64,000 nucleotides of DNA from Neisseriaceae bacterium PsAf (lineage in GTDB: Bacteria; Pseudomonadota; Gammaproteobacteria; Burkholderiales; Neisseriaceae), in NCBI GenBank assembly GCA_017114885.1, contig WNLJ01000012.1, forward strand, positions 1 to 64,000. The letters run 5' to 3'. The notes beneath the pieces were generated by a model. It was not told where the DNA came from, searched no databases, and saw only the letters and a program-made list of their open reading frames with translations. Shown here piece after piece: positions 1-64,000 of the stretch. Position 1 is the first letter of the stretch. The number at the start of each line of letters is the position of its first letter. Both the position numbers and the translations under genes were made by a program.

Positions 1-367
1 TGAGCAGTTGTTAGTAATTTACATTTAACCCTTTCCAGAGAGAAAACTTATAATTGGTTATTTTGAATGATCTGTTGAGATTGATTTCTTTACCTTGCTC
101 TGCTATTTTTAGAAAGAGATTTTTTCTATACTTTGTGTAAAAAGAGATGAATAATATTCTATTTTTTATATAGTTGTATCTTAGATATTTTGATTAAAGT
201 GTGTTCACGATAAATATAAATTAATTATTTATATGATATAAATTAATTATTTATATAGAAGAAATATAGGGGTTGTCCCGTGATTGAGTTACGTGTATTA
301 TGGTTACATGTATTATGAAAGACAGATTAATACTTTACTAACCTTTGAATATTTTAAGGAGAATGTT
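1..367. other. Left-edge non-coding region upstream of the YqjD-type operon
   Basis: No convincing gene is visible here. An open frame runs in from 284, but its first 28 codons lack a ribosome binding site and look non-coding. The region is very AT-rich and should hold the promoter of the operon starting at 368. Its main structure is a tandem 20-bp repeat, listed separately. The first three bases (TGA) could be the stop of a gene outside the window, which cannot be tested here. Confidence 0.5.
215..256. repeat. Two 20-bp direct repeats, 22-bp period, upstream of the DUF883 gene
   Basis: The 20-base word TATAAATTAATTATTTATAT occurs at 215-234 and again, identically, at 237-256, with GA between. 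Each copy is nearly self-complementary. The 22-bp period is close to two helical turns, so two equal sites would face the same side of DNA. The pair lies about 110 bp before the start at 368. It could be an operator, an UP-like AT tract or a simple duplication; the sequence does not decide. Confidence 0.8.
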
Positions 368-715
368 ATGGCAAATGATTATGATACTAAAAAATCAAAA
401 TTCAAAAAAGATTTAGAGCAAATCAAAAAAGATTTTTCTGAGTTAAAAGAAGCTGGTGGTGAGCAATTTGAACGTGATGCTAAAGATTTTCAAGACAATG
501 CTCGCGAATTCTATGACAACTTCAAAGATGAAGCAAGTGATAAAATAGAAGAAGTTAAAAATAAAATTCCTAAATATCAGCAAGAAGTTCAAGATCAAAT
601 CGAAAAAGCTGGTGATGAAGTTTCTAGTGCTATTAGAAAAAAACCAGTGGAAGCTTTGGCAATTGCTGGCTTAGTTGGTTTGGTTGCAGGTATTGTACTT
701 GGTAAGAAAAACTAA
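368..715 (+). CDS. DUF883 (YqjD/ElaB) family membrane-anchored protein
   Basis: This 115-residue protein has a long charged helical region (about residues 5-85), rich in Lys, Glu and Asp. One C-terminal membrane helix follows, with the glycine-rich pattern AIAGLVGLVAGIVLG and a KKN end. That is the layout of the DUF883/YqjD/ElaB family, inner-membrane proteins reported to bind ribosomes in stationary phase in E. coli. The ATG at 368 is chosen because AAGGAG lies six bases before it; an open frame extends to 284 without a ribosome site. It starts a three-gene operon with the YqjE-like and YqjK-like genes, the same order as yqjD-yqjE-yqjK in enterobacteria. Family is fairly certain; function is not. 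Confidence 0.85.
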   Translation: MANDYDTKKSKFKKDLEQIKKDFSELKEAGGEQFERDAKDFQDNAREFYDNFKDEASDKIEEVKNKIPKYQQEVQDQIEKAGDEVSSAIRKKPVEALAIAGLVGLVAGIVLGKKN

Positions 716-739
716 TTAGTCAACTTTGTTAGGTTTAAA

Positions 740-1192
740 ATGACGGATTTTAAAAAAGTCACGGAGCAATTTAACTTTGTTAAAAGCAATCGTTCTAATA
801 TAGAACGATTGCTTAAGCTTCGGTTTGAAGTTATTTCTATTGATTTAACCTCATTGCAGAAAAGCATTTTATATGGATTCGCTTTAGTAGGGGTCGCTTT
901 AGTATTCTTTTTAATTGCTATTATTAGCGTTTTTTTTGGTCTTAATGATGTGGTTAGTGATCCTAAAGCAAGATTATGGCTTTTCTTTGGTGGCAGTGTT
1001 GTTGCGCTTATATTATTTTTTATTTTTCTGAAATGGGCAATTAGTAAATTAACGAATTCTATTCAAACCTTAAATAGTAGTGTTAAAGATTTAGGCAACG
1101 AAATAGAATTTTTATTAGGAAGAAATACGCCTAATGAAGTTTCTGAAGAGCTTAAAAGTAAAATTGATCAACAGTTGAAAGAAATCTCATGA
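740..1192 (+). CDS. YqjE-like (phage-holin superfamily) inner-membrane protein
   Basis: The protein has 150 residues with two hydrophobic segments, about 47-67 and 81-102, separated by a short polar loop. Both ends are charged and helical. This matches the YqjE/phage-holin III superfamily, whose members accompany YqjD. Despite the family name there is no lysis module nearby, so a holin role is unlikely. It starts 24 bases after the DUF883 gene and its end overlaps the next gene by four bases (ATGA), so the three are probably translated together. Membership rests on topology and neighbours more than on a signature motif. Confidence 0.7.
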   Translation: MTDFKKVTEQFNFVKSNRSNIERLLKLRFEVISIDLTSLQKSILYGFALVGVALVFFLIAIISVFFGLNDVVSDPKARLWLFFGGSVVALILFFIFLKWAISKLTNSIQTLNSSVKDLGNEIEFLLGRNTPNEVSEELKSKIDQQLKEIS

Positions 1193-1491
1193 GTAATGAT
1201 CAACGAAAATATTCTCAAATGGAAGCCGATATTTTACGTACCAAGTTAGAGCTTGCTTATGTAAAACAAGATGTTGAATTAGAGCAAAAGCCTAAGAGTT
1301 TATCTGATCAGCTGATGAGTTATATCCCTGCTTTGGGTAATGTAGGTAAAATGGTATTGACTAATAGAACAGTCATAAGCAGATTAACCCCCTTGGTTGT
1401 TTCTTTACTTTTATCCAAAAAAGCGAAGTCTGCAGCAAAATTCAATAAAAAAACAGCCTCCAAAACAAGTAAAAAAATCAAAAAGAAATAG
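1189..1491 (+). CDS. YqjK-like small basic protein
   Basis: This 100-residue protein is third in the YqjD-YqjE-type operon. The start ATG sits in the ATGA overlap with the preceding stop. The first half is helical and charged. A moderately hydrophobic stretch (about 60-78, ending LVVSLLLSKK) follows, then a very Lys/Ser/Thr-rich tail ending KKIKKK. Short proteins of this composition occupy the yqjK position. No catalytic motif is visible. It is convergent with the glutathione peroxidase gene, whose stop is only eight bases away, and no clear terminator lies between them. Confidence 0.55.
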   Translation: MSNDQRKYSQMEADILRTKLELAYVKQDVELEQKPKSLSDQLMSYIPALGNVGKMVLTNRTVISRLTPLVVSLLLSKKAKSAAKFNKKTASKTSKKIKKK

Positions 1492-1499
1492 AGAAATTG

Positions 1500-1973
1500 T
1501 TAAAGCAGTAGTTTGATTTCTTTTTCAACTTTATCCATAGATGTGGTAGGGGCGAATCTTTTGACCACACTTCCATCTCGGTTAATTAAAAATTTAGTAA
1601 AGTTCCACTTGATTTTCTCGTTTAATAGACCTGGTTGCGATGATTTTAAATAGGTGTATAAAGGAGACTCATCCTTTCCATTAACCTCAATTTTAGAGAA
1701 CATCGGGAAGGTAACGCCATAATTTTTTTGACAAAATGTCATGATTTCTTGATTGTTTCCCGGATCTTGATTGGCAAACTGGTTGCAGGGAAATCCTAAA
1801 ATAGTAAAACCCTGATCTTTGTACTTTTGATAGAGATGTTCTAGTTTCTCAAATTGTGGAGTAAAACCGCATTTACTTGCTGTATTGACAATTAAAATCA
1901 CTTGATTTTTAAATTCTTTTAAAGAAACATCATTTCCATTGATGTCTTGTACTATAAAATCATAAACAGACAT
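1500..1973 (-). CDS. Glutathione peroxidase (thioredoxin-fold peroxidase)
   Basis: A 157-residue protein of the glutathione peroxidase family, which reduces hydroperoxides with glutathione or thioredoxin. The peroxidatic Cys is at residue 35 in NTASKCGFT. The family's Gln lies in [12 protein letters not shown], and the Trp-Asn pair is in KWNFTKF, completing the catalytic tetrad. It has no signal peptide and so is cytoplasmic, as for BtuE/Gpx in other proteobacteria. The start is supported by AAGGAG seven bases upstream. It uses Cys rather than selenocysteine, as is usual in bacteria. It may share a transcript with the TehB-like gene behind it, since no terminator is seen between them. Confidence 0.93.
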
Positions 1974-2039
1974 TATGTTCTCCTTTTTATTGTTAACGAT
2001 TTGTAATAATGTTTTATTTTTTATAATTAATCTTACTTA

Positions 2040-2924
2040 TTACTCAATCTTTTTAGCCAATAAGGTGGCAAAACGAAATTTATACCGATTTCCTTGAGGA
2101 TCTAGTTTATGCATCTCTCCCACATCTTCATTATATTTGATAATTTCCCAATCCTGGTAATAGTTTTTTAATTCATTAGTTTTAAATTTATGCTTAAAAT
2201 CTAGATCACAGGGATAGTCGTCGGTATTCATTACTGAAACAATCAAATTATAACCATTTTTATTAGTATGATTTTGCATGTTCCTTATAATTTCAGGAAC
2301 TTTCTTGCTATCTAGCATCATAAATACAACGGTTGAAAGAATGAAATCGTATTGTTCTTCAATACTAGCTGCATTAATATTATAGGTGTAAACATGTAGA
2401 TGATTCAATTGATTTTCAGTGATGATATTTTGTAATTGTTTGATTTTGCTTTCTTCTATATCTACCCCAGTTACATTAAAACCTTTTAATGTTAAATAAA
2501 TACTATTTCTACCTTGTCCACAACCTAAATCTAATACTTTATAATGATTAGGTTGTTCCTTAAAGGTAATGTTTTCAAAAGCTTCTATAACTTCGGAATG
2601 AGCTCGAGAGAAATTATATTTCTTTTTAGCAAAATCTTCTTGCCGACAATAAAAAGAGAGTTGACAGTTTAAATCATCAGAAACCTTAGCAATACGATGC
2701 CATACTTGTGGTTCTATAAAAGGAGGTTGCACTTTTTTTGAAAAATGATGAGTGGAAATAACATTTCCTGCCTCATTCATGATTTCAAAATCTAATTCTC
2801 CCTGCATAATTTCTAATTTTGCCCACGTATCTTGTTGCGTATTGTGTTTTTTACAAAATGCCTGTGGTAGGCTTTGGGCATCCCATTTTGGTAAAGTTTT
2901 ATACCTGACTAATTCTTTATACAT
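2040..2924 (-). CDS. tehB: TehB-type SAM-dependent methyltransferase with N-terminal cupin-like domain
   Basis: This 294-residue protein has two parts. The first ~90 residues resemble the DUF1971/TehB N-terminal cupin-like domain (VRYKTLPKWD at the start; PFIEPQVWHR near its end). The rest is a class I methyltransferase with the SAM-binding loop VLDLGCGQGRNSIYL and the acidic VTGVDIEE after strand 2. TehB proteins methylate tellurite and related oxyanions and confer resistance when overproduced; the natural substrate is uncertain. The ATG at 2924 is preferred over the upstream GTG at 2954 because AAGGGT precedes it at suitable spacing and it gives the usual N-terminus. No tehA is adjacent. 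Confidence 0.85.
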   Translation of the reverse strand: MYKELVRYKTLPKWDAQSLPQAFCKKHNTQQDTWAKLEIMQGELDFEIMNEAGNVISTHHFSKKVQPPFIEPQVWHRIAKVSDDLNCQLSFYCRQEDFAKKKYNFSRAHSEVIEAFENITFKEQPNHYKVLDLGCGQGRNSIYLTLKGFNVTGVDIEESKIKQLQNIITENQLNHLHVYTYNINAASIEEQYDFILSTVVFMMLDSKKVPEIIRNMQNHTNKNGYNLIVSVMNTDDYPCDLDFKHKFKTNELKNYYQDWEIIKYNEDVGEMHKLDPQGNRYKFRFATLLAKKIE

Positions 2925-3418
2925 AAAATTACCCTTCAATACCTTAATTTTCACAATTTTCTAATTCAATACTAAATGGTGTATCTTTGTTCCTGGTGTG
3001 CTGACTTGTTATTTTTATTGTGTGTTTTATATGGGTATATAAATTTATTGATTTTTAGCTAGTTATTTCTCTGGATTCCGACTGCTGAATGAGAGATTAA
3101 TTCAAATTTTTCTGCTAGACAGAATTTTCAATAAACTGTACTTATATAAAAATAATATCTAAAAAATATAAAACAGATTGCAAGTAATTCTTAAAAATTT
3201 ATAATAATTCTTTTTAGTTATAGGGAAAAGAAGAGGATGTTAATTTCAAGCTAAAAAAGCAATGATTTTTATTCCTTAAAAAATATTCCTAACTTTGAAC
3301 ATTCTTGCTTTTTCCTGCTGTTTTTTCTGCACATAAATAAATATTAGACATACATTCTTGTAATGATAGTATCCTTATTTAAAAGGCAATCAATTAATTT
3401 ATATAAAAATTAATATAG
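2925..3418. other. Non-coding gap between the tehB-like and BCCT genes
   Basis: This ~490-base stretch lies between two minus-strand genes. It should contain the promoter of the tehB-like gene and the end of the BCCT transcript. No open frame with a ribosome site, no RNA gene and no strong hairpin was found. It is AT-rich with several A and T runs. It may be decayed sequence, but no gene fragment could be recognised. Confidence 0.4.
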
Positions 3419-5161
3419 TTATTTTTCTTTATCATTATTCTCTTTATTGCTTTCCTCATCTTCTTGATCTTTTCTCATTTGTTCGTAAACACCTTCAGTA
3501 TGGAGTATTGATCCCTCAGGTGCATCTGAAGTTTCCCCAATTTCCCATGGTGCATTATCTGGAATTTCATCGATATGAATAGTCTTGGGAGAATAATCAG
3601 GTTGGAAATATAAATCGTATTTAATGGCTTTAATAATTGAAACTATTAATGCTACGGCAACTAGTAATAATGGCGCTGCAGAGATAACGGCTGCTGCTTG
3701 TAAGGTAGATAAATCACCTGCCAGTAATAGAGCAGTAGGTAGTAGACATAACGCAAATGCCCAAAATAAACGATTCCAACGCATTGGTTCTTCATCGACT
3801 TCTTTTTGAACGACAGAGGCTAAAATGTAAGAGATAGAGTCAAAAGTAGTTGCTGTGAAAATAATAGCTAATACTGTAAAGACTGCCATCGAAACTTTAG
3901 CAATTGGCAATGTCTCTAATATACCAAAAATAGCAGCCGTTGGACTAACATTATTTAATAAAGAGAGCACATCTAATTGCCCACTAATTTGTAAATATAG
4001 GCCATAATTACCAAGAATAATAAAGAATGCGGCACAACCTAAGCTTCCAAAAAATAGAGAACCAACGACTACTTGGCGTAAAGTTCTACCACGAGATATT
4101 TTAGCAATAAAAATTCCAATAGTAGGGGAAAATACTAACCACCAAGCCCAATAGAATATAGTCCAATTTTGAGGAAAGTTGGATTTTTTAAATCCAAACT
4201 CAGGAAAACCTGAAAAAGCTTCATTCCATGTCATCATCCTTGCCATATTAGTTAACGCCTTGCCTAGACTTTCAAAACCAACATCTAAAATAAATATAGT
4301 AGGACCGACAAGTAATACAAAAAATAGAAATATGACAGCTAGGTAAAAATTAATATTAGAAAGAACTTGTATGCCTTTTTTCATTCCCTGAAAAGCGCTA
4401 TAGGCGAATAACATAGTTGTAAAAAGTAAGACAATTAATTGAGTAGTAATATTAACAGGGAAACCAAAAAGTTTGTTAAGACCTTCTGTAATAAGGGGTG
4501 AAGCAAGACCTAAAGTTGTAGCACCACCACCAATCATACCAAATACAAATAAAATATCGATGGTTTTACCAAAGTAGCTATTAGCTCTTTTTTCTCCTAA
4601 TACAGGAGCAAGACACTGACTTATTTTTAAAACCGGTTGGTTTCTAACATGATAAAAATAAGACATAGCAATAGCTGGAACTAGGTAGATAGACCAAGCA
4701 ACAGGACCCCAGTGGAAGATTCCATAAGTGGCAGCCCATTCTACAGCTTCAGAGGTGCCTGTTTCTATTTCAAAAGGAGGAGCTTGGTAGTAGAAAGCCC
4801 ACTCAATCATGCCCCAATAAAGAATACTAGCACCAATACCCGCACAAAATAGCATAGCAGCCCATGAATAGGTAGGGTATTCCATATCTTCTTCAGGCTT
4901 GCCTAATTTAATTTTACCAATATCGGAAAAGGCAATAAACAATACAAAAATAACAGCGAGGGCACCAAAACCAAGATAAAAAACCCCAAGCTGATCAGTT
5001 AATATGGTTTTAAAGTAATCTACCCATTGTGCCGACCAATCAGGATAAAATAGTAAAGGGAGAGCGAAACCCAGCAATACGAGCAATACACCAAAAAAAG
5101 TATAATAATCAATGTCTGAAAATAGGTTTTTTGATTGACTGTTTTTTTGCTGTGATTCCAT
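3419..5161 (-). CDS. BCCT-family transporter (betaine/carnitine/choline type)
   Basis: The protein has 580 residues and about 12 membrane helices. The family signature helix is clear: the Trp-rich WAWWLVFSPTIGIF followed by IAKISRGRTLRQ. An earlier helix pair carries CAGIGASILYWGMIEW, corresponding to the BCCT substrate/sodium region. The C-terminal tail (about 510-580) is hydrophilic and acidic, ending in a Glu/Asp/Asn/Lys-rich stretch; such tails act in osmosensing in some members. Likely role: sodium- or proton-coupled uptake of glycine betaine, choline or carnitine. The exact substrate cannot be read. The start has AAAGGA a few bases upstream. Confidence 0.92.
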   Translation of the reverse strand: MESQQKNSQSKNLFSDIDYYTFFGVLLVLLGFALPLLFYPDWSAQWVDYFKTILTDQLGVFYLGFGALAVIFVLFIAFSDIGKIKLGKPEEDMEYPTYSWAAMLFCAGIGASILYWGMIEWAFYYQAPPFEIETGTSEAVEWAATYGIFHWGPVAWSIYLVPAIAMSYFYHVRNQPVLKISQCLAPVLGEKRANSYFGKTIDILFVFGMIGGGATTLGLASPLITEGLNKLFGFPVNITTQLIVLLFTTMLFAYSAFQGMKKGIQVLSNINFYLAVIFLFFVLLVGPTIFILDVGFESLGKALTNMARMMTWNEAFSGFPEFGFKKSNFPQNWTIFYWAWWLVFSPTIGIFIAKISRGRTLRQVVVGSLFFGSLGCAAFFIILGNYGLYLQISGQLDVLSLLNNVSPTAAIFGILETLPIAKVSMAVFTVLAIIFTATTFDSISYILASVVQKEVDEEPMRWNRLFWAFALCLLPTALLLAGDLSTLQAAAVISAAPLLLVAVALIVSIIKAIKYDLYFQPDYSPKTIHIDEIPDNAPWEIGETSDAPEGSILHTEGVYEQMRKDQEDEESNKENNDKEK

Positions 5162-5205
5162 TTTTTTCCTTTTATTAAAATTATTTTAATCTTACCTTCA
5201 AGAAA

Positions 5206-5234
5206 CAATAAGCCAAATATGATTTGGCCTATTG
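5206..5234 (-). terminator. Hairpin after the multicopper oxidase gene
   Basis: CAATAAGCCAAAT and ATTTGGCCTATTG form a 13-bp stem with one mismatch and a three-base loop, 22 bases beyond the oxidase stop. The following minus-strand bases are only moderately T-rich (TATTGTTTCTT), so termination strength is uncertain. Confidence 0.55.
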
Positions 5235-5256
5235 AGGTGGATTTTTTTTGAAGGGC

Positions 5257-6834
5257 TTATTCTAGCACATTTAATTGAGCCATCATACCCAAGTTTTCGT
5301 GTTCCAATACATGACAATGAAACAAACGAATTCCTGTAAGTTGTTGCTTACAAATAATAGAAACGGTTTCATAGGGCTTAAGATTAATAGTATCTTTAAG
5401 TGACTTATAATCAGGTTTAGAAACTTTGCCATTTAATTCATGTGAGAGAACGTAAAATTGAGTTCCATGAAGATGGAAATTATGATCCATATGAGAATCA
5501 TTTTTAATAACCCATTTTTCCGGAACATTAACCTTACTGGTTAAATCCATTCGTCCCATATCATAGGTTTTTCCATTGATAAGGAACATGTTTTGTAAAT
5601 CTTGCATACTCATGGCAGACATTCCTTGCATGTCATCATGACCATGACCTTCTGAATGATTCATTACCTCGGTATATACAATATGTTTTGTTTCCTGTGG
5701 TGTTTCTAGAGGAGGCAGTTCTCTTAATTTTTGAGGAATAGGTTTATCTAGAGGAGAAACGGTCACTTCTGCCAATGTTATTGTTTCTGGTTCAAAAGCT
5801 TGCATCATTTTTTCACGATTGTAAGGTAATAAAACCAGGTGCGTATTTCTCTTTGTGCTTGTTTCTACAATAATCTCATAACGTTCACCAGGAGATAAAA
5901 ATAGCTCTTCTTGATTTTGAGGGCTTTCCAACAGACCACCATCTGAACCAATTACAATTATTTTACAGTCTAGGATTTTTAATCTAAGGTATCTGGCATT
6001 GCAAGCGTTCCAAATTCGTATGCGTTCAGTTCCCTTAATAGTAATTTTAGGCTCTAACTGTCCATTGATTAGTACAAAATTTCCCTCTCTACCATTCATC
6101 CAATCCAGAGCAGTATTCTCAGGGATGTTACCATTTTCATCTAATCGTAAGTCTGAAATAAGCCAATGTTGTTCGGGTAAATCTCTGAGAGGATCATCTT
6201 TACTCTTTACAATAAAGCTACCAGCTAAACCTTTATAAGTTTGTTCAGAAGTTAAACCATGCGCATGAGAATGGTACCAATAAGTACCCGCTGAACCTGA
6301 TGGTAGTTTAAATTGATAGACCCTAGAACCATAAGGTTCGATGGCATCTTGAGGGTTTCCATCTTGTTTGGAAGGAACGGGTAACCCATGCCAGTGAATA
6401 GTGGTTGGTTGTGTTAAGCGATTAGTTACTTTAATTTTAACAGTGTCTCCTTCATTTACCACAATTTGAGGTCCTGCTAAAATACCGTTATACAAAAAAA
6501 ATTCAGTTTGAAGAGAAGGAACCAGTGAAAGCGTATGTGGTTTAACTTCGATATTTGCTTCAAAAGAGTTGGTAGTATTGCTTTGATTTAGTAAAGGTTT
6601 TAGGGGTTGTAGTGGCTGATGACTAGGGAATTTCTCTCTCTCTAGTAGAGGTGACTGATAGGTATAAGGGACAGCTATATTTTTTTTATCGTCCTGATTC
6701 GCCGCGGCATGCGATGAATGATCTTGATGATGCATTGTTTCTTTTTGTTGCTGTGATTTATCTTTTGGCTGACAACCTACTAAAAAGGATGCACCCAAGC
6801 ACATACCTGTTTCTAAAAATGTTCTGCGATCCAT
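5257..6834 (-). CDS. Exported multicopper oxidase (CueO/CopA/laccase-like)
   Basis: A 525-residue three-domain cupredoxin oxidase. All four copper motifs are present: HWHGLPVP and WYHSHAHG in domain 1, then HNFHLHGTQF and LFHCHVLEHENLGMM in domain 3. The last holds the type 1 Cys-His-Met ligands. The N-terminus starts MDRRTFLETG, a twin-arginine-like motif, followed by a hydrophobic stretch ending LVGC, a lipobox, so it may be a Tat-exported lipoprotein. A His-rich linker follows, and a Met/His-rich insert lies between domains 2 and 3, as in Cu(I)-oxidising CueO. The ATG at 6834 is preceded by GAGGAGGG; a longer frame to 6864 lacks support. Likely role: periplasmic Cu(I) detoxification. Confidence 0.92.
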   Translation of the reverse strand: MDRRTFLETGMCLGASFLVGCQPKDKSQQQKETMHHQDHSSHAAANQDDKKNIAVPYTYQSPLLEREKFPSHQPLQPLKPLLNQSNTTNSFEANIEVKPHTLSLVPSLQTEFFLYNGILAGPQIVVNEGDTVKIKVTNRLTQPTTIHWHGLPVPSKQDGNPQDAIEPYGSRVYQFKLPSGSAGTYWYHSHAHGLTSEQTYKGLAGSFIVKSKDDPLRDLPEQHWLISDLRLDENGNIPENTALDWMNGREGNFVLINGQLEPKITIKGTERIRIWNACNARYLRLKILDCKIIVIGSDGGLLESPQNQEELFLSPGERYEIIVETSTKRNTHLVLLPYNREKMMQAFEPETITLAEVTVSPLDKPIPQKLRELPPLETPQETKHIVYTEVMNHSEGHGHDDMQGMSAMSMQDLQNMFLINGKTYDMGRMDLTSKVNVPEKWVIKNDSHMDHNFHLHGTQFYVLSHELNGKVSKPDYKSLKDTINLKPYETVSIICKQQLTGIRLFHCHVLEHENLGMMAQLNVLE

Positions 6835-6977
6835 GAAATCCCTCCTCAACATATTAAACGACATACTTAAGTATAAGATAAAAATAAGCTTAGATTAAGG
6901 GTTAATGATAATTAATTTTATAGTATTATGATGGAAGTATAATTTTTTGATTTTTATCAGAATGTTATTGGTAATAT

Positions 6978-7622
6978 ATGGAATGGCATAACTACTTTTC
7001 TTTTGCTCTCATATCATTGTTAATGGTTATTAATCCTGGCCCTAACATGGTTTATTTAATTACGAGAACTATGGATGCAGGTATTAAGGATGGGTTATTG
7101 TCTTTATTTGGAATAAGTACTGGTTTTTTTTATATTTTTATTGATGTCTGTTTCCGGTTTGTCTTTTTTAATAAGTAAGAACACTTATTTATATGCAGTC
7201 ATGTTGTTGTTGGTGAGTGTATTTTTTTTTATATCTTGCAATCAAGTCTTTCCCCTATAAGCAGTATAAGCAGAAAAAATTATTTCCTAATAATGGCACT
7301 AGTATAACGACCACGGGTACTCATAAATCGTCTTATTTGATAGGGATGATTGTTGTATTAACTAATCCTAAGGCGATTATTTTATTTGCCACAGTTTATT
7401 AATATAAATGCATCGGTTGAGCATCAGTTAATTTTGTTGGGTATTACTCAAATAAGTATTAGTTTTATAGTGAACTTATTGGTTATACTTTTCATACCTA
7501 ATGTATTGAAATTTTATCAAAACAAACCAAATTTTCAGTATCGAGTGGCTTTCTTGATATCATTGGTGTATTTATTTTTATCGATTTATTCTATAGTGAA
7601 TATGTTTAGAATAGTATCTTGA
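6978..7622 (+). pseudogene. Decayed LysE/RhtB-family amino acid exporter
   Basis: Three consecutive frames each encode part of a LysE/RhtB exporter of about 215 residues. The first (6978-7178) has the family N-terminus with VINPGPNMVYLITRT and GISTGF. The second (from about 7217) has LYLAIKSF and VLTNPKAIILF. The third (from about 7386) has LPQFININ and the last two helices. Removing one T from the T8 run at 7134-7141 opens a frame continuing through GLSFLISKNTYLYAVMLLL; removing one T from the T9 run at 7222-7230 joins it to LYLAIKSF. A third shift near 7386-7402 is not in a homopolymer. Three lesions in one gene make true decay likely. The product would have been an inner-membrane exporter of amino acids. 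Confidence 0.85.
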
Positions 7623-7633
7623 ACAATAAAAAA

Positions 7634-7665
7634 TCCTTCTCAAAGATGTATTGTTATGAGAAGGA
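7634..7665. terminator. Bidirectional terminator between the lysE remnant and the NlpE-like gene
   Basis: TCCTTCTCA (7634-7642) pairs perfectly with TGAGAAGGA (7657-7665). A-rich sequence lies on the left and TTTT on the right, so it can stop transcription in both directions. It sits between two convergent genes. Confidence 0.8.
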
Positions 7666-7679
7666 CTTTTAAACTAATA

Positions 7680-8126
7680 TTAATCAGATACTTTTTGTAA
7701 GGTGTAGTTTAAAGAGCTCTCAATTTTTTCACCTGTAGTCATATCTCTCATCTCAGCAAAATTTTCGCCAATAAAGAAAATACGATTATCGGCTTCTTCA
7801 TCTAAAGTAATTAAAGAAGGATTATCAGTGTTAAAAGTGAAAGTACCATTAGTGGTGAAAGTATTGTTACCAGGTTTATTGGTTTGATATTCTTGTATTA
7901 GAGAATAAGTTTTATCTTGATTAAGCGTCAATGTCATTTTAATACCACTGCAATCGGCACAAGGGATTTCTCCTTCATAAGTGCCCATCCAATCCAATGA
8001 GTTTTCAGTAGTATCTGCTTGAACGGCAGCAGTTTGTTGTTCAGAATTTTGTTGTTGTGATTGAGTGTTTTCAGAGTTACAAGCTGCAACTGATAGTAAA
8101 CCTGCCAATAGTAATATTTTTTTCAT
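7680..8126 (-). CDS. NlpE-like outer-membrane lipoprotein
   Basis: This 148-residue protein has a signal peptide with a lipobox ending in VAAC at residue 16. A Gln/Ser/Thr-rich linker follows, then one NlpE N-terminal-type domain: WMGTYEGEIPCADCSGI, with the CxxC pair, and later beta-strand repeats typical of the fold. NlpE senses surface contact and copper stress for the Cpx system in E. coli. No cpx genes are in the window, and this protein lacks a second C-terminal domain, so the sensor role is only an inference. It lies near a copper oxidase, which is suggestive. The start follows a purine-rich AGAGAA. Confidence 0.82.
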   Translation of the reverse strand: MKKILLLAGLLSVAACNSENTQSQQQNSEQQTAAVQADTTENSLDWMGTYEGEIPCADCSGIKMTLTLNQDKTYSLIQEYQTNKPGNNTFTTNGTFTFNTDNPSLITLDEEADNRIFFIGENFAEMRDMTTGEKIESSLNYTLQKVSD

Positions 8127-8300
8127 GGTTCTCTTTATTCTCTTTCTTTAAAAATAAGTTTTCATTAGAGATTTTTTTTTAAAAAAAGTTCAATAAAAGT
8201 CATTAAATTATCTTATAAATATATTAATAAGCTTGTGTATCTAATTATTTTTTTAGTGGTTATAATTAACATAATTAATATATGAAATAAGGAGAAAAAA

Positions 8301-8945
8301 ATGCAAGATATTATGTCATTAGTCAATAGTCGTTATACCTGTAAAGACTATGACCCTGAAAAAAAAGTTTCAGCAGAAAATATAGAGAAAGTAAAAGAGA
8401 TTTTGATTAAAAGTCCATCTTCGTCTAATACTCAATCTAGTCGATTTGTAATTGTAGAATCAGATGAAATGAAAAGAAAAATTGCTGATTTTAGTTGGGA
8501 ATCTAATTACAATAGAATCGTACATGCTTCTCATGTAATCGTATTTTGTGGGGTGAATGGATACAACGAAAGATACTTGACAGAAGTTTATAAAAAAGAA
8601 AAAGCAGATGGACGATTTGATAAGTTTGCGGGCGAAGAGGAATATTTTAAAAATAGAGCAAGTTTATACATGTCATTATCCCATAGTGAACAGATTGCTC
8701 ATATTGATGCTCAGGTAAATGTTGCCTTAGGTTTCTTTTTATTAGGTATCGAAGGATTGGGTATTAATGCAACTCCTATGGGTGGATTCACAAGGGGTAA
8801 AATTGATCAGTTACTGGGGTTGACAGATAAGGGACTTCATTCTGTTTATCTAGTAGCAATTGGTTATACAGGAGAGCATGATTTTAATGCTGGAATTAAA
8901 AAATCTCGCTTGCCAGAAAAAGAACTTATTATAATAATCAAATAG
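8301..8945 (+). CDS. Nitroreductase-family FMN oxidoreductase (NfsB-like)
   Basis: The 214-residue protein belongs to the NfsB/NfnB-type nitroreductases, which use FMN and NAD(P)H to reduce nitro compounds or quinones. The N-terminus has the FMN-binding pattern with RYTCKDYDPEKKVS, then SPSSSNTQSSRFVIV. The C-terminal half has GIEGLGINATPMGGF and a basic end. Length matches the family (about 215-220). It has its own ribosome site (AAGGAG, seven bases from the ATG) and appears monocistronic. The physiological substrate cannot be read from sequence. Confidence 0.9.
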   Translation: MQDIMSLVNSRYTCKDYDPEKKVSAENIEKVKEILIKSPSSSNTQSSRFVIVESDEMKRKIADFSWESNYNRIVHASHVIVFCGVNGYNERYLTEVYKKEKADGRFDKFAGEEEYFKNRASLYMSLSHSEQIAHIDAQVNVALGFFLLGIEGLGINATPMGGFTRGKIDQLLGLTDKGLHSVYLVAIGYTGEHDFNAGIKKSRLPEKELIIIIK

Positions 8946-8969
8946 TTGCTTTCAAAAATTTAATGAGTC

Positions 8970-8999
8970 AGAAAGTCATACTTTTTAGTATGACTTTCT
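8970..8999. terminator. Bidirectional terminator between the nitroreductase and EEP-family genes
   Basis: AGAAAGTCATAC (8970-8981) pairs perfectly with GTATGACTTTCT (8988-8999) around a TTTTTA loop. It lies between convergent genes and its right arm reaches the last codon of the EEP-family gene, so that gene's stop overlaps the hairpin. Confidence 0.75.
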
Positions 9000-9754
9000 T
9001 AAGATGTTGGGGCAACGATGGCAGTAATCGGCAAATGATCGGATAATTTATCCCAAGGACTTTCGCTGTGTGTGATGGTATCAATCACTTCCAAATTTCT
9101 AACAAAAATCCTGTCTAAGCTGAGCATGGGTTTTTTGGAGGGAAATGTTTTAGGATTAAATCCTTGATGCGTTAAAAAGGCTTCCATTAGGTCTAACTCC
9201 TCTAGAAATTCTTGAGATTTATAGGCCCAATCATTAAAATCTCCAGCCAGGATAATGGGACTTTTGGGGTCAATAAAGTGATTAAAATATTCAAAAATAC
9301 GTATATATTGTTTTTTTCTGTCTTGTTCCATTAAGTTTAGATGAGCACAAAAACATTCTACTGGGATATCCCAACCTGGTGGTGTGATTTGGCAATGCAA
9401 TATTCCTCTTTGTTCAAACTGGTTGGTACTGATGTTGATATTCAGTTTTGTTTTGATAGGGGTGCGACTTAAAATGGCATTGCCGTGATGCTTGTATTTG
9501 AAAACAGCATTTTTTCCATAGCTATTATAGTATTTTAGATACTCTGCAATAATTTGATCGTGAGGTTTGGCTGGGAAATCTTTGTTATTTTCAATTTTTT
9601 TTTCATGTAATCCTTGCACTTCTTGTAAAAAGATAATATCAGAATTAATGTCTTTTAAAGACTGAGCAATGGTATTGATTTGAACTTTTCTATTTAGTGC
9701 AGACATACCTTTATGGGTGTTATAAGAAGTCACGCTAAGTGTTTTATGAGGCAT
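8999..9754 (-). CDS. Endonuclease/exonuclease/phosphatase (EEP) family protein
   Basis: A 251-residue hydrolase of the EEP fold (DNase I / exonuclease III / phosphodiesterase). Motifs in order are TSYNTHKG, the metal-binding Glu in IIFLQEVQG, the paired Asp-Asn in LAGDFNDW, and the catalytic SDHLPI near the end. The substrate could be DNA, RNA or a phospholipid head group. Many close proteins of this size in betaproteobacteria are labelled only by superfamily. An in-frame TTG two codons upstream (9760) lies at better distance from AAAGG, so the start could be there. It shows no signal peptide. Confidence 0.85.
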   Translation of the reverse strand: MPHKTLSVTSYNTHKGMSALNRKVQINTIAQSLKDINSDIIFLQEVQGLHEKKIENNKDFPAKPHDQIIAEYLKYYNSYGKNAVFKYKHHGNAILSRTPIKTKLNINISTNQFEQRGILHCQITPPGWDIPVECFCAHLNLMEQDRKKQYIRIFEYFNHFIDPKSPIILAGDFNDWAYKSQEFLEELDLMEAFLTHQGFNPKTFPSKKPMLSLDRIFVRNLEVIDTITHSESPWDKLSDHLPITAIVAPTS

Positions 9755-10124
9755 TACCAAAAGAAGACCTTTAATGCTTTGTTATTATCACCGCTATTGT
9801 ACACTTATTTTACCTTGAAATGACTTTAAAATAAGTATCAGATAATAAAAAAATCATTAGGCGATAAAACATAATACTGAAAATTTTATTAAAAATGTCA
9901 ATTAATAGAAATCTATATTTGATAGCATATTTTTTAGTTTCTATTTAATTGATGGTCTCGCAACAAAAAAGTGAAGATAACTTTTATCGACCAATATTAC
10001 CTCAACCAATAATAACCACTATTGTATTAAAAAAAATCATCAATTAGTACCAAAAACGCATATATTAAGTTGATTAAATTGAATATTTTAAAACATAATA
10101 ATTAAAGCAGATTGGAGTTAAATA
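9755..10124. other. Divergent non-coding gap, 370 bases
   Basis: This region separates two divergently transcribed genes and should hold both promoters. A 31-codon open frame (9952-10047, plus strand) begins with ATG but has no ribosome site and no recognisable similarity, so it is not called. No RNA gene or strong hairpin was seen. Confidence 0.4.
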
Positions 10125-10757
10125 ATGAATAAAAAACATTGGTCTAAAGTGGAATTTTTACATGAAACGGTTAAAAACCGTAATATCATTATTAAAGGAA
10201 AGCATAGCTACTATAGTGATTTTTGGGATAATGGATTTGAAGATTCTGTGGTGAGATATTTATATGGCGATGAAGGAAGTTTAAAGTGGGAACCATTGTG
10301 GGAGACAGACAAACTTTATATAGGAGATTATGTTTGTATTGCAGCACAAGTAGTTATCCTAATGGGTGGAAATAATAGTCATAGTACTGATTGGTTTAGT
10401 CTATATACTTTTATCGATAATATGGAGGACACATATATATCTAAGGGTGAGACTCATATTCAAGATGGTGTATGGATTGGAATGAGAGCCATGATTATGC
10501 CTGGTGTCACACTAGGGGAGGGCTCTGTCATAGCATCTAATAGTGTGGTGACTAAAGATATTCCTCCTTATAGTGTGGTAGCGGGTTCTCCGGCTAAGGT
10601 GGTAAAATATAGGTTTCCCACAGAGACTATTCACAAGTTATTGGCATTAAAAATATATGATTGGCCACAAGAAAAGTTTTTAGCACTTCAACCTTATTTG
10701 CAACAAAATAATATAGATTTACTTATAGAGGCAGAAAAAAAGTATCAGCTAAAATAA
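10125..10757 (+). CDS. Hexapeptide-repeat acetyltransferase of the CatB/Vat (xenobiotic) class
   Basis: The 210-residue protein is a left-handed beta-helix acyltransferase. The start is like type B chloramphenicol and streptogramin acetyltransferases: KHSYYSDFWD, then IGDYVCIAAQVVILMGG. The catalytic His is probably the one in NNSHSTDW, as in Vat and CatB enzymes. Hexapeptide coils follow (VWIGMRAMIMPGVTLGEGSVIASNSVV), ending SPAKVVKYRF. It would transfer acetyl from acetyl-CoA to a hydroxyl group. Whether it gives antibiotic resistance is unknown, because many chromosomal members do not. The start has GGAG seven bases upstream. Confidence 0.87.
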   Translation: MNKKHWSKVEFLHETVKNRNIIIKGKHSYYSDFWDNGFEDSVVRYLYGDEGSLKWEPLWETDKLYIGDYVCIAAQVVILMGGNNSHSTDWFSLYTFIDNMEDTYISKGETHIQDGVWIGMRAMIMPGVTLGEGSVIASNSVVTKDIPPYSVVAGSPAKVVKYRFPTETIHKLLALKIYDWPQEKFLALQPYLQQNNIDLLIEAEKKYQLK

Positions 10758-10779
10758 GTATTCTTTTGGTTTTTATATT

Positions 10780-11651
10780 TTAATCTTGCGAGTTTAAATT
10801 ACTGGCATCAATAACTATGTTATTAGGGTTTATCTCATTACCATAATAAGGTTTGACTGATCGCTCATAGGCGTTATGAAAAAATTCTTCTTTTTGTAAC
10901 TGAGTGATTTCCTCATTAAGCCAGTTAAGTAGTTCAGTATTGCCTTTTTTAACTGCAGGGGCAATAAAATCATTACCTCCTACTTGATTAATCGTAACAC
11001 TAAAATCAGGATTATTTTTAGTCCATGCATAAAGTAATGTATTATCATGTGCTATAGCGATGCCCCTACCATCTCTAAGAGCAGCAAAAGCCTCTGAGTT
11101 TTGATCGTATTTTTGCTGTTTAACATGAGGATAATTTTGACTAAAAAAAATTTCAGCAGTCGTTCCTTTATTAATAATTAAGATATTTTTATCTAGTTGT
11201 TCTAGTGAAGTAACAGGAGATTGTGTTGAGGAAACTAAGCCTATAGCTGTCTTCATATAGGGTTTTGCGAAATCTACTTGCTTCGCTCTTTCAGGTGTAA
11301 TAGTAAAGTTAGCAAGAGTAATATCTACTTTATTGGCATTTAAAACATTGATGCGGTTTTGGGCTTCAGTTAATATAAATTTAATTTTATTCTCATCGCC
11401 TAATAAATCCTTAGCTAAACGTTTGGCTAACTCAATATCATAACCCTGGCTATTTCCTTCTTTGTCCACATAACCAAATGGAGGTTTGTCACTAAAGACA
11501 GCAACTCTTAATTCACCCCTGTCTTTGATGGCTTGTAATGATGAATTCTGAGTATTTTCTTTTTGCACTCCATTGTTACAAGCTAAAAGAGCTAGGAATA
11601 AAAAAATACTGGAAATAAGGGAAATATTTTTAGATTGGATAATAGTTTCAT
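10780..11651 (-). pseudogene. Polar amino acid ABC transporter substrate-binding lipoprotein, frameshifted in its signal peptide
   Basis: The mature part (10780-11568) is a clear family 3 periplasmic binding protein: GELRVAVFSDKPPFGYVD, the signature GYDIELAKRLAKDL, and ANFTITPERAKQVDF. Upstream in the same frame is a lipobox (LALLAC), but that frame has no start codon. An ATG at 11651 with AAAGAGG before it opens MKLLSNLKIFPLFPVFF in another frame and stops early. One extra T in the T7 run (minus strand; 11600-11606) would join the two into a normal 290-residue lipoprotein. A GTG at 11568 could only give an unexported form. Either the gene is broken, the run varies, or the base is missing from the read. 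It heads no operon of its own: the ATPase stop precedes it by 30 bases. Confidence 0.8.
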
Positions 11652-11681
11652 AATAAGACCTCTTTAAAAATAATAAGGTGT

Positions 11682-12419
11682 TTAAAAATCAAGAGCAGAT
11701 AGAAATGTTCTGGCTCTCAAACTAGAAGGATTGTCAAAAAATTTTTTAGGATTACTAATTTCAAGAATATTTCCTTGATCCATGAATACAATATGATTAG
11801 CAATATGTCTGGCAAAATTTAGCTCATGAGTAACCAACACCATCGTCATACCCTCTGCAGCCAACTCTGTAATGACATCTAAGACTTCTTTAACCATTTC
11901 TGGATCAAGAGGAGCTGTCACTTCATCAAATAACATTATTTGAGGATTCATACATAAGGCTCTAATAATGGCAATTCTTTGTTTTTGTCCCCCTGATAAT
12001 TCCCGTGGGTAAGCTAATTTTTTTTCTATTAAGCCTACTCTGTTAAGTAGTTCATTCGCTTGAGACTCTGTTTCTGAACGTTTCCTTTTTTGTACTTTGA
12101 TAGGACCTAACATAATATTATCAATGACATTCATGTGTGGAAATAAATCATAACTTTGAAATACCATGCCAATGTTTTGGCGCACTAATGGCCAGTTGGT
12201 ACCTCTTGTATTGAGTTCGATATCGTTGAATTTTATCGATCCTTGATCAATTGTTTCCAATCCATTAATACAACGCAGTAAAGTGGATTTTCCACAGCCA
12301 GATGGACCGAGAATCACATGGACTTCTCCAGGATTAATGTCTAAGTTAATATTATTTAAGACGTGTCTGTCATTAAATGTTTTATATAATTTTTGAATGC
12401 TTAATATTGGCTTAGTCAT
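11682..12419 (-). CDS. Polar amino acid ABC transporter ATP-binding protein
   Basis: This 245-residue ATPase is of the GlnQ/HisP type. It has Walker A (GPSGCGKSTLL), the Q-loop (GMVFQSYDLFPHM), the signature ELSGGQKQR, Walker B (IMLFDEVTA, in which Pro follows the last Ala), and a switch His in VTHELNFA. The family usually reads LFDEPTS; here Val replaces Pro, a mild variation. The ATG at 12419 is used because it gives the family N-terminus (TKPILSIQKLYKTF). It overlaps the upstream permease gene by eight bases, so the two are translationally coupled. The partner permease and binding protein are damaged, but this gene appears intact. Confidence 0.93.
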   Translation of the reverse strand: MTKPILSIQKLYKTFNDRHVLNNINLDINPGEVHVILGPSGCGKSTLLRCINGLETIDQGSIKFNDIELNTRGTNWPLVRQNIGMVFQSYDLFPHMNVIDNIMLGPIKVQKRKRSETESQANELLNRVGLIEKKLAYPRELSGGQKQRIAIIRALCMNPQIMLFDEVTAPLDPEMVKEVLDVITELAAEGMTMVLVTHELNFARHIANHIVFMDQGNILEISNPKKFFDNPSSLRARTFLSALDF

Positions 12420-13077
12420 ATAATGTTTTGGCCCATCTAGACAGTGAATAACACATTGCAAAAAATAATAATAAAATGATGCCATAAATCCAAAATGGTG
12501 CCATATAATTGAGCATGGCGTTGGCTTCAATAATTTCCTTACCAACCCTTACTAATTCGCGAACCCCAATGAGTGACAAAAATGCGGTCGTCATGATGAT
12601 GCGAGCGGCTAAATTAATGCTTGGAGGAATGACATTTTTAAATGCTTGAGGCAATAAAATATAAGTAAAAGCCTGTTGTTGGCTTAAACCTATAGCCAAA
12701 GCGGAGTCTGATTGATGTTGGGGTAGGGAAATAATTGCACTGCGTACAATATCACTCATTTCTGCTGTTCCCCATAAGGTGAAAGCAATCACGCCTACGA
12801 GTATTCCATCGATTTCAATATTTAATAAGCTAGGTAAGGTATAGTAGAGAATATAGAGTAAGACCAAGGTTGGTAAAATTCGAATAATACTTAAATAAAT
12901 ATAGGAACTCACTTTGATAAATCTATAATCGAAAGTTCGTAATACGCCTAAAATGGTGCCTAGCAACAAACTGAATATAATGGCAAAAAAAGCAACCTCA
13001 AGGGTTACATATAAACCCTGTACTAAGCGTTTCCAAGTTAACCAATCTAAGAGGATTTCAATACCCAAATTCTGCAT
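12412..13077 (-). CDS. Polar amino acid ABC transporter permease (second subunit)
   Basis: A 221-residue HisM/GlnP-type permease with about five membrane helices. The EAA loop that binds the ATPase is visible as ALAIGLSQQQAFTYILLPQA. It lies between the other permease (20-base overlap) and the ATPase gene (8-base overlap), an arrangement typical of polar amino acid importers with two different permeases. Its reading frame is intact, unlike its partner. Without that partner it probably cannot form the usual heterodimer. Confidence 0.92.
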   Translation of the reverse strand: MQNLGIEILLDWLTWKRLVQGLYVTLEVAFFAIIFSLLLGTILGVLRTFDYRFIKVSSYIYLSIIRILPTLVLLYILYYTLPSLLNIEIDGILVGVIAFTLWGTAEMSDIVRSAIISLPQHQSDSALAIGLSQQQAFTYILLPQAFKNVIPPSINLAARIIMTTAFLSLIGVRELVRVGKEIIEANAMLNYMAPFWIYGIILLLFFAMCYSLSRWAKTLYD

Positions 13078-13723
13078 AGCGAAACCTTTTTTCTAGATAG
13101 GACAATAAAACAATAAAAGGGAGAATGACAACTAAATATGAAAGAACAAGTAGAAATAAATTTTCATAAGTTTGTCCTTCGGTATTAATAAGAGAAATTG
13201 CCATAGTGGTGACATCTGTTCCAGCAATAGCAGTAAAGACCGATGTTTCTTTGAATAAAAAAATACAATTCGCTCCTAGAGCAGGAATGCTATAGGAAAA
13301 TGCTTGAGGGAGGAGGATATAACGAAATAACTGTGTTTTTTTTAAACCCAGAGAAAGTACTGAATCTTTTTGTGATGTTGTGATGGCATCAAGACCAGAG
13401 CGAAATGACTCAGTCATGTAACTTCCTCCCATCAGAGATAAACCGACTAAAGCTGTTGTTTAAAAACTTGGAGCAATATTAAATGCACGAGGCAAACCAT
13501 AATAAATAAAAAACAAATGAAGTAGTAGTGGTGTGTTTCTGAAAAAATTAACATAGGCATTAATTAAGCTAGTTAAAATAGGTATCTGGTAAAAAATAAT
13601 ATCACTACTTATGAGCCCAATAATAAATGCAATTAAAATACCAATAAAAGATATTTCAATTGTTAGCCACAATGCGTGCTCAAAAAGAGGTAATATTTGT
13701 TGGATGTATGACCAATTAAGCAT
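13058..13723 (-). pseudogene. Polar amino acid ABC transporter permease (first subunit), interrupted by an in-frame stop
   Basis: The frame from 13723 to 13058 encodes a 222-codon HisQ/HisM-type permease. A TAA at 13460-13462 interrupts it after residue 87 (FNIAPSF). The frame is the same on both sides and the downstream part continues sensibly (TTALVGLSLMGGSYMTESF), with the EAA loop SLGLKKTQLFRYILLPQA. A single base change, for example TTA to TAA, explains it. An internal restart at an ATG (13432) would give only the last three helices. The start has no strong ribosome site. Together with the frameshifted binding protein, this suggests the importer is being lost. Confidence 0.87.
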
Positions 13724-13942
13724 CGTAATTACCTGATATTATTTAAGTATTTAATTTTTAAGACTATGTTTAATTGATATCTATGTCAAACGATATTTAT
13801 GTATATGTATATAACTTAAAAAAATTAGAACATACTTGGGTAATTTTTGATTAAAAAAATAATTATTTTGAACTGTTATGGTCTTGATGTTATCTGTATA
13901 TATGATTATATGGACTATTGTTTTCAACATGGATGATAAATT

Positions 13943-14944
13943 GTGCAAAAGGTTATTCAATACTTAATAATTGTATTTTCTATTTGTTTATTAACAGCTT
14001 TTCAAACTGATAAAATTGATGATTCACCAATGGAATCTTTAGTTTTAATTAGTGCAAAGCCGGTTAACGATATGCCATTAGGTAATTTATCAGGGATAAC
14101 TTTTTGTCAAAACAAATGGTTAGTGGTTTCAGATAAAGATGACGAGTATATTTATCATCTTACTGAAAAAGACTTTTATTATCAAGCTAAAAAAATGGCT
14201 TTACCTGCTATGCCTGGTTTAAATAATTTGTCTGAATTATCTATTTTAGAAAAAAAACAGCTACTTAATAGTCAAGATAATTTAGATTTTGAGGGTATTT
14301 TTTGCGATAAAGAGGGGTCAGTATATCTTGTGAGTGAGTTAACCAGTCAAGTTTTAAGGATTACTCCTGACTTTTGTCAATCCAATTGGTTAAAGTTGTC
14401 TGAAAATTGGTTAAATGAAGCAAAACGAGTTAATTTTCTGACCGTTCCTAATGCAAAGTTAGAAGGGATAACTTTAGATCCAGGGGGCCAAAAAATATGG
14501 ATGGCTGCTGAGCGAGAGAATAGAGGGATTATTTTTTTAGAAAAAATTAGTGGACAGTGGATTTGTCGGGATTGTGTCTTGCTTTCTGAAGATGTTATGG
14601 GAGTATCACCTAAGTTATTGGGATCAAAAGAATTACCGTTGGATTTTTCAGATATTTTTTATTATCAAGGGAAACTGTTTACTTTAGAGCGATTACAGCA
14701 TCAAATTTGTCGTCGGGATTCTAGGAGTGCTCGGGTAGAAAAATGCTGGCGCTTTGAAAATTCAGTATTACAAAATGAAAATTATCAATATGCCCAGTAT
14801 TCTTTTGGACAAGCTGAAGCATTATGGTTAAATAAGAATGAGGTATGGATAGGACTGGATAATAACAATATGCGTAGAAATGATGGTGAAGATCGACCTA
14901 TTATTTACCGATTTAAGGCACCCAAGAAAGGGTGGCTAAATTAA
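13943..14944 (+). CDS. Exported esterase-like/phytase-fold (beta-propeller) protein
   Basis: The 333-residue protein has an N-terminal hydrophobic signal (about residues 5-20). Repeated short motifs typical of the esterase-like activity of phytase / SdiA-regulated propeller family follow: LSGITF, LDFEGIF, LEGITLDP and AEALW. Such proteins fold as beta-propellers and sit in the periplasm; the true substrates are mostly unknown. It starts with GTG at 13943. It ends 24 bases before the next gene's start, so the two may be co-transcribed. The family call rests on the repeated EG/EA blade motifs. Confidence 0.7.
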   Translation: MQKVIQYLIIVFSICLLTAFQTDKIDDSPMESLVLISAKPVNDMPLGNLSGITFCQNKWLVVSDKDDEYIYHLTEKDFYYQAKKMALPAMPGLNNLSELSILEKKQLLNSQDNLDFEGIFCDKEGSVYLVSELTSQVLRITPDFCQSNWLKLSENWLNEAKRVNFLTVPNAKLEGITLDPGGQKIWMAAERENRGIIFLEKISGQWICRDCVLLSEDVMGVSPKLLGSKELPLDFSDIFYYQGKLFTLERLQHQICRRDSRSARVEKCWRFENSVLQNENYQYAQYSFGQAEALWLNKNEVWIGLDNNNMRRNDGEDRPIIYRFKAPKKGWLN

Positions 14945-14967
14945 ATTGTGATTTAAGGAAAAAAATA

Positions 14968-15750
14968 ATGAAGATGAAATTAGTTTTAACATTAATGTTA
15001 TTAGGTTTAGTAAGTTGCGCTCAGGAAAAATTAATTTTTTATCCTGTGGAGCTACATCAAGATTATACTTTCGCATTTAAAGTACCGCATATTGAGTACA
15101 ATATTCCAGTAGATGATGATATTGATCTTAATAGTGTTTTATTTAAAAGCCAGAATAGCAAAGGCGTTATTTTATATTTACATGGTAATACTGGTAATAT
15201 AAAAGGTTGGTCTTCCTCAGCTAAACATTATTTAGAGAATAATTATGACGTTTTTATGGTAGATTATCGCGGCTTTGGTAAAAGTTCTGGTGAAATTAAT
15301 AATGAAGAGATTTTGTATCAAGATATGCAAAAAGTTTATGACTTTGTTGGTAGTATGTACCCAGAAAATAAAATTATCGTATTAGGTTATTCTATTGGTA
15401 CAGGGCTGGCCGCTAAGTTAGCCAGTGATAATCATCCCAAAGCTTTATTTTTGCTTGCGCCTTACTATAGTCTTCCAGATGTTGCCAAAAGCCATGTTCC
15501 TTTTATTCCACAATCGTGGGTAAAATTTCAATTCCCTACCTATCAATTTTTAGAGAAAGTCAGCAGTCCTGTTTATCTTTTCCATGGGAAAGAGGATACA
15601 GTTATTTACGCGGATTCAAGTAAGAAGTTACAAGCTTATATCAAAGGCAAAAATAAAGTTTTATTTTTTGATAATCAAGGCCATAATTACATGGAACAAA
15701 ATCCAGAATATCAAAAAAATCTAAAATCTATCTTGGATTCTTTACAGTGA
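14968..15750 (+). CDS. Alpha/beta hydrolase lipoprotein (BEM46-like)
   Basis: This 260-residue protein begins with a lipoprotein signal ending LVSC. The hydrolase core follows: oxyanion region LYLHGNTGN, DYRGFGKSSG, nucleophile elbow VLGYSIGTG (Ser), catalytic Asp in HGKEDTVI and catalytic His in DNQGHNYM. This matches the BEM46/YfhR group of serine hydrolases, often anchored in the envelope. The ATG at 14968 with AAGGAA upstream is chosen over the ATG at 14932 that overlaps the preceding gene. Its stop overlaps the convergent glnD stop by nine bases. Confidence 0.88.
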   Translation: MKMKLVLTLMLLGLVSCAQEKLIFYPVELHQDYTFAFKVPHIEYNIPVDDDIDLNSVLFKSQNSKGVILYLHGNTGNIKGWSSSAKHYLENNYDVFMVDYRGFGKSSGEINNEEILYQDMQKVYDFVGSMYPENKIIVLGYSIGTGLAAKLASDNHPKALFLLAPYYSLPDVAKSHVPFIPQSWVKFQFPTYQFLEKVSSPVYLFHGKEDTVIYADSSKKLQAYIKGKNKVLFFDNQGHNYMEQNPEYQKNLKSILDSLQ

Positions 15751-18309
15751 GCAGATTGTTAATAATTTATTTTTAAATAGCATCCGATTTTTGGTAGATG
15801 ATAAATAATTACTTTTTACGAGAAAACTATCTTCAACGCTCTCTCCTAGGGTGTGAATGCTAATAGAGATGATTTCAATTTGGTATTGATTAAAAAGCTC
15901 AACAATATTAGCAAGTAGAGCATTTCTATTGATGGTAACGAGTGAAATAATAAAATAATCCTGTGTTTGGTTGTGATAATCTTCTTGAGAAATAATGACC
16001 TTTGGTACGATATTGGAATGTAAAGAACGTCTTGTTAAGAAGATTTCAGGAATAGATAATTCATCTTCTTTTATCTCTTCATTAAGCACGAGGGTAAGAT
16101 AATGTTCTAATTGCTTGGTTATTCTTTGGACATCACTAGGCAAGCATTGAAAAGGGAAAGCAACAATAAATTTATTAAGTACCCAGCCATCTTTAGTCAT
16201 AAAAGCTTTTGCTCTTATGATATTAAGATGTAGATGAGCAAATATCTTACATAAAGTGAGCATCAAATTATCACTACTGGGTTTGAAGATAATACACGCC
16301 AGTGTAATTTCATCTAAAAATCTAAAATCAAAAAAAGCAGTTTCAGTTGTATGAGTAATTTCATTAATTTGCCAACGGATATCATCAAAAGTTTGGGTAT
16401 TAAAAAAAGAATCATCTATCGAATTAGCAAATTGAGTGATCTTTTCTTTATATTGAGAGTTTTCCGAAATTAATTGGGATATGATGGTTTGTTTTTGAAC
16501 GATGTCTTCTAATTCTAGGTGTGATTTATCTTGTAATATTTTTAGGGTAGAGGTAAATAGTTGGTAGAGTAAATTGCTTTTCCAGTTATTCCATATGGTT
16601 GGATTGGTTCCTCTGATATCTGAGATCGTGAGTAAGTATAAGGCAACTAGACGCTCTGGTGTTTTAACTATCTCGCTAAATTCTTTAATGACAGAATAAT
16701 CACCAATGTCTTTTTTTTGAGCTGTAATGGACATGATTAAATGATTTTTAACCAACCAAACAATTAAATCGGTATCCGATTCATTCAAGTGGTGTTTATC
16801 GCAAAACTGTCTTGCAATTTGAGCCCCTATGATTTCATGACCTCCTCCCCGGCCTTTACCAATATCATGGAAAAAAGCAGCGAGATAGAGAATATATTTA
16901 TTCTTGTAGCTACTCATTAGGGTTGAGGCAAAGGGTGCTTCGAAAATAAAATTTTCATTTTCTAATCTAACTAAATAATAAACAACAGTTAGAATATGGT
17001 CATCTACTGGGTAAATATGAAACAAGTCATTTTGTAGTAAACCAACAATGCGACCGAAACCAGGGATGTATTTTTCTAAAAAACCATATAAATTTAGGTA
17101 TTGTAATATTTGAAAAATACCGTGACCGTATTTAAATAAATGAATAAAAGCTTTTTTATTTTTAGAGCTTTCTGAAAAAGAAGCATCTATATTTTGAATG
17201 GCGAGCCACCAAGCTCTCAATGTTTTAGGAGCGATGCCAACAATACTTCGGTTTTTCTGCAAGTAAGTAATAATTTGTAAGATTTGAGTGGGGTCTTTAG
17301 TGAAAATTGAGATATCATTACAAGCAATTAAGTTGCCTACTTGATAATAATTTTTATCGATTTGAAACACTTTTCTAGGATAAGGAACATAGACTCTGCG
17401 TTTTAACATAGGGATTAAAATACCCATTAACTGCCTTACCAACTTAGTTGAACGATAAAAAATTTGCATCATTTGTTCACCGTTTTGGTGTGGGTCTTCT
17501 GGGAAATTACAGTGCATTAATTGAGCGATATCGTTATGATAATTAAAAAATAAATAATTCTCATTTTTATGGGCAAGCATATGTAGATGAATGCGAATGC
17601 GGGCCAAGTTTTGATGGCTATTGATGATGAGATTGGCTTCATCTTTGGTAATAATCTTGCTTTTAGTTAGTTCGTTAACATCAGGCTGCAGTCCTTGGGC
17701 TTTCGCAATCCACAATAAAGTATGAATATCGCGTAGGCCACCGGGCGTATTTTTAACATCTGGTTCAAGCTGTTTGGCTGCCCCTTTAAACTGATCATGT
17801 CGTGCCTGCATTTCACTTAATTTTGCTTCGATGAAATCAACTATTTCGCGCCTATTGTTAAGTTCATTAAGTAAATCGTCAAGTAACTGAGGGTTGCCAA
17901 GAATGTATTCAGTTTCTAAAAAGGATGTTTCTTTGGTTATTTCATTTTTAGCGTCATGAAATAACTCTTCAACGGTACCTACGGTCATAGAAGGAGATAA
18001 TCCAATATCCCATAGAGTACTTATAAAATCAGAAATAAAATTTTCTTGCTCTAAATTTGGTTTTTTTTGAGTAATAATTGCCAAATCTATGTCAGAGTAC
18101 GGATATAACTCACCCCTACCAAAACCCCCAACTGCTATTAAACATAAATTATCTTCATGCCCATGGGAGTGTAAATACCAAATTTTTTTTAATAGCTTGA
18201 TGGTGGTTTCAGAATATTCTTCAAAAAATCGATATGGATCATCGTGTTTTTTGAAATTTTCATACAGAGTTTGCTGTTTTTGTTTGAATTTATCTATAAT
18301 TTCTTGCAT
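15742..18309 (-). CDS. glnD: Bifunctional uridylyltransferase/uridylyl-removing enzyme GlnD
   Basis: An 855-residue protein (E. coli GlnD has 890). The nucleotidyltransferase domain has GGFGRGELYPYSDIDLAI at about residues 62-79. A central HD phosphohydrolase carries AAFFHDIGKGRGGGHE, and two C-terminal ACT domains sense glutamine. It adds UMP to PII under nitrogen limitation and removes it under nitrogen excess, controlling glutamine synthetase and Ntr genes. No PII gene lies in the window. The 3' end overlaps the hydrolase gene on the other strand, and the two share no terminator. Confidence 0.97.
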   Translation of the reverse strand: MQEIIDKFKQKQQTLYENFKKHDDPYRFFEEYSETTIKLLKKIWYLHSHGHEDNLCLIAVGGFGRGELYPYSDIDLAIITQKKPNLEQENFISDFISTLWDIGLSPSMTVGTVEELFHDAKNEITKETSFLETEYILGNPQLLDDLLNELNNRREIVDFIEAKLSEMQARHDQFKGAAKQLEPDVKNTPGGLRDIHTLLWIAKAQGLQPDVNELTKSKIITKDEANLIINSHQNLARIRIHLHMLAHKNENYLFFNYHNDIAQLMHCNFPEDPHQNGEQMMQIFYRSTKLVRQLMGILIPMLKRRVYVPYPRKVFQIDKNYYQVGNLIACNDISIFTKDPTQILQIITYLQKNRSIVGIAPKTLRAWWLAIQNIDASFSESSKNKKAFIHLFKYGHGIFQILQYLNLYGFLEKYIPGFGRIVGLLQNDLFHIYPVDDHILTVVYYLVRLENENFIFEAPFASTLMSSYKNKYILYLAAFFHDIGKGRGGGHEIIGAQIARQFCDKHHLNESDTDLIVWLVKNHLIMSITAQKKDIGDYSVIKEFSEIVKTPERLVALYLLTISDIRGTNPTIWNNWKSNLLYQLFTSTLKILQDKSHLELEDIVQKQTIISQLISENSQYKEKITQFANSIDDSFFNTQTFDDIRWQINEITHTTETAFFDFRFLDEITLACIIFKPSSDNLMLTLCKIFAHLHLNIIRAKAFMTKDGWVLNKFIVAFPFQCLPSDVQRITKQLEHYLTLVLNEEIKEDELSIPEIFLTRRSLHSNIVPKVIISQEDYHNQTQDYFIISLVTINRNALLANIVELFNQYQIEIISISIHTLGESVEDSFLVKSNYLSSTKNRMLFKNKLLTICSL

Positions 18310-18483
18310 ATCTTTCAGATGAATTAAAGAATTACTATTAAATAACTAATTTTAGACTGATTTTAGTATAACTTATTTAGTATAAAGGATAATAGCTTCT
18401 TTGACTTCAATTAATTGGAATAAATTTTAATAAGCTATAGTGACTATTATGGAAGGTCAGTGTTCTTTGGGCCTAAATAAAAC

Positions 18484-18515
18484 CAGGTTATTGTTTTGTA
18501 CAAAAGAATAACCTG
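18484..18515 (-). terminator. Palindromic terminator after ppa
   Basis: AGGTTATT (18485-18492) pairs with AATAACCT (18507-18514). Inside lies TTTTGTACAAAA, itself a perfect palindrome, so the element is almost fully self-complementary with one G-G mismatch per turn. On the minus strand it runs into GGTTTTATTT. It sits 21 bases after the ppa stop. Confidence 0.75.
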
Positions 18516-18535
18516 TTAATAATAAGGCAATCAAA

Positions 18536-19063
18536 TTATTTTTGGAAATTTTTTACACCATCTTCTAATTCTTTTTTTGCATCATTAACATCTCCCCATC
18601 CCTTAATTTTAACCCATTTGCCAGGTTCTAGATCTTTATAATGTTCAAAGAAATGTTGAATTTGTTGTACCAATAATTCTGGTAAGTCAGAGAGCTGTTG
18701 AATTTTTTTGTACATAGGACATAATTTTTCTACAGGCACAGCAAGAATTTTTTTATCCAAACCTGCATCATCTTCCATATCAAGAATACCGATGGCTCTG
18801 CATCTTACCAAAACACCTGGAGGAACAGGGAAGGGCGTAATCAATAGAACATCACAAGGGTCTCCATCTCCAGATAATGTATTGGGAACGAAACCGTAAT
18901 TAGTAGGATAAGTCATGGAAGTGCCCATGAAGCGATCAACTGCCATAGCACCACTTTCTTCATCAATTTCAAATTTTATAGGTGCAGAATTAGCTGAAAT
19001 TTCTATGACAGCATTAAAATCATCAGGAAAACTCTTTCCTGGAGGAATAACAGAAATATTCAT
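18536..19063 (-). CDS. ppa: Inorganic pyrophosphatase (family I, soluble)
   Basis: The 175-residue length is exactly that usual for bacterial family I pyrophosphatase. The metal-binding signature DGDPCDVLL is present, and other active-site acids lie in EIDEESGAMAVDR and MEDDAGLDKKI. It hydrolyses PPi to phosphate in the cytoplasm, pulling biosynthetic reactions forward. The ATG has AAAGGA upstream. It follows glyA with 22 bases between, so the two may be co-transcribed. Confidence 0.97.
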   Translation of the reverse strand: MNISVIPPGKSFPDDFNAVIEISANSAPIKFEIDEESGAMAVDRFMGTSMTYPTNYGFVPNTLSGDGDPCDVLLITPFPVPPGVLVRCRAIGILDMEDDAGLDKKILAVPVEKLCPMYKKIQQLSDLPELLVQQIQHFFEHYKDLEPGKWVKIKGWGDVNDAKKELEDGVKNFQK

Positions 19064-19085
19064 AAATAAGTTCCTTTTTTAATAA

Positions 19086-20333
19086 TTAGCCATACACAGG
19101 CAATTGTTCACAAAGTTGATTAATTTTTTCAGCGACTTGTTGAATGGTATCTGAGTTGTCAGGTTGTTCTAATAAATCTGCTATTAGATGTCCAAGTTCT
19201 TCAGTTTCTTTTTCTTTAAAACCACGAGTGGTAATGGCAGCAGTACCTAGGCGGATACCAGAAGTCACAAAAGGTTTTTCTGGATCATTAGGGATTGCGT
19301 TTTTATTAACTGTGATATGTGCTTTACCCAATGCTTCTTCTGCACTTTTACCAGTAATATTTTTAGGACGTAAATCTACTAAAAATACATGACTTTCGGT
19401 TTTTCCAGAAACAATTCGTAAACCTCTTTCTGTCAGTGTTTTTGCTAAAACTTGAGCATTTTTTTTGATTTGTTTGGCATATTCTTTAAATTCTGGGGTT
19501 AATGCCTCTTTAAAACAAATCGCTTTGGCGGCAATAACATGCATTAGTGGCCCGCCTTGTAAACCAGGAAATACAGCAGAGTTAAGGGCTTTTTCATGTT
19601 CAGTGCTGCGGCATAAAATTGCACCACCTCTAGGACCTCTCAATGTCTTGTGCGTGGTCGTAGTGACAAAATCCGCATAAGGAACAGGATTTGGGTATTC
19701 TCCGCCAGCAATAAGTCCCGCATAATGAGCCATATCAACAAAAAGATAGGCGCCAACTTTATCGGCAATTTCTCTAAATTTTTTCCAGTCAATTACTAAA
19801 GAATAAGCAGAGGCACCTGCTACAATCATTTTTGGTTTGTGTTCTAGTGCTAAACGTTCTACTTCGTCATAATCGAGTACTTCATTTTCGTCCAAGCCGT
19901 AACTAATTGAATGATAAATTTTTCCTGATATATTAACTTTAGCACCATGGGTTAAGTGTCCACCATGAGCTAAACTCATACCTAGGATGGTATCACCTGG
20001 TTTTAAAACACTTGTATAGACTGCTTGATTCGCTTGAGAACCTGAGTGAGGTTGTACATTAACATATTCAGCTTGAAAAAGTTTTTTTAATCTATCAATA
20101 GCCAGTTGTTCAACAATATCCACAAACTCACAACCACCGTAATACCTTTTACCAGGATAGCCTTCGGCGTATTTATTGGTTAACTGAGAGCCTTGAGCCA
20201 GCATAATTGGCCAACTAACATAGTTTTCAGATGCAATTAATTCAACATGATCTTGTTGGCGCTCATTTTCTTGATGAATTGCTTGTGCCAGTTCAGGATC
20301 AAATTGTTCGATGGTTGGATTTTTTGAAAACAT
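19086..20333 (-). CDS. glyA: Serine hydroxymethyltransferase
   Basis: The 415-residue, PLP-dependent enzyme interconverts serine and glycine with tetrahydrofolate, supplying one-carbon units. The PLP lysine is in [15 protein letters not shown]. Other signatures are [23 protein letters not shown] and [13 protein letters not shown]. An in-frame GTG lies one codon before the ATG; the ATG at 20333 is better spaced from AAGGAA. About 330 bases of upstream sequence separate it from the divergent rpiA. No purR-type operator was recognised there. Confidence 0.97.
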
Positions 20334-20539
20334 CACAATTTCCTTTTATATATGGATAATTACTTCAATCAACGATATTCAATTAAATTAAGTCAGAAAT
20401 GTATAAGGTGTGCAGCATATAGTTAGCGAATTTACTATAGCATTAAGTAAAGGTAACTTCTTTTTTAATGGTTAATTTTGCTATATAAATATAATGGACC
20501 CTACATTCTAGTGTGAATTATAACAAATTAATTTAAGAT

Positions 20540-20659
20540 ATGAGTTTTAATATTGTTTATTTACATTTTATCAATGAAGATAGACAAGAAAAAGATTATT
20601 TCTATTGGTATAATGAAAAGATTGCTGATGAACGTATTAATTTAGATAAAAGGATATGA
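20540..20659 (+). CDS. Possible 39-residue ORF just upstream of rpiA
   Basis: An open frame of 40 codons starts with ATG and ends with TGA four bases before the rpiA ATG. It encodes an acidic, aromatic-rich peptide (MSFNIVYLHFINEDRQEKDY at the start, then FYWYNEK). No strong ribosome site precedes it, and the rpiA ribosome site (AAAGGA) is inside its last codons. It could be a small protein coupled to rpiA, a remnant, or chance. I do not recognise it. Confidence 0.3.
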   Translation: MSFNIVYLHFINEDRQEKDYFYWYNEKIADERINLDKRI

Positions 20660-20663
20660 ACAT

Positions 20664-21338
20664 ATGTTAACTCAAGATGATAAAAAAAGAATGGCGGCAA
20701 AAGAAGCATTAAAGTTTTTACCTAAAGGTGCTTATATTGGTATAGGAACAGGTTCTACAGTTAATTTTTTCATTGAAGAGTTGGTGCCTTTTAAGGATGA
20801 TATTAAAGGCGTTGTGTCAACTTCAAAACAAACAGAAGCACTTTTACTCAAATATGGATTTGAAGTGCTAAATTTAAATGAGGTAGCATCTTTACCAGTA
20901 TATTTTGATGGTGCTGATGAAGTAAACTCTTTATTACAGATGGTTAAAGGTGGTGGCGGTGCCCTGTTAGCAGAAAAAGTTGTCGCTTCTGTTGCTAAAA
21001 ATTTTGTTTGTATGGTTGATGATAGTAAATATGTTTCTAAGCTAGGTACATTCCCAGTACCAGTAGAAGTCCTTTCTTACGCACGCTCTATGGTGTCTAG
21101 AAAAATGGTAGCCCTAGGTGGTAGACCAGAATTAAGAATGGGTTATACAACAGAGCAAGGCAATAAAATTATTGATGTGCATGGATTGAATTTATCAACA
21201 CCACTGGAATTAGAAAATGAAATTAACCAAATAACAGGGGTAGTAGAAAACGGTATTTTTGCAAAACACCCTGCCAATGTTTTGGTGATAGCAAAAGATG
21301 AAGGGGTAGAAGTCAAACAGTTGGGAGGATTTTTTTAG
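20664..21338 (+). CDS. rpiA: Ribose-5-phosphate isomerase A
   Basis: The 224-residue enzyme interconverts ribose-5-phosphate and ribulose-5-phosphate in the pentose phosphate pathway. Signatures are IGIGTGSTVNFFIEEL (phosphate loop), DGADEVN, and KGGGGALLAEKVVA, which has the catalytic residues of RpiA. The length is typical. AAAGGA lies ten bases before the ATG. It leads a tight run with the nuclease gene (3-base gap) and nth (1-base overlap), so the three are probably one transcript. Confidence 0.97.
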   Translation: MLTQDDKKRMAAKEALKFLPKGAYIGIGTGSTVNFFIEELVPFKDDIKGVVSTSKQTEALLLKYGFEVLNLNEVASLPVYFDGADEVNSLLQMVKGGGGALLAEKVVASVAKNFVCMVDDSKYVSKLGTFPVPVEVLSYARSMVSRKMVALGGRPELRMGYTTEQGNKIIDVHGLNLSTPLELENEINQITGVVENGIFAKHPANVLVIAKDEGVEVKQLGGFF

Positions 21339-21341
21339 GAG

Positions 21342-21860
21342 ATGAGAAAGTTTTTGACATTTTTTGTGCTTGGCTTTTTATTATTGGTGGTACAGGCGCA
21401 AAATCAAAATCAAAATCCTTATCCTATTAAGTACCTTGCGAATGTGGTTTACATAGTAGATGGTGATACCTTGCATGCTAAAGATGAAAATGGTTTGAAA
21501 CATAAAATTCGTATAGCCAATATAGATGCACCTGAAATGAATCAAAGAGATGGGAAAGGCAGTCGAGAAAATTTATTATTTTTAGTTGATGAAAATGTCG
21601 AAGTGACTACTTTGTACAAGGACCGGTACAAAAGAGAAGTATCCAATATTTACTATAAAAATCAAGATATAGCACTACAACAAGTTAGAGATGGTTATGC
21701 ATGGATTTTCCCGACATATGCTAAAAAATACTTAACAGAAGATAGGTTGAAAATATATTATCAAGCACAAGAAGAGGCAAAGATGAAAAAACGAGGCCTA
21801 TGGCAAAATTATGAAGTAATCCCTCCTTGGGTATTTCGTAAGAATTTAAAAACAATTTAA
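21342..21860 (+). CDS. Exported thermonuclease (SNase-like)
   Basis: A 172-residue staphylococcal-nuclease-family protein with an N-terminal signal peptide (about 1-19, ending VQAQ). Catalytic residues match SNase: Arg in KIRIANIDAPE, Glu at the end of that motif, and Arg in DRYKREV. The family pattern is usually DRYGR; here Lys replaces Gly. VVYIVDGDTL holds the calcium-binding Asp. It would cleave DNA and RNA in the periplasm or outside the cell. The rpiA stop is only three bases upstream, and its AGGAG overlaps the stop codon, so translation may be coupled. Confidence 0.87.
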   Translation: MRKFLTFFVLGFLLLVVQAQNQNQNPYPIKYLANVVYIVDGDTLHAKDENGLKHKIRIANIDAPEMNQRDGKGSRENLLFLVDENVEVTTLYKDRYKREVSNIYYKNQDIALQQVRDGYAWIFPTYAKKYLTEDRLKIYYQAQEEAKMKKRGLWQNYEVIPPWVFRKNLKTI

Positions 21861-22489
21861 TGAATCAAGAAAAACGCATAGAAATATTTAAACGCTTTGA
21901 AAAAGCAAATCCTAATCCGCAGACTGAATTGAACTATTCTTCTGCTTATGAATTATTGGTGGCAGTTATTTTATCTGCACAAGCAACGGATGTTTCTGTG
22001 AATAAAGTAACTGATGTTTTATTTCAAGTGGCGAACACACCTCAAAAAATGCTTAAATTAGGAGAAGGAGCACTTGAGAATTATATTAAATCTATAGGAC
22101 TATATAAAAATAAGGCAAAAAATATTATTCTTTGCAGTCAAAAACTAATTTCTGATTATGATGGGGAAGTGCCTCGAGATAGAAGAGAGCTGGAAAGTTT
22201 AGCAGGCGTAGGGAGAAAAACGGCGAACGTTGTTTTGAATACTTTATATGATGAGCCAGTTATTGCAGTAGATACACACGTATTTCGAGTTGCTAACCGA
22301 ACAGGAATCGCTAAAGGAAAGACAGTTTTAGAGGTTGAAAAAAAATTAGAAAAGAATATCCCTAAGCCTTATTTAAAAAACGCACATCACTGGTTGGTTT
22401 TGCATGGACGATATGTTTGTAAAGCGCGTAAGCCTTTGTGTTCTCAATGTATTATTAATGATTTATGTGATTATTCTATTCATAAATAA
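21860..22489 (+). CDS. nth: Endonuclease III (DNA glycosylase/AP lyase)
   Basis: A 209-residue helix-hairpin-helix glycosylase that removes oxidised pyrimidines. The HhH motif LAGVGRKTANVVLN contains the catalytic Lys, and the catalytic Asp is in AVDTHVFRVANR. The 4Fe-4S cluster Cys pattern C-x6-C-x2-C-x5-C is at the C-terminus (CKARKPLCSQCIINDLC). It overlaps the nuclease stop by one base (TAATG), giving coupled translation. E. coli Nth has 211 residues. Confidence 0.97.
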   Translation: MNQEKRIEIFKRFEKANPNPQTELNYSSAYELLVAVILSAQATDVSVNKVTDVLFQVANTPQKMLKLGEGALENYIKSIGLYKNKAKNIILCSQKLISDYDGEVPRDRRELESLAGVGRKTANVVLNTLYDEPVIAVDTHVFRVANRTGIAKGKTVLEVEKKLEKNIPKPYLKNAHHWLVLHGRYVCKARKPLCSQCIINDLCDYSIHK

Positions 22490-22546
22490 AAAATTATGAT
22501 GTAATATCGGTATTGATAATTTTAAATTAAATATTTTGATGGGGGA

Positions 22547-23989
22547 GTGGTGAAATTTCAATATCTCTTTTTATCTCTTTTGGGGGCTTTATTAATTAGC
22601 TCATGTTCAGAATCTAATTCAGAAAAAGAACATTCTGTTTTGGATATTAATTCAAAAAACATAGTTTCTTCCAAATCGGATAACACAAAAAAATCAGTTT
22701 ATTCAGATTTTACTTACTTATTAGAAAAAGTGGGACCTTCGGTTGTGAGTGTAGATTCTTACTATGTGAATAAGTTTAGAGAAGATATTTTTGAGGATGA
22801 GGACGCTCCGAATTCAGAAGAGTCTAATGGAGGCTCGGGGATTATTTTAGATAAAGATGGCTATATTATTACTAATGTGCATGTTATCGAAGGAAGTAAT
22901 GCTATTAAGGTTACTCTGATGGATAAACGTGTCTTTATGGCTAAAGTAGTGGGCATAGATTCCATCTCGGATTTAGCGTTATTGAAGATAGAAGCCGATA
23001 ATTTGGTGCCTATCAAAGTAGGTGATGTCAAAAAAGTTAAGGTGGGTCAGTGGGTGGCCGCTTTAGGTGCACCCTTTGGGTTTCAATTTTCTCTGACATC
23101 AGGCATTGTCTCAGCCAAGAAAAGAACTATTCAAGATGATCCCTCTTATATTCCATTTTTACAAACCGATGCAGCCATCAACCAAGGAAACTCAGGAGGA
23201 CCTCTTTTAAATCTAGATGGAGAAGTGATAGGAGTTAACTCACAAATTTATAGTCGATCTGGTGGCTTTGTTGGAATTGCTTTTGCTATTCCTATTGACA
23301 TAGTGATAAATGTTGCTAATCAATTAAAAACAACAGGAAAAGTAGAAAGAGGGCAACTAGGTGTTAAAGTGGATGGTATGAGTTATGAGTTGGCTAAAAC
23401 TTTTGGCCGAAATAATTCTGACGGGGCCTTAATCTTAGACGTTTTAGATGGTAATGGAATTGAAGAAAAACTACAAGTTGGCGATATTATTTTGGCGGTT
23501 AATGGAGAGACCATTAAAGGACCAGAAGACTTACCTGGTATCTTAAATTTAATCAAACCTGGAGAAGAAATAGAATTATATATTTGGCGTGAAGAACATG
23601 GCTTAAAAGTAACGATTACACTACAACCTAGAGGGGATTTAAATAAAATAAAGGGTGATATTATCAAATCCAATGAAAAAAACAATCTCAAAAATACAGA
23701 GATTTATGCCATAGAAGGCTTAGATGTTGGCTTAAAAAAACCAAATCAAGATATATTGTCTTATTATAAATTAGACAGTGGGTTGCAGATTGCATCTATC
23801 GGAAATAAAGCCGAATCTTTGGGTTTTGCATTAGGAGATATTATTGTGCGGGTTGGTGCGTATGATATTAAAAATGCTGATGATTTAGAAGTAGCTTTAA
23901 GAAATCAGAAAAATGTGCCCATTTTTTTGATAAGAAACTACAAACCAATATTTATACCTTATGCAGGTGAATTAGCTGAAGGAAGTTAA
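22547..23989 (+). CDS. HtrA/DegP-type serine protease, probable lipoprotein
   Basis: A 480-residue trypsin-like protease with two PDZ domains. The catalytic triad is His112 (TNVHVIEG), Asp142 (SISDLALLKI) and Ser216 (NQGNSGGPLL). PDZ1 lies at about 270-360 and PDZ2 at about 385-475. Residues 10-20 (LLGALLISSC) look like a lipoprotein signal, unlike the soluble periplasmic DegP of E. coli. Residues 21-55 are a low-complexity linker. It starts with GTG after GGGGGAG; the next codon is also GTG. It should degrade or refold misfolded envelope proteins. It precedes nagZ by five bases. Confidence 0.9.
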   Translation: MVKFQYLFLSLLGALLISSCSESNSEKEHSVLDINSKNIVSSKSDNTKKSVYSDFTYLLEKVGPSVVSVDSYYVNKFREDIFEDEDAPNSEESNGGSGIILDKDGYIITNVHVIEGSNAIKVTLMDKRVFMAKVVGIDSISDLALLKIEADNLVPIKVGDVKKVKVGQWVAALGAPFGFQFSLTSGIVSAKKRTIQDDPSYIPFLQTDAAINQGNSGGPLLNLDGEVIGVNSQIYSRSGGFVGIAFAIPIDIVINVANQLKTTGKVERGQLGVKVDGMSYELAKTFGRNNSDGALILDVLDGNGIEEKLQVGDIILAVNGETIKGPEDLPGILNLIKPGEEIELYIWREEHGLKVTITLQPRGDLNKIKGDIIKSNEKNNLKNTEIYAIEGLDVGLKKPNQDILSYYKLDSGLQIASIGNKAESLGFALGDIIVRVGAYDIKNADDLEVALRNQKNVPIFLIRNYKPIFIPYAGELAEGS

Positions 23990-23994
23990 AATAA

Positions 23995-25077
23995 ATGAGT
24001 TCAAGTTGTTTAGGCCCTATTATGGCTGATGTTGCAGGATATACAATTACAGAGGAAGAGAAGGAAAAATTATCACGTCCAGAAATTGGTGGGGTAATTT
24101 TATTTAGACGAAATTACCAATCTATATCACAACTAAAGGATTTAATTACTGAAATTAAGAAGATTAAATCTCCTGAATTATTGGTGGCGGTTGATCATGA
24201 AGGCGGCAGAGTACAACGTTTTATCGATGGATTTACTCGCTTACCAGCTATGAGAACCCTTGGAAAAATTTACGATAAAGAGGGCAGTGAAACTGCTTTA
24301 GAGTATGCTCGATTAACAGCTTGGGTTTTGGCTACTGAGTTAAGGGCTGTTGATATTGATTTTTCTTTTACACCTGTTTTAGATTTGGATTGGGGCAGAA
24401 GTGGGGTGATAGGCAATAGAAGCTTTCATTCGAATCCTGAAGTGGTGATTGAACTAGCCAGTGCTTTTGTAGACGGATTGAATCTTGGTGGAATGCAAGG
24501 ATGTGGCAAACATTATCCAGGTCATGGTTATGTTGAGGGCGATAGTCATTGTGTATTACCCCAAGATCAGAGAGATTTTCAAGAATTAGAAAAAAATGAT
24601 TTACTAATTTTCAGAGAGATGATTAAAAAAGGACTGTCCGCTATTATGCCAGCGCATGTAGTTTATTCTGCGGTTGACGCCGAATTACCTGCTGGATATT
24701 CTAAAATATGGTTAAAAGATGTTTTAAGAGATCAGCTAGATTTTAAAGGATTAATATTTTCAGACTCTTTAACCATGGAAGGTGCTTGTGGTGTGGGTGA
24801 TATTGTCAAACGCGTAGCGCTTTCTCAACAAGCAGGTTGTGATATTTTTCTTATCTGCAATCGTCCTGATTTAGTCGATTTGGTATTGGCTGATTCTGAT
24901 AACTTAGAACTAAGAGACTACACAGATTCATGGAGTATGATGAGAGATACACGCTCGAGTAAATCTTATCAACAAACAATGAGCACCGATGAATTCCAAC
25001 AGGCGCAAAAGATAGTATCAGGGCTTTATCAGGAAAGTGATTTAATCAATGGTGTAGAAGTCGGTGAAGCCAATTAA
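23995..25077 (+). CDS. nagZ: Beta-N-acetylhexosaminidase (peptidoglycan recycling)
   Basis: A 360-residue glycoside hydrolase family 3 enzyme that removes GlcNAc from cell-wall muropeptides in the cytoplasm. The active-site His-Asp dyad is in [14 protein letters not shown], and the nucleophile Asp is in [10 protein letters not shown]. Substrate residues lie in [12 protein letters not shown]. It starts five bases after the htrA-like stop, so it is likely co-transcribed. Its stop overlaps that of the convergent kdsA by four bases. The tail after residue 330 is longer than in E. coli NagZ (341 residues). Confidence 0.96.
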
Positions 25078-25945
25078 TTTTCTTTATCAAAAGCTAAAAA
25101 ATCGTATTCTAATAAATTTTTTTGTTTAATAAGGCTATCAATTTCTTTTAAGGTTCCAAGTAATTCTTTCATCAAGTGGATTGGAACGGCGTTCGGTCCA
25201 TCTGATTTAGCTATTTTGGGGTTGGGATGCGTTTCCATGAAAACTCCTGCAACACCTGCTGCCACAGCAGCTCTAGCAAGTATGGGCACAAACTCTCGAC
25301 GGCCTCCTGATGAGGTTCCTTGCCCTCCAGGCAGTTGCACTGAATGCGTGGCATCAAACACCACAGGACATTGAGTTTCTCGCATAATCATCAGGCTACG
25401 CATATCAGAAACCAAATTATGATAGCCAAAACTAGCTCCTCGTTCACATACCATAAAAGAATCCGTATCAAGTCCGGCTTCCAAGGCTGCATTTTTAGCC
25501 TTTTGGATAACTTGTAACATATCATCAGGCGCCATAAACTGCCCTTTTTTGATATTAACTGGTTTGCCACTTTGAGCTACTGTGTGGATAAAATCAGTTT
25601 GACGTGCTAAAAAAGCCGGAGTTTGTAAGACGTCAACGACTTCTGCAACCAATGGGACTTCTTTTTCAGTATGTACGTCGGTTAGGACGGGAACTTGTAT
25701 TTGTTTTTTGACTTCGGATAAGATGTGTAAACCTTCATCGATACCTAAACCTCGAAAAGATGCATCACTGGAGCGATTGGCTTTGTCATAGCTTGATTTA
25801 TAAATAAAGGGAATCTCAAGTTCTGAAGTAATTTCTTTAAGATAGCCAGCTGTATCAAGTGCTAATTGTTCACTTTCAATCACGCAAGGACCTGCAATGA
25901 TAAACAAAGGGTGTTCTAAACCAACTTCAAAACCGCATAATTTCA

Positions 25946-25946
<1 letters not shown>
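25074..25946 (-). CDS. kdsA: Kdo-8-phosphate synthase
   Basis: This 290-residue aldolase condenses PEP and arabinose-5-phosphate, the first step toward Kdo of lipopolysaccharide. Motifs are [11 protein letters not shown] at the start, [12 protein letters not shown] (PEP binding), and KKGQFMAP. The [11 protein letters not shown] motif carries the metal and phosphate ligands. Its ATG overlaps the pyrG stop by one base (TAATG), so it is coupled to pyrG. In many beta- and gammaproteobacteria eno and ftsB follow; here the gene is convergent with nagZ and ftsB is 26 kb away. Confidence 0.97.
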
Positions 25947-27613
<1,667 letters not shown>

Positions 27614-27748
27614 TTAAAATATAATCGGTATTTTAACTTATAATGAGATACTTGTTAACTGATAAAAAAGGTTTATTTATAACTTACTTTAGTTATTTCT
27701 TAATTAGTATTAGAATTGACAATGAGAGAAAATAATGAGGAGAAATTC

Positions 27749-28831
27749 ATGGCCAATGTATCCACTATCCCTGAGATTATTGAGGATATTAAGCAAGGGA
27801 AAATAGTTATTTTAACTGACGATGAAAATCGCGAAAATGAAGGTGATTTATTAATGGCAGCAGAATTTGTGACGCCTGAAGCGATTAATTTTATGATTAC
27901 CCATGCGCGCGGCTTGGTTTGTATGCCGATATCGGCTGAAATAGTCAACCAGCTTCAATTGCCTTTAATGACAGATAAAAACGAAGCCAGAAATCGTACC
28001 AATTTTACAGTTTCTATTGAAGCAAGAGAAGGGATTACCACAGGGATATCTGCTAAAGATAGAGCAACTACTATTTTAACCGCGATTAATCCTGAAGCGA
28101 AGCCTGAAGATATTGTGCAACCAGGACATATCTTTCCATTAAAAGCAGAGAAAGGTGGGGTGTTAGTCAGAGCAGGGCATACAGAGGCAGGTGTTGATTT
28201 AGCAAAAATGGCGGGGTTAAGAGAGGGTGCTGTAATTTGTGAAGTCATGAATGCAGATGGGACTATGGCGAGAATGCCAGAGTTATTAGAATTTTCAGAA
28301 AAGTTTGATATTAAGGTTGCCACCATTGCTGATTTAATTGCTTATCGAAACCAACATGAAAAGCTGATTGTAGAAAAAGGCACACGAGAAATTGATACTC
28401 CTTGGGGTAGTTTTGAATTACACATTTACCAAGATACCGTTTCTGATGAAATACATTTTGCCCTAGTAAAAAGAGATATTGCACCAGATACAGAGGTACT
28501 TGTTAGGGTTCATGATGGCATTAATTTTTTAGATTTTTTAAGCCCTAATCCCAATCATTCATTTTACTTGCCAGATGTTTTAGAGAAAATTAAAAATAGT
28601 GAAGCAGGGGTGGCTGTGTTTTTACATCGTGGTTTTGACAGTAAAGAAATCTTAGAGCGCGCCTTAATGGAAAAAGATAACAATAAATCGGTAGGTTGGG
28701 ATACCAAGAGTTATGGTGTGGGTGCCCAAATTTTAGCTGATTTAGGGGTTAAAAAAATGAAAATTATGGGGACGGCGTCTAGTTTCGTCGGTTTGCAAGG
28801 GTTTGGTATTGAAATTGTATCTTTTGAGTAA
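27749..28831 (+). CDS. ribB: 3,4-dihydroxy-2-butanone-4-phosphate synthase with degenerate GTP-cyclohydrolase-II-like domain
   Basis: A 360-residue protein. Residues 1-200 are a complete RibB domain with [31 protein letters not shown] and [14 protein letters not shown], making the four-carbon unit of riboflavin. The C-terminal half aligns with GTP cyclohydrolase II ([23 protein letters not shown]), but the zinc Cys motif (normally with the LRCDC pattern) is absent and replaced by NPNHSF. It is therefore probably inactive as a cyclohydrolase, so a separate RibA would be needed. Such RibB proteins are known in many proteobacteria. The ATG at 27749 follows GAGGAG; an upstream frame from 27716 is disfavoured. 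Confidence 0.92.
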
Positions 28832-28835
28832 TTAA

Positions 28836-29306
28836 ATGTTTAATGTAAATTCACAAGACGTTCGTCGTTTTTTTGCCGAGGTGTGGCGGCATCGCTTTGA
28901 TATGCAACTCGAGCCTATTCAACAGATGGCGCTAAAGATAATTTTAGCGCATCCAGAGTATCAACCCTATCTAGAAAAGGTGGAAGATTATATTGATTTT
29001 GTATGGTCGCCCGAGTTGGGAGAAACGAATCCATTTTTGCATTTGTCATTACATTTATCTATCCAGGAACAAGTCTCCATTGATCAACCTCCAGGAATTG
29101 CAGCAATACACCAGAAACTATGTGCGCAAGAAGGTGATTGGGTTTCTGCTGAGGATAAAATGATGGATGCGCTCGTAGAAATGATTTGGAAAGCTCAGCG
29201 ATCAGGGACAGGGTTTGATGTGAACGAATACATCACCCACTTGCGCCGCTTAGTAGGTTTGGGTGCGGAGGATAATCCAAGATTAAATCCACATGAAATT
29301 AAGTAA
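28836..29306 (+). CDS. DUF1841 family protein
   Basis: A 156-residue cytoplasmic protein with the DUF1841 start (FNVNSQDVRRFFAEVW) and the conserved core NPFLHLSLHLSIQEQ and SIDQPPGI. This family occurs mainly in beta- and gammaproteobacteria and has no known function. It starts four bases after the ribB stop, so it is almost certainly in the same operon. It is rich in helix and shows no catalytic motif. The link with riboflavin synthesis is positional only. Confidence 0.88.
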   Translation: MFNVNSQDVRRFFAEVWRHRFDMQLEPIQQMALKIILAHPEYQPYLEKVEDYIDFVWSPELGETNPFLHLSLHLSIQEQVSIDQPPGIAAIHQKLCAQEGDWVSAEDKMMDALVEMIWKAQRSGTGFDVNEYITHLRRLVGLGAEDNPRLNPHEIK

Positions 29307-29313
29307 ATAGAAA

Positions 29314-29508
29314 TTAATCTAGTTCATCAATCCAAGCTTGTTGTACTGCTTCTAGTATTCTCTCTCCGCAATGGTCTGGATTGTCATCAAAATCGGGAAT
29401 TTCTAGAATTAGTCTTCTTAGCTGACTAAAACGAATTTGTTTAGGATCTGTTTCGGGGTAGTTATCTGCTAAATATGCCGCAATATCGTAAATATCAGTC
29501 CATTTCAT
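29314..29508 (-). CDS. iscX: IscX (Fe-S cluster assembly-associated)
   Basis: A 64-residue acidic protein with the IscX/YfhJ pattern: MKWTDIYDIAAYLADNYP, DPKQIRFSQLRRLI, and DDNPDHCGERILEAVQQAWIDE. IscX binds the desulfurase IscS and iron and tunes Fe-S cluster assembly. It usually ends the isc operon after fdx; here it stands alone, convergent with the DUF1841 gene. The ATG at 29508 has GGAGGT nine bases before it. An extended frame from a TTG would place the start inside that ribosome site. Confidence 0.95.
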   Translation of the reverse strand: MKWTDIYDIAAYLADNYPETDPKQIRFSQLRRLILEIPDFDDNPDHCGERILEAVQQAWIDELD

Positions 29509-29576
29509 AAATAGTAACCTCCTCAAAATTATCTTTCTATAATGGTACTACAACTTTATCATTGGGACACAAAAAT

Positions 29577-29608
29577 AAACGACATATTCTTGGGAGAATA
29601 TGTCGTTT
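29577..29608 (-). terminator. Terminator after the M28 peptidase gene
   Basis: AAACGACATATTCT and AGAATATGTCGTTT form a perfect 14-bp stem with loop TGGG. On the minus strand it is followed by ATTTTTG. It lies 50 bases past the peptidase stop. Confidence 0.85.
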
Positions 29609-29657
29609 GGGTTTAAAGTTAATTGGTTGATTATTTAATATCGATGGACTGATAGCC

Positions 29658-31272
29658 TTAAGCCATATAGTTTTTGTCCTGTACAGAAACAGTAATCCAT
29701 AATTTGCCTGGTTTTTTTGTGTATTGACCATCAATCTTGTACTGATAAACCCCATTTCCTAGATTTTGAACATTGTCTTTTAAAAGAGCCCAATTATCTT
29801 TTTCTTGGACAAGAATCACAGGTGTTTTATTGGTAACAGGTTTACCATTTGGTTGGTTGATTTTAATAGATACATTAATAGGTTTACCAAGACGCGCGCT
29901 TTTGGCGGTATTGATCTCAACTTTTGGTACTTCTCTCGTTTGTAAAACATTAGGCGCAAAATTTTGTACGGTTCTTAAAAAATCAGTCAAATAATTAGTT
30001 ACTTTAATGTATGCGTCCTTGGGAACTTGTGTTTCTTTTTCTCCTGCTGTGTGGTAATAAGAACTGTTAGAGAAAGTTGAAAATCCTTGAATGCCAGACG
30101 AGTAAAAAGCTTGTAAATCAGTTGGAATAATACCACCTTGTAGGGCTCTAATTTGAGGAGCAGGAACGACGACTGCAGGATGTCCTGTTTTAGCCATTGA
30201 CTTTAACATTAAAGCAGTAATGGTTGGATTTTGAGTACTGAAAACAAGATTGGTTGAAAAAGGTAAGTCTTTATTAAAGGCGGTGGTTACAGAAGCTGTC
30301 ATTTCTAAGTTTTCATTGAATACGACTTTAGGCAGTAAGTCTTGATTTTTTTAACCCAATCATAAGCTCCTACAAGTCCTGTTTCTTCGGCATCCCAGCC
30401 CGCAAAAATAACGGTATAAGCCAAATCCTCTTTGGCAACATCATAAGCCATTTGAATCATAGAACCCACTGCTGAACAATTATCTACTGCACCATTAAAC
30501 CACGAATCATAATGAGCACCGACGATAATATAATTATCGGGATATTTTTTACCTTTTTTAGTGCCTAATACATTAGTGGCCACTTCATTCACACGTTCTG
30601 CGTCAACGACTAAATGCATTTTTACAGGACCTTTGTTGAGAATATCACGCAATTTTTTTCCATCCTCGCTACCGATGCTCACGGCAGGAATAGAACCAGG
30701 AATATCACTAGCAAAACGAACAGAACCAATTTGTTTTAAGTTGTTAGGAGCGCCGCTAATATATAACATAGCAGCACCACGGTTGATGGCTTCATCATAC
30801 TGTGCCGTGCGATGAAAACTAACATCTCTCTGTACTAAAACAATTTTTCCTTCGACATCTAGATTATTATAGTTTTCAGGTCTGCCTGATTTAACATCGA
30901 CAATTTCTGCTTTGATGTCACCTGTGCCACCGTAAGAAAATGAGGCTATATCCAGTGTTTGTTTTGATGGTGATAGTAACTCTGCTGAAACATTTTTGAT
31001 TTTAAAAATAGGCATATTGAAATTTTCATATTTGACTTCTAAACCTGCTTTTTTAAATTGATCAGCAATAAAATCACGCATATTACTATGTGCCTGGTTA
31101 CCTGGTTGCTTTTCCCCCATACGTGCACAAATCTGCATGACTGAAGTAGCAACTGGTTCTTTGGGGTCAAGTTGTGGAATCTTATTTTCAGCTTGATTAA
31201 TGGTGCTTGTTAAGAGTAATGTAAGAGCGGTTAAGCGAGTAATATTGTTGAACTTTTTTTATTTTTTGACAT
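29658..31272 (-). pseudogene. Exported M28 zinc aminopeptidase, frameshifted at two A7 runs
   Basis: Frames spanning 31272 to 29658 encode one M28 peptidase of about 538 residues. The ATG at 31272, with AAGG upstream, opens MSKNKK, then stops. One extra A in the minus-strand A7 run (31254-31260) would give a full signal peptide, MSKNKKKFNNITRLTALTLL. A PA-like insert and the zinc centre follow: GAHYDSWFNGAVDN and DAEETGLVGA. After WVKK, another A7 run (30346-30352) needs one more A to join NQDLLPKVVFNENLE and the rest (30302-29658). Both breaks are of the same kind. The gene is broken, rescued by slippage, or the bases were lost in sequencing. It looks monocistronic. Confidence 0.85.
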
Positions 31273-31626
31273 GTGCCTTGATCCTTTTTTTATTTTTCAT
31301 ATTGATACGTGTAATAACATAACATAATTTTCTTTTTGATAGAAAAGAATACTAAAAAAATATTTTTTTAAATCAAAAAAAAACAAGATGAATTATCGTT
31401 GTACAGTAGTTTTGTATAAATATATTTTTATTTTAATTTGATATTGGAAGCGTATTTTCTCAAATTTTTTTTTGTTAAGGTTGATTATGTCATGCAGCAA
31501 CTTACTTAAAGATATTTTTACTTTTTATCAATAAATTTAATACTTTGTACAAAGGATATGTTAGCATAGGGCGTTTATTGTAAAGCTAATTTGATTTGTG
31601 TTTAACGATAATTTTAGGATTAAGCT
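31273..31626. other. Divergent gap upstream of mgtE with a possible 15-codon leader ORF
   Basis: This 354-base region separates the divergent M28 peptidase and mgtE. It is very AT-rich. Two things stand out. A 15-residue ORF (31487-31534, starting MSCSNLLKD) has AAGG six bases before its ATG. Just after it lies the perfect palindrome CTTTGTACAAAG (31543-31554). An mgtE leader element is possible, but no known Mg2+ riboswitch was recognised. Confidence 0.35.
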
Positions 31627-32964
31627 ATGCGTAATATTTTTGAAGATATGGAAGCAGTAAAAAATATGCATCCTAATGATATTGCAGAAAAATTAGTAGA
31701 ATTAGACAAAAAAGATAGATTGTTCAACTTTTATCGTCTCCCAAAAGACTTAAAAGTTGAAGTATTTAGCTATTTGAATTCAACATTACAAAGAGAGCTC
31801 ATAGAAGCATTAGGCGCAGAGGAAACCAAAGAAATATTAAATGAGATGGCTCCAGATGATAGAACGGAGTTTTTTCTAGATTTACCAGATGAATTGATTA
31901 AAGACACTATTAATTTATTGGGTCAAAAACAAAGAGATGTTGCTTTAAAGCTACTCGGTTATCCTGAAGATTCTATTGCACGAATCATGACCCCATTTTA
32001 CATTCGTGTTAAAGAAGATTGGACTGTAGAGCATGTATTAGATCATATAAAACGCTATGGGAAAATTGTTGAAACATTGAATATTGTTTATGTAGTAGAT
32101 GATAATAGTGTTTTATTGGATGATATTCCTATTGGTAAATTTTTGATGGCAAAACCAGATACATTGGTTTCTGAATTGTGTGATTATAGTTTTGAGGCTT
32201 TAATTACTACTATGCCCCAAGAGTTAGCAGCCCAAAAGTTTAAAAAATATGACCGTTCAGCACTCCCAGTGATTACGAATACTGGAGTCTTGGTCGGTAT
32301 TGTCACTTCGGATGATATTATCGATGTCATCACCGATGAAATGACAGAAGACGCACAAAAATATGGTGCGGTGGAAGCCTTAGAAACACCATATGTGAAT
32401 ATTTCTTTATTCAATCTTTATAAAAAAAGAGCAGGATGGTTGATAATTCTATTTATCGGTGAAACGATGACAGCGAATGCCATGGGGTATTTTGAACATG
32501 AATTAGAAAGGGCGATTGTGTTGGCTTTGTTTATCCCTTTGATTATTTCTAGTGGTGGGAATACGGGTTCACAGGCATCGACTCTGATTATACGTGCGTT
32601 AGCACTAGAGGAAATAAAATTAAAAGATTGGCTTTTTGTTTTACGTCGAGAAATAATTATGGGATTAATGCTTGGAGTAACTTTAGCCGTTATTGGCTTT
32701 CTAAGGATAGAAACATGGCAACATATGGGCTGGTTTGATTATGGAGAGCATTTTACTTTATTAGGTTTTACCGTAGCAGCGGCTTTAGTTGGAGTTGCCT
32801 TGTGGGGAACTATAGTAGGCGCGATGATTCCATTCATATTAAAATCATTCAAACTAGATCCGGCGACCGCTTCAGCACCATTTGTAGCAACTTTAGTAGA
32901 CGTTACAGGACTCGTTATTTATTTCTTAGTGGCGATGGTGATTTTGTCTGGGACACTGTTATAA
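31627..32964 (+). CDS. mgtE: Magnesium transporter MgtE
   Basis: A 445-residue Mg2+ channel. The N-terminal helical N domain (LHPNDIAEKL-like start) runs to about residue 125 and includes APDDRTEFF, followed by two CBS domains (about 130-255) that gate the pore by Mg2+ sensing. Five membrane helices follow, with the signature PLIISSGGNTGSQASTLIIR and the pore Asp region ATLVDVTGLVIYF. Length matches the family. It is monocistronic, ending at a strong terminator. Confidence 0.95.
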   Translation: MRNIFEDMEAVKNMHPNDIAEKLVELDKKDRLFNFYRLPKDLKVEVFSYLNSTLQRELIEALGAEETKEILNEMAPDDRTEFFLDLPDELIKDTINLLGQKQRDVALKLLGYPEDSIARIMTPFYIRVKEDWTVEHVLDHIKRYGKIVETLNIVYVVDDNSVLLDDIPIGKFLMAKPDTLVSELCDYSFEALITTMPQELAAQKFKKYDRSALPVITNTGVLVGIVTSDDIIDVITDEMTEDAQKYGAVEALETPYVNISLFNLYKKRAGWLIILFIGETMTANAMGYFEHELERAIVLALFIPLIISSGGNTGSQASTLIIRALALEEIKLKDWLFVLRREIIMGLMLGVTLAVIGFLRIETWQHMGWFDYGEHFTLLGFTVAAALVGVALWGTIVGAMIPFILKSFKLDPATASAPFVATLVDVTGLVIYFLVAMVILSGTLL

Positions 32965-32971
32965 AAATAAA

Positions 32972-33014
32972 AAGCATAAAAAAACTGCTCATATCGAGCA
33001 GTTTTTTTATGCTT
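32972..33014. terminator. Very strong bidirectional terminator between mgtE and secB
   Basis: A perfect 19-bp stem (AAGCATAAAAAAACTGCTC and its complement) around a five-base loop. A7 in one arm and T7 in the other let it work in both directions. It begins eight bases after mgtE and ends 12 bases before the secB stop on the other strand. Confidence 0.93.
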
Positions 33015-33025
33015 AAAATAGCATC

Positions 33026-33496
33026 TTAGGCATTTTCAGTTTGTTCCAACTGTTGTTGGTACATTGCATCAAAATTAATTGGCGCTAAATAAATAGGAGG
33101 GAAGCCAGCTCGAATAATTGTTTCAGAAACGACTTCACGCAAATATGGGAATAAAATAGAAGGGCAAGTTACATTTAATAATACATCGGTTGACTGAGCA
33201 TCAATATTTTCAAGTCTAAAAATACCACTTTGAGAAACTTCACATAAAAATACTACGCTGTTATCTACTTTTGCAGTTACTGTTGCCGTGATTACATTTT
33301 CATAAAAAGGCTCGTCAACTTGTTGTGAATTAATATTGAATTTTACATCAATTTCAGGTTGTATATTTTCAAAAAATATTTTAGGAGAACGAGGTGATTC
33401 TAATGAAATATTTTTCACGAATAGTTTTTCAATATTAAAAATACTTTCTTCTTGAGAATTACTGGTTTGATTGTTGTCTTGAGTTTCGTTGCTCAT
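33026..33496 (-). CDS. secB: Protein-export chaperone SecB
   Basis: A 156-residue tetrameric chaperone that keeps preproteins unfolded and delivers them to SecA. The core matches SecB: FNIEKLFVKNISLESPRSP, the strand LCEVSQSGIFRLENID, and LFPYLREVVSETIIRAGFPPIYLAPINF. The C-terminus ends in QLEQTENA. It has a polar Asn/Gln/Ser-rich lead. No grxC or gpsA partner follows; dacB is 57 bases away in the same direction. SecB is characteristic of proteobacteria. Confidence 0.96.
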   Translation of the reverse strand: MSNETQDNNQTSNSQEESIFNIEKLFVKNISLESPRSPKIFFENIQPEIDVKFNINSQQVDEPFYENVITATVTAKVDNSVVFLCEVSQSGIFRLENIDAQSTDVLLNVTCPSILFPYLREVVSETIIRAGFPPIYLAPINFDAMYQQQLEQTENA

Positions 33497-33553
33497 ATTG
33501 ATCCTTTATTAAAATAGTCATTAAATTACCAAGATTATTATATCAGCTTTATT

Positions 33554-34966
33554 TTAGGGATTGAATGTTTGCGTTTTTTGTTGTTCATCAATATCTTTTA
33601 AAATAGAAATTAACAATTTATCTATGTCGCCATTAATGAGATTAATATTATGTTTTTTGTTTATGATAATCACAATAGACATAGGATGTTCATTAGCCTG
33701 AGAAGGGAGCTTATAACCCGCTAGGGCATGAACATCATCTAAAGTACCTGTTTTTAAATGCAAGTTAGGAATGGTTTTTAGACGTTTTTTCAAAGTGCCA
33801 TCAACACCAGCAATAGGTAAACTATCAATAAACTCATCCTTAAAAGGTGAAAAATAACTTGCATATAGGATTTGCCCCATCATTTTTGCGGTTAATTGAC
33901 TAACACGCGAGAGGCCAGAACCATTTTCTACAAAGAAATGTTGCGTATCAATATTTGCTTTCTGAAGCGTTCTAGTAACTGCCTGACTAGAGGGTAAGCG
34001 ATTTTTCTTACCGATTTCTAAAAAAATATTACGAGCAATAATGTTGCTGGAATATTTATTCATATCCTTAATAATATGGCTTAATTTAGGAGAGTAGTTA
34101 ATGGCTAATATTTTAGTAATAATGGGTTCGTGCCCAATAATCACATCCTTAGGACCTGTGTTGCCTACTTTGTACCACTGGGAAATAAAGCTGTATTTAA
34201 CAAATTCATTAATATCAAAAATATTGATATAAGTAGTTTCTCCTATACAACTAGATGGAATGTTTCCTTTAATGTTTAGCTGTTGTCCGTCCCATTTAGT
34301 ATATAAATATGAATTTAAACCAGAACAAGTTTTGATTGCTGGATTAGATGTTATTTGTATATTTGTCATACTGCTGGGTAAAGGAGGATTAATTCCAATC
34401 GTTGCTTGATGTTGATTGTTTAGATAATAGTAAAGCCAAACTACTTTGTAGGCTAAATTGTGGGGGTCGGGTGCTGTTGTAAAACTTTTACCTTTATCTT
34501 TATCAAATCCATAGCTGGTATTAACTTCTTTTTGTAGGCTTTTATCCAATACCAAGTTACCTTGAATATTATGAATACCTTTTTGAGCTAATTGAACTTG
34601 CATACTGGTTAAATCTTTTTGGTCAAAAACAGGGTCATTGGTTCCTTTCCAGTATAGATTACCTAATAAACTTCCATTGTTTATAGGGGCATCCGAGCTC
34701 CAAGAAGTTACCCATTGATAATTTTTTCCTAAGGTTTGAAAAGCAACAAAAGAAGTTACCAGTTTCATAGTAGATGCAGGACTCATAGGTGCTGTCCCCT
34801 GATGCTCTGCTAAAATTTCTCCTGTTTTTAGGTCTTGTACATAATAAGCCACTTCGTCGGGTTGAATTCGCCCAAAATCAACTGCTTGGGAAATGTGGGG
34901 AATGATAAAAAAGACAATTAGTAAAAAAGGGTAGATTAAGCGCAAAAAATTCATGTTAGGTTTCAT
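33554..34966 (-). CDS. dacB: D-alanyl-D-alanine carboxypeptidase/endopeptidase (PBP4 type)
   Basis: A ~470-residue exported class C penicillin-binding protein. The three active-site motifs are present: SPASTMKLV (SxxK), YSSNIIARN (SxN) and LKTGTLDD (KTG). An insert domain of about 150 residues lies between the first two, as in E. coli PBP4. It trims D-Ala and cross-links of peptidoglycan. The signal peptide is at about 1-30 (ends ISQA). Start codon is uncertain: ATGs at 34966 and 34954 and a TTG at 34981 share the frame; none has a good ribosome site. It overlaps or abuts the priA stop, implying coupling. Confidence 0.93.
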   Translation of the reverse strand: MKPNMNFLRLIYPFLLIVFFIIPHISQAVDFGRIQPDEVAYYVQDLKTGEILAEHQGTAPMSPASTMKLVTSFVAFQTLGKNYQWVTSWSSDAPINNGSLLGNLYWKGTNDPVFDQKDLTSMQVQLAQKGIHNIQGNLVLDKSLQKEVNTSYGFDKDKGKSFTTAPDPHNLAYKVVWLYYYLNNQHQATIGINPPLPSSMTNIQITSNPAIKTCSGLNSYLYTKWDGQQLNIKGNIPSSCIGETTYINIFDINEFVKYSFISQWYKVGNTGPKDVIIGHEPIITKILAINYSPKLSHIIKDMNKYSSNIIARNIFLEIGKKNRLPSSQAVTRTLQKANIDTQHFFVENGSGLSRVSQLTAKMMGQILYASYFSPFKDEFIDSLPIAGVDGTLKKRLKTIPNLHLKTGTLDDVHALAGYKLPSQANEHPMSIVIIINKKHNINLINGDIDKLLISILKDIDEQQKTQTFNP

Positions 34967-37145
34967 TGGGGTCAACATCAATTGTCCATTTTAGGGTTCG
35001 ATAATTATTTTGTAAAGAGAGTAACTGCGCAATCGCTTTTTTAACAGTCTGATGTAAGAGGCCTCTATTTTCTGATTCAAAGTATAAAATAGCTCTTTCT
35101 CGGTTAGCGACTTTGAGCATTGTCATTGGTAGAGGTCCAATGATTGTTACTTCAGGCTCAGGAATAATACTTTCTGCCAATTCTTTTAAGAAAGCTTCTG
35201 CAATATTAAAATCAATATGTTCGGCTTTGATTACAATACGATGCGATTTAGGTGGAAAGCCTAATGATAAACGTTCTGATAATTGTTGTTCTGCAAACTC
35301 AGGATAATTATGTTTTTTTAGTGCTTGAAACAGTGGGTGATCTGGGAATTGGGTTTGAATTAAAACTTGTCCTTTTGTTCTATCTCTGCCGGCACGACCT
35401 GATACCTGCATAAGTTCACTGAATAATTTTTCAGGGGCTCTATAATCAGCACTAAATAAGCTGCCATCCGTATGAATAACAGTAACCAAGCTAAGGTTTT
35501 TAAAATCATGGCCTTTGGCCAAAATTTGAGTTCCAATTAGGATGTCAATTTCATCATTTAGCACGTTTTCATAGATATCAGTCCAAGCATTTTTATTAGC
35601 AATGGTATCACTATCCACTCGAGCAATCCGTGCAGTTGGAAAAAAATCGTGTAAGAACTGTTCTATGCGTTCTGTCCCTATGCCAAGAGATGTTAAATCC
35701 TGATTGCCACATTTGGGACAAGCACAAGGAATCTTTTGTTCATGTTCGCAATGGTGACATTTCAAGCGTTGTTGTTGTTTGTGATAAACCATTTTTGCAC
35801 TGCAATAATCGCATTCTATAACATGTCCACAATCAAGACATACAATAGTAGGAGCGTATCCTCTACGGTTTAAATAAACAAGTGTTAGCTCTTTTTTGGA
35901 GAGATTTTTTTGTATTTGGTCTAAAACCTCATCAGAAAAACCTTCATGTAAAATTTTATTTTTAGTCGAAATTAAATGAATTTCTGGTAAGGTAGATTGA
36001 GAAATAGCTCTATTCGTTAAAGTTAATAAGGTATATTTTTTTTGACAGGCGTTGTACCAACTTTCCAAACTCGGTGTGGCGGAGCCTAAAACAATAGGGC
36101 AATCATTTTTTTGTGCCCGCCAAATAGCCAAATCCCTAGCGTTATATCGTAAGTCATTTTCTTGTTTGAAAGAATCATCATGTTCTTCATCTACAATAAT
36201 TAACCCTAGGTTTTTAAGAGGAGTAAAAATTGAAAGGCGAGTTCCTATGATAATTTGTGCTGTGCCATTGCTGGCGTTTAAATAGTTATCCAAACGTTGT
36301 CGTTTAGAAATCTTACTGTGCAATACAGCAATATTCGCTTCTGAGAATGTTTCTTTCACACGTGCAAAAAACTGAGGTGTTAGATTGATGACAGGCAGTA
36401 ACATTAAAATTTGTTTTTTTTCCTGAATAACTCGATTGATTAATTCAAAATACACTTCAGTCTTACCACTACCGGTAATACCAAATAAAAGAAAGCATTT
36501 AAATTGGTTTATGTGATTAATAACAGCTTGACTGGCTGTCTTTTGTTCTTGATTCAGTGTTTTAGTGCGGTATTGCCACTGACTAAGATTGTTTTCTATT
36601 TTGGTGTCTAGTAAACCTTTAGTTTGATATTTTTTTAAATAAGATTTGGCATTAGGGTGTAGGTAGATGGCCTCATCTAAAGAAATAAAACTATTTTTTA
36701 AAGCATTCCACAGAGCCAATAGCGCTTGGTGTCTGGCTTGAGGAGGTTTTTCATCATTTATTTTTGCATTAAATTGGTATAACAAAGGTTTTTTAGGATG
36801 TTGGATGGATTTATTCTGTTTTAAATCGACAGGGAGAGTACTAAAAAAAGTTTGTCCAATAGGGTAGAGATAATAAGTGGCGGTAAACTGAATGAGAGAA
36901 ATCCATTCTGATGTGAATATAGGCGTAGGATCTAAAACCTGTTCAATAGATTTTATTTTATTAAGTGCAATTTTAGGGTGCGTGTTTTTTTGAATAACAA
37001 TGCCTGTAATTTTTTTGCTGCCAAAAGGGATACTAACTCTAGAGCCTAGTGGTATGTCTTTCAGATATTGATAAGTGAATAATTGGTATAGGGGTTTATC
37101 AACAGCCACATCAAAAAAGAGTTGAGATTCAGTAAGGTGTGTCAT
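34956..37145 (-). CDS. priA: Primosomal helicase PriA
   Basis: A 729-residue superfamily 2 helicase that restarts stalled replication forks. The N-terminal DNA-binding region begins FFDVAVDKPLYQLFTYQY. Walker A is GITGSGKTEVYFEL and the DExH box is IIVDEEHDDSF. The zinc-binding domain has paired Cys: CLDCGH, CDYCSAK, CHHCEHE, CACPKCG. Length equals E. coli PriA (732). It overlaps yihY by some 17 bases upstream and dacB downstream, so three genes form one operon. Confidence 0.97.
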   Translation of the reverse strand: MTHLTESQLFFDVAVDKPLYQLFTYQYLKDIPLGSRVSIPFGSKKITGIVIQKNTHPKIALNKIKSIEQVLDPTPIFTSEWISLIQFTATYYLYPIGQTFFSTLPVDLKQNKSIQHPKKPLLYQFNAKINDEKPPQARHQALLALWNALKNSFISLDEAIYLHPNAKSYLKKYQTKGLLDTKIENNLSQWQYRTKTLNQEQKTASQAVINHINQFKCFLLFGITGSGKTEVYFELINRVIQEKKQILMLLPVINLTPQFFARVKETFSEANIAVLHSKISKRQRLDNYLNASNGTAQIIIGTRLSIFTPLKNLGLIIVDEEHDDSFKQENDLRYNARDLAIWRAQKNDCPIVLGSATPSLESWYNACQKKYTLLTLTNRAISQSTLPEIHLISTKNKILHEGFSDEVLDQIQKNLSKKELTLVYLNRRGYAPTIVCLDCGHVIECDYCSAKMVYHKQQQRLKCHHCEHEQKIPCACPKCGNQDLTSLGIGTERIEQFLHDFFPTARIARVDSDTIANKNAWTDIYENVLNDEIDILIGTQILAKGHDFKNLSLVTVIHTDGSLFSADYRAPEKLFSELMQVSGRAGRDRTKGQVLIQTQFPDHPLFQALKKHNYPEFAEQQLSERLSLGFPPKSHRIVIKAEHIDFNIAEAFLKELAESIIPEPEVTIIGPLPMTMLKVANRERAILYFESENRGLLHQTVKKAIAQLLSLQNNYRTLKWTIDVDPNET

Positions 37146-38376
37146 GAGGTGTGGTTTTTTTTACCTGTTTTTCAAGCTCCAAAAAATCTTCAAGTGAAAT
37201 ATCTAAATTTTCAAAACCTGGTTTGATAAGAGAGTAGAGTGTTTTTCCGCACAAGTCTTTTTGGATAGGGTTGGCAGGGATAACAAACTCATCAAATAAA
37301 TCACTTAACTTAATTTCTTCAGGGTCTATATTTAATTTCCAATGCAAAAGTTCTTTTTTAGTGTAACCTAATTGCTGTAATCTATCTAATAACTGTCCTA
37401 ATGCATCATAACCCATGGTAACAGATTTTCTAATTTCTTGAATTTTAAAACCTTTATTATTTTTGCTTGAATGAGACAATTGACTCAATACCCTGATGGC
37501 ATCTTCAAACTGATTATTACTAATATTTTGTTTTTTAAAGGCATTGTTTTTAAAATGAGACAAGCTAGATGTCAGAACTGCGCCTGATAAAAGGGTATAC
37601 CATAAAATATACACGTATAAAATAAACAAAGGAATAGCAGCAAATGCGCCATAGATTAATTCATAACGGTTAAATTTTAATACATATAAAGTAAATATTT
37701 TCTTGATAATTATTAAGGCAAGAGAAGTAATAAAAGCCCCTAATAAGGCATCTGTATTAGGAACATAACGATAAGGGATTAATCGAAACATCAAAAAAAT
37801 AACCAGGGTGTATAGCAGTAAAGAGACAAGAGAGTAACTAAGGTTAGAAAGTAAAGGAAATACTTCAATAAAATCTAGGTTTTTTACATAGAAATTCCAA
37901 AAAGAAGAGACAATAGCAATAGATAAAGGACCTATAATAATAACAAGAAGATAAATTAAAACACGCCAGAAAAAGTGTCTTGGCTTTTCTACTTGCCAGA
38001 TTTTATTAAAAGTCGTTTCGATAACGGACATTAAAAAGGATGCGGATATTAATAAAATCCCAGCAGCAATAATAGACAGATTACCGATTTTATCAGGGAT
38101 GGTGCCTAAGTAATCAGTAATAGCATTAAAAGCACTGCTTTCTAAAAATGAAGCAATATAAATGAGAATTTGTCCTGAAAATTGTTCAAAGGCAGGTGTG
38201 TTACTAAATAAATAAATCAAAAATGTAACGGTAGGGACTAACGCAGTTAGTGTTGATAATGTTAAACTGGCAGCAGAGTAACCAATATCAAAATGTTTAA
38301 ACCGATTGATTAAAAATTGCAAAAAATTAAAAAGTCTATTTTGCTTTAATTTTTGCAAAAAACCTTGAGATGACAT
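37129..38376 (-). CDS. YihY/BrkB family inner-membrane protein
   Basis: A 415-residue protein with about six membrane helices, family YihY/UPF0761 (formerly misnamed RNase BN). Signatures are FDIGYSAASLTLSTLTALVP near the start, FNKIWQVEKPRHFFWR, and FIMLYVYILWYTLLSGAVLT-like text. The C-terminal ~150 residues are soluble and resemble a winged-helix region. Function is not established. The ATG at 38376 with GGAAG upstream is preferred over a TTG 45 bases earlier. It leads the yihY-priA-dacB operon. Confidence 0.88.
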   Translation of the reverse strand: MSSQGFLQKLKQNRLFNFLQFLINRFKHFDIGYSAASLTLSTLTALVPTVTFLIYLFSNTPAFEQFSGQILIYIASFLESSAFNAITDYLGTIPDKIGNLSIIAAGILLISASFLMSVIETTFNKIWQVEKPRHFFWRVLIYLLVIIIGPLSIAIVSSFWNFYVKNLDFIEVFPLLSNLSYSLVSLLLYTLVIFLMFRLIPYRYVPNTDALLGAFITSLALIIIKKIFTLYVLKFNRYELIYGAFAAIPLFILYVYILWYTLLSGAVLTSSLSHFKNNAFKKQNISNNQFEDAIRVLSQLSHSSKNNKGFKIQEIRKSVTMGYDALGQLLDRLQQLGYTKKELLHWKLNIDPEEIKLSDLFDEFVIPANPIQKDLCGKTLYSLIKPGFENLDISLEDFLELEKQVKKTTPHDTPY

Positions 38377-38520
38377 GAATCTCAACTTCCAAAATGATAA
38401 AATAAGCCCTATTGTAAACAAAAAACTATCCCAGTGTAAAATAGGCTTTATTGATATTTAAATTAAAGTCCCAATAATAATTCTTAATGATTAAATAAAT
38501 ACAAAATATTGAAGATATCT

Positions 38521-41500
38521 ATGGCATTAATCCCCCAGTTAGGTAAAAAGCAAACTTTACCTATTTTAAATTTAGAAACCCTACCAATTGCTATGAATGA
38601 GGTTGAAATAAAACAACCTATTTTGGTTTTGGCTGATGATACACAGCAAGCAAAAGAGTTATTTTTAGCATGGCAATTTTTTGAACCCAATAAAAAAGTT
38701 ATTTACTTTCCTGATTGGGAGTTATTACCGTATGAGCGATTTTCTCCTTATCATGACTTAGTCTCAGAACGTTTATTGGCCTTATGGCATATGGCGAATA
38801 ATATGTTCGATATTGTGATTATGCCCGTGGCAACAGCCATGCAAAAATTACCACCTGTTTCCTTTATTATGAACCATACTGTTTGGTTGGAAGTGAATCA
38901 GGATTTAAATATAGAGATGTTCCGTCAGAATTTAGTGGAAAATGGCTATCAACATGTTTCACAAGTTGTCTCTCCTCGTGAATTTTCTATGCGAGGTGGA
39001 ATTATTGATTTATTTCCCATGGGTTCAGAAGTGCCTTATCGAATCGATTTATTTGATACAGAAATTGAGAGTATTCGTACCTTTGATCCTGTGACGCAAC
39101 GTACGATTAAAAAGGTTTCTTCTATTCGTTTGTTGTCTGCTTATGAGTTTCCTACCAACGAAGAGAGTATTCAAATATTCAAATCTCAATTTAGAGAAAT
39201 CATTGAAAGTCCTGCGCATGAAGCCAATGTTTATCAGTCCGTTTCTAAAGGAATATTTGGGGGTGGCTTAGAATTCTATTTCCCATTATTTTTTGAAGAA
39301 AAAATAGCTACTATATTAGATTATTTACCTGAGAATATTATTGTAGTACAAAATCAAAATCTGCCTACTATGGCAGATACATTCGAAAAAGATGTTAAGT
39401 CTAGATATGTTTTGGCAGGAGGTGATGTTGCTTATTCGCCTTTGTCACCGAATTATTTGTACTTAGAGGCAAATGAATTTCAAGGCTTATTAAAACCATT
39501 GGCTAGAATAGTATGGGAAACTGAAGCTTCTGAAAAAGCACAATTGCCTACTGTAAGCATCGACCGTAGTTTAAATGATTCTACGCAACCCCTTAAACAA
39601 TTTATACAAAATTTTTCAGGAAGAGTTTTGCTATTAGCTGATAGTCTGGGTAGGAGTGAGACTATTACTAATTTAGCACAACAAAATCACTTAGTAATTC
39701 CACGGGTTAATAGTTGGCAAGATTTTCTAAAATCAGATCAAAAATTAGCGATACTGGTTGCCCCTGATTTTCAGCATGGATTTATTCTACCAGAACTTAA
39801 TCTTGCTTTAGTAACTGAGTCTGACTTATATCAAAATAATAGCCGTAGAGTAACCAAAAAACGTAAGCATCAATCTGTTTCAGATGGTGCTTTTATGGAT
39901 TTGGCAGAAATCAATATAGGTGATTTTGTGGTACATGAAAATCATGGTATTGGTTTATATAAGGGTTTGGTTAATTTAGATTTAGGAGAGCAACAAGAAG
40001 AATTTATGTTGTTGGAGTATAAAGATAATGCTCAATTATATGTACCTGTTTCTCAATTGAATTTAATCAGTCGTTATCGAGGACAAAAATTAGAATCTGT
40101 ACAATTGCATGCTCTGGGTCAAGAACAATGGAGTAAACACAAACAAAAAGCCTTACAAAAAGCATGGGATACGGCCGCAGAGTTGTTGAATATTTATGCT
40201 CAGAGAGAATTAAAAGAGGGAAATTCTTACGCTCTGGATATGGAGGCTTATCAAAATTTTGTCGATGGGTTCGAATATGAAGAGACAGAAGATCAAGCAA
40301 AAGCCATCGAACAGACCTTGCATGATTTAGCACAAAATAAACCTATGGACCGTTTGATTTGTGGAGATGTGGGTTTTGGTAAGACGGAAGTTGCTTTGAG
40401 AGCTGCTTTTATGGTGGCTATGTCAGGAAAGCAAGTGGTGATTTTAGCCCCTACAACTTTATTGGTTGAACAACATGTAGAAACGTTTATGAGTCGATTT
40501 GCTAATTTTCCTATTCGAGTTGAATCCGTCTCTCGTTTTGTGAGTAATAAAAAAACACAGGATATTTTGCAAGATTTAAAAGCGGGCAAGATTGATATTA
40601 TTATCGGTACTCACAAATTAATTCAGCCGAATATTGAATTTAAAAATCTGGGATTATTGGTCATTGATGAAGAACATCGTTTTGGTGTTCGCCAAAAAGA
40701 AGAATTGAAAAAATATCGTAGTGAAGTAGATGTGTTGACTATGACAGCAACACCAATTCCAAGAACACTTTCTATGGCTTTAGAAAATTTGCGTGATTTT
40801 TCTTTGATAACCACTGCTCCTGAAAAACGTTTGGCGGTTAAGACTATGGTGCAACCTTTTTCAGAAGCAGTAGTACAAGAAGCTATTTTGCGCGAAATGA
40901 AAAGAAATGGACAAGTGTTTTTCCTACATAACGAAGTCTCGACCATAGAAAATATGCGCGATAAGTTGTCAGAATTAGTACCTCAAGCAAGGATTTGTGT
41001 GGCACATGGACAAATGCATGAGCGAGATCTCGAGCAAGTGATGCGTTCTTTTTTACGACATCAATATGATGTTATGGTTTGTTCGACTATTATTGAAACG
41101 GGGATTGATATTCCGAATGCGAATACGATTATTATTAATCGGGCGGATAAATTTGGCATTGCACAATTACACCAATTACGCGGTCGAGTGGGGCGTTCTT
41201 ATCACCAAGCCTATGCTTATTTATTAACTCCTGAATATTTGAGTAAAGAGGCGAGAAAAAGGTTAGAAGCCATAGAGTATGCCAATGAGCTGGGTGCAGG
41301 TTTCTTTTTAGCCATGCAAGATTTAGAAATTAGAGGTTCAGGAGAGATTTTAGGAGACAATCAATCAGGAGAGATGATTAAAGTAGGTTTAAATTTATAT
41401 ACTGAAATGCTGCGTCGTGCGGTAAGAGATATTCGACAAGGAAAAACACCTGATTTAAGTCAGCCTTTAAAAATTACATCTGAGATTAAATTATACAGTC

Positions 41501-41907
41501 CTGCTTTGTTACCAGAAGATTATTGTCCTGATATCCATGAGCGTTTGGTTTTGTATAAGAAATTAGCCCAAGCGGAGAGTAAGGAGCGTTTGGATTATAT
41601 TTTAGAAGAGTTGATTGATCGCTTTGGACTGTTGCCATTGCCTGCCAAATTATTGATGGAAAGTCATTATTTAAGAATAATGGCGGCACAAATGGGCATA
41701 CAGTATATAGATGCTAGCTCGGAGAAGATATCGATATTGTTTGAAAAACATACTTCAGTAGATCTAGGTAAAATTATTCAACTCATTCAAACACAACCGA
41801 GCAAATTTCAATTACAAAATGGGACTAAATTAGTGGTAAAAATAGCACAAGAAGATCCTGAAAAAAGAGTACAAGAAATTAAACGCTTATTGATGGAATT
41901 AAATTAA
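38521..41907 (+). CDS. mfd: Transcription-repair coupling factor Mfd
   Basis: An ~1128-residue ATPase that removes RNA polymerase stalled at DNA lesions and recruits UvrA. Domains in order: UvrB-like N-terminus (residues ~50-330, with DWELLPYERFSPYHD), RNA-polymerase-interacting CID (near 460-540, DFVVHENHGIGLYKGL), translocase with Walker A GDVGFGKTEVALRAA, DEEHRFGVRQ, and TMTATPIPRTLSMAL. The helicase C domain (GTD...QLRGRVGRS) and TRCF domain end the protein. An in-frame TTG 12 bases upstream exists; the ATG at 38521 is simpler. It is divergent from yihY. Confidence 0.97.
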   Translation: MALIPQLGKKQTLPILNLETLPIAMNEVEIKQPILVLADDTQQAKELFLAWQFFEPNKKVIYFPDWELLPYERFSPYHDLVSERLLALWHMANNMFDIVIMPVATAMQKLPPVSFIMNHTVWLEVNQDLNIEMFRQNLVENGYQHVSQVVSPREFSMRGGIIDLFPMGSEVPYRIDLFDTEIESIRTFDPVTQRTIKKVSSIRLLSAYEFPTNEESIQIFKSQFREIIESPAHEANVYQSVSKGIFGGGLEFYFPLFFEEKIATILDYLPENIIVVQNQNLPTMADTFEKDVKSRYVLAGGDVAYSPLSPNYLYLEANEFQGLLKPLARIVWETEASEKAQLPTVSIDRSLNDSTQPLKQFIQNFSGRVLLLADSLGRSETITNLAQQNHLVIPRVNSWQDFLKSDQKLAILVAPDFQHGFILPELNLALVTESDLYQNNSRRVTKKRKHQSVSDGAFMDLAEINIGDFVVHENHGIGLYKGLVNLDLGEQQEEFMLLEYKDNAQLYVPVSQLNLISRYRGQKLESVQLHALGQEQWSKHKQKALQKAWDTAAELLNIYAQRELKEGNSYALDMEAYQNFVDGFEYEETEDQAKAIEQTLHDLAQNKPMDRLICGDVGFGKTEVALRAAFMVAMSGKQVVILAPTTLLVEQHVETFMSRFANFPIRVESVSRFVSNKKTQDILQDLKAGKIDIIIGTHKLIQPNIEFKNLGLLVIDEEHRFGVRQKEELKKYRSEVDVLTMTATPIPRTLSMALENLRDFSLITTAPEKRLAVKTMVQPFSEAVVQEAILREMKRNGQVFFLHNEVSTIENMRDKLSELVPQARICVAHGQMHERDLEQVMRSFLRHQYDVMVCSTIIETGIDIPNANTIIINRADKFGIAQLHQLRGRVGRSYHQAYAYLLTPEYLSKEARKRLEAIEYANELGAGFFLAMQDLEIRGSGEILGDNQSGEMIKVGLNLYTEMLRRAVRDIRQGKTPDLSQPLKITSEIKLYSPALLPEDYCPDIHERLVLYKKLAQAESKERLDYILEELIDRFGLLPLPAKLLMESHYLRIMAAQMGIQYIDASSEKISILFEKHTSVDLGKIIQLIQTQPSKFQLQNGTKLVVKIAQEDPEKRVQEIKRLLMELN

Positions 41908-42003
41908 CATGACAGCTGTATTATTCTGATAATTAGGTAATGGCTACTCTAATTGTGTTTAGATTTAAGCAGGATTATTATTAAGAGAGATATTTTAAAA
42001 CAA

Positions 42004-42025
42004 AAGCCTGCTGGATAGCAGGCTT
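42004..42025. terminator. Bidirectional terminator between mfd and the small exported-protein gene
   Basis: AAGCCTGCT pairs perfectly with AGCAGGCTT around GGAT. On the minus strand TTGTTTT follows, and on the plus strand AGTTTTA. It ends transcripts of both convergent genes. Confidence 0.88.
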
Positions 42026-42061
42026 AGTTTTATAGAAAATATATCTATATTTAACTTTTAA

Positions 42062-42322
42062 TTAGATGCTGCCAGAAACAGAGTCAGAAACACTACCAAC
42101 TACGCTGTTTACTAATCCAGCAATACTACCAACGAAACCATCTACTAAACCAGTTACGCTGTTAGCACCAGAATCTACACTACCAGTAGACACGTTAGCG
42201 ACAGCATCTGTTACTCCGTTTACAAGAGTTGATCCTAAATCGTTAACAGAATCAGTGATAGGGTTAGCACTAGCAATACCAAAAGATAAACCTAACAAAC
42301 TAACTAATAATAATTTTTTCAT
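42062..42322 (-). CDS. Small exported Val/Ser/Gly-rich protein, unrecognised
   Basis: I do not recognise this 86-residue protein. It starts with a good signal peptide (MKKLLLVSLLGLSFGIASAN). The mature ~66 residues are almost only Val, Ser, Gly, Asp, Asn, Leu, Ile, Thr and Ala, with no Cys, Trp, Tyr, His, Arg or Lys. Repeated phrases such as SVTGLVDGF, SIAGLVNSV and VGSVSDSV show internal repetition. The spacing suggests an amphipathic, perhaps glycine-zipper-like structure. AAGGAG lies eight bases before the ATG, and a strong terminator follows, so it looks well expressed. A pore-forming, adhesive or bacteriocin-like role is conceivable, but not shown. Confidence 0.8.
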   Translation of the reverse strand: MKKLLLVSLLGLSFGIASANPITDSVNDLGSTLVNGVTDAVANVSTGSVDSGANSVTGLVDGFVGSIAGLVNSVVGSVSDSVSGSI

Positions 42323-42710
42323 AACACAAACTCCTTTTAATTAAAACAACTACTATGATCAAGCTTTTACATTTATCAATACCACAGGCTCGATCCCCGG
42401 TTTCGATTTTATCACTAATATAAAAAATTAAACGATAAAAAAATAAATATTTTTTAAATTTTTTAAAAAGGTTAAATCTTAAAGAATATTTTTATATTGT
42501 TGTTTCATTCTATGATGAATAAAAATATTCAATGAGGAAAATGATACATTTTTTGTATGACAAGAATATTATATGACCAACCTGGTCTAAATTTTTTGAA
42601 GTGAAACAGTTATTATTAAAAATAAAATTCGCCTTACTTTATAATTAAATAATAAAGATTATTTGATTGAGATATCAAGCATATTGCTATTCAATACTGA
42701 TTGAAAACTT
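42323..42710. other. Non-coding gap containing the promoter of the small exported-protein gene
   Basis: This 388-base stretch lies between two minus-strand genes. It is AT-rich, with a short GC-rich island (GGCTCGATCCCCGGTTTCGA near 42386-42405) that is not part of a tRNA. No other gene or clear hairpin was found. Confidence 0.4.
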
Positions 42711-43178
42711 TTATTTTGAATTTTCTCCTTTGTTACAATTAGATTTTATTTCCTTATAAACTAATTCCAATTGAGTATTAACTGTATTGAATTGGGATAT
42801 TATTTCAAATTGTTTTTCCTGTAATTCAAAGACTTTTTTCTGTATTTCAGTGAAACTAGTGGCGTTTTCCATTTCATTATCAATTATTTTTTGTAGATTT
42901 ATATTGATTTTATTTTGCTCAATGCTTGATAATTTGCTTAAAATTTTTGTATATTTGTAAGCCAAACTAATTGGGAAGATAATAGTTATAGAAAATAGGA
43001 CGGATTTACCGATGAATCTAATCCATTCAGATGTATTAATAAAATGATTATCGATTCCACAATATATTAAGAAAAATATAAAAGAAAAATAAAGGAAACT
43101 AAAAATCCAATAGTTTTTAGTATTCAAAGCAATAAAAAATTTTCGCTCATTTGATGTTAATTCAAGTTCATTATTCAT
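42711..43178 (-). CDS. Small membrane protein with C-terminal coiled coil, unrecognised
   Basis: This 155-residue protein has two hydrophobic segments (about 24-42 and 57-77), with a polar segment between. A helical, Glu/Gln/Lys-rich C-terminal half follows (about 85-150), likely a coiled coil. No catalytic motif is visible and I do not recognise the family. The ATG at 43178 is chosen because GAGGAG lies seven bases before it; the longer frame from 43211 has no ribosome site. It is divergent from hemC. Confidence 0.7.
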   Translation of the reverse strand: MNNELELTSNERKFFIALNTKNYWIFSFLYFSFIFFLIYCGIDNHFINTSEWIRFIGKSVLFSITIIFPISLAYKYTKILSKLSSIEQNKININLQKIIDNEMENATSFTEIQKKVFELQEKQFEIISQFNTVNTQLELVYKEIKSNCNKGENSK

Positions 43179-43318
43179 GCAGTACTCCTCTTCATCGAGA
43201 ATATTACACAATTAAGTTAGTAGTGATGAGATTAATTATTTGAGGTCACTTTTTCTTTATATTAATGGTATCACATTGAAAAATATTTCTATCATTCTAT
43301 TCTACCTTCATTTAAAGG

Positions 43319-43324
43319 TATAAT
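43319..43324 (+). promoter_or_regulatory. Possible -10 element of the hemCDE operon
   Basis: TATAAT sits 34 bases before the hemC ATG. No good -35 match lies 16-18 bases upstream, so this is only a weak call. Confidence 0.3.
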
Positions 43325-43358
43325 AGCAATTTTAGTCATATTGTGTGTTTAAAATATT

Positions 43359-44279
43359 ATGCGAACCAAAACAATCAGAATAGGCACGAGAAGTAGTCAG
43401 CTCGCTTTATGGCAAGCCAATCTAGTAAAGCAACAATTAGAAGAAAACAATGTTAGGTGTGAGTTAGTGTCTATTAAATCTTCTGGTGATTTAGACTTAA
43501 AAAAGCCTATTCATAAAATGTCTGAAATTGGTGTGTTTACTAAAGCACTGGATCAAGAACTGTTAGAAGATAAAATTGATCTTGCTGTGCATTCCATGAA
43601 AGACGTGCCAACGGTATTAACCTCAGGGTTAACACAAGCAGCAGTTTTGAAACGAGGTGAAGTGCTGGACATTTTAGTGTTTAAGGGAGAACTTGATTTT
43701 AATCAACCCATGACGATTGCAACAGGAAGTTTGCGTCGTCAAGCACAATGGTTGGCTCATCATCCTGAGCACACAGTAGTGAATTTAAGAGGTAATGTAC
43801 AAAAAAGACTAGATAGTCTCTATGCGAATGATAACTGGCAAGGTGCTATTTTTGCTAAGGCGGGACTAGAACGAGTCAATTGTTTGCCTGATCATTATCT
43901 TGAATTAAATTGGATGATTCCAGCACCAGCTCAAGGAGCGATTGTTGTACTCGCTCGAGAAAAAGACCAATCAATACTTGACTTAGTACATTGTTTCAAC
44001 CATGAAGAGACAGCTTTTTGTGCCTCACAAGAACGAGCTTTTTTAAGAACACTCGAAGGAGGGTGTTCAGCACCAATTGGTGCTTTGATGAGTGTTGAAG
44101 AAGATTTAGCTTCTTTTAGGGGAGGTTTGTTTTCATTAGATGGAAGTAAAAAAGTTGTTATTGATGTTACCATTCCTTTAGAGCAAGCGCATTCATTGGG
44201 TGAAGATATAGCAGAGGAAGTCTTAAATACTGGAGGCGAAGAAATTATGCAAGAGATTAGGAGTGATTTGCAACAATGA
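43359..44279 (+). CDS. hemC: Hydroxymethylbilane synthase
   Basis: A 306-residue enzyme that joins four porphobilinogens in heme synthesis. It starts with the family pattern IRIGTRSSQLALWQA. The dipyrromethane cofactor Cys is in LEGGCSAPIGA, and the catalytic Asp is in HSMKDVPT. It opens a tight hemC-hemD-hemE run: the last four bases overlap the hemD start. No strong ribosome site precedes its ATG. A typical member is about 310 residues. Confidence 0.97.
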   Translation: MRTKTIRIGTRSSQLALWQANLVKQQLEENNVRCELVSIKSSGDLDLKKPIHKMSEIGVFTKALDQELLEDKIDLAVHSMKDVPTVLTSGLTQAAVLKRGEVLDILVFKGELDFNQPMTIATGSLRRQAQWLAHHPEHTVVNLRGNVQKRLDSLYANDNWQGAIFAKAGLERVNCLPDHYLELNWMIPAPAQGAIVVLAREKDQSILDLVHCFNHEETAFCASQERAFLRTLEGGCSAPIGALMSVEEDLASFRGGLFSLDGSKKVVIDVTIPLEQAHSLGEDIAEEVLNTGGEEIMQEIRSDLQQ

Positions 44280-44944
44280 CTAAAACGGTTCTAATTACTC
44301 AAATATTAAATAATGAGGAAAAAGAAATTTTTGATCAGCATGAGATAGATTATTTAGAAGTGCCGATGATTAGTACAAAAATCATTGATTTTAAAATGCC
44401 TGATAAAAAACCTGATTATTTACTTATTACCAGTCAAAATGCGGTTAAAAGCATGTTGGCTAATCCTAGTGTTGAAGAGCTAAAAAAATATCCTGTTATT
44501 TGTGTGGGACGACAAACCAAAAATATACTAGAAAATAATGGCTGGCAGGTTAAATATGTGACTGATTATGCCAAAGATATGATTGATTTTTTACAACAAG
44601 ACTACCAACCTTCTGTTTTGTTTTTAACCGGAAATTTGCGTAGTAATGTTTTAGTCGATTATATGACAAGTGCTGATATTGATTTTCAAGAAATTCAAGT
44701 TTATGAAACTTCATTCACTTCACAATCTATTCAAGAAGAATATGATGCGGTTGTGTTTTTTAGTCCTTCTGCGGTCAATAGTTTTCATAAAAATAATTCC
44801 TTGCAAGGAAAGCAAGTATTTTGTATTGGAGAAACCACAGCAAGAGCTGTTGGCAAAGAGGTTGTACCTATGTTGCCTTCTTATCCAAGCAGAAAAGAAA
44901 CCTTAATACTATGTGCTAATCAGATGAGCGGGGGTACCGTGTGA
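44276..44944 (+). CDS. hemD: Uroporphyrinogen-III synthase
   Basis: A 222-residue protein in the place of hemD, between hemC and hemE, with four-base overlaps at both ends. HemD is poorly conserved; the visible marks are [12 protein letters not shown] and the phrase [14 protein letters not shown] near residue 157, typical of the family's second domain. It cyclises hydroxymethylbilane to uroporphyrinogen III. It is somewhat short (E. coli 246), lacking some N-terminal sequence. Position makes the identification firm. Confidence 0.9.
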
Positions 44945-45975
44945 GTAAAACAATTCAAAATGATATTTTATTAAAAGTTTTAAATAATGAAACAGTTTCT
45001 CGTCCCCCTGTGTGGATGATGCGTCAGGCAGGACGATATTTGCCTGAGTTTATGGCAATTCGCGAAAAATATGATTTTTTTACTCGATGTCGTACACCAG
45101 AATTAGCCGCTGAAATTACAGTTCAACCCGTAGATATTATTGGAGTGGATGCGGCTATTTTGTTTTCAGATATATTAGTCGTGCCTCAAGCCATGAATAT
45201 TCCATTCGTGATGAAAGAAAATCAAGGGCCATGGTTGGATGCTCCGATTCGTACTCAAAAAGATGTGGAAGAGGTGATTGTCCCTAATGTACATGAAACC
45301 TTAAAATACGTGCTGGATGCTATTCACTTAACCAACGAAAAATTAGCAGGACGCGTTCCCTTAATCGGCTTTGCAGGCTCGCCTTGGACGATTTTATGTT
45401 ATACGGTGGAAGGGAAAGGATCTAAAAATTTTGATATTGCCAAAGGGTTTTGTTTTACCAATCCAGATTTAGCGCATACCTTACTACAAAAGATTACTGA
45501 TACAACCATTGCTTATTTAAAGGCACAAGTAGAGGCGGGTGTGGATGTGGTACAGGTTTTTGATTCTTGGGGAGGCATGCTTTCCTTTGATGATTATATG
45601 ATATTTTCATGGCCATATATCAAGCAAATAGTGGATGAATTATCCACTATAACTAAAGTGATTGTATTTGCTAAAGGTTGTTGGTTTGCTTTGCATGAAA
45701 TGGCAAAAAGCCCTGTTTCTGCCTTAGGAATTGATTGGACGTGTCCTCCTCATGTTGCACGAGAATTAACAGACAACAAAGTCGTATTACAAGGAAACTT
45801 TGATCCGGCAAGATTACTATCTCCTATTGAAGAGATTCAAGTAGAAGTAGAAAAAATGATTCAAGCATTTTCAGGACAAAACTATATTGCTAACTTAGGG
45901 CACGGCATCTTACCCAATATTCCAGTCTCGCATGCTAAGGCGTTTGTGGATGCGGTGAAAAATTATCGTTATTAA
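44941..45975 (+). CDS. hemE: Uroporphyrinogen decarboxylase
   Basis: A 344-residue enzyme that decarboxylates uroporphyrinogen III to coproporphyrinogen III. Signatures: [17 protein letters not shown] at the start, [20 protein letters not shown], and [16 protein letters not shown]. The start is GTG, with GTGA overlapping the hemD stop, so translation is coupled. Length is normal (E. coli 354). The gene ends the operon; a weak hairpin CAATAATTTTTATTG follows. Confidence 0.97.
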
Positions 45976-46010
45976 ATGCTCAATAATTTTTATTGCTACG
46001 GTAAATGATA

Positions 46011-46226
46011 CTAACGTCTGCCTCTGCCCCCACCATGTTCGTGTTCATAGCTTCTAGTGTCGTGTACTCTGCCGTCGTAATCGTCATAATCCTCATAATC
46101 ATTGGTATAATGGTAGGAGTGATTATTACTACGTTTGTTATTTTGTGAACCCAAATTTGTACATGTATATACCAGTATCATTATTAAAATTAACCAAATA
46201 AAATTACTTTTTCCTTCAGAACTCAT
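46011..46226 (-). CDS. Small single-pass membrane protein with His/Tyr/Asp-rich tail, unrecognised
   Basis: A 71-residue protein. One membrane helix (about 9-24, FIWLILIMILVYTC) is followed by a polar, unusual tail: many Asn, Tyr, Asp and His residues in clusters (YEDYDDYDGR, YEHEHGGGRGRR). No family is recognised. A metal-binding role for the Asp/His tail is possible but untested. It is convergent with hemE, only 35 bases away. It lacks a strong ribosome site, so it may not be expressed; the composition is not random-looking. Confidence 0.55.
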   Translation of the reverse strand: MSSEGKSNFIWLILIMILVYTCTNLGSQNNKRSNNHSYHYTNDYEDYDDYDGRVHDTRSYEHEHGGGRGRR

Positions 46227-46400
46227 ATTAAAAAAACCAATAATTAATAAATATCAATAATTAATAAATATAATGTAAGCCGTACTCTATAGATTTATGG
46301 TTCTAAATCATTTAGCTCGGGATACAGTTCATAGATAATATCAAGTATATGTATTTGAATATTGCCAATCGATAGCCATGTGATTTTTAATTCAAAAAAC

Positions 46401-47657
46401 TCAATCACCTTTATTTTTTTTAAAATAAGGAATAAAAGCCCATAATTTACGATTTTCAAGGTAATTGAGGTTATCTTCATTGGCATAGGCTTCTCGCTCA
46501 AAAACGATATTAGCATAAGCTTTTTGTTTGTCTCGATAAATGATGAGATTAATCAAATAGTGAATGACGTAAATGAGATAAAATCCGATTAAAAGCAACT
46601 CTCTTTGCTGTGCAATGTGTATTTGCTCATGATTAATTAAAGTATCTGATAAGTAATTTTCATGACTGCAAAAAATAAATGGATAAAGGGTGATACCTGT
46701 AAAATTTTTTGGGGTGATTTTTCGACTAACAATAACAATTGGGGCTCTTTGTTTACCCCAATAATTCGCTAAAATGGAACCAGATATATTGTGCCAAATA
46801 CTAAATAAAGCACTCGGTAGAGCCGAGAGTGGCGAAAAAAATTGTAGCGCAATCGAACCAGCTAAGCCTGAATTTTGCATGCCTGTTTCAATAGCTATTG
46901 CTTTTGAATCATAACGAGATAAATTAAATAGTTGGGCAAAGGCATAACCCAAAAATAAACCGATTAAATTATGCAGAATAACTAAACCTATGACACTTAA
47001 TCCGTAAAGCAACATTGTTTCAGCATTTAAACCAGTGATGGCACATACAATCATGGCAACGAGGATAATTGATATTGAAGGTGCCCATTGTTTCATTCTG
47101 AAAGATAATTCTTTCAAAGTAATACTTAACCAAAAACCCATTAATACAGGAATAATAATCACTAAACTAATAGTAGTAAATAAGTCGAGCACTGAAATTT
47201 CAATCCATTGGCCTGCAAATAAATATAATAAAAAAGGTGTCATGATAGGAGCTAACAGGGTTGAAAGAGTGGTTGCACAGACAGATAAGGAAACATTTCC
47301 TTTGGCTAAATAAGTCATAATATTAGAAGCAGTACCACCAGGACAACAGCCTACTAGAATTAAACCCGTTGCAACTTCTGTGTTTGGTTTAAATAAATAA
47401 ATCAAAAGTAATGCCACTAGAGGCATAATCAAATATTGAGAGAGTAGGCATAATATAACCCCTTTGGGTGCCTGCATAACAGCTTTAAAATCATTTTGGC
47501 TGAGTGATAGACCAATCAAAAACATCACAGAAGCCAAAAGATAATTAATATAAGGAGCAATCCAAGTAAACCATTCGGGTTGTAATAAAGAAACTACAAC
47601 CAATAAGATAATAACAATAGAAAAATAATTGAAGAAGAATTGCGTTAGTCTTTGCAT
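46401..47657 (-). CDS. Bile acid:sodium symporter family protein fused to a HExxH domain
   Basis: A 418-residue protein made of two parts. Residues 1-305 are a complete bile-acid:Na+ symporter (BASS) protein with about ten helices, including GCCPGGTASNIMTYLAKG, ETGMQNSGLAG and NISGSILANYW. Residues 306-418 are a second domain with FTGITLYPFIF, the zinc-protease-like motif INHEQIHIAQQRE (HEQIH at 343-347), one or two helices and FEREAYANEDNLNYL. I recall the second part as a stand-alone small protein in Bacteroidota; that is memory, not a search. No stop separates them. A BASS protein could import an organic anion; a proteolytic role is speculative. Confidence 0.85.
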   Translation of the reverse strand: MQRLTQFFFNYFSIVIILLVVVSLLQPEWFTWIAPYINYLLASVMFLIGLSLSQNDFKAVMQAPKGVILCLLSQYLIMPLVALLLIYLFKPNTEVATGLILVGCCPGGTASNIMTYLAKGNVSLSVCATTLSTLLAPIMTPFLLYLFAGQWIEISVLDLFTTISLVIIIPVLMGFWLSITLKELSFRMKQWAPSISIILVAMIVCAITGLNAETMLLYGLSVIGLVILHNLIGLFLGYAFAQLFNLSRYDSKAIAIETGMQNSGLAGSIALQFFSPLSALPSALFSIWHNISGSILANYWGKQRAPIVIVSRKITPKNFTGITLYPFIFCSHENYLSDTLINHEQIHIAQQRELLLIGFYLIYVIHYLINLIIYRDKQKAYANIVFEREAYANEDNLNYLENRKLWAFIPYFKKNKGD

Positions 47658-47795
47658 GAAAATATCCTAATGAGCTTGTATTGTATCGAATCAATAATCA
47701 AAATGGAATCATGGAATATAGGAATATTAATAAAATAATAGAGACCAAGCCTAGCTTGAGTTATACTGATAGCGTTAAATGATAAGGGATTTAAT

Positions 47796-49601
47796 ATGCA
47801 AAATAATATTATTCTATCTCACTTAGAACAATTACGAGAAATTATGAAAATGAAAGAGATAGATGCCTGGGTAGCATTAACCTCTGATCCTCATTTGTCA
47901 GAATATATTCCAGATTATTGGAAAACTAGGGAGTTTTTATCAGGATTTACAGGTTCGGCAGGGACTTTAGTAGTCACCAAAGATCAAGCGGGGCTTTGGA
48001 CCGATAGTCGTTATTGGGAGCAGGCAGAAAAACAGCTATCAGGCACGTCAATTAAATTATTTAAGCAAACCAAACAAAGCGAAACGCCTTGGGATTGGTT
48101 ATTAAAAGAACTTAAAAAAACACAATGTATTGGTGTGGATGGAAACACCCTTTCCTACGCTGACTATACTGCGCTAAAACAAAAAGTTGATAATACAGGT
48201 ATTCATTTAAGACTTGATGAAGATATTATGCAGTTGGTTTGGCAGGACAGACCCGCTTTACCTACTAATCCAATTTATATACATGAGCAACAATTTGTGT
48301 CTTTAAGCTGTCAGGAGAAAATAACACTGATTAGAAAGGAAATGCAAGATAAAAAAGTGGACTATCATTTAGTTTCAAGCCTAGATGATATTGCATGGAT
48401 CACTAACTTACGTGGTTCTGATGTAGATTACAATCCTGTTTTTCTATCTCATTTATTAATTGCGTTGGATGAAGTAATTTTATTTGTCGACGCCAAAAAA
48501 ATAAACACCCAAATAACCAATTACTTAAATAATCAACAAATTAAAGTATTAGATTATGCAGATGTTAATGAGACTATTGCTCAATTAAATCATACTCAGC
48601 TTTTAGTAGATGAATACAAAGTAGCCTATGGAACATTGGTTAAGAAAAAACACACAACGCAATTAAATGTTGCAATGAACCCCAGTACCTTACTAAAAGC
48701 TAAAAAGACATCATTAGAATTAAATCATATCAAAGAAGCGATGTTGCAAGATGGTATCGCTTTATGTCAATTTTTCTGTTGGTTAGATAAAACCATACAA
48801 GATAAGAAAATTATTTCAGAATTAGATGTTGATGAGGAATTAAGTAGTCGTAGGGCGAAACAAAATAACTTTGTATCATTAAGTTTTAATACCATTGCAG
48901 GATTTAATGCCAACAGTGCTTTACCTCATTATGCGGCCACTCAAGATAATTATTCTTTACTAGAGGGAAATGGTATTTTATTAATCGATTCAGGGGGGCA
49001 ATATCTGAATGGAACAACCGATATTACGCGGGTAGTTGCTATTAATCAGGTGACAGAAGCTCAAAAAAGAGATTTTACTTTGGTTTTAAAATCACATATT
49101 GCGATGGCAAATTTAATTTATCCTGAAGCAATAGCGATGCCTTTATTGGATGCCATGGCAAGAGCACCACTATGGCAAGAACATCTTGATTTTGGCCATG
49201 GGACAGGACATGGTGTGGGTTATTTCTTAAATGTGCATGAAGGGCCTCAGGTATTGTCTTGTTATTCTAGCGTAAGTGAAAAAACAAAAGTATATGAAGG
49301 AATGGTTACATCTATTGAGCCGGGTTTGTATCGTCCTGGTAAGTGGGGGGTTCGTATTGAAAATCTAGCTGCATCTGTGGTGCATCAATCTTCTAATGAG
49401 GATGAATATGGAAAATTCTTATTTTTTGATATACTTACGCTTTGTCCAATTGATCGACGTTTAATCCAAGTAGATGCATTAACACAAGCAGAAAAAAACT
49501 GGTTAAATCGTTATCATGAAATAGTAAGAACCAAAATATCCAATTACCTTAATTCAGATGAGAGGGCGTGGTTAGAGTCGGCAACCCAAGCAATTAGTTA
49601 G
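47796..49601 (+). CDS. Xaa-Pro aminopeptidase (M24B, three-domain type)
   Basis: A 601-residue metallopeptidase of the large, eukaryotic-like aminopeptidase P class. Two creatinase-like N-terminal domains (about 1-310) precede a pita-bread catalytic domain. Metal ligands: Asp in LLIDSGGQY and Asp in NGTTDITR, His in HGTGHGVGY, Glu in SIEPGLY and Glu in VRIENLA. It releases N-terminal residues before proline. It has no signal peptide. The following permease starts six bases later, so the pair may act in peptide and amino acid use. Confidence 0.94.
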   Translation: MQNNIILSHLEQLREIMKMKEIDAWVALTSDPHLSEYIPDYWKTREFLSGFTGSAGTLVVTKDQAGLWTDSRYWEQAEKQLSGTSIKLFKQTKQSETPWDWLLKELKKTQCIGVDGNTLSYADYTALKQKVDNTGIHLRLDEDIMQLVWQDRPALPTNPIYIHEQQFVSLSCQEKITLIRKEMQDKKVDYHLVSSLDDIAWITNLRGSDVDYNPVFLSHLLIALDEVILFVDAKKINTQITNYLNNQQIKVLDYADVNETIAQLNHTQLLVDEYKVAYGTLVKKKHTTQLNVAMNPSTLLKAKKTSLELNHIKEAMLQDGIALCQFFCWLDKTIQDKKIISELDVDEELSSRRAKQNNFVSLSFNTIAGFNANSALPHYAATQDNYSLLEGNGILLIDSGGQYLNGTTDITRVVAINQVTEAQKRDFTLVLKSHIAMANLIYPEAIAMPLLDAMARAPLWQEHLDFGHGTGHGVGYFLNVHEGPQVLSCYSSVSEKTKVYEGMVTSIEPGLYRPGKWGVRIENLAASVVHQSSNEDEYGKFLFFDILTLCPIDRRLIQVDALTQAEKNWLNRYHEIVRTKISNYLNSDERAWLESATQAIS

Positions 49602-49607
49602 GAATAC

Positions 49608-50831
49608 ATGATTAAAAATAATAAAATACTGGGCAGTGTATTTATTGTGGCAGGCACTGCCATTGGGGGTGGTATGGTGGCAATGCCTATTGCCCTATCT
49701 GGTGTTGGGTTTATTACGTCTGCCATTATTTTATTCATAATGTGGGGCTTGATGTGTTACTCCGCTTTATTAATGATTGAATTGTATCAGTATCACTCAC
49801 CTTATAATACACCGACACAAATTGCTGAGCACTATCTAGGCAAACCAGGACAAATTATTTTGCTGGTGAGTATGTTGACCATGATGTTTGCTTTAATAGC
49901 GGCTTATATTGCTGGTGGTGGTGAGTTGTTTCAAGTAATAGGTAGGCAGTATTTTGATAAAGATATTCCTAGCTATATTTATTCGATTTTGATGATTGGA
50001 ATATTAACTATTTTTTTGGTATTAGGAACCAATAAAGTTGATGTGTTAAATAAATTATTGTTTTTGCTGAAACTTATTGTATTGGTCTTGATTTTATTTT
50101 CCATGTTGCCGTTTGTTAAAGCAGAAAATTTAGCGAGTTTACCTGATAGCCATTTAATCGTTTTAGCATCATTACCTTTGGTTTTTACTGCTTTTGGATT
50201 TCATACATGTATTCAAAGTTTAGAAATTTATCTGGAGGGTAATCAAGCAAAATTAAAAAAAGTAATGCTAATTGGTAGTGCTATTCCTTTAATTATCTAT
50301 ATTTTTTGGATTTTGGTCATTTTCGGAATTTTAGACAGTGCTACTTTAAGTAGCATTATCAAAGGGGGTGGAGGTGTTGATAGTGTTTCCTTAACAATTC
50401 GTCAATTATTAGGCAAGCCTTACATTGAGATTGGGGTTAAAGTTTTTGTCTTACTTGCTATATTAACATCATTTTTAGGTGTGTCTTTGGGTGTTTTTGA
50501 TTATATCTCTACTGGTTTGAAAATAAATGAAAAAACTTTAGGGCGATTGGTTTCTGCAATAATTACTTTTTTTATCCCAATGCTTTTTGTGATTTTTTAT
50601 TCTAAAGGTTTTTTAAAAGCATTAGGCTGGGCTGCGATTGCGTTTTCTTTAATGACTTTGGTTATTCCTTCACTAATGGTGTGGCAGGAAAGAAAAATAA
50701 CCCCGTATCAAACAGGTGATTACAGGGTTAAGGGGGGTAGCTGGGCTTTATTAATTGTCTTTTTGGCTGGTTGTTTAATTATAGCTGTGCAGCTATTGGT
50801 TCTTGTAGAACGACTACCTAAGATTGGCTAA
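49608..50831 (+). CDS. Aromatic amino acid permease (HAAAP family, TyrP/Mtr-like)
   Basis: A 407-residue inner-membrane permease with about 11 helices. The start GSVFIVAGTAIGGGMVAMPIA is the TyrP/Mtr/TnaB signature, and TAFGFHTCIQSLEIYL in the middle agrees. It imports tyrosine, tryptophan or phenylalanine with protons; which one cannot be decided. It starts six bases after the aminopeptidase stop, so the two are almost certainly co-transcribed. No TyrR box was seen upstream of the operon. Confidence 0.93.
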   Translation: MIKNNKILGSVFIVAGTAIGGGMVAMPIALSGVGFITSAIILFIMWGLMCYSALLMIELYQYHSPYNTPTQIAEHYLGKPGQIILLVSMLTMMFALIAAYIAGGGELFQVIGRQYFDKDIPSYIYSILMIGILTIFLVLGTNKVDVLNKLLFLLKLIVLVLILFSMLPFVKAENLASLPDSHLIVLASLPLVFTAFGFHTCIQSLEIYLEGNQAKLKKVMLIGSAIPLIIYIFWILVIFGILDSATLSSIIKGGGGVDSVSLTIRQLLGKPYIEIGVKVFVLLAILTSFLGVSLGVFDYISTGLKINEKTLGRLVSAIITFFIPMLFVIFYSKGFLKALGWAAIAFSLMTLVIPSLMVWQERKITPYQTGDYRVKGGSWALLIVFLAGCLIIAVQLLVLVERLPKIG

Positions 50832-50852
50832 ATCCAAATACTATCTGGATTT
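50830..50852. terminator. Weak bidirectional hairpin between the permease and the Sel1-like gene
   Basis: AAATCCA (50830-50836) pairs with TGGATTT (50846-50852), with A-rich sequence on its right. It overlaps the last codons of the convergent gene, and the stem is short. Confidence 0.5.
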
Positions 50853-51140
50853 AAAAAAATTAGCAGGAAAACTATTTTCTAAAGTTTTGGATATGCTACA
50901 AACCAGAACATTATTTGATTTTGCACCACTATCGATTAAACATGCTTTTTTATAAAATTTATAAGCTAAATCCAGTTGTTTTCTCCCTTTGTAATATTCT
51001 GCTGCTTTGATACATTGACTTACTTCTTTATCGTTATTACATTTTTTGACCGCTTGGTCAATGTCAATATCATCATTAGCATAGGCAAAGAAAGATAAAC
51101 CGGATAATAGTAAAATTGAAAAATATTTTTTGATGAACAT
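50841..51140 (-). CDS. Small exported Sel1-like-repeat protein
   Basis: A 99-residue protein with a signal peptide (about 1-21, ending AYA). One helical repeat follows: CIKAAEYYKGRKQLDLAYKFYKKACLID, close to the Sel1/TPR pattern. The mature part holds Cys residues (CNNDKEVSQC, ACLID, VCS) that could form disulphides, as in Cys-rich Sel1 proteins of Helicobacter. It is too short for a full repeat array. Function unknown. No clear ribosome site was found, though MFIKKYF is a normal start. Confidence 0.6.
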   Translation of the reverse strand: MFIKKYFSILLLSGLSFFAYANDDIDIDQAVKKCNNDKEVSQCIKAAEYYKGRKQLDLAYKFYKKACLIDSGAKSNNVLVCSISKTLENSFPANFFKSR

Positions 51141-51217
51141 TTTAAATAACTTTAACTAATTAATAACTAAAGATTAGATAGAACAATTTTAAAAAAGTTC
51201 CTTTAATAAATATATAA

Positions 51218-51247
51218 AAAAAAGGAGAATTTAGCTTCTCCTTTTTT
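51218..51247 (-). terminator. Terminator after sodB
   Basis: AAAAAAGGAGAA pairs with TTCTCCTTTTTT around TTTAGC (perfect 12-bp stem, A/T tails). It lies 30 bases past the sodB stop and could also end the Sel1-like transcript in reverse. Confidence 0.88.
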
Positions 51248-51276
51248 ATTAGTCAATACGAATATTCTCTACTAGA

Positions 51277-51864
51277 TTATCCCAAATTTTTACTAGCAAA
51301 TTCCCAGTTAACCAATTCCCAGAAATGTTTTAAATATTCAGGACGAGCATTTCTATAATCAATATAGTAAGCGTGTTCCCAAATATCTACTGTCAATATT
51401 GGGGTAAGGCTTTTATCTTTAACTGGAGTATCTGCATTGCTTGTATTAACAATAGCTAGTGAACCATCAGATTTCTTAACTAGCCAAGTCCAACCAGAAC
51501 CAAAATTATCAGTAGCTTGTTTGGTAAATTCTTCTACAAAAGCATCAAAAGAACCAAAACTTTTTTCTAAAGATTCAAGTAATGCGCCAGTAGGTTTTCC
51601 ACCACCATTTGGTGATAAGGAATTCCAATAGAAAGTGTGATTCCAAACTTGTGCAGCATTGTTAAAAATACCACCACTTGGTGCTTTTTGGATAATTTCT
51701 TCTAAAGATAAATTAGCATAATCTTTATTTTCAGCTAATAAGTTATTTAAATTATTAACATATGTTTGATGATGTTTGCCATAGTGATAGTTAATAGTTT
51801 CTTCAGAAATGTGTGGTTCTAAAGCGTTTTTTTCATATGGAAGTTTTGGTAATTCAAAAGACAT
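51277..51864 (-). CDS. sodB: Superoxide dismutase, Fe type
   Basis: A 195-residue cytoplasmic enzyme with the Fe/Mn SOD pattern: FELPKLPYEKNALEPHIS, HYGKHHQTYVNNLN, and the metal ligand motif DIWEHAYYIDYRN. The residue pattern NNAAQVWNHTFYWNSL, with Gln in the AAQ position, marks the Fe form rather than Mn. Its ribosome site is AAGGAG seven bases before the ATG. Iron-regulated sodB is usual in proteobacteria; a Fur box was not confirmed here. Confidence 0.95.
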   Translation of the reverse strand: MSFELPKLPYEKNALEPHISEETINYHYGKHHQTYVNNLNNLLAENKDYANLSLEEIIQKAPSGGIFNNAAQVWNHTFYWNSLSPNGGGKPTGALLESLEKSFGSFDAFVEEFTKQATDNFGSGWTWLVKKSDGSLAIVNTSNADTPVKDKSLTPILTVDIWEHAYYIDYRNARPEYLKHFWELVNWEFASKNLG

Positions 51865-52032
51865 AATTTGCTCCTTATTAGTGAATTAATAATTTTTTAT
51901 TGTCATTAGTCAGTATACAAAAGTTTGACAGAACGTGCAGGTTTAATTCATTAATTTTATTTAATGATTAAATTAAAATAATTTAGACAAAGTATTTATT
52001 GTTAAATATAAAGAAATCAATATTTTTGAAAG

Positions 52033-52302
52033 TTAAGGAATAATTTGGTAGTAAATTTCATCATTATGAATAAACCCTAAGTCTTTTCGTGCAGTTTCTG
52101 CAATGGCATCACTACCACTTTTTAAATCATCAATTTCAGCTTGCATGGCATCATTACGTACCTGTAATTCTTTATTTTGTTCTTCTAATTGAGCAAGTTC
52201 AGTACCGATAGAAGAAAAGTCTTTCCAACCACCTTTACCTGTCCAAATATTGTATTGTAAAAAAATAACGCAAACTAAAAGAAATATAGCAATAAATTTC
52301 AT
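52033..52302 (-). CDS. ftsB: Cell division protein FtsB
   Basis: An 89-residue bitopic protein: one N-terminal membrane helix (about 3-19), then a coiled coil with the FtsB pattern (LEEQNKELQVRNDAMQAEIDDLKSG) and the family end (IAETARKDLGFIHNDEIYYQ). It forms the FtsQLB complex that activates septal peptidoglycan synthesis. It usually follows eno after kdsA; here it lies alone, apart from pyrG-kdsA, and eno is not in the window. Start ATG lacks a strong ribosome site. Confidence 0.93.
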   Translation of the reverse strand: MKFIAIFLLVCVIFLQYNIWTGKGGWKDFSSIGTELAQLEEQNKELQVRNDAMQAEIDDLKSGSDAIAETARKDLGFIHNDEIYYQIIP

Positions 52303-52372
52303 AATGTTTCTATCTAATGGACATATTAAGGATTCTAACTCAAGTTTATCTTTGAGTACAGACCTAAAAATC

Positions 52373-53023
52373 TTACCAAACTGTATCTAAAAAATTATCC
52401 AATTCATTAAATCTAGAAGTATTATGAATATATTTTTTGAATAAAGATAATACTTTTGGTTTATCCTCGGGTGTATAGTAACGTTGTAACCTAGATTTAA
52501 AAGTCTCCTGGATTTCAAAATCAATAAACTGCTCAACATTTTTCCCAGCAAAAAGCTCGAAGTTATTTTTTACTGAGGATTTAATGGTATTTTCATGAGA
52601 AACAGCTCTTTTCTTAGATAGTTCCTGATCGACTTTTTTTTGCTTGATAGGGTCTGATTTAAGAATAAACTCATTATGTAGCGTTACAGGACCATCAGGG
52701 AAATATTTAGATTGATAATATCTATCATATAAGTCGATTAATTCTAAAGTTAGAACTAACCATTGATCTAGTATGTTTTCAAAATCGGGAGCATGCTGAA
52801 ATTGATCAAGATCTTGATCAATATACTCATTGGCTATGAGAAAGTTATTATAAGATTCATCTCTAAAAGGGTTATCTGAGAATTCTTTTAATAACTCTTC
52901 TGCTTTTTGTTGCTCAATTTTTACACCCTCAAGTTCTTTTTTAGTATCAATAGGTTGCATATTAGTTGCTCCTACAAGAAATATTGAAAAAAATACAATT
53001 ATCCCGACCAGTTTTTTAAACAT
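52373..53023 (-). CDS. Exported protein of unknown function (first of an accessory pair)
   Basis: I do not recognise this 216-residue protein. It starts with a signal peptide (MFKKLVGIIVFFSIFLVGAT). The rest is polar and strongly helical, rich in Lys, Glu, Asp and Gln, with clustered Tyr (LYDRYYQSKYF, QRYYTPEDKPK). No catalytic motif stands out. The ATG at 53023 is supported by AAAGAG; earlier ATG codons at 53038 and 53047 are in the same frame. It starts 48 bases after the stop of the other unknown gene, same direction, so they may form an operon. An immunity or chaperone partner for that gene is possible but unsupported. Confidence 0.7.
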   Translation of the reverse strand: MFKKLVGIIVFFSIFLVGATNMQPIDTKKELEGVKIEQQKAEELLKEFSDNPFRDESYNNFLIANEYIDQDLDQFQHAPDFENILDQWLVLTLELIDLYDRYYQSKYFPDGPVTLHNEFILKSDPIKQKKVDQELSKKRAVSHENTIKSSVKNNFELFAGKNVEQFIDFEIQETFKSRLQRYYTPEDKPKVLSLFKKYIHNTSRFNELDNFLDTVW

Positions 53024-53070
53024 ATTGAACTCTTTCATTTCATACAAATCAAAATTATTTGTTCGTATTA

Positions 53071-53985
53071 CTATAATTTAGCAGTTTCACTATGTCCTGC
53101 CTTGGAGGTTTTAATAGAGCCATCTTTATATATCCAATGTTCCTGTTTTTCCAAAGGGAAGTCGTGAATATTTTTCATTGTATTAACCTTCCATTGCCAT
53201 TGAATAGGTGTATAGACATAACCTTCGGGATATCCATCCTTACGTTTAGGTAAATCAATTGACAGATTAATTGTGTCTCTATTATTTTTACTGTAACTAC
53301 CTAGCTTGCTATCATAATCTCCTAAGTTTAACCAGTGAGATCTACCATTTGGATAATTCCCATGCCGCATACCAGTAAAGCTGGATAATGAACCCTCCCC
53401 TACCGCTTTAGAATCTAGTTCACTAATTTGTATGTTATAAAAGTTAACTGCACTAGGCTGGATATACATTTGACCATACCATCCACAACCAGGACGTCCT
53501 TTTTTATGGATAATAGGGCTGCCAGGGATTATTTCTATTGCCAGTTTTTCTGGTTGTATTATAGTAAAGGAAATAGTTGCTGAATCTTCTCCTGCACTTG
53601 CGACTATACTAGTTTGTCCTGCCTTATCGTAGGCAGTCAACACCGCTTTAGTCGAGGTGACTACTTTCATTTTGGCTAGATCTGGAGAAGAATTTGTCCA
53701 TTTAACAGGTCTATTTGATGTTATAGTGACCACTTCCCCCACTCCTATAGTAGTCCGGTCAGGGTTCTTAGGTTGTGTCGCTTTTGTCGTTGAAGTTAAT
53801 TTCAAGGATTTTTTATTTTTTTGTGATTTTTCTTCTGATCTGTCTTTAGATACAACAGCTTTTCCCCCGGTTTTCGCAAATTTTCTGGAGAGATGATTCA
53901 ATTCAGCTGATGAATTATCATATGCCAATGAAATCAGGATAATAGTGGTATTTGGTCTTTCTTCTTTTCTCGTTTTCATTTTCAT
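53071..53985 (-). CDS. Protein with Ig-like domain and conserved C-terminal region, unrecognised
   Basis: The 304-residue protein begins without a classical signal peptide. Residues ~75-160 look like a bacterial Ig-like fold (TTIGVGEVVTITSNRPVKWT, KVVTSTKAVLTA, SIVASAGEDSATISFT). The rest carries distinctive text: GRPGCGWYGQMYIQPSAVNF, SFTGMRHGNYPNG, YTPIQWQWKV and HWIYKDGSIKTSKAGHSE. I have a vague memory of similar proteins near contractile injection and Rhs-type loci; this could not be checked. The N-terminal 40-70 residues are Lys/Ser-rich. ATGs at 53985 and 53979 both fit. It lies upstream of the small exported gene at 52373. Confidence 0.65.
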   Translation of the reverse strand: MKMKTRKEERPNTTIILISLAYDNSSAELNHLSRKFAKTGGKAVVSKDRSEEKSQKNKKSLKLTSTTKATQPKNPDRTTIGVGEVVTITSNRPVKWTNSSPDLAKMKVVTSTKAVLTAYDKAGQTSIVASAGEDSATISFTIIQPEKLAIEIIPGSPIIHKKGRPGCGWYGQMYIQPSAVNFYNIQISELDSKAVGEGSLSSFTGMRHGNYPNGRSHWLNLGDYDSKLGSYSKNNRDTINLSIDLPKRKDGYPEGYVYTPIQWQWKVNTMKNIHDFPLEKQEHWIYKDGSIKTSKAGHSETAKL

Positions 53986-54500
53986 ATATAACTAAGGCTT
54001 AACAAGTTTATCAAAATGTTGCAGTAGAACTAAATGCAGATTCTCTCTATGTATTTAGAATTGGACGACTAGTTAACAACATCACAATTATCACCGATTG
54101 ACGGTGACCAGAAGACATAAAATAATCATAAGAATCAATACATAAACAAATTCTAATTGATGTAATATGGCGTTTAATTTCAAAGATCTAAGGAAGTTTA
54201 ATTTTTAAAAATATGAAAAATACTTGGCTTTATTGGGGTTGTAATGATTGATAAAATAGGTAAAATTTTGGATTTATTTAACTCATAAGTGTATTAAAAA
54301 TTATACACCTAAATCATAGATAAATTTAGGGAGAAAAAAGTAGTAGAATAATTCACAATATTTTTGATTTACTTGCGATCGTAATAATTAAATTGTTATT
54401 TAATTCATTCATTAAGTTGACTTAATGTATACATTTTTTAGCATTTTTTTGTAAAATATACAAAGCGAGATAGTCATACAGTAAATAACTTTTGTTTGAC
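53986..54500. other. 515-base non-coding gap upstream of the unrecognised pair
   Basis: This is the largest gap in the window. It contains the promoter of the pair below it and the end of the hydrolase transcript. TCACCGATTGACGGTGA (54091-54107) forms a six-bp hairpin. Fragments of open frame on the minus strand are short and broken by stops; they may be remnants of a longer gene, but no similarity was recognised. Confidence 0.4.
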
Positions 54501-55301
54501 TTATTTACTTTTAATAAAATCTACTAATAGATTTGCTACTTCTTCAGGTTGTTCTAATACACTCGCATGACCAGTATTCATTTCGATTAATTTCGATTGA
54601 GGTAGGTGATGATAGAGTTCATTTGCATTTTCGTACGGGACCATCTGGTCTTCGGCGCCTGTAAGTATCAACACAGGTTGCGTGATATTATTCAAAGCAG
54701 ATTCTACATCGATGCTTAAATCCAGTTTAATTTGTTCCAACATACCATCCCAATTAGTACCTATTTCTGTGCCTTTAACTAAAACATCCAATTCTTTGTT
54801 ATCTAACTTCATTAAAAAGGTGCTACCAAAAAAATCCAAGCATAAAATTTGTGAGGCGAGTTTATAATTAACAGCAATTGCATCTTGCCACAAGTGAAAC
54901 ATCAATTGAGTTCTAGCTGCTTTTGCATTAATAAAACCGCCAATAGAAGTTGCCGATAAAAATCGCTCAGGATAGGTTCCAGTAAGATATAAAGCAATGC
55001 TCGCACCTAAAGAAAAACCAATAATATGAATTTTTTCTATTTTTAATTCATCTAAAATAGCGAGTATTTGAGTACTGATGATTTCTAAGCTTAAATCCTC
55101 CTTGAGTTTGGGCGTGCGTCCAGAGCCTGGAAGGTTGGGGCGTATGCATAGCCAATCTGTTTTAGGTTTTAGTGCTTTAATCAATTCTGACCAGTTACTC
55201 ATAGCATTACCACCTGTGCCATGAATAAAAAGGATTGGTGTTCCTTCGCCATCTATATAAGTTTCAACAGTGCCGTAAGGTGTATTAATATCTTTTTTCA
55301 T
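54501..55301 (-). CDS. Alpha/beta hydrolase
   Basis: A 266-residue cytoplasmic hydrolase. Oxyanion loop ILFIHGTGGN, nucleophile elbow IIGFSLGASIAL (Ser), catalytic Asp in LTGAEDQMVP, catalytic His in NTGHASVLEQPEE. The pattern resembles haloperoxidase/esterase/BioH-like hydrolases. Substrate unknown. It seems monocistronic; the ATG has no strong ribosome site, and the neighbours in the same direction are 130 bases away. Confidence 0.9.
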   Translation of the reverse strand: MKKDINTPYGTVETYIDGEGTPILFIHGTGGNAMSNWSELIKALKPKTDWLCIRPNLPGSGRTPKLKEDLSLEIISTQILAILDELKIEKIHIIGFSLGASIALYLTGTYPERFLSATSIGGFINAKAARTQLMFHLWQDAIAVNYKLASQILCLDFFGSTFLMKLDNKELDVLVKGTEIGTNWDGMLEQIKLDLSIDVESALNNITQPVLILTGAEDQMVPYENANELYHHLPQSKLIEMNTGHASVLEQPEEVANLLVDFIKSK

Positions 55302-55430
55302 TTTCGTCTAAAAATTATGTAAAGTGCTTATTATACAGATTTAATTTGATTAAAATAGTCACTAGTTGAGAAATAAAAAATAAAATTATCTTATAAAAAA
55401 TTAATTAATACCAAAATAGAAGAAAAATAT

Positions 55431-56693
55431 TTACCGTCTGAAAATAAGTTTAGAATAAAATTTATCATCACTTTCTTGGATGATATAATTAAAACCTAAT
55501 TTTTCTGCTAATCTTCGTGTTAATTCTAAACCGACACCAAATCCATATTTACTTTCAGTTAAGGTATTTTCAACTTCTAGATAATTGGGTGTTAAATGAA
55601 TGGTAATACTTCCAGTGAGAGTATGTTGAAATGCATTTTTAATGATATTATTCAAGACAATTTGTAAAGGGAAGTGATAGGTTTGAATGCTACTAGGTTC
55701 TAGAGAAGTAGTTAACTGAATTTGCGGGTTGTTTTGTATAATAGAGATATTTTGTTGAATCACTTCTTCGGTTAGTTGATCTAGTTGAACATCTTCTAGA
55801 TTGATTGATTCTGAACCTCTGTCAAGCCAAAGAATTGCTTGAGTCATCCCCTGCATTTGATATGTAGATTTTTCCAAGCGAGTAATGGATTGTTGAAGTT
55901 TTTGGTTGTCATGCATGTCACACTGGTTAAGAATGTATTTTAAAATTTCAGTGTTAGAGATGATAATACTAAGAGGGGTTCTTAATTCATGTGACGTATA
56001 GGCTAAAAATTGCCGTTCTCGTTCGTTTACTTGGCTAATGGCTTTCATATTATGGTGTAATAATTCAGCAAAGCCATTTAATTCAGGGTAAACAAAATTT
56101 GGAATTGGTTTATTGAGATCTTGAATAGTCAATGAATTTGCCCAGTCTCTTAATGCTGATATTGGTTTATCCATGGTTTTGAATATAAACCATAGCATAA
56201 AAAAGATAAATAATAATAAAATAACAGCGGTAGAAACTAATAAAATGGCTACCCTGGTAGGAGCAAGTAAACGATAATTAGATAAATCAGCGCTGGGATT
56301 ATTGACAAAGCTGACGTATTTTGTTTTTAAATCATTTTCAAATTTATAAACAATCCAAGAGGAAAGTTCTTCGGTATTATTATTTTTGGGAATATTGATG
56401 CGGTATAAATGATTAGTAGCATTTGGTTCTTTGGGCATTGCTGAGCGGAGTTCTTGAGGTTGTTGTTGCCAGCTATCGGAAACATAATATATCTTAGAAG
56501 GGCTCTTCTCATTTAGGGCAATATTTTGAATGTCATAGGAAATAATTTCTTTCATTCCTTGAAACAAAAAATGAGTGGCCAACAAACTATAGCTAATAAT
56601 AACCACAGAAAAAGCAATTAGGATGGAAACAATAAACCATGCTCTTAAACTTACATTTTTCTTTTTAAGATAATTGATTAAGTCTAAGACCAT
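55431..56693 (-). CDS. Two-component sensor histidine kinase
   Basis: A ~420-residue membrane kinase. Two helices (about 20-45 and 145-172) enclose a periplasmic sensor domain; a HAMP-like linker follows. The phosphorylated His is in FLAYTSHELRTPLS; N box IVLNNIIKNAFQHT; the G region GFGVGLELTRRLAEKLG. Only one glycine-rich box is clear, and the usual DxGxG is replaced by KYGFGVG, so ATP binding may be slightly divergent. The frame starts at ATG 56693 or GTG 56723; both overlap the response regulator stop. The signal is unknown. Confidence 0.92.
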   Translation of the reverse strand: MVLDLINYLKKKNVSLRAWFIVSILIAFSVVIISYSLLATHFLFQGMKEIISYDIQNIALNEKSPSKIYYVSDSWQQQPQELRSAMPKEPNATNHLYRINIPKNNNTEELSSWIVYKFENDLKTKYVSFVNNPSADLSNYRLLAPTRVAILLVSTAVILLLFIFFMLWFIFKTMDKPISALRDWANSLTIQDLNKPIPNFVYPELNGFAELLHHNMKAISQVNERERQFLAYTSHELRTPLSIIISNTEILKYILNQCDMHDNQKLQQSITRLEKSTYQMQGMTQAILWLDRGSESINLEDVQLDQLTEEVIQQNISIIQNNPQIQLTTSLEPSSIQTYHFPLQIVLNNIIKNAFQHTLTGSITIHLTPNYLEVENTLTESKYGFGVGLELTRRLAEKLGFNYIIQESDDKFYSKLIFRR

Positions 56694-57339
56694 AGTTTGG
56701 AACCGTTTCGAGTTGAATATCACAATTATTAACTTGTTCTAAAGCTTGTCTTAATTTATGTAGGTGAACTTTTAAACTATTACTATTAGGTAAAGAATCG
56801 CCCCATAAGAAATTTTCAACTTCTGAACGGCTAACAGTATCGGGTGCTTTTCTTAATAGAACTTCTATAATTTTCCAACCAGTAGGGGTTAAATTGACGA
56901 CTTGACCGTTAACCGTGCATTGGTGGGCGTTAAAATCCATGACCATAGTCCCGAATTTTAAAGTTTTTACTTGTCCGCTTTTTCGATTAGCCAATACTTT
57001 AACACGTGCTACTAACTCTTCTAAGGCAACCGGCTTCACTAAAAAGTCGTCTGCACCGGCATCAAAACCCTCTAGTTTATCTTGTAGTTGATCTTTAGCA
57101 GTAACCATTAAAATAGAAACATCTTTACCAAGGGATCTTACTTTATGACAAAATTGGTAGCCATTAATACCAGGTAGATTAATATCTAAAACCAAACATT
57201 GATAATCGTGTTCTTGCACTAGATTTAAAGCTATTTCTGCATTAGGGGCATAATCAACATTAATGTCTTGTAGATCTAAATAATCAATGAAAGTATTCGC
57301 TAAATCTATATTATCCTCTATTAGTAATATATCGAGCAT
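56665..57339 (-). CDS. OmpR/PhoB-type response regulator
   Basis: A 224-residue regulator. The receiver domain has the acidic pair IEDN, phosphoacceptor Asp52 (LVLDINLPG) and Lys102 (LVKPVALEEL). The C-terminal winged helix (NLTPTGWKIIEVLLRKAP, SNSLKVHLHKLRQAL) binds DNA. It precedes and overlaps its kinase gene, the usual order. It starts with ATG, with GGAAATA upstream. Target genes are not evident. Confidence 0.95.
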   Translation of the reverse strand: MLDILLIEDNIDLANTFIDYLDLQDINVDYAPNAEIALNLVQEHDYQCLVLDINLPGINGYQFCHKVRSLGKDVSILMVTAKDQLQDKLEGFDAGADDFLVKPVALEELVARVKVLANRKSGQVKTLKFGTMVMDFNAHQCTVNGQVVNLTPTGWKIIEVLLRKAPDTVSRSEVENFLWGDSLPNSNSLKVHLHKLRQALEQVNNCDIQLETVPNYGLRLNQLS

Positions 57340-57454
57340 CTCTATTTCCTTATTTCATTTAATCAAATTTTATGGAACTATTATAATAATTAGATGAGAA
57401 TATTATAACAGAAAAGGTTAATATTTAGTTAAATAAAAGTTAACCCAAGGTAAG

Positions 57455-57823
57455 CTAAAGGGGCCATAGCCAAGCCCATACGCTTCTGTTATCGGCAATT
57501 AATAGATTAAGAGTATGTACAGCTGAAGCGGTACTCATCGCGTCGACACGCAGTCCATTTTGGTAGAGTTCTACTTGTAGTTTGTTGGGAAGAAACATTT
57601 GTTCTAAACCAGTACCAAGGATAATAATCTCTGGTTTGGAGCTATATTCAACCATTAAATCATCGAGTGTTAATTCTTGAAACGATTTATCAATGGTTTC
57701 AATGTGCTTACCACGAATAGAGATAGGTTGGGTGTATATTGTATGGTTAATGATAATTTTTCCATTTTCGTAGCTGTCAATCCAAATAGGGTAATTATCT
57801 GAATTAGTAATTTCTATTTCCAT
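57455..57823 (-). CDS. Mth938-like domain protein (DUF498 family)
   Basis: A 122-residue protein of the Mth938/NDUFAF3 family. The signature PEIIILGTGLEQMFLP and the later VDAMSTASAVHTLNLLIADNR are characteristic. Function in bacteria is unknown, and the gene often lies near sec or respiratory genes. A ribosome site (AAGGAA) lies six bases before the ATG. It has a 103-base gap to the divergent hom gene, which must share its promoter region. Confidence 0.9.
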   Translation of the reverse strand: MEIEITNSDNYPIWIDSYENGKIIINHTIYTQPISIRGKHIETIDKSFQELTLDDLMVEYSSKPEIIILGTGLEQMFLPNKLQVELYQNGLRVDAMSTASAVHTLNLLIADNRSVWAWLWPL

Positions 57824-57883
57824 GAATTTTCCTTAGAAACAATGAACTTTGTATTTTAGTTTAAATTATTCAACAAAAGAATG

Positions 57884-57889
57884 TATAAT
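57884..57889 (+). promoter_or_regulatory. Possible -10 element of hom
   Basis: TATAAT lies 37 bases before the ATG at 57927. The best -35 at 57861 (TTAAAT) matches TTGACA in three positions, so this is a weak call. Confidence 0.3.
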
Positions 57890-57926
57890 TTGTAATTTAT
57901 TTTAGAATAATTTATTTGGGGTAGAT

Positions 57927-59237
57927 ATGGCACCAATCAATATTGGCATCATGGGCGTAGGAACTGTTGGTAAAGGGACTATCGAGGTTTTAACTAAAAA
58001 TCAGCTCGAAATTCAAAAAAAACTAGGCAAAGCGTTAAATATTTTTATGGTTGCTTGTAAAAATATAGAAAATGCGAAAGAGGTGTGTCCTGCAGATACG
58101 ATTATTACGGATGATGCTTTTGATATAGTGCAACATCCAGAAATAGATATTGTTGTAGAGTTGATTGGTGGCAGTACTATTGCGAGAGATTTAGTCTTGC
58201 AAGCGATTGAAAATGGAAAACATGTAGTTACTGCAAACAAAAAATTATTAGCGGAATATGGAAACGAAATTTTTGCTGCAGCAGAAGCAAATCAAGTGAC
58301 TGTTAAATTTGAAGCTGCTGTGGCGGGTGGTATTCCTATTATCAAAGTACTGAGAGAAGGTTTGGCAGCGAATAATATTCAATGGATTGCTGGTATTATC
58401 AATGGGACAAGTAATTTTATCTTGACTCAGATGAAAGATAAAGGAGAAGATTTTGAGTTGGCATTAGAACAGGCGCAACAATTAGGTTATGCAGAGGCTG
58501 ATCCAACTTTTGATGTTGAAGGTCATGATGCAGGGCATAAAATTACCATTATGGCTGCTTTGGCTTTTGGCATTCCTATTGATTTTAGTCATTGTTATTT
58601 AGAAGGAATCAGTCATTTACAGAGTAAAGATATAGCGTATGCCAATGAGTTAGGATATCAGGTTAAATTATTGGGCATTACCAAAAAAACGGATGAAGGC
58701 ATTGAATTGAGGGTTCATCCTACTTTGATTCCAGAAGATCGTTTAATTGCCAGTGTTAATGGTGTCATGAACGCGGTATACGTCAATTCTGATATGTTGG
58801 GTAAATCATTATATTACGGTGCTGGAGCAGGTTCATTGCCAACGGCCAGTGCGGTCACAGCTGACTTAATAGATTTATCTCGTGAATTAATAAATCAAGT
58901 CAAATATCCAGTGCCTCATCTTTCTTATCTTTCCAGTGAAGTAAGAGAACAGCCTTTTGTCTCTATTAATGAAATTCGTAGTTCTTATTATTTAAGAATG
59001 GCTGTCAGGGACCAACTAGGTGTTTTGTCAGAGCTAACTAAAATATTTGTTAAACACGATGTTTCCATTGAAGTCATGATACAAAAATCTGATTTTAAAG
59101 AAGGTATAGCAGAAATTATTATTCTGACACATTCCACCATTGAAAATAACATAAAAAATGTAATTGCACAGATGGAATCCTTGGATGCTATAGTGGGCAG
59201 TGTGACTATGATTCGTATGGAGTCGTTTTATAAGTAG
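57927..59237 (+). CDS. hom: Homoserine dehydrogenase
   Basis: A 436-residue enzyme reducing aspartate semialdehyde to homoserine on the threonine/methionine path. It has the NAD(P) fold GIMGVGTVGKGTIEVL, catalytic NGTSNFILTQM, and YAEADPTFDVEGHDAGHKI. The C-terminal ~80 residues are an ACT domain (MAVRDQLGVLSELTKIF) for feedback by threonine. This monofunctional form with ACT is typical of many betaproteobacteria. GGGGTA precedes its ATG. thrC is not next to it; a TauE/SafE gene follows convergently. Confidence 0.96.
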   Translation: MAPINIGIMGVGTVGKGTIEVLTKNQLEIQKKLGKALNIFMVACKNIENAKEVCPADTIITDDAFDIVQHPEIDIVVELIGGSTIARDLVLQAIENGKHVVTANKKLLAEYGNEIFAAAEANQVTVKFEAAVAGGIPIIKVLREGLAANNIQWIAGIINGTSNFILTQMKDKGEDFELALEQAQQLGYAEADPTFDVEGHDAGHKITIMAALAFGIPIDFSHCYLEGISHLQSKDIAYANELGYQVKLLGITKKTDEGIELRVHPTLIPEDRLIASVNGVMNAVYVNSDMLGKSLYYGAGAGSLPTASAVTADLIDLSRELINQVKYPVPHLSYLSSEVREQPFVSINEIRSSYYLRMAVRDQLGVLSELTKIFVKHDVSIEVMIQKSDFKEGIAEIIILTHSTIENNIKNVIAQMESLDAIVGSVTMIRMESFYK

Positions 59238-59246
59238 TAATCAAAA

Positions 59247-60056
59247 CTAGTGTATTAAATCCCATAACATTTTGGTGCCAATGGTAATCAGCAGAAGCAC
59301 AAAGAACACTTTGAGCAGTTTGGGATTGCTAATAGCGCTTACTTTGGCCCCTAGGGGTGCGAAAATCATTGTGCATATTGCAAGTCCTATAAAATAAGGC
59401 CAGTACACAAACCCTATACTATGCTCAGGCAGACTACTGACATGCTTTAGACCAGCGACAATGTACATGATGACACCCACTAAGGCAACTGGAAAACCTA
59501 AGGCTGCAGAGGTACCTAGGCTTTTTTTAATATCAATGTTATAGCGTAAGAAAAAAGGCACAAAAATAGATCCTCCTCCTACACCTACCCAACTTGACAG
59601 TAATCCTGTGCCAAAACCCACAGATTTTATTTTGGGCGTAGTAAGCTCTCTGACTACTGGATTTTTATCTTCTAAATTAATAATAGATTTAATCGCAATA
59701 TAATAAACAAATAAAATAAATAAAACTTGTAAGTAGTCACTAGGAATATAAGGACTAATCAAAGCACCCAATGCAGTGCCTAGTATAATAGGGATAACCA
59801 TTTTTTTGACAATGTTCCAATTAACATTACCGTTCCGATTATGTGCCATAGCACTTGAAATAACGGTTAATACCATAACAGCAAAAGAGGTCCCGATAGC
59901 CATTTGTTGTAAATATTCAATATCACCAAAATTACTTCTCAGCATATAGACTATGATAGGAATGGTTAGCAAGCCACCTCCTATACCTAGTAATCCTGAT
60001 AAAAATCCCGCAATGCTGGCAATAGGGATAATGAGTAAAAAGTGTTGTAAATCCAT
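59247..60056 (-). CDS. TauE/SafE-family permease
   Basis: A 269-residue membrane protein with about eight helices of the TauE/SafE (sulfite/organosulfur exporter) family. It has GFLSGLLGIGGGLLTIPI in the first half and the matching GLLSSWVGVGGGSIFVPF in the second, typical of its internal repeat. It is separated by seven bases from the PH-like gene. The substrate could be sulfite, sulfoacetate or another anion. Confidence 0.92.
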   Translation of the reverse strand: MDLQHFLLIIPIASIAGFLSGLLGIGGGLLTIPIIVYMLRSNFGDIEYLQQMAIGTSFAVMVLTVISSAMAHNRNGNVNWNIVKKMVIPIILGTALGALISPYIPSDYLQVLFILFVYYIAIKSIINLEDKNPVVRELTTPKIKSVGFGTGLLSSWVGVGGGSIFVPFFLRYNIDIKKSLGTSAALGFPVALVGVIMYIVAGLKHVSSLPEHSIGFVYWPYFIGLAICTMIFAPLGAKVSAISNPKLLKVFFVLLLITIGTKMLWDLIH

Positions 60057-60063
60057 AATATTT

Positions 60064-60606
60064 TTAGTTTTCCGTGTTTGATTTTTCTGGAATATTGATT
60101 TCTAAAATGTGTTCTAATTCTTTGATGTGAATATTTAAATATTTTGCAGAGAGAACAATATTGCAATAAGAACTATTCTTATCAAGTGATTTTGTTGGAT
60201 ACATTATTTCATATTTACTTACTTTATTGATTGGAAGCACTAATTCAGTTTCAAAAATAAATTTATCAAATTTAATAATGGAATGCATCAACTGAATATC
60301 ATCCCATTTAATTTGGAAATTAGGAGAAAGAGTGGAGTGCAGAAATAACCCATCTGCATTAATCAGTAAATAATTATTTTTCGCTTGAATAATCACACGC
60401 AAGGCTTGAAAAAAATGATAAAAGCAAATAGCAATAATCATTAAGCCAATGGCAATAATAGTCATGTTGTAATAGTAGTTTTCTAGAGTCGGGTTGAGAA
60501 ATAAAATACAAGCTAAAATTAAAATAATAAAAGCTTTAATTAAACCGATTAAAATTTTTGGAATGCTATTGTATATGATAATTTCTTCTAATGGAGTATT
60601 AGGCAT
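60064..60606 (-). CDS. STM3941-like PH-domain membrane protein
   Basis: A 180-residue protein with two membrane helices near the N-terminus (about 15-38 and 46-63). A beta-rich domain follows: LLINADGLFLHST and FQIKWDDIQ resemble STM3941/PH-type domains of bacterial membrane proteins. Function unknown. It lies between a NUDIX gene (22 bases upstream) and the TauE gene, all in the same direction, so they may be one operon. It has no clear ribosome site. Confidence 0.65.
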   Translation of the reverse strand: MPNTPLEEIIIYNSIPKILIGLIKAFIILILACILFLNPTLENYYYNMTIIAIGLMIIAICFYHFFQALRVIIQAKNNYLLINADGLFLHSTLSPNFQIKWDDIQLMHSIIKFDKFIFETELVLPINKVSKYEIMYPTKSLDKNSSYCNIVLSAKYLNIHIKELEHILEINIPEKSNTEN

Positions 60607-60628
60607 AAGTATATATAGGGAATTAAAA

Positions 60629-61165
60629 TTATTTTTCAGATAGCCAGTAATTTAATGCAATTAGAGTTTTGGCATCTTTGATTTGCATCTCGCTAATCGC
60701 CTGTCTTACTTCATCTTTAGTGAGTAAAACGGTTTCCAATATTTCATCTGGATCTGGATCTAGCTGACTATTTTTTTCTACATCATGTGCTCGATACAAA
60801 TACATTTTTTCGTCACAAAAACCAGGAGCACTATAAAAGCTTTGTAGTAAAGTAACACTTTTTGCTGTATAGGGTGTTTCCTCAGCTAATTCTCGCATAG
60901 CGCAATTAGCAGGATCTTCGCCTTCAATATCTAATTTTCCAGCGGGGACTTCTAACAAGGCTTCACCAACAGCATATCGAAATTGTTTAACTAAAATGAC
61001 TTTATCTTCTTTAGTAATCGCTAGAATACAAGTAGCACCAGGATGATTAATCACCACTCTATAGCTGTTATTGCCATTTGGTAGTTGGATTTTGTCTCGA
61101 GAAATCGTCACGAAGCTACTTTCATAAATGAGTTCACTTGATATTTTTTTTTCAGTTAGATCCAT
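60629..61165 (-). CDS. NUDIX hydrolase (ADP-ribose pyrophosphatase-like)
   Basis: A 178-residue protein with the NUDIX motif, here GKLDIEGEDPANCAMRELAEETPY. The usual Gly after EET is Pro, which is atypical, though metal-binding residues REL..EE are intact. FRYAVGEALLEVPAGKLD and SPGFCDE-like text point to the ADP-sugar (NudF) branch. The ATG at 61165 is preceded by AAGGAG and is preferred over the TTG at 61186. It hydrolyses ADP-ribose or related nucleoside diphosphates. Confidence 0.92.
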   Translation of the reverse strand: MDLTEKKISSELIYESSFVTISRDKIQLPNGNNSYRVVINHPGATCILAITKEDKVILVKQFRYAVGEALLEVPAGKLDIEGEDPANCAMRELAEETPYTAKSVTLLQSFYSAPGFCDEKMYLYRAHDVEKNSQLDPDPDEILETVLLTKDEVRQAISEMQIKDAKTLIALNYWLSEK

Positions 61166-61357
61166 GATGTCTCCTTGCGAATACAAAGCGTTATTATAGT
61201 TTATTTTGGCATGAAAAAATAGGATGATTAATCAAGCACAAAAAAATTGAACAAAATATCAAAAATAATATCTTAATTATTATCTTCTAGTATTTTTAAA
61301 TAAAAGTATAGATGATTCCAATTGTGGAGATTTTAATATTCTTAGAAGGAGAATAAA

Positions 61358-62134
61358 GTGAAATTTAAAAATTGTAGAGTGGCTTTAATGTTAATATCCT
61401 CTTTTATTTTATCAGCATGTTATTCAGGTGATAGCAATGAAAAGCCGGTAATGAATAAAAGAGATAATAATCAAAACTACAATGTTGTGAACTTATCTCA
61501 GTCGGCGAGTAAAGTGATTGAAAGTGATACTTTAGAGGTGGTTTTTTCTATCAATAGTAAAAATAAAAATCGTCAAATAGCCATGAATGAAGTCACTGAA
61601 AGACTTAATTTGGTGATGAAAGAAATCAAAGCTAATTCTTCTTTTGAGGCTCAATTATTAAATCGCAATGGAAGAGAAGTATCAGAAAATATAAATGCTC
61701 AAAGAGATGATAAGGGTAATCCTGTTTATACTCAAGTTTGGGAAGAAAATGTAAGTGTATTGGTTAAAAGTAAAGATTTTCAAGCCATGAATGTATTGAT
61801 TTCAAAAATTCAAGAGGCCGCGAGTATCAACAGCATGTCTTTTACAGTTTCAAAAGAGAAAATTAATACTTTGCAAGATGAATTAACCAGAGAAGGGATT
61901 CGTAGATTTAATGAAAAAGCTAATTTAATAAGCCAAGAATTTGGTGGTAAAGGATATAAAATAGTGTCGGTCAATATAGGTAATGTAGATGCGCCTCCTT
62001 ATCCAGTGCCTTATGCTAATTTTAGAGCAGAATCAGCGATGATGGCTAAATCAGCTCCAGTTGTATCTGATAGTTTACCAGGAGAAAAAACCATTAACCT
62101 ATCTATTAGTGGTTCAATTGAATTGGTACGATAA
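61358..62134 (+). CDS. SIMPL-domain (DUF541/YggE-like) lipoprotein
   Basis: A 258-residue protein. A lipobox (FILSAC) ends the signal peptide. The body matches the SIMPL/DUF541 domain: residues 48-60 (SASKVIESDTLEV), repeated helix-strand units, and the end LPGEKTINLSISGSIELV. E. coli YggE is implicated in oxidative-stress protection. Start is GTG with AGAAGGAGA upstream. A terminator follows. Confidence 0.83.
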   Translation: MKFKNCRVALMLISSFILSACYSGDSNEKPVMNKRDNNQNYNVVNLSQSASKVIESDTLEVVFSINSKNKNRQIAMNEVTERLNLVMKEIKANSSFEAQLLNRNGREVSENINAQRDDKGNPVYTQVWEENVSVLVKSKDFQAMNVLISKIQEAASINSMSFTVSKEKINTLQDELTREGIRRFNEKANLISQEFGGKGYKIVSVNIGNVDAPPYPVPYANFRAESAMMAKSAPVVSDSLPGEKTINLSISGSIELVR

Positions 62135-62149
62135 GAAAAATAAAAAATT

Positions 62150-62200
62150 AATCAATCAAGGTATTTACAACAAAGTATTGTTAAGTAATCTTGATTGATT
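62150..62200 (+). terminator. Terminator after the SIMPL lipoprotein gene
   Basis: AATCAATCAAG (62150-62160) pairs with CTTGATTGATT (62190-62200), with a second small stem in the loop. TTTTTTA follows the right arm, and it lies 15 bases past the stop. Confidence 0.78.
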
Positions 62201-62310
62201 TTTTATGCGCATCTAAAAAATAAATACTAAGAATATAACAAAAATGATAATATTCTGTCTGCTTAATCAACTAAAGTTATTATAGTTACCTTTTTTAAGG
62301 AATATTAATC

Positions 62311-63069
62311 ATGAATAAAAATGAAGTAAGTATTGAAAATTGGCCTTATACGCAATGGATGGCGCATAGGGGGGCTGGGAAAATAGCTCCTGAAAATACT
62401 TTAAAAGCTTTCAAGGTAGGGTATGATTTTGGTTTTCGAGGTGTTGAATTTGATGTAAAAATTACAAAAGATAATCAATCTGTCGTTATTCATGATAATG
62501 ATCTAAAAAGAGTAGCTGGGATTGGTACACAAGTAAAAGATTTATTGTTAGAAGAAATAATGCATATTGATGCAGGTGTTGGTTACCCGCAATATCAACC
62601 TGCTTATGTCCCAAGTTTTAAAGCAATTGCCGATTTTTGTGTGTGTAATAACATAGGCAGTAATGTTGAAATAAAACCTTGCTCTGGCAGAGAAATAGAA
62701 ACGGCAGAAATAGTAGCTAATGATGCGATTAAGTTTTGGCAAAATAGTACTATTCCTCCGTTATTTTCTTCTTTTTCTTTAGACGCCTTGCAGGTGGTAC
62801 AAAAAATATACCCAGATAGTTTAAGAGGTTTATTAATTGAAGATTGGTCAGAAGATGATGAAGAAATTATTAGTCAATTAAAAATGTTAGAATGCGTTTC
62901 GTTACATGCTCAAGGAAAAGATTTAACAAAATCTAGAGTTGTCCGTATAAAAAAAGAAGGATATGCAGTATTGGCTTGGACAGTTAATGATTTAAATAGG
63001 GCAAAAGAACTAATATCTTGGGGAGTTGATGGCATCATTACTGATTTAGTTGACCAAGTTTTTAAATAA
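62311..63069 (+). CDS. ugpQ: Glycerophosphodiester phosphodiesterase (UgpQ type)
   Basis: A 252-residue cytoplasmic GDPD enzyme. The catalytic motif is MAHRGAGKIAPENTLKAF, with GVEFDVKITKD and VVIHDNDLKR (metal and catalytic His). It ends with ILAWTVNDL-like text and GVDGIITDLV. It releases sn-glycerol-3-phosphate from glycerophosphodiesters. UgpQ is generally linked to the ugp transporter, whose binding-protein gene follows after 84 bases. Confidence 0.93.
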   Translation: MNKNEVSIENWPYTQWMAHRGAGKIAPENTLKAFKVGYDFGFRGVEFDVKITKDNQSVVIHDNDLKRVAGIGTQVKDLLLEEIMHIDAGVGYPQYQPAYVPSFKAIADFCVCNNIGSNVEIKPCSGREIETAEIVANDAIKFWQNSTIPPLFSSFSLDALQVVQKIYPDSLRGLLIEDWSEDDEEIISQLKMLECVSLHAQGKDLTKSRVVRIKKEGYAVLAWTVNDLNRAKELISWGVDGIITDLVDQVFK

Positions 63070-63153
63070 TTAATTATTAGGATAACTTCTTGTTGTACAT
63101 AGTTTGTTATAATCGAAAGGCATGAAATTAAAAAATATTAGAAAGGATATCAA

Positions 63154-64000
63154 ATGTTTTCCAGAAAAGTAAAGTTAGGTGTGTTTTTATTTTCTAGTTT
63201 AATAGCACTTTCTGCTTGTGGTAATGGCAAAGCAGCAGATAATGAAATTGTTTTCTGGCACTCTTTAAGTGGAGAGTTAGGCAATGAATTAAATGCTATT
63301 ATTGCTGATTTTAATCAAAAAAATCCAGACACTAAAGTAAAAGCTATTAATAAAGGAAGTTATGATGATGCGTTAAATGCAGGTATTGCAGCTGTCCGTT
63401 CCAATAATGCACCTGATATTTTGCAGGTTTTTGAAGTTGGTAACGCGACAATGATGTATTCTGGAAGTATTGTGAAACCTGTAAGTGAGTTAATGGATGA
63501 AGTTGGTACGCCATTGGACTCATCTCAATTTGTTGGTGTGGTGGCTGCTTATTACTCAGATAATCAGGGGCGTTTGGTTTCTATGCCATTTAATAGTTCA
63601 ACTTCTATCTTCTACTATAACAAAGATGCGTTTAGGAAAGCAGGATTAAATCCTGACGATCCGCCAAAAACATTTGAAGAGGTTCAAACGATCGCTAAAA
63701 AATTGGTTTCCAACAAAGACTCTGGTGTGAATTGTGGTGTAACCGTTACTTGGCCAGCATGGATTCTATTGGAAAATGGTTCAGCAAGAAATAATACACT
63801 TTATGCTAGCAAAAATAATGGATTTGGTGGCTTAGATGCACGCATTTCTTTTGATTCTCCATATTATGTTAGAATTTTAACTGATTTAGGTGAAATGTCT
63901 AAAGATAGGAGTTTTGTTTATGGAGGAAGAGGAGATAAACCAAATGAATTGTTCACAACAGGGCAATGTGCGATGTTGCTAGATACCTCTGGTAATTATT
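63154..64000 (+). CDS. ugpB: sn-Glycerol-3-phosphate ABC transporter binding protein UgpB (3' end outside window)
   Basis: An open frame runs off the right edge; 282 codons are present. The protein begins MFSRKVKLGVFLFSSLIALS with a lipobox-like SAC at 20-22, so it may be lipidated. It continues with the ABC type 1 binding fold: EIVFWHSLSGELGNEL, NAPDILQVFEVGNATMMYSG, and PFNSSTSIFYYNKDAFRKAG. These match UgpB, which binds glycerol-3-phosphate and glycerophosphocholine. AAAGGA precedes the ATG. The missing part should hold the last third of the protein; ugpA, ugpE and ugpC are expected beyond the window. Confidence 0.94.
   Translation, partial: MFSRKVKLGVFLFSSLIALSACGNGKAADNEIVFWHSLSGELGNELNAIIADFNQKNPDTKVKAINKGSYDDALNAGIAAVRSNNAPDILQVFEVGNATMMYSGSIVKPVSELMDEVGTPLDSSQFVGVVAAYYSDNQGRLVSMPFNSSTSIFYYNKDAFRKAGLNPDDPPKTFEEVQTIAKKLVSNKDSGVNCGVTVTWPAWILLENGSARNNTLYASKNNGFGGLDARISFDSPYYVRILTDLGEMSKDRSFVYGGRGDKPNELFTTGQCAMLLDTSGNY

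Follow-up and report, generated by a model that had tools for sequence, protein, structure and literature searches.

A bile-acid-symporter-like transporter fused in frame to a phrog_15610 HExxH domain in Neisseriaceae

We describe a gene of a Neisseriaceae bacterium, located in the window (the whole stretch of DNA analysed here, 64,000 nucleotides), which is a real and unusual domain fusion with each of its two parts being of a known kind. The reading that we favour, and regard as probable, is that of one protein consisting of a BASS (bile-acid-symporter-like) transporter and a cytosol-facing, membrane-associated mini-gluzincin that derives from Bacteroidota or their phages.

Results

The frame, described in an earlier note on this DNA as running uninterrupted through the BASS and HExxH parts, is indeed open for 418 codons as a single frame, with no stop at the junction and a plausible ribosome site ahead of the ATG. 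Its features, in window coordinates, are:

46401..47657, minus strand: whole fusion gene, 418 amino acids plus stop codon, ATG start, AGGA about 10 bases upstream
46749..47657, minus strand: BASS symporter domain, ASBT_NM/PanS-like, residues 1-303, Na+ and pantoate residues conserved
46740..46757, minus strand: junction, residues 301-306 (GKQRAP), without an in-frame start codon
46404..46739, minus strand: phrog_15610 / mini-gluzincin-like domain, residues 307-418
46617..46631, minus strand: HEQIH (HExxH), residues 343-347, two predicted zinc ligands and the predicted catalytic Glu
46536..46595, minus strand: hydrophobic helix, residues 355-374, between HExxH and the Glu helix
46488..46502, minus strand: FEREA, residues 386-390, with Glu387 the likely third zinc ligand

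The numbering given earlier for His343, Glu344, His347, Glu387 and Glu389 is correct, and FTGITLYPFIF, INHEQIHIAQQRE and FEREAYANEDN lie in the C-terminal part where they had been placed. Since in-frame ATG, GTG and TTG codons are absent from residue 260 (inside the BASS domain) to residue 354 (past HExxH), an intact second domain can only be obtained as part of the fusion.

The BASS part is a complete ten-helix domain, as had been proposed: PF01758 scores 140.3 bits against a cut-off of 24.3, and residues 3-303 match the solved structures of ASBT_NM (3zux/8oyf) with an E-value of ~1e-70. TIGR00841 scores 262 bits over 287 residues, under its curated 326.3, and the PanS equivalog NF047939 reaches 235.6 bits against a curated cut-off of 400, so the transported substrate is only a guess. 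The Na+/pantoate residues Q74, T109, S111, N112, S125, T129, E257, M260, Q261 and N262 are conserved in the fusion, and the alignment pairs them with the identical ASBT_NM positions Q77, T112, S114, N115, S128, T132, E260, M263, Q264 and N265; V261 of ASBT_NM is replaced by Thr. They belong to the substrate-binding crossover and the two sodium sites. The pantoate-binding positions of ASBT_NM are from the published work (PMC10645422). Judged from its sequence, the BASS half is probably a sodium-coupled transporter with pantoate or a similar small 2-hydroxy/2-keto acid as its substrate.

BASS proteins had been said to end after the helix resembling NISGSILANYW, and the homologues of the same family, the best group of which is 41-46% identical to the BASS half of the fusion, do end just past the aligned residues, at about residue 302, in some cases with a short charged tail added. 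BASS proteins of other family members are very close matches to ASBT_NM of Neisseria meningitidis, which points to Neisseriaceae as the family. The ten-helix domain and the sodium/pantoate residues are common to the fusion, ASBT_NM (3zux, 8oyf) and PanS-type BASS proteins, with an identity to family members of at most 46%; while those proteins stop near residue 302-330, the fusion adds 115 residues that make up a second domain.

Residues 308-409 match phrog_15610 (‘protease’) at profile positions 3-102 of 105 with an E-value of 7.8e-35, which puts the assignment of the C-terminal domain beyond chance; its identity to the nearest stand-alone proteins is 47-57%. In good agreement with the proposal that the second part exists as a short separate protein in Bacteroidota, a search with this domain alone, covering fusions and gene neighbours, confirmed at least 580 chromosomal relatives. 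The best 80 of these are nearly all from Flavobacteriaceae, and 79 of the 80 are ORFs of 100-139 amino acids, none of them fused. Strong matches are present in 42 of 296 evenly sampled Bacteroidota genomes, in open frames of 108-136 amino acids except for one of 214 that overlaps an opposite-strand gene. Among the Gammaproteobacteria sampled, the genome of the fusion is the one with a strong match (1 of 369), and among 60 relatives the congener alone has one. No other fusion was found in the 79 chromosomal copies, in 13 phage copies or in the 296-genome Bacteroidota survey.

Phage relatives amount to 115 records, nearly all with Bacteroidota hosts or from gut samples. In Riemerella phages it is flanked by tail genes on one side and holin/endolysin on the other, in Bacteroidales phages it is found near terminase, and the crAss-like member is labelled a putative zincin. 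With these phage proteins (crAss-like putative zincin superfamily protease; Riemerella phage RAP44 gp05) the fusion shares a full-length match, HExxH and FExEA; all copies that we read are separate proteins of ~105-130 amino acids, whereas in the fusion the domain is joined to a transporter. Pfam, NCBIfam and PADLOC assign no family to this domain: a match to SieB (E 0.015) is below that model's cut-off and due to chance, and PDB sequence matches are at chance level only. In the literature searched, we found no paper on a crAssphage zincin or on a symporter-metalloprotease fusion and no demonstration of zinc binding or proteolysis for any phrog_15610 member, ‘protease’ being an annotation.

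In Flavobacteriaceae the stand-alone gene is often followed by genes for a PLP-dependent enzyme, a LysM glucosaminidase and a class III aminotransferase, a neighbourhood that reveals no substrate. None of the 80 neighbourhoods has a BASS gene beside the stand-alone copy; our scan of viral contigs found no BASS gene, and the plasmid collection yielded no relative.

The residues that are invariant in 71 family sequences are, in domain numbering (add 300 for the fusion), P26, H43, E44, I46, H47, Q50, E53, Y63, A80, Y81, E87, E89 and Y99, and all of them are intact in the fusion. Chromosomal and phage copies alike retain HExxH and the two Glu of FExEA. The spacing of 40 between H347 and E387 of the fusion recurs between HExxH and FExEA in 72 of 79 chromosomal copies, and in the remaining 7 the Ala is replaced by Ser or Cys while both Glu are retained.

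AlphaFold2 predicts the fold of the fusion's domain with a pLDDT of 88.5 and a pTM of 0.81 (93.9 and 0.85 for a flavobacterial homologue). Structural comparison of the domain model lists the VgrG2b effector domain (Z 4.5, 95 residues aligned, rmsd 3.9), proabylysin (Z 3.0, 57, 3.3), BlaR1 (Z 2.9, 81, 4.4) and selecase (Z 2.1, 73, 5.4), and the homologue model again finds BlaR1 (Z 2.7, 76, 4.6). All listed neighbours of the domain model are HExxH gluzincins, at Z-scores of 2.1-4.5 that are weak and could alone mean a common arrangement; Foldseek searches of the PDB with the two models gave no match at an E-value below 1. Models with HEQIH buried in a helix and no metal-site geometry had been named as grounds for refutation; as far as the models allow a test this did not occur, the fold being confident and its weak neighbours gluzincins.

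By profile comparison, the nearest relatives of the domain are M56/BlaR1 peptidases. Weak matches of the phrog_15610 family in Bacteroidota are M56/BlaR1-type proteins, and hhalign against Bacteroidota M56 proteins gave a P-value of 8.6e-7 and a score of 43.7, whereas 25 column-shuffled profiles retaining HExxH scored no higher than 23.1 and masking of HExxH gave 27.6. The PF05569 (M56) cut-off is not reached, the fusion having no match and 2 of the 71 family members having matches with a best E-value of 0.061. A distant relation of the domain to M56/BlaR1 is supported by these comparisons. HExxH, the adjoining hydrophobic helix and the downstream Glu helix are common to the domain and M56/BlaR1 (clan MA(E)), but the domain is without the N-terminal transmembrane helices and the sensor of BlaR1 and has ExEA in place of E242xxxD. 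Proabylysin, selecase and the VgrG2b effector domain have a minimal gluzincin core, which the domain probably shares. They are soluble or are secreted as effectors (PMC6899460 for VgrG2b) and, unlike the domain, are not joined to a transporter.

BlaR1 binds zinc on the cytosolic side through His201, His205 and Glu242, next to a re-entrant helix (PMC9834060), and the site of VgrG2b, with the ligands H935, H939 and E983, sits at the upper end of a helix (PMC6899460). The structural alignment ends with model residue 98 on BlaR1 253 and 102 on 258, so that Glu87 (Glu387) coincides with Glu242 or is its neighbour. The hhalign register pairs Asn83 (Asn383), not Glu87, with the zinc-ligand Glu of M56; we prefer the structural register, and because of this competing one we call Glu387 the likely rather than the certain third zinc ligand. 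The earlier suggestion of a zinc-protease motif with a Glu of FEREAY as a ligand stands for the conserved motif and Glu, with the choice of Glu387 being a likely one that draws on the models. A zinc site in the domain is likely, and peptidase activity is a reasonable expectation.

A gammaproteobacterial ORF of 92 amino acids (L115, 1377-1655) with a weak phrog_15610 match has HEMQH and, 39 residues on, YEASAN. It is possibly a distant relative that retains only the first Glu of FExEA, which, if so, favours Glu387 over Glu389 as the zinc ligand.

The helix at residues 355-374 has a Kyte-Doolittle value of 2.2, typical of a membrane segment. It would pair with the HExxH helix as a hairpin, and since a straight crossing of the membrane would keep the two motif helices apart, a position that dips into the membrane or lies at its surface is more likely.

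In the congener (G001) the two parts are joined in the same frame and at the same place, in the order hemE-fusion-pepP, so the fusion predates the two species. The congener copy, 76% identical in DNA across both halves and the junction, is a pseudogene with ~39 indel events, several stops and HAQIH instead of HEQIH; the fusion gene is thus dispensable there, where the whole gene has been lost. At the first, second and third codon positions, the peptidase half differs from this copy by 25.2/16.5/34.5% and the BASS half by 23.9/14.6/33.2% (9.3/4.1/33.4% for the intact hemE pair), an estimate that is blurred by the pseudogene partner and in which selection before the decay and selection in this lineage are inseparable. 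The comparison suggests that both halves are equally constrained, which argues against the tail being a recent read-through accident and is as expected if selection acted on one branch or before the decay. On the congener's minus strand (L003, 1400-2900) the decayed copy lies adjacent to an intact hemE; the decay may reflect ongoing genome reduction in the genus.

In the peptidase tree the fusion is nested among sequences of Capnocytophaga, of a Cytophagales contig and of phages (support 83-91), its finer position unresolved, and in the BASS tree it sits on a long, unresolved branch. The best score of the BASS half is in its own family (279 bits vs 247 in sampled Bacteroidota). By its distribution, the peptidase-like domain is foreign to Gammaproteobacteria, and no genome was found with BASS and stand-alone domain genes side by side; horizontal acquisition must therefore precede the joining. 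Given the nested position of the peptidase half and the lack of a BASS gene near the stand-alone copies, gain of the small gene by transfer followed by joining is the most economical order. The simple origin proposed earlier, loss of a stop codon between neighbouring genes, is accordingly incomplete, since it leaves out the transfer that brought the foreign domain in.

Discussion

The scenario that we propose starts with a second domain that would have come from a Bacteroidota chromosome or phage into an ancestor of the genus, landed behind a BASS gene of the resident type and been joined to it in frame. In ASBT_NM, residues 1-10 shift across the cytoplasmic entrance (PMC10645422), and with a cytoplasmic N-terminus and ten helices the tail of the fusion should face the cytosol; this inferred topology would place it on the same side as the BlaR1 active site. 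His343, His347 and Glu387 are the predicted zinc holders and Glu344 the predicted catalytic base, in an arrangement that would resemble the cytosolic site of BlaR1. The most likely action of the domain would then be the cleavage of a protein on the cytosolic face of the membrane or close to it, with the fusion fixing the protease-like domain to the transporter as its anchor. Coupling of transport to cleavage is possible. A version following the logic of BlaR1, with the transporter as the sensor whose sodium- and ligand-driven movements switch the tethered gluzincin to cut a regulator or a membrane protein, strikes us as a long shot; if true, a solute carrier would directly control proteolysis.

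It is on sequence constraint that a function of the fused domain is argued, and a neutral origin has to be weighed against it. A stop codon may simply have been lost, leaving the peptidase domain as a harmless tail without a role of its own on a working transporter. Stop loss is a simple event, the fusion is known in one genus only and the congener copy is a pseudogene; but every family-invariant residue is intact, the frame stayed open while the congener copy took its ~39 indels, the third-position excess is equal in both halves and the genome holds no second copy of the domain, so we consider this unlikely, if worth keeping in mind. An HExxH protein that does no proteolysis and serves as a membrane anchor, a chaperone or an inhibitor of the transporter would agree with the membrane-like hydrophobicity of helix 355-374 and with ‘protease’ being an annotation of phrog_15610. 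The invariance of HExxH and both Glu of FExEA on chromosomes and in phages fits a metal site and not a structural tail, and makes this alternative distinctly improbable.

The fusion might also be made and then cut, so that the halves act apart and are fused for joint expression only. BlaR1, the distant relative, does cleave itself (PMC9834060), but in a linker of ~6 residues a cut would be hard to place without harm to one of the folds, and we rate this as very unlikely. As for an artefact of assembly or binning that joined genes of different organisms, which a Bacteroidota-type part inside a gammaproteobacterial genome might bring to mind, it is already refuted in practice by a second species, whose genome is a single contig and which has the same junction at the same place; the contamination estimate of 0.05 and the third-position G+C of 25% and 26% in the two halves also speak against it; its probability is negligible. 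The transporter with a membrane-associated mini-gluzincin remains our preferred reading.

The phrog_15610 family occurs in many Flavobacteriaceae genomes and in more than 100 phage records including crAss-like phages, and we found nothing on its role. With one member joined in nature to a transporter whose fold is known, there is a hint of the side of the membrane on which phrog_15610 proteins act and a means of expressing and assaying them; through the relation to M56/BlaR1, the catalytic site is open to direct tests. If active, the fusion would amount to a transporter that carries its own protease. We know of no such architecture.

Several copies of the domain deserve separate mention. In Riemerella phages (L009, 3709-6011) the stand-alone gene overlaps the one upstream of it and is immediately followed by holin, with endolysin one gene on, a position hinting at a role in lysis there. 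The copy of Shigella phage Henu10 (OQ791282.1, 42478-42789) is a Riemerella-phage copy with the same coordinates as in Riemerella phage PT15, which makes the host label doubtful, and on a contig labelled Rhizobium sp. Q54 (MAG) (L060) the genes surrounding the domain follow the order typical of flavobacteria, the contig having probably been binned wrongly. The recurrent neighbourhood in Flavobacteriaceae (L015, 134-5042; L029, 5059-6327) comprises urocanase, a DUF4136 lipoprotein, the PLP-dependent enzyme, the LysM glucosaminidase and the class III aminotransferase (hemL-like). Finally, the copy of the crAss-like phage cr113_1 (L161, 3495-3848) has in-frame stops where its relatives have sense codons, consistent with stop recoding.
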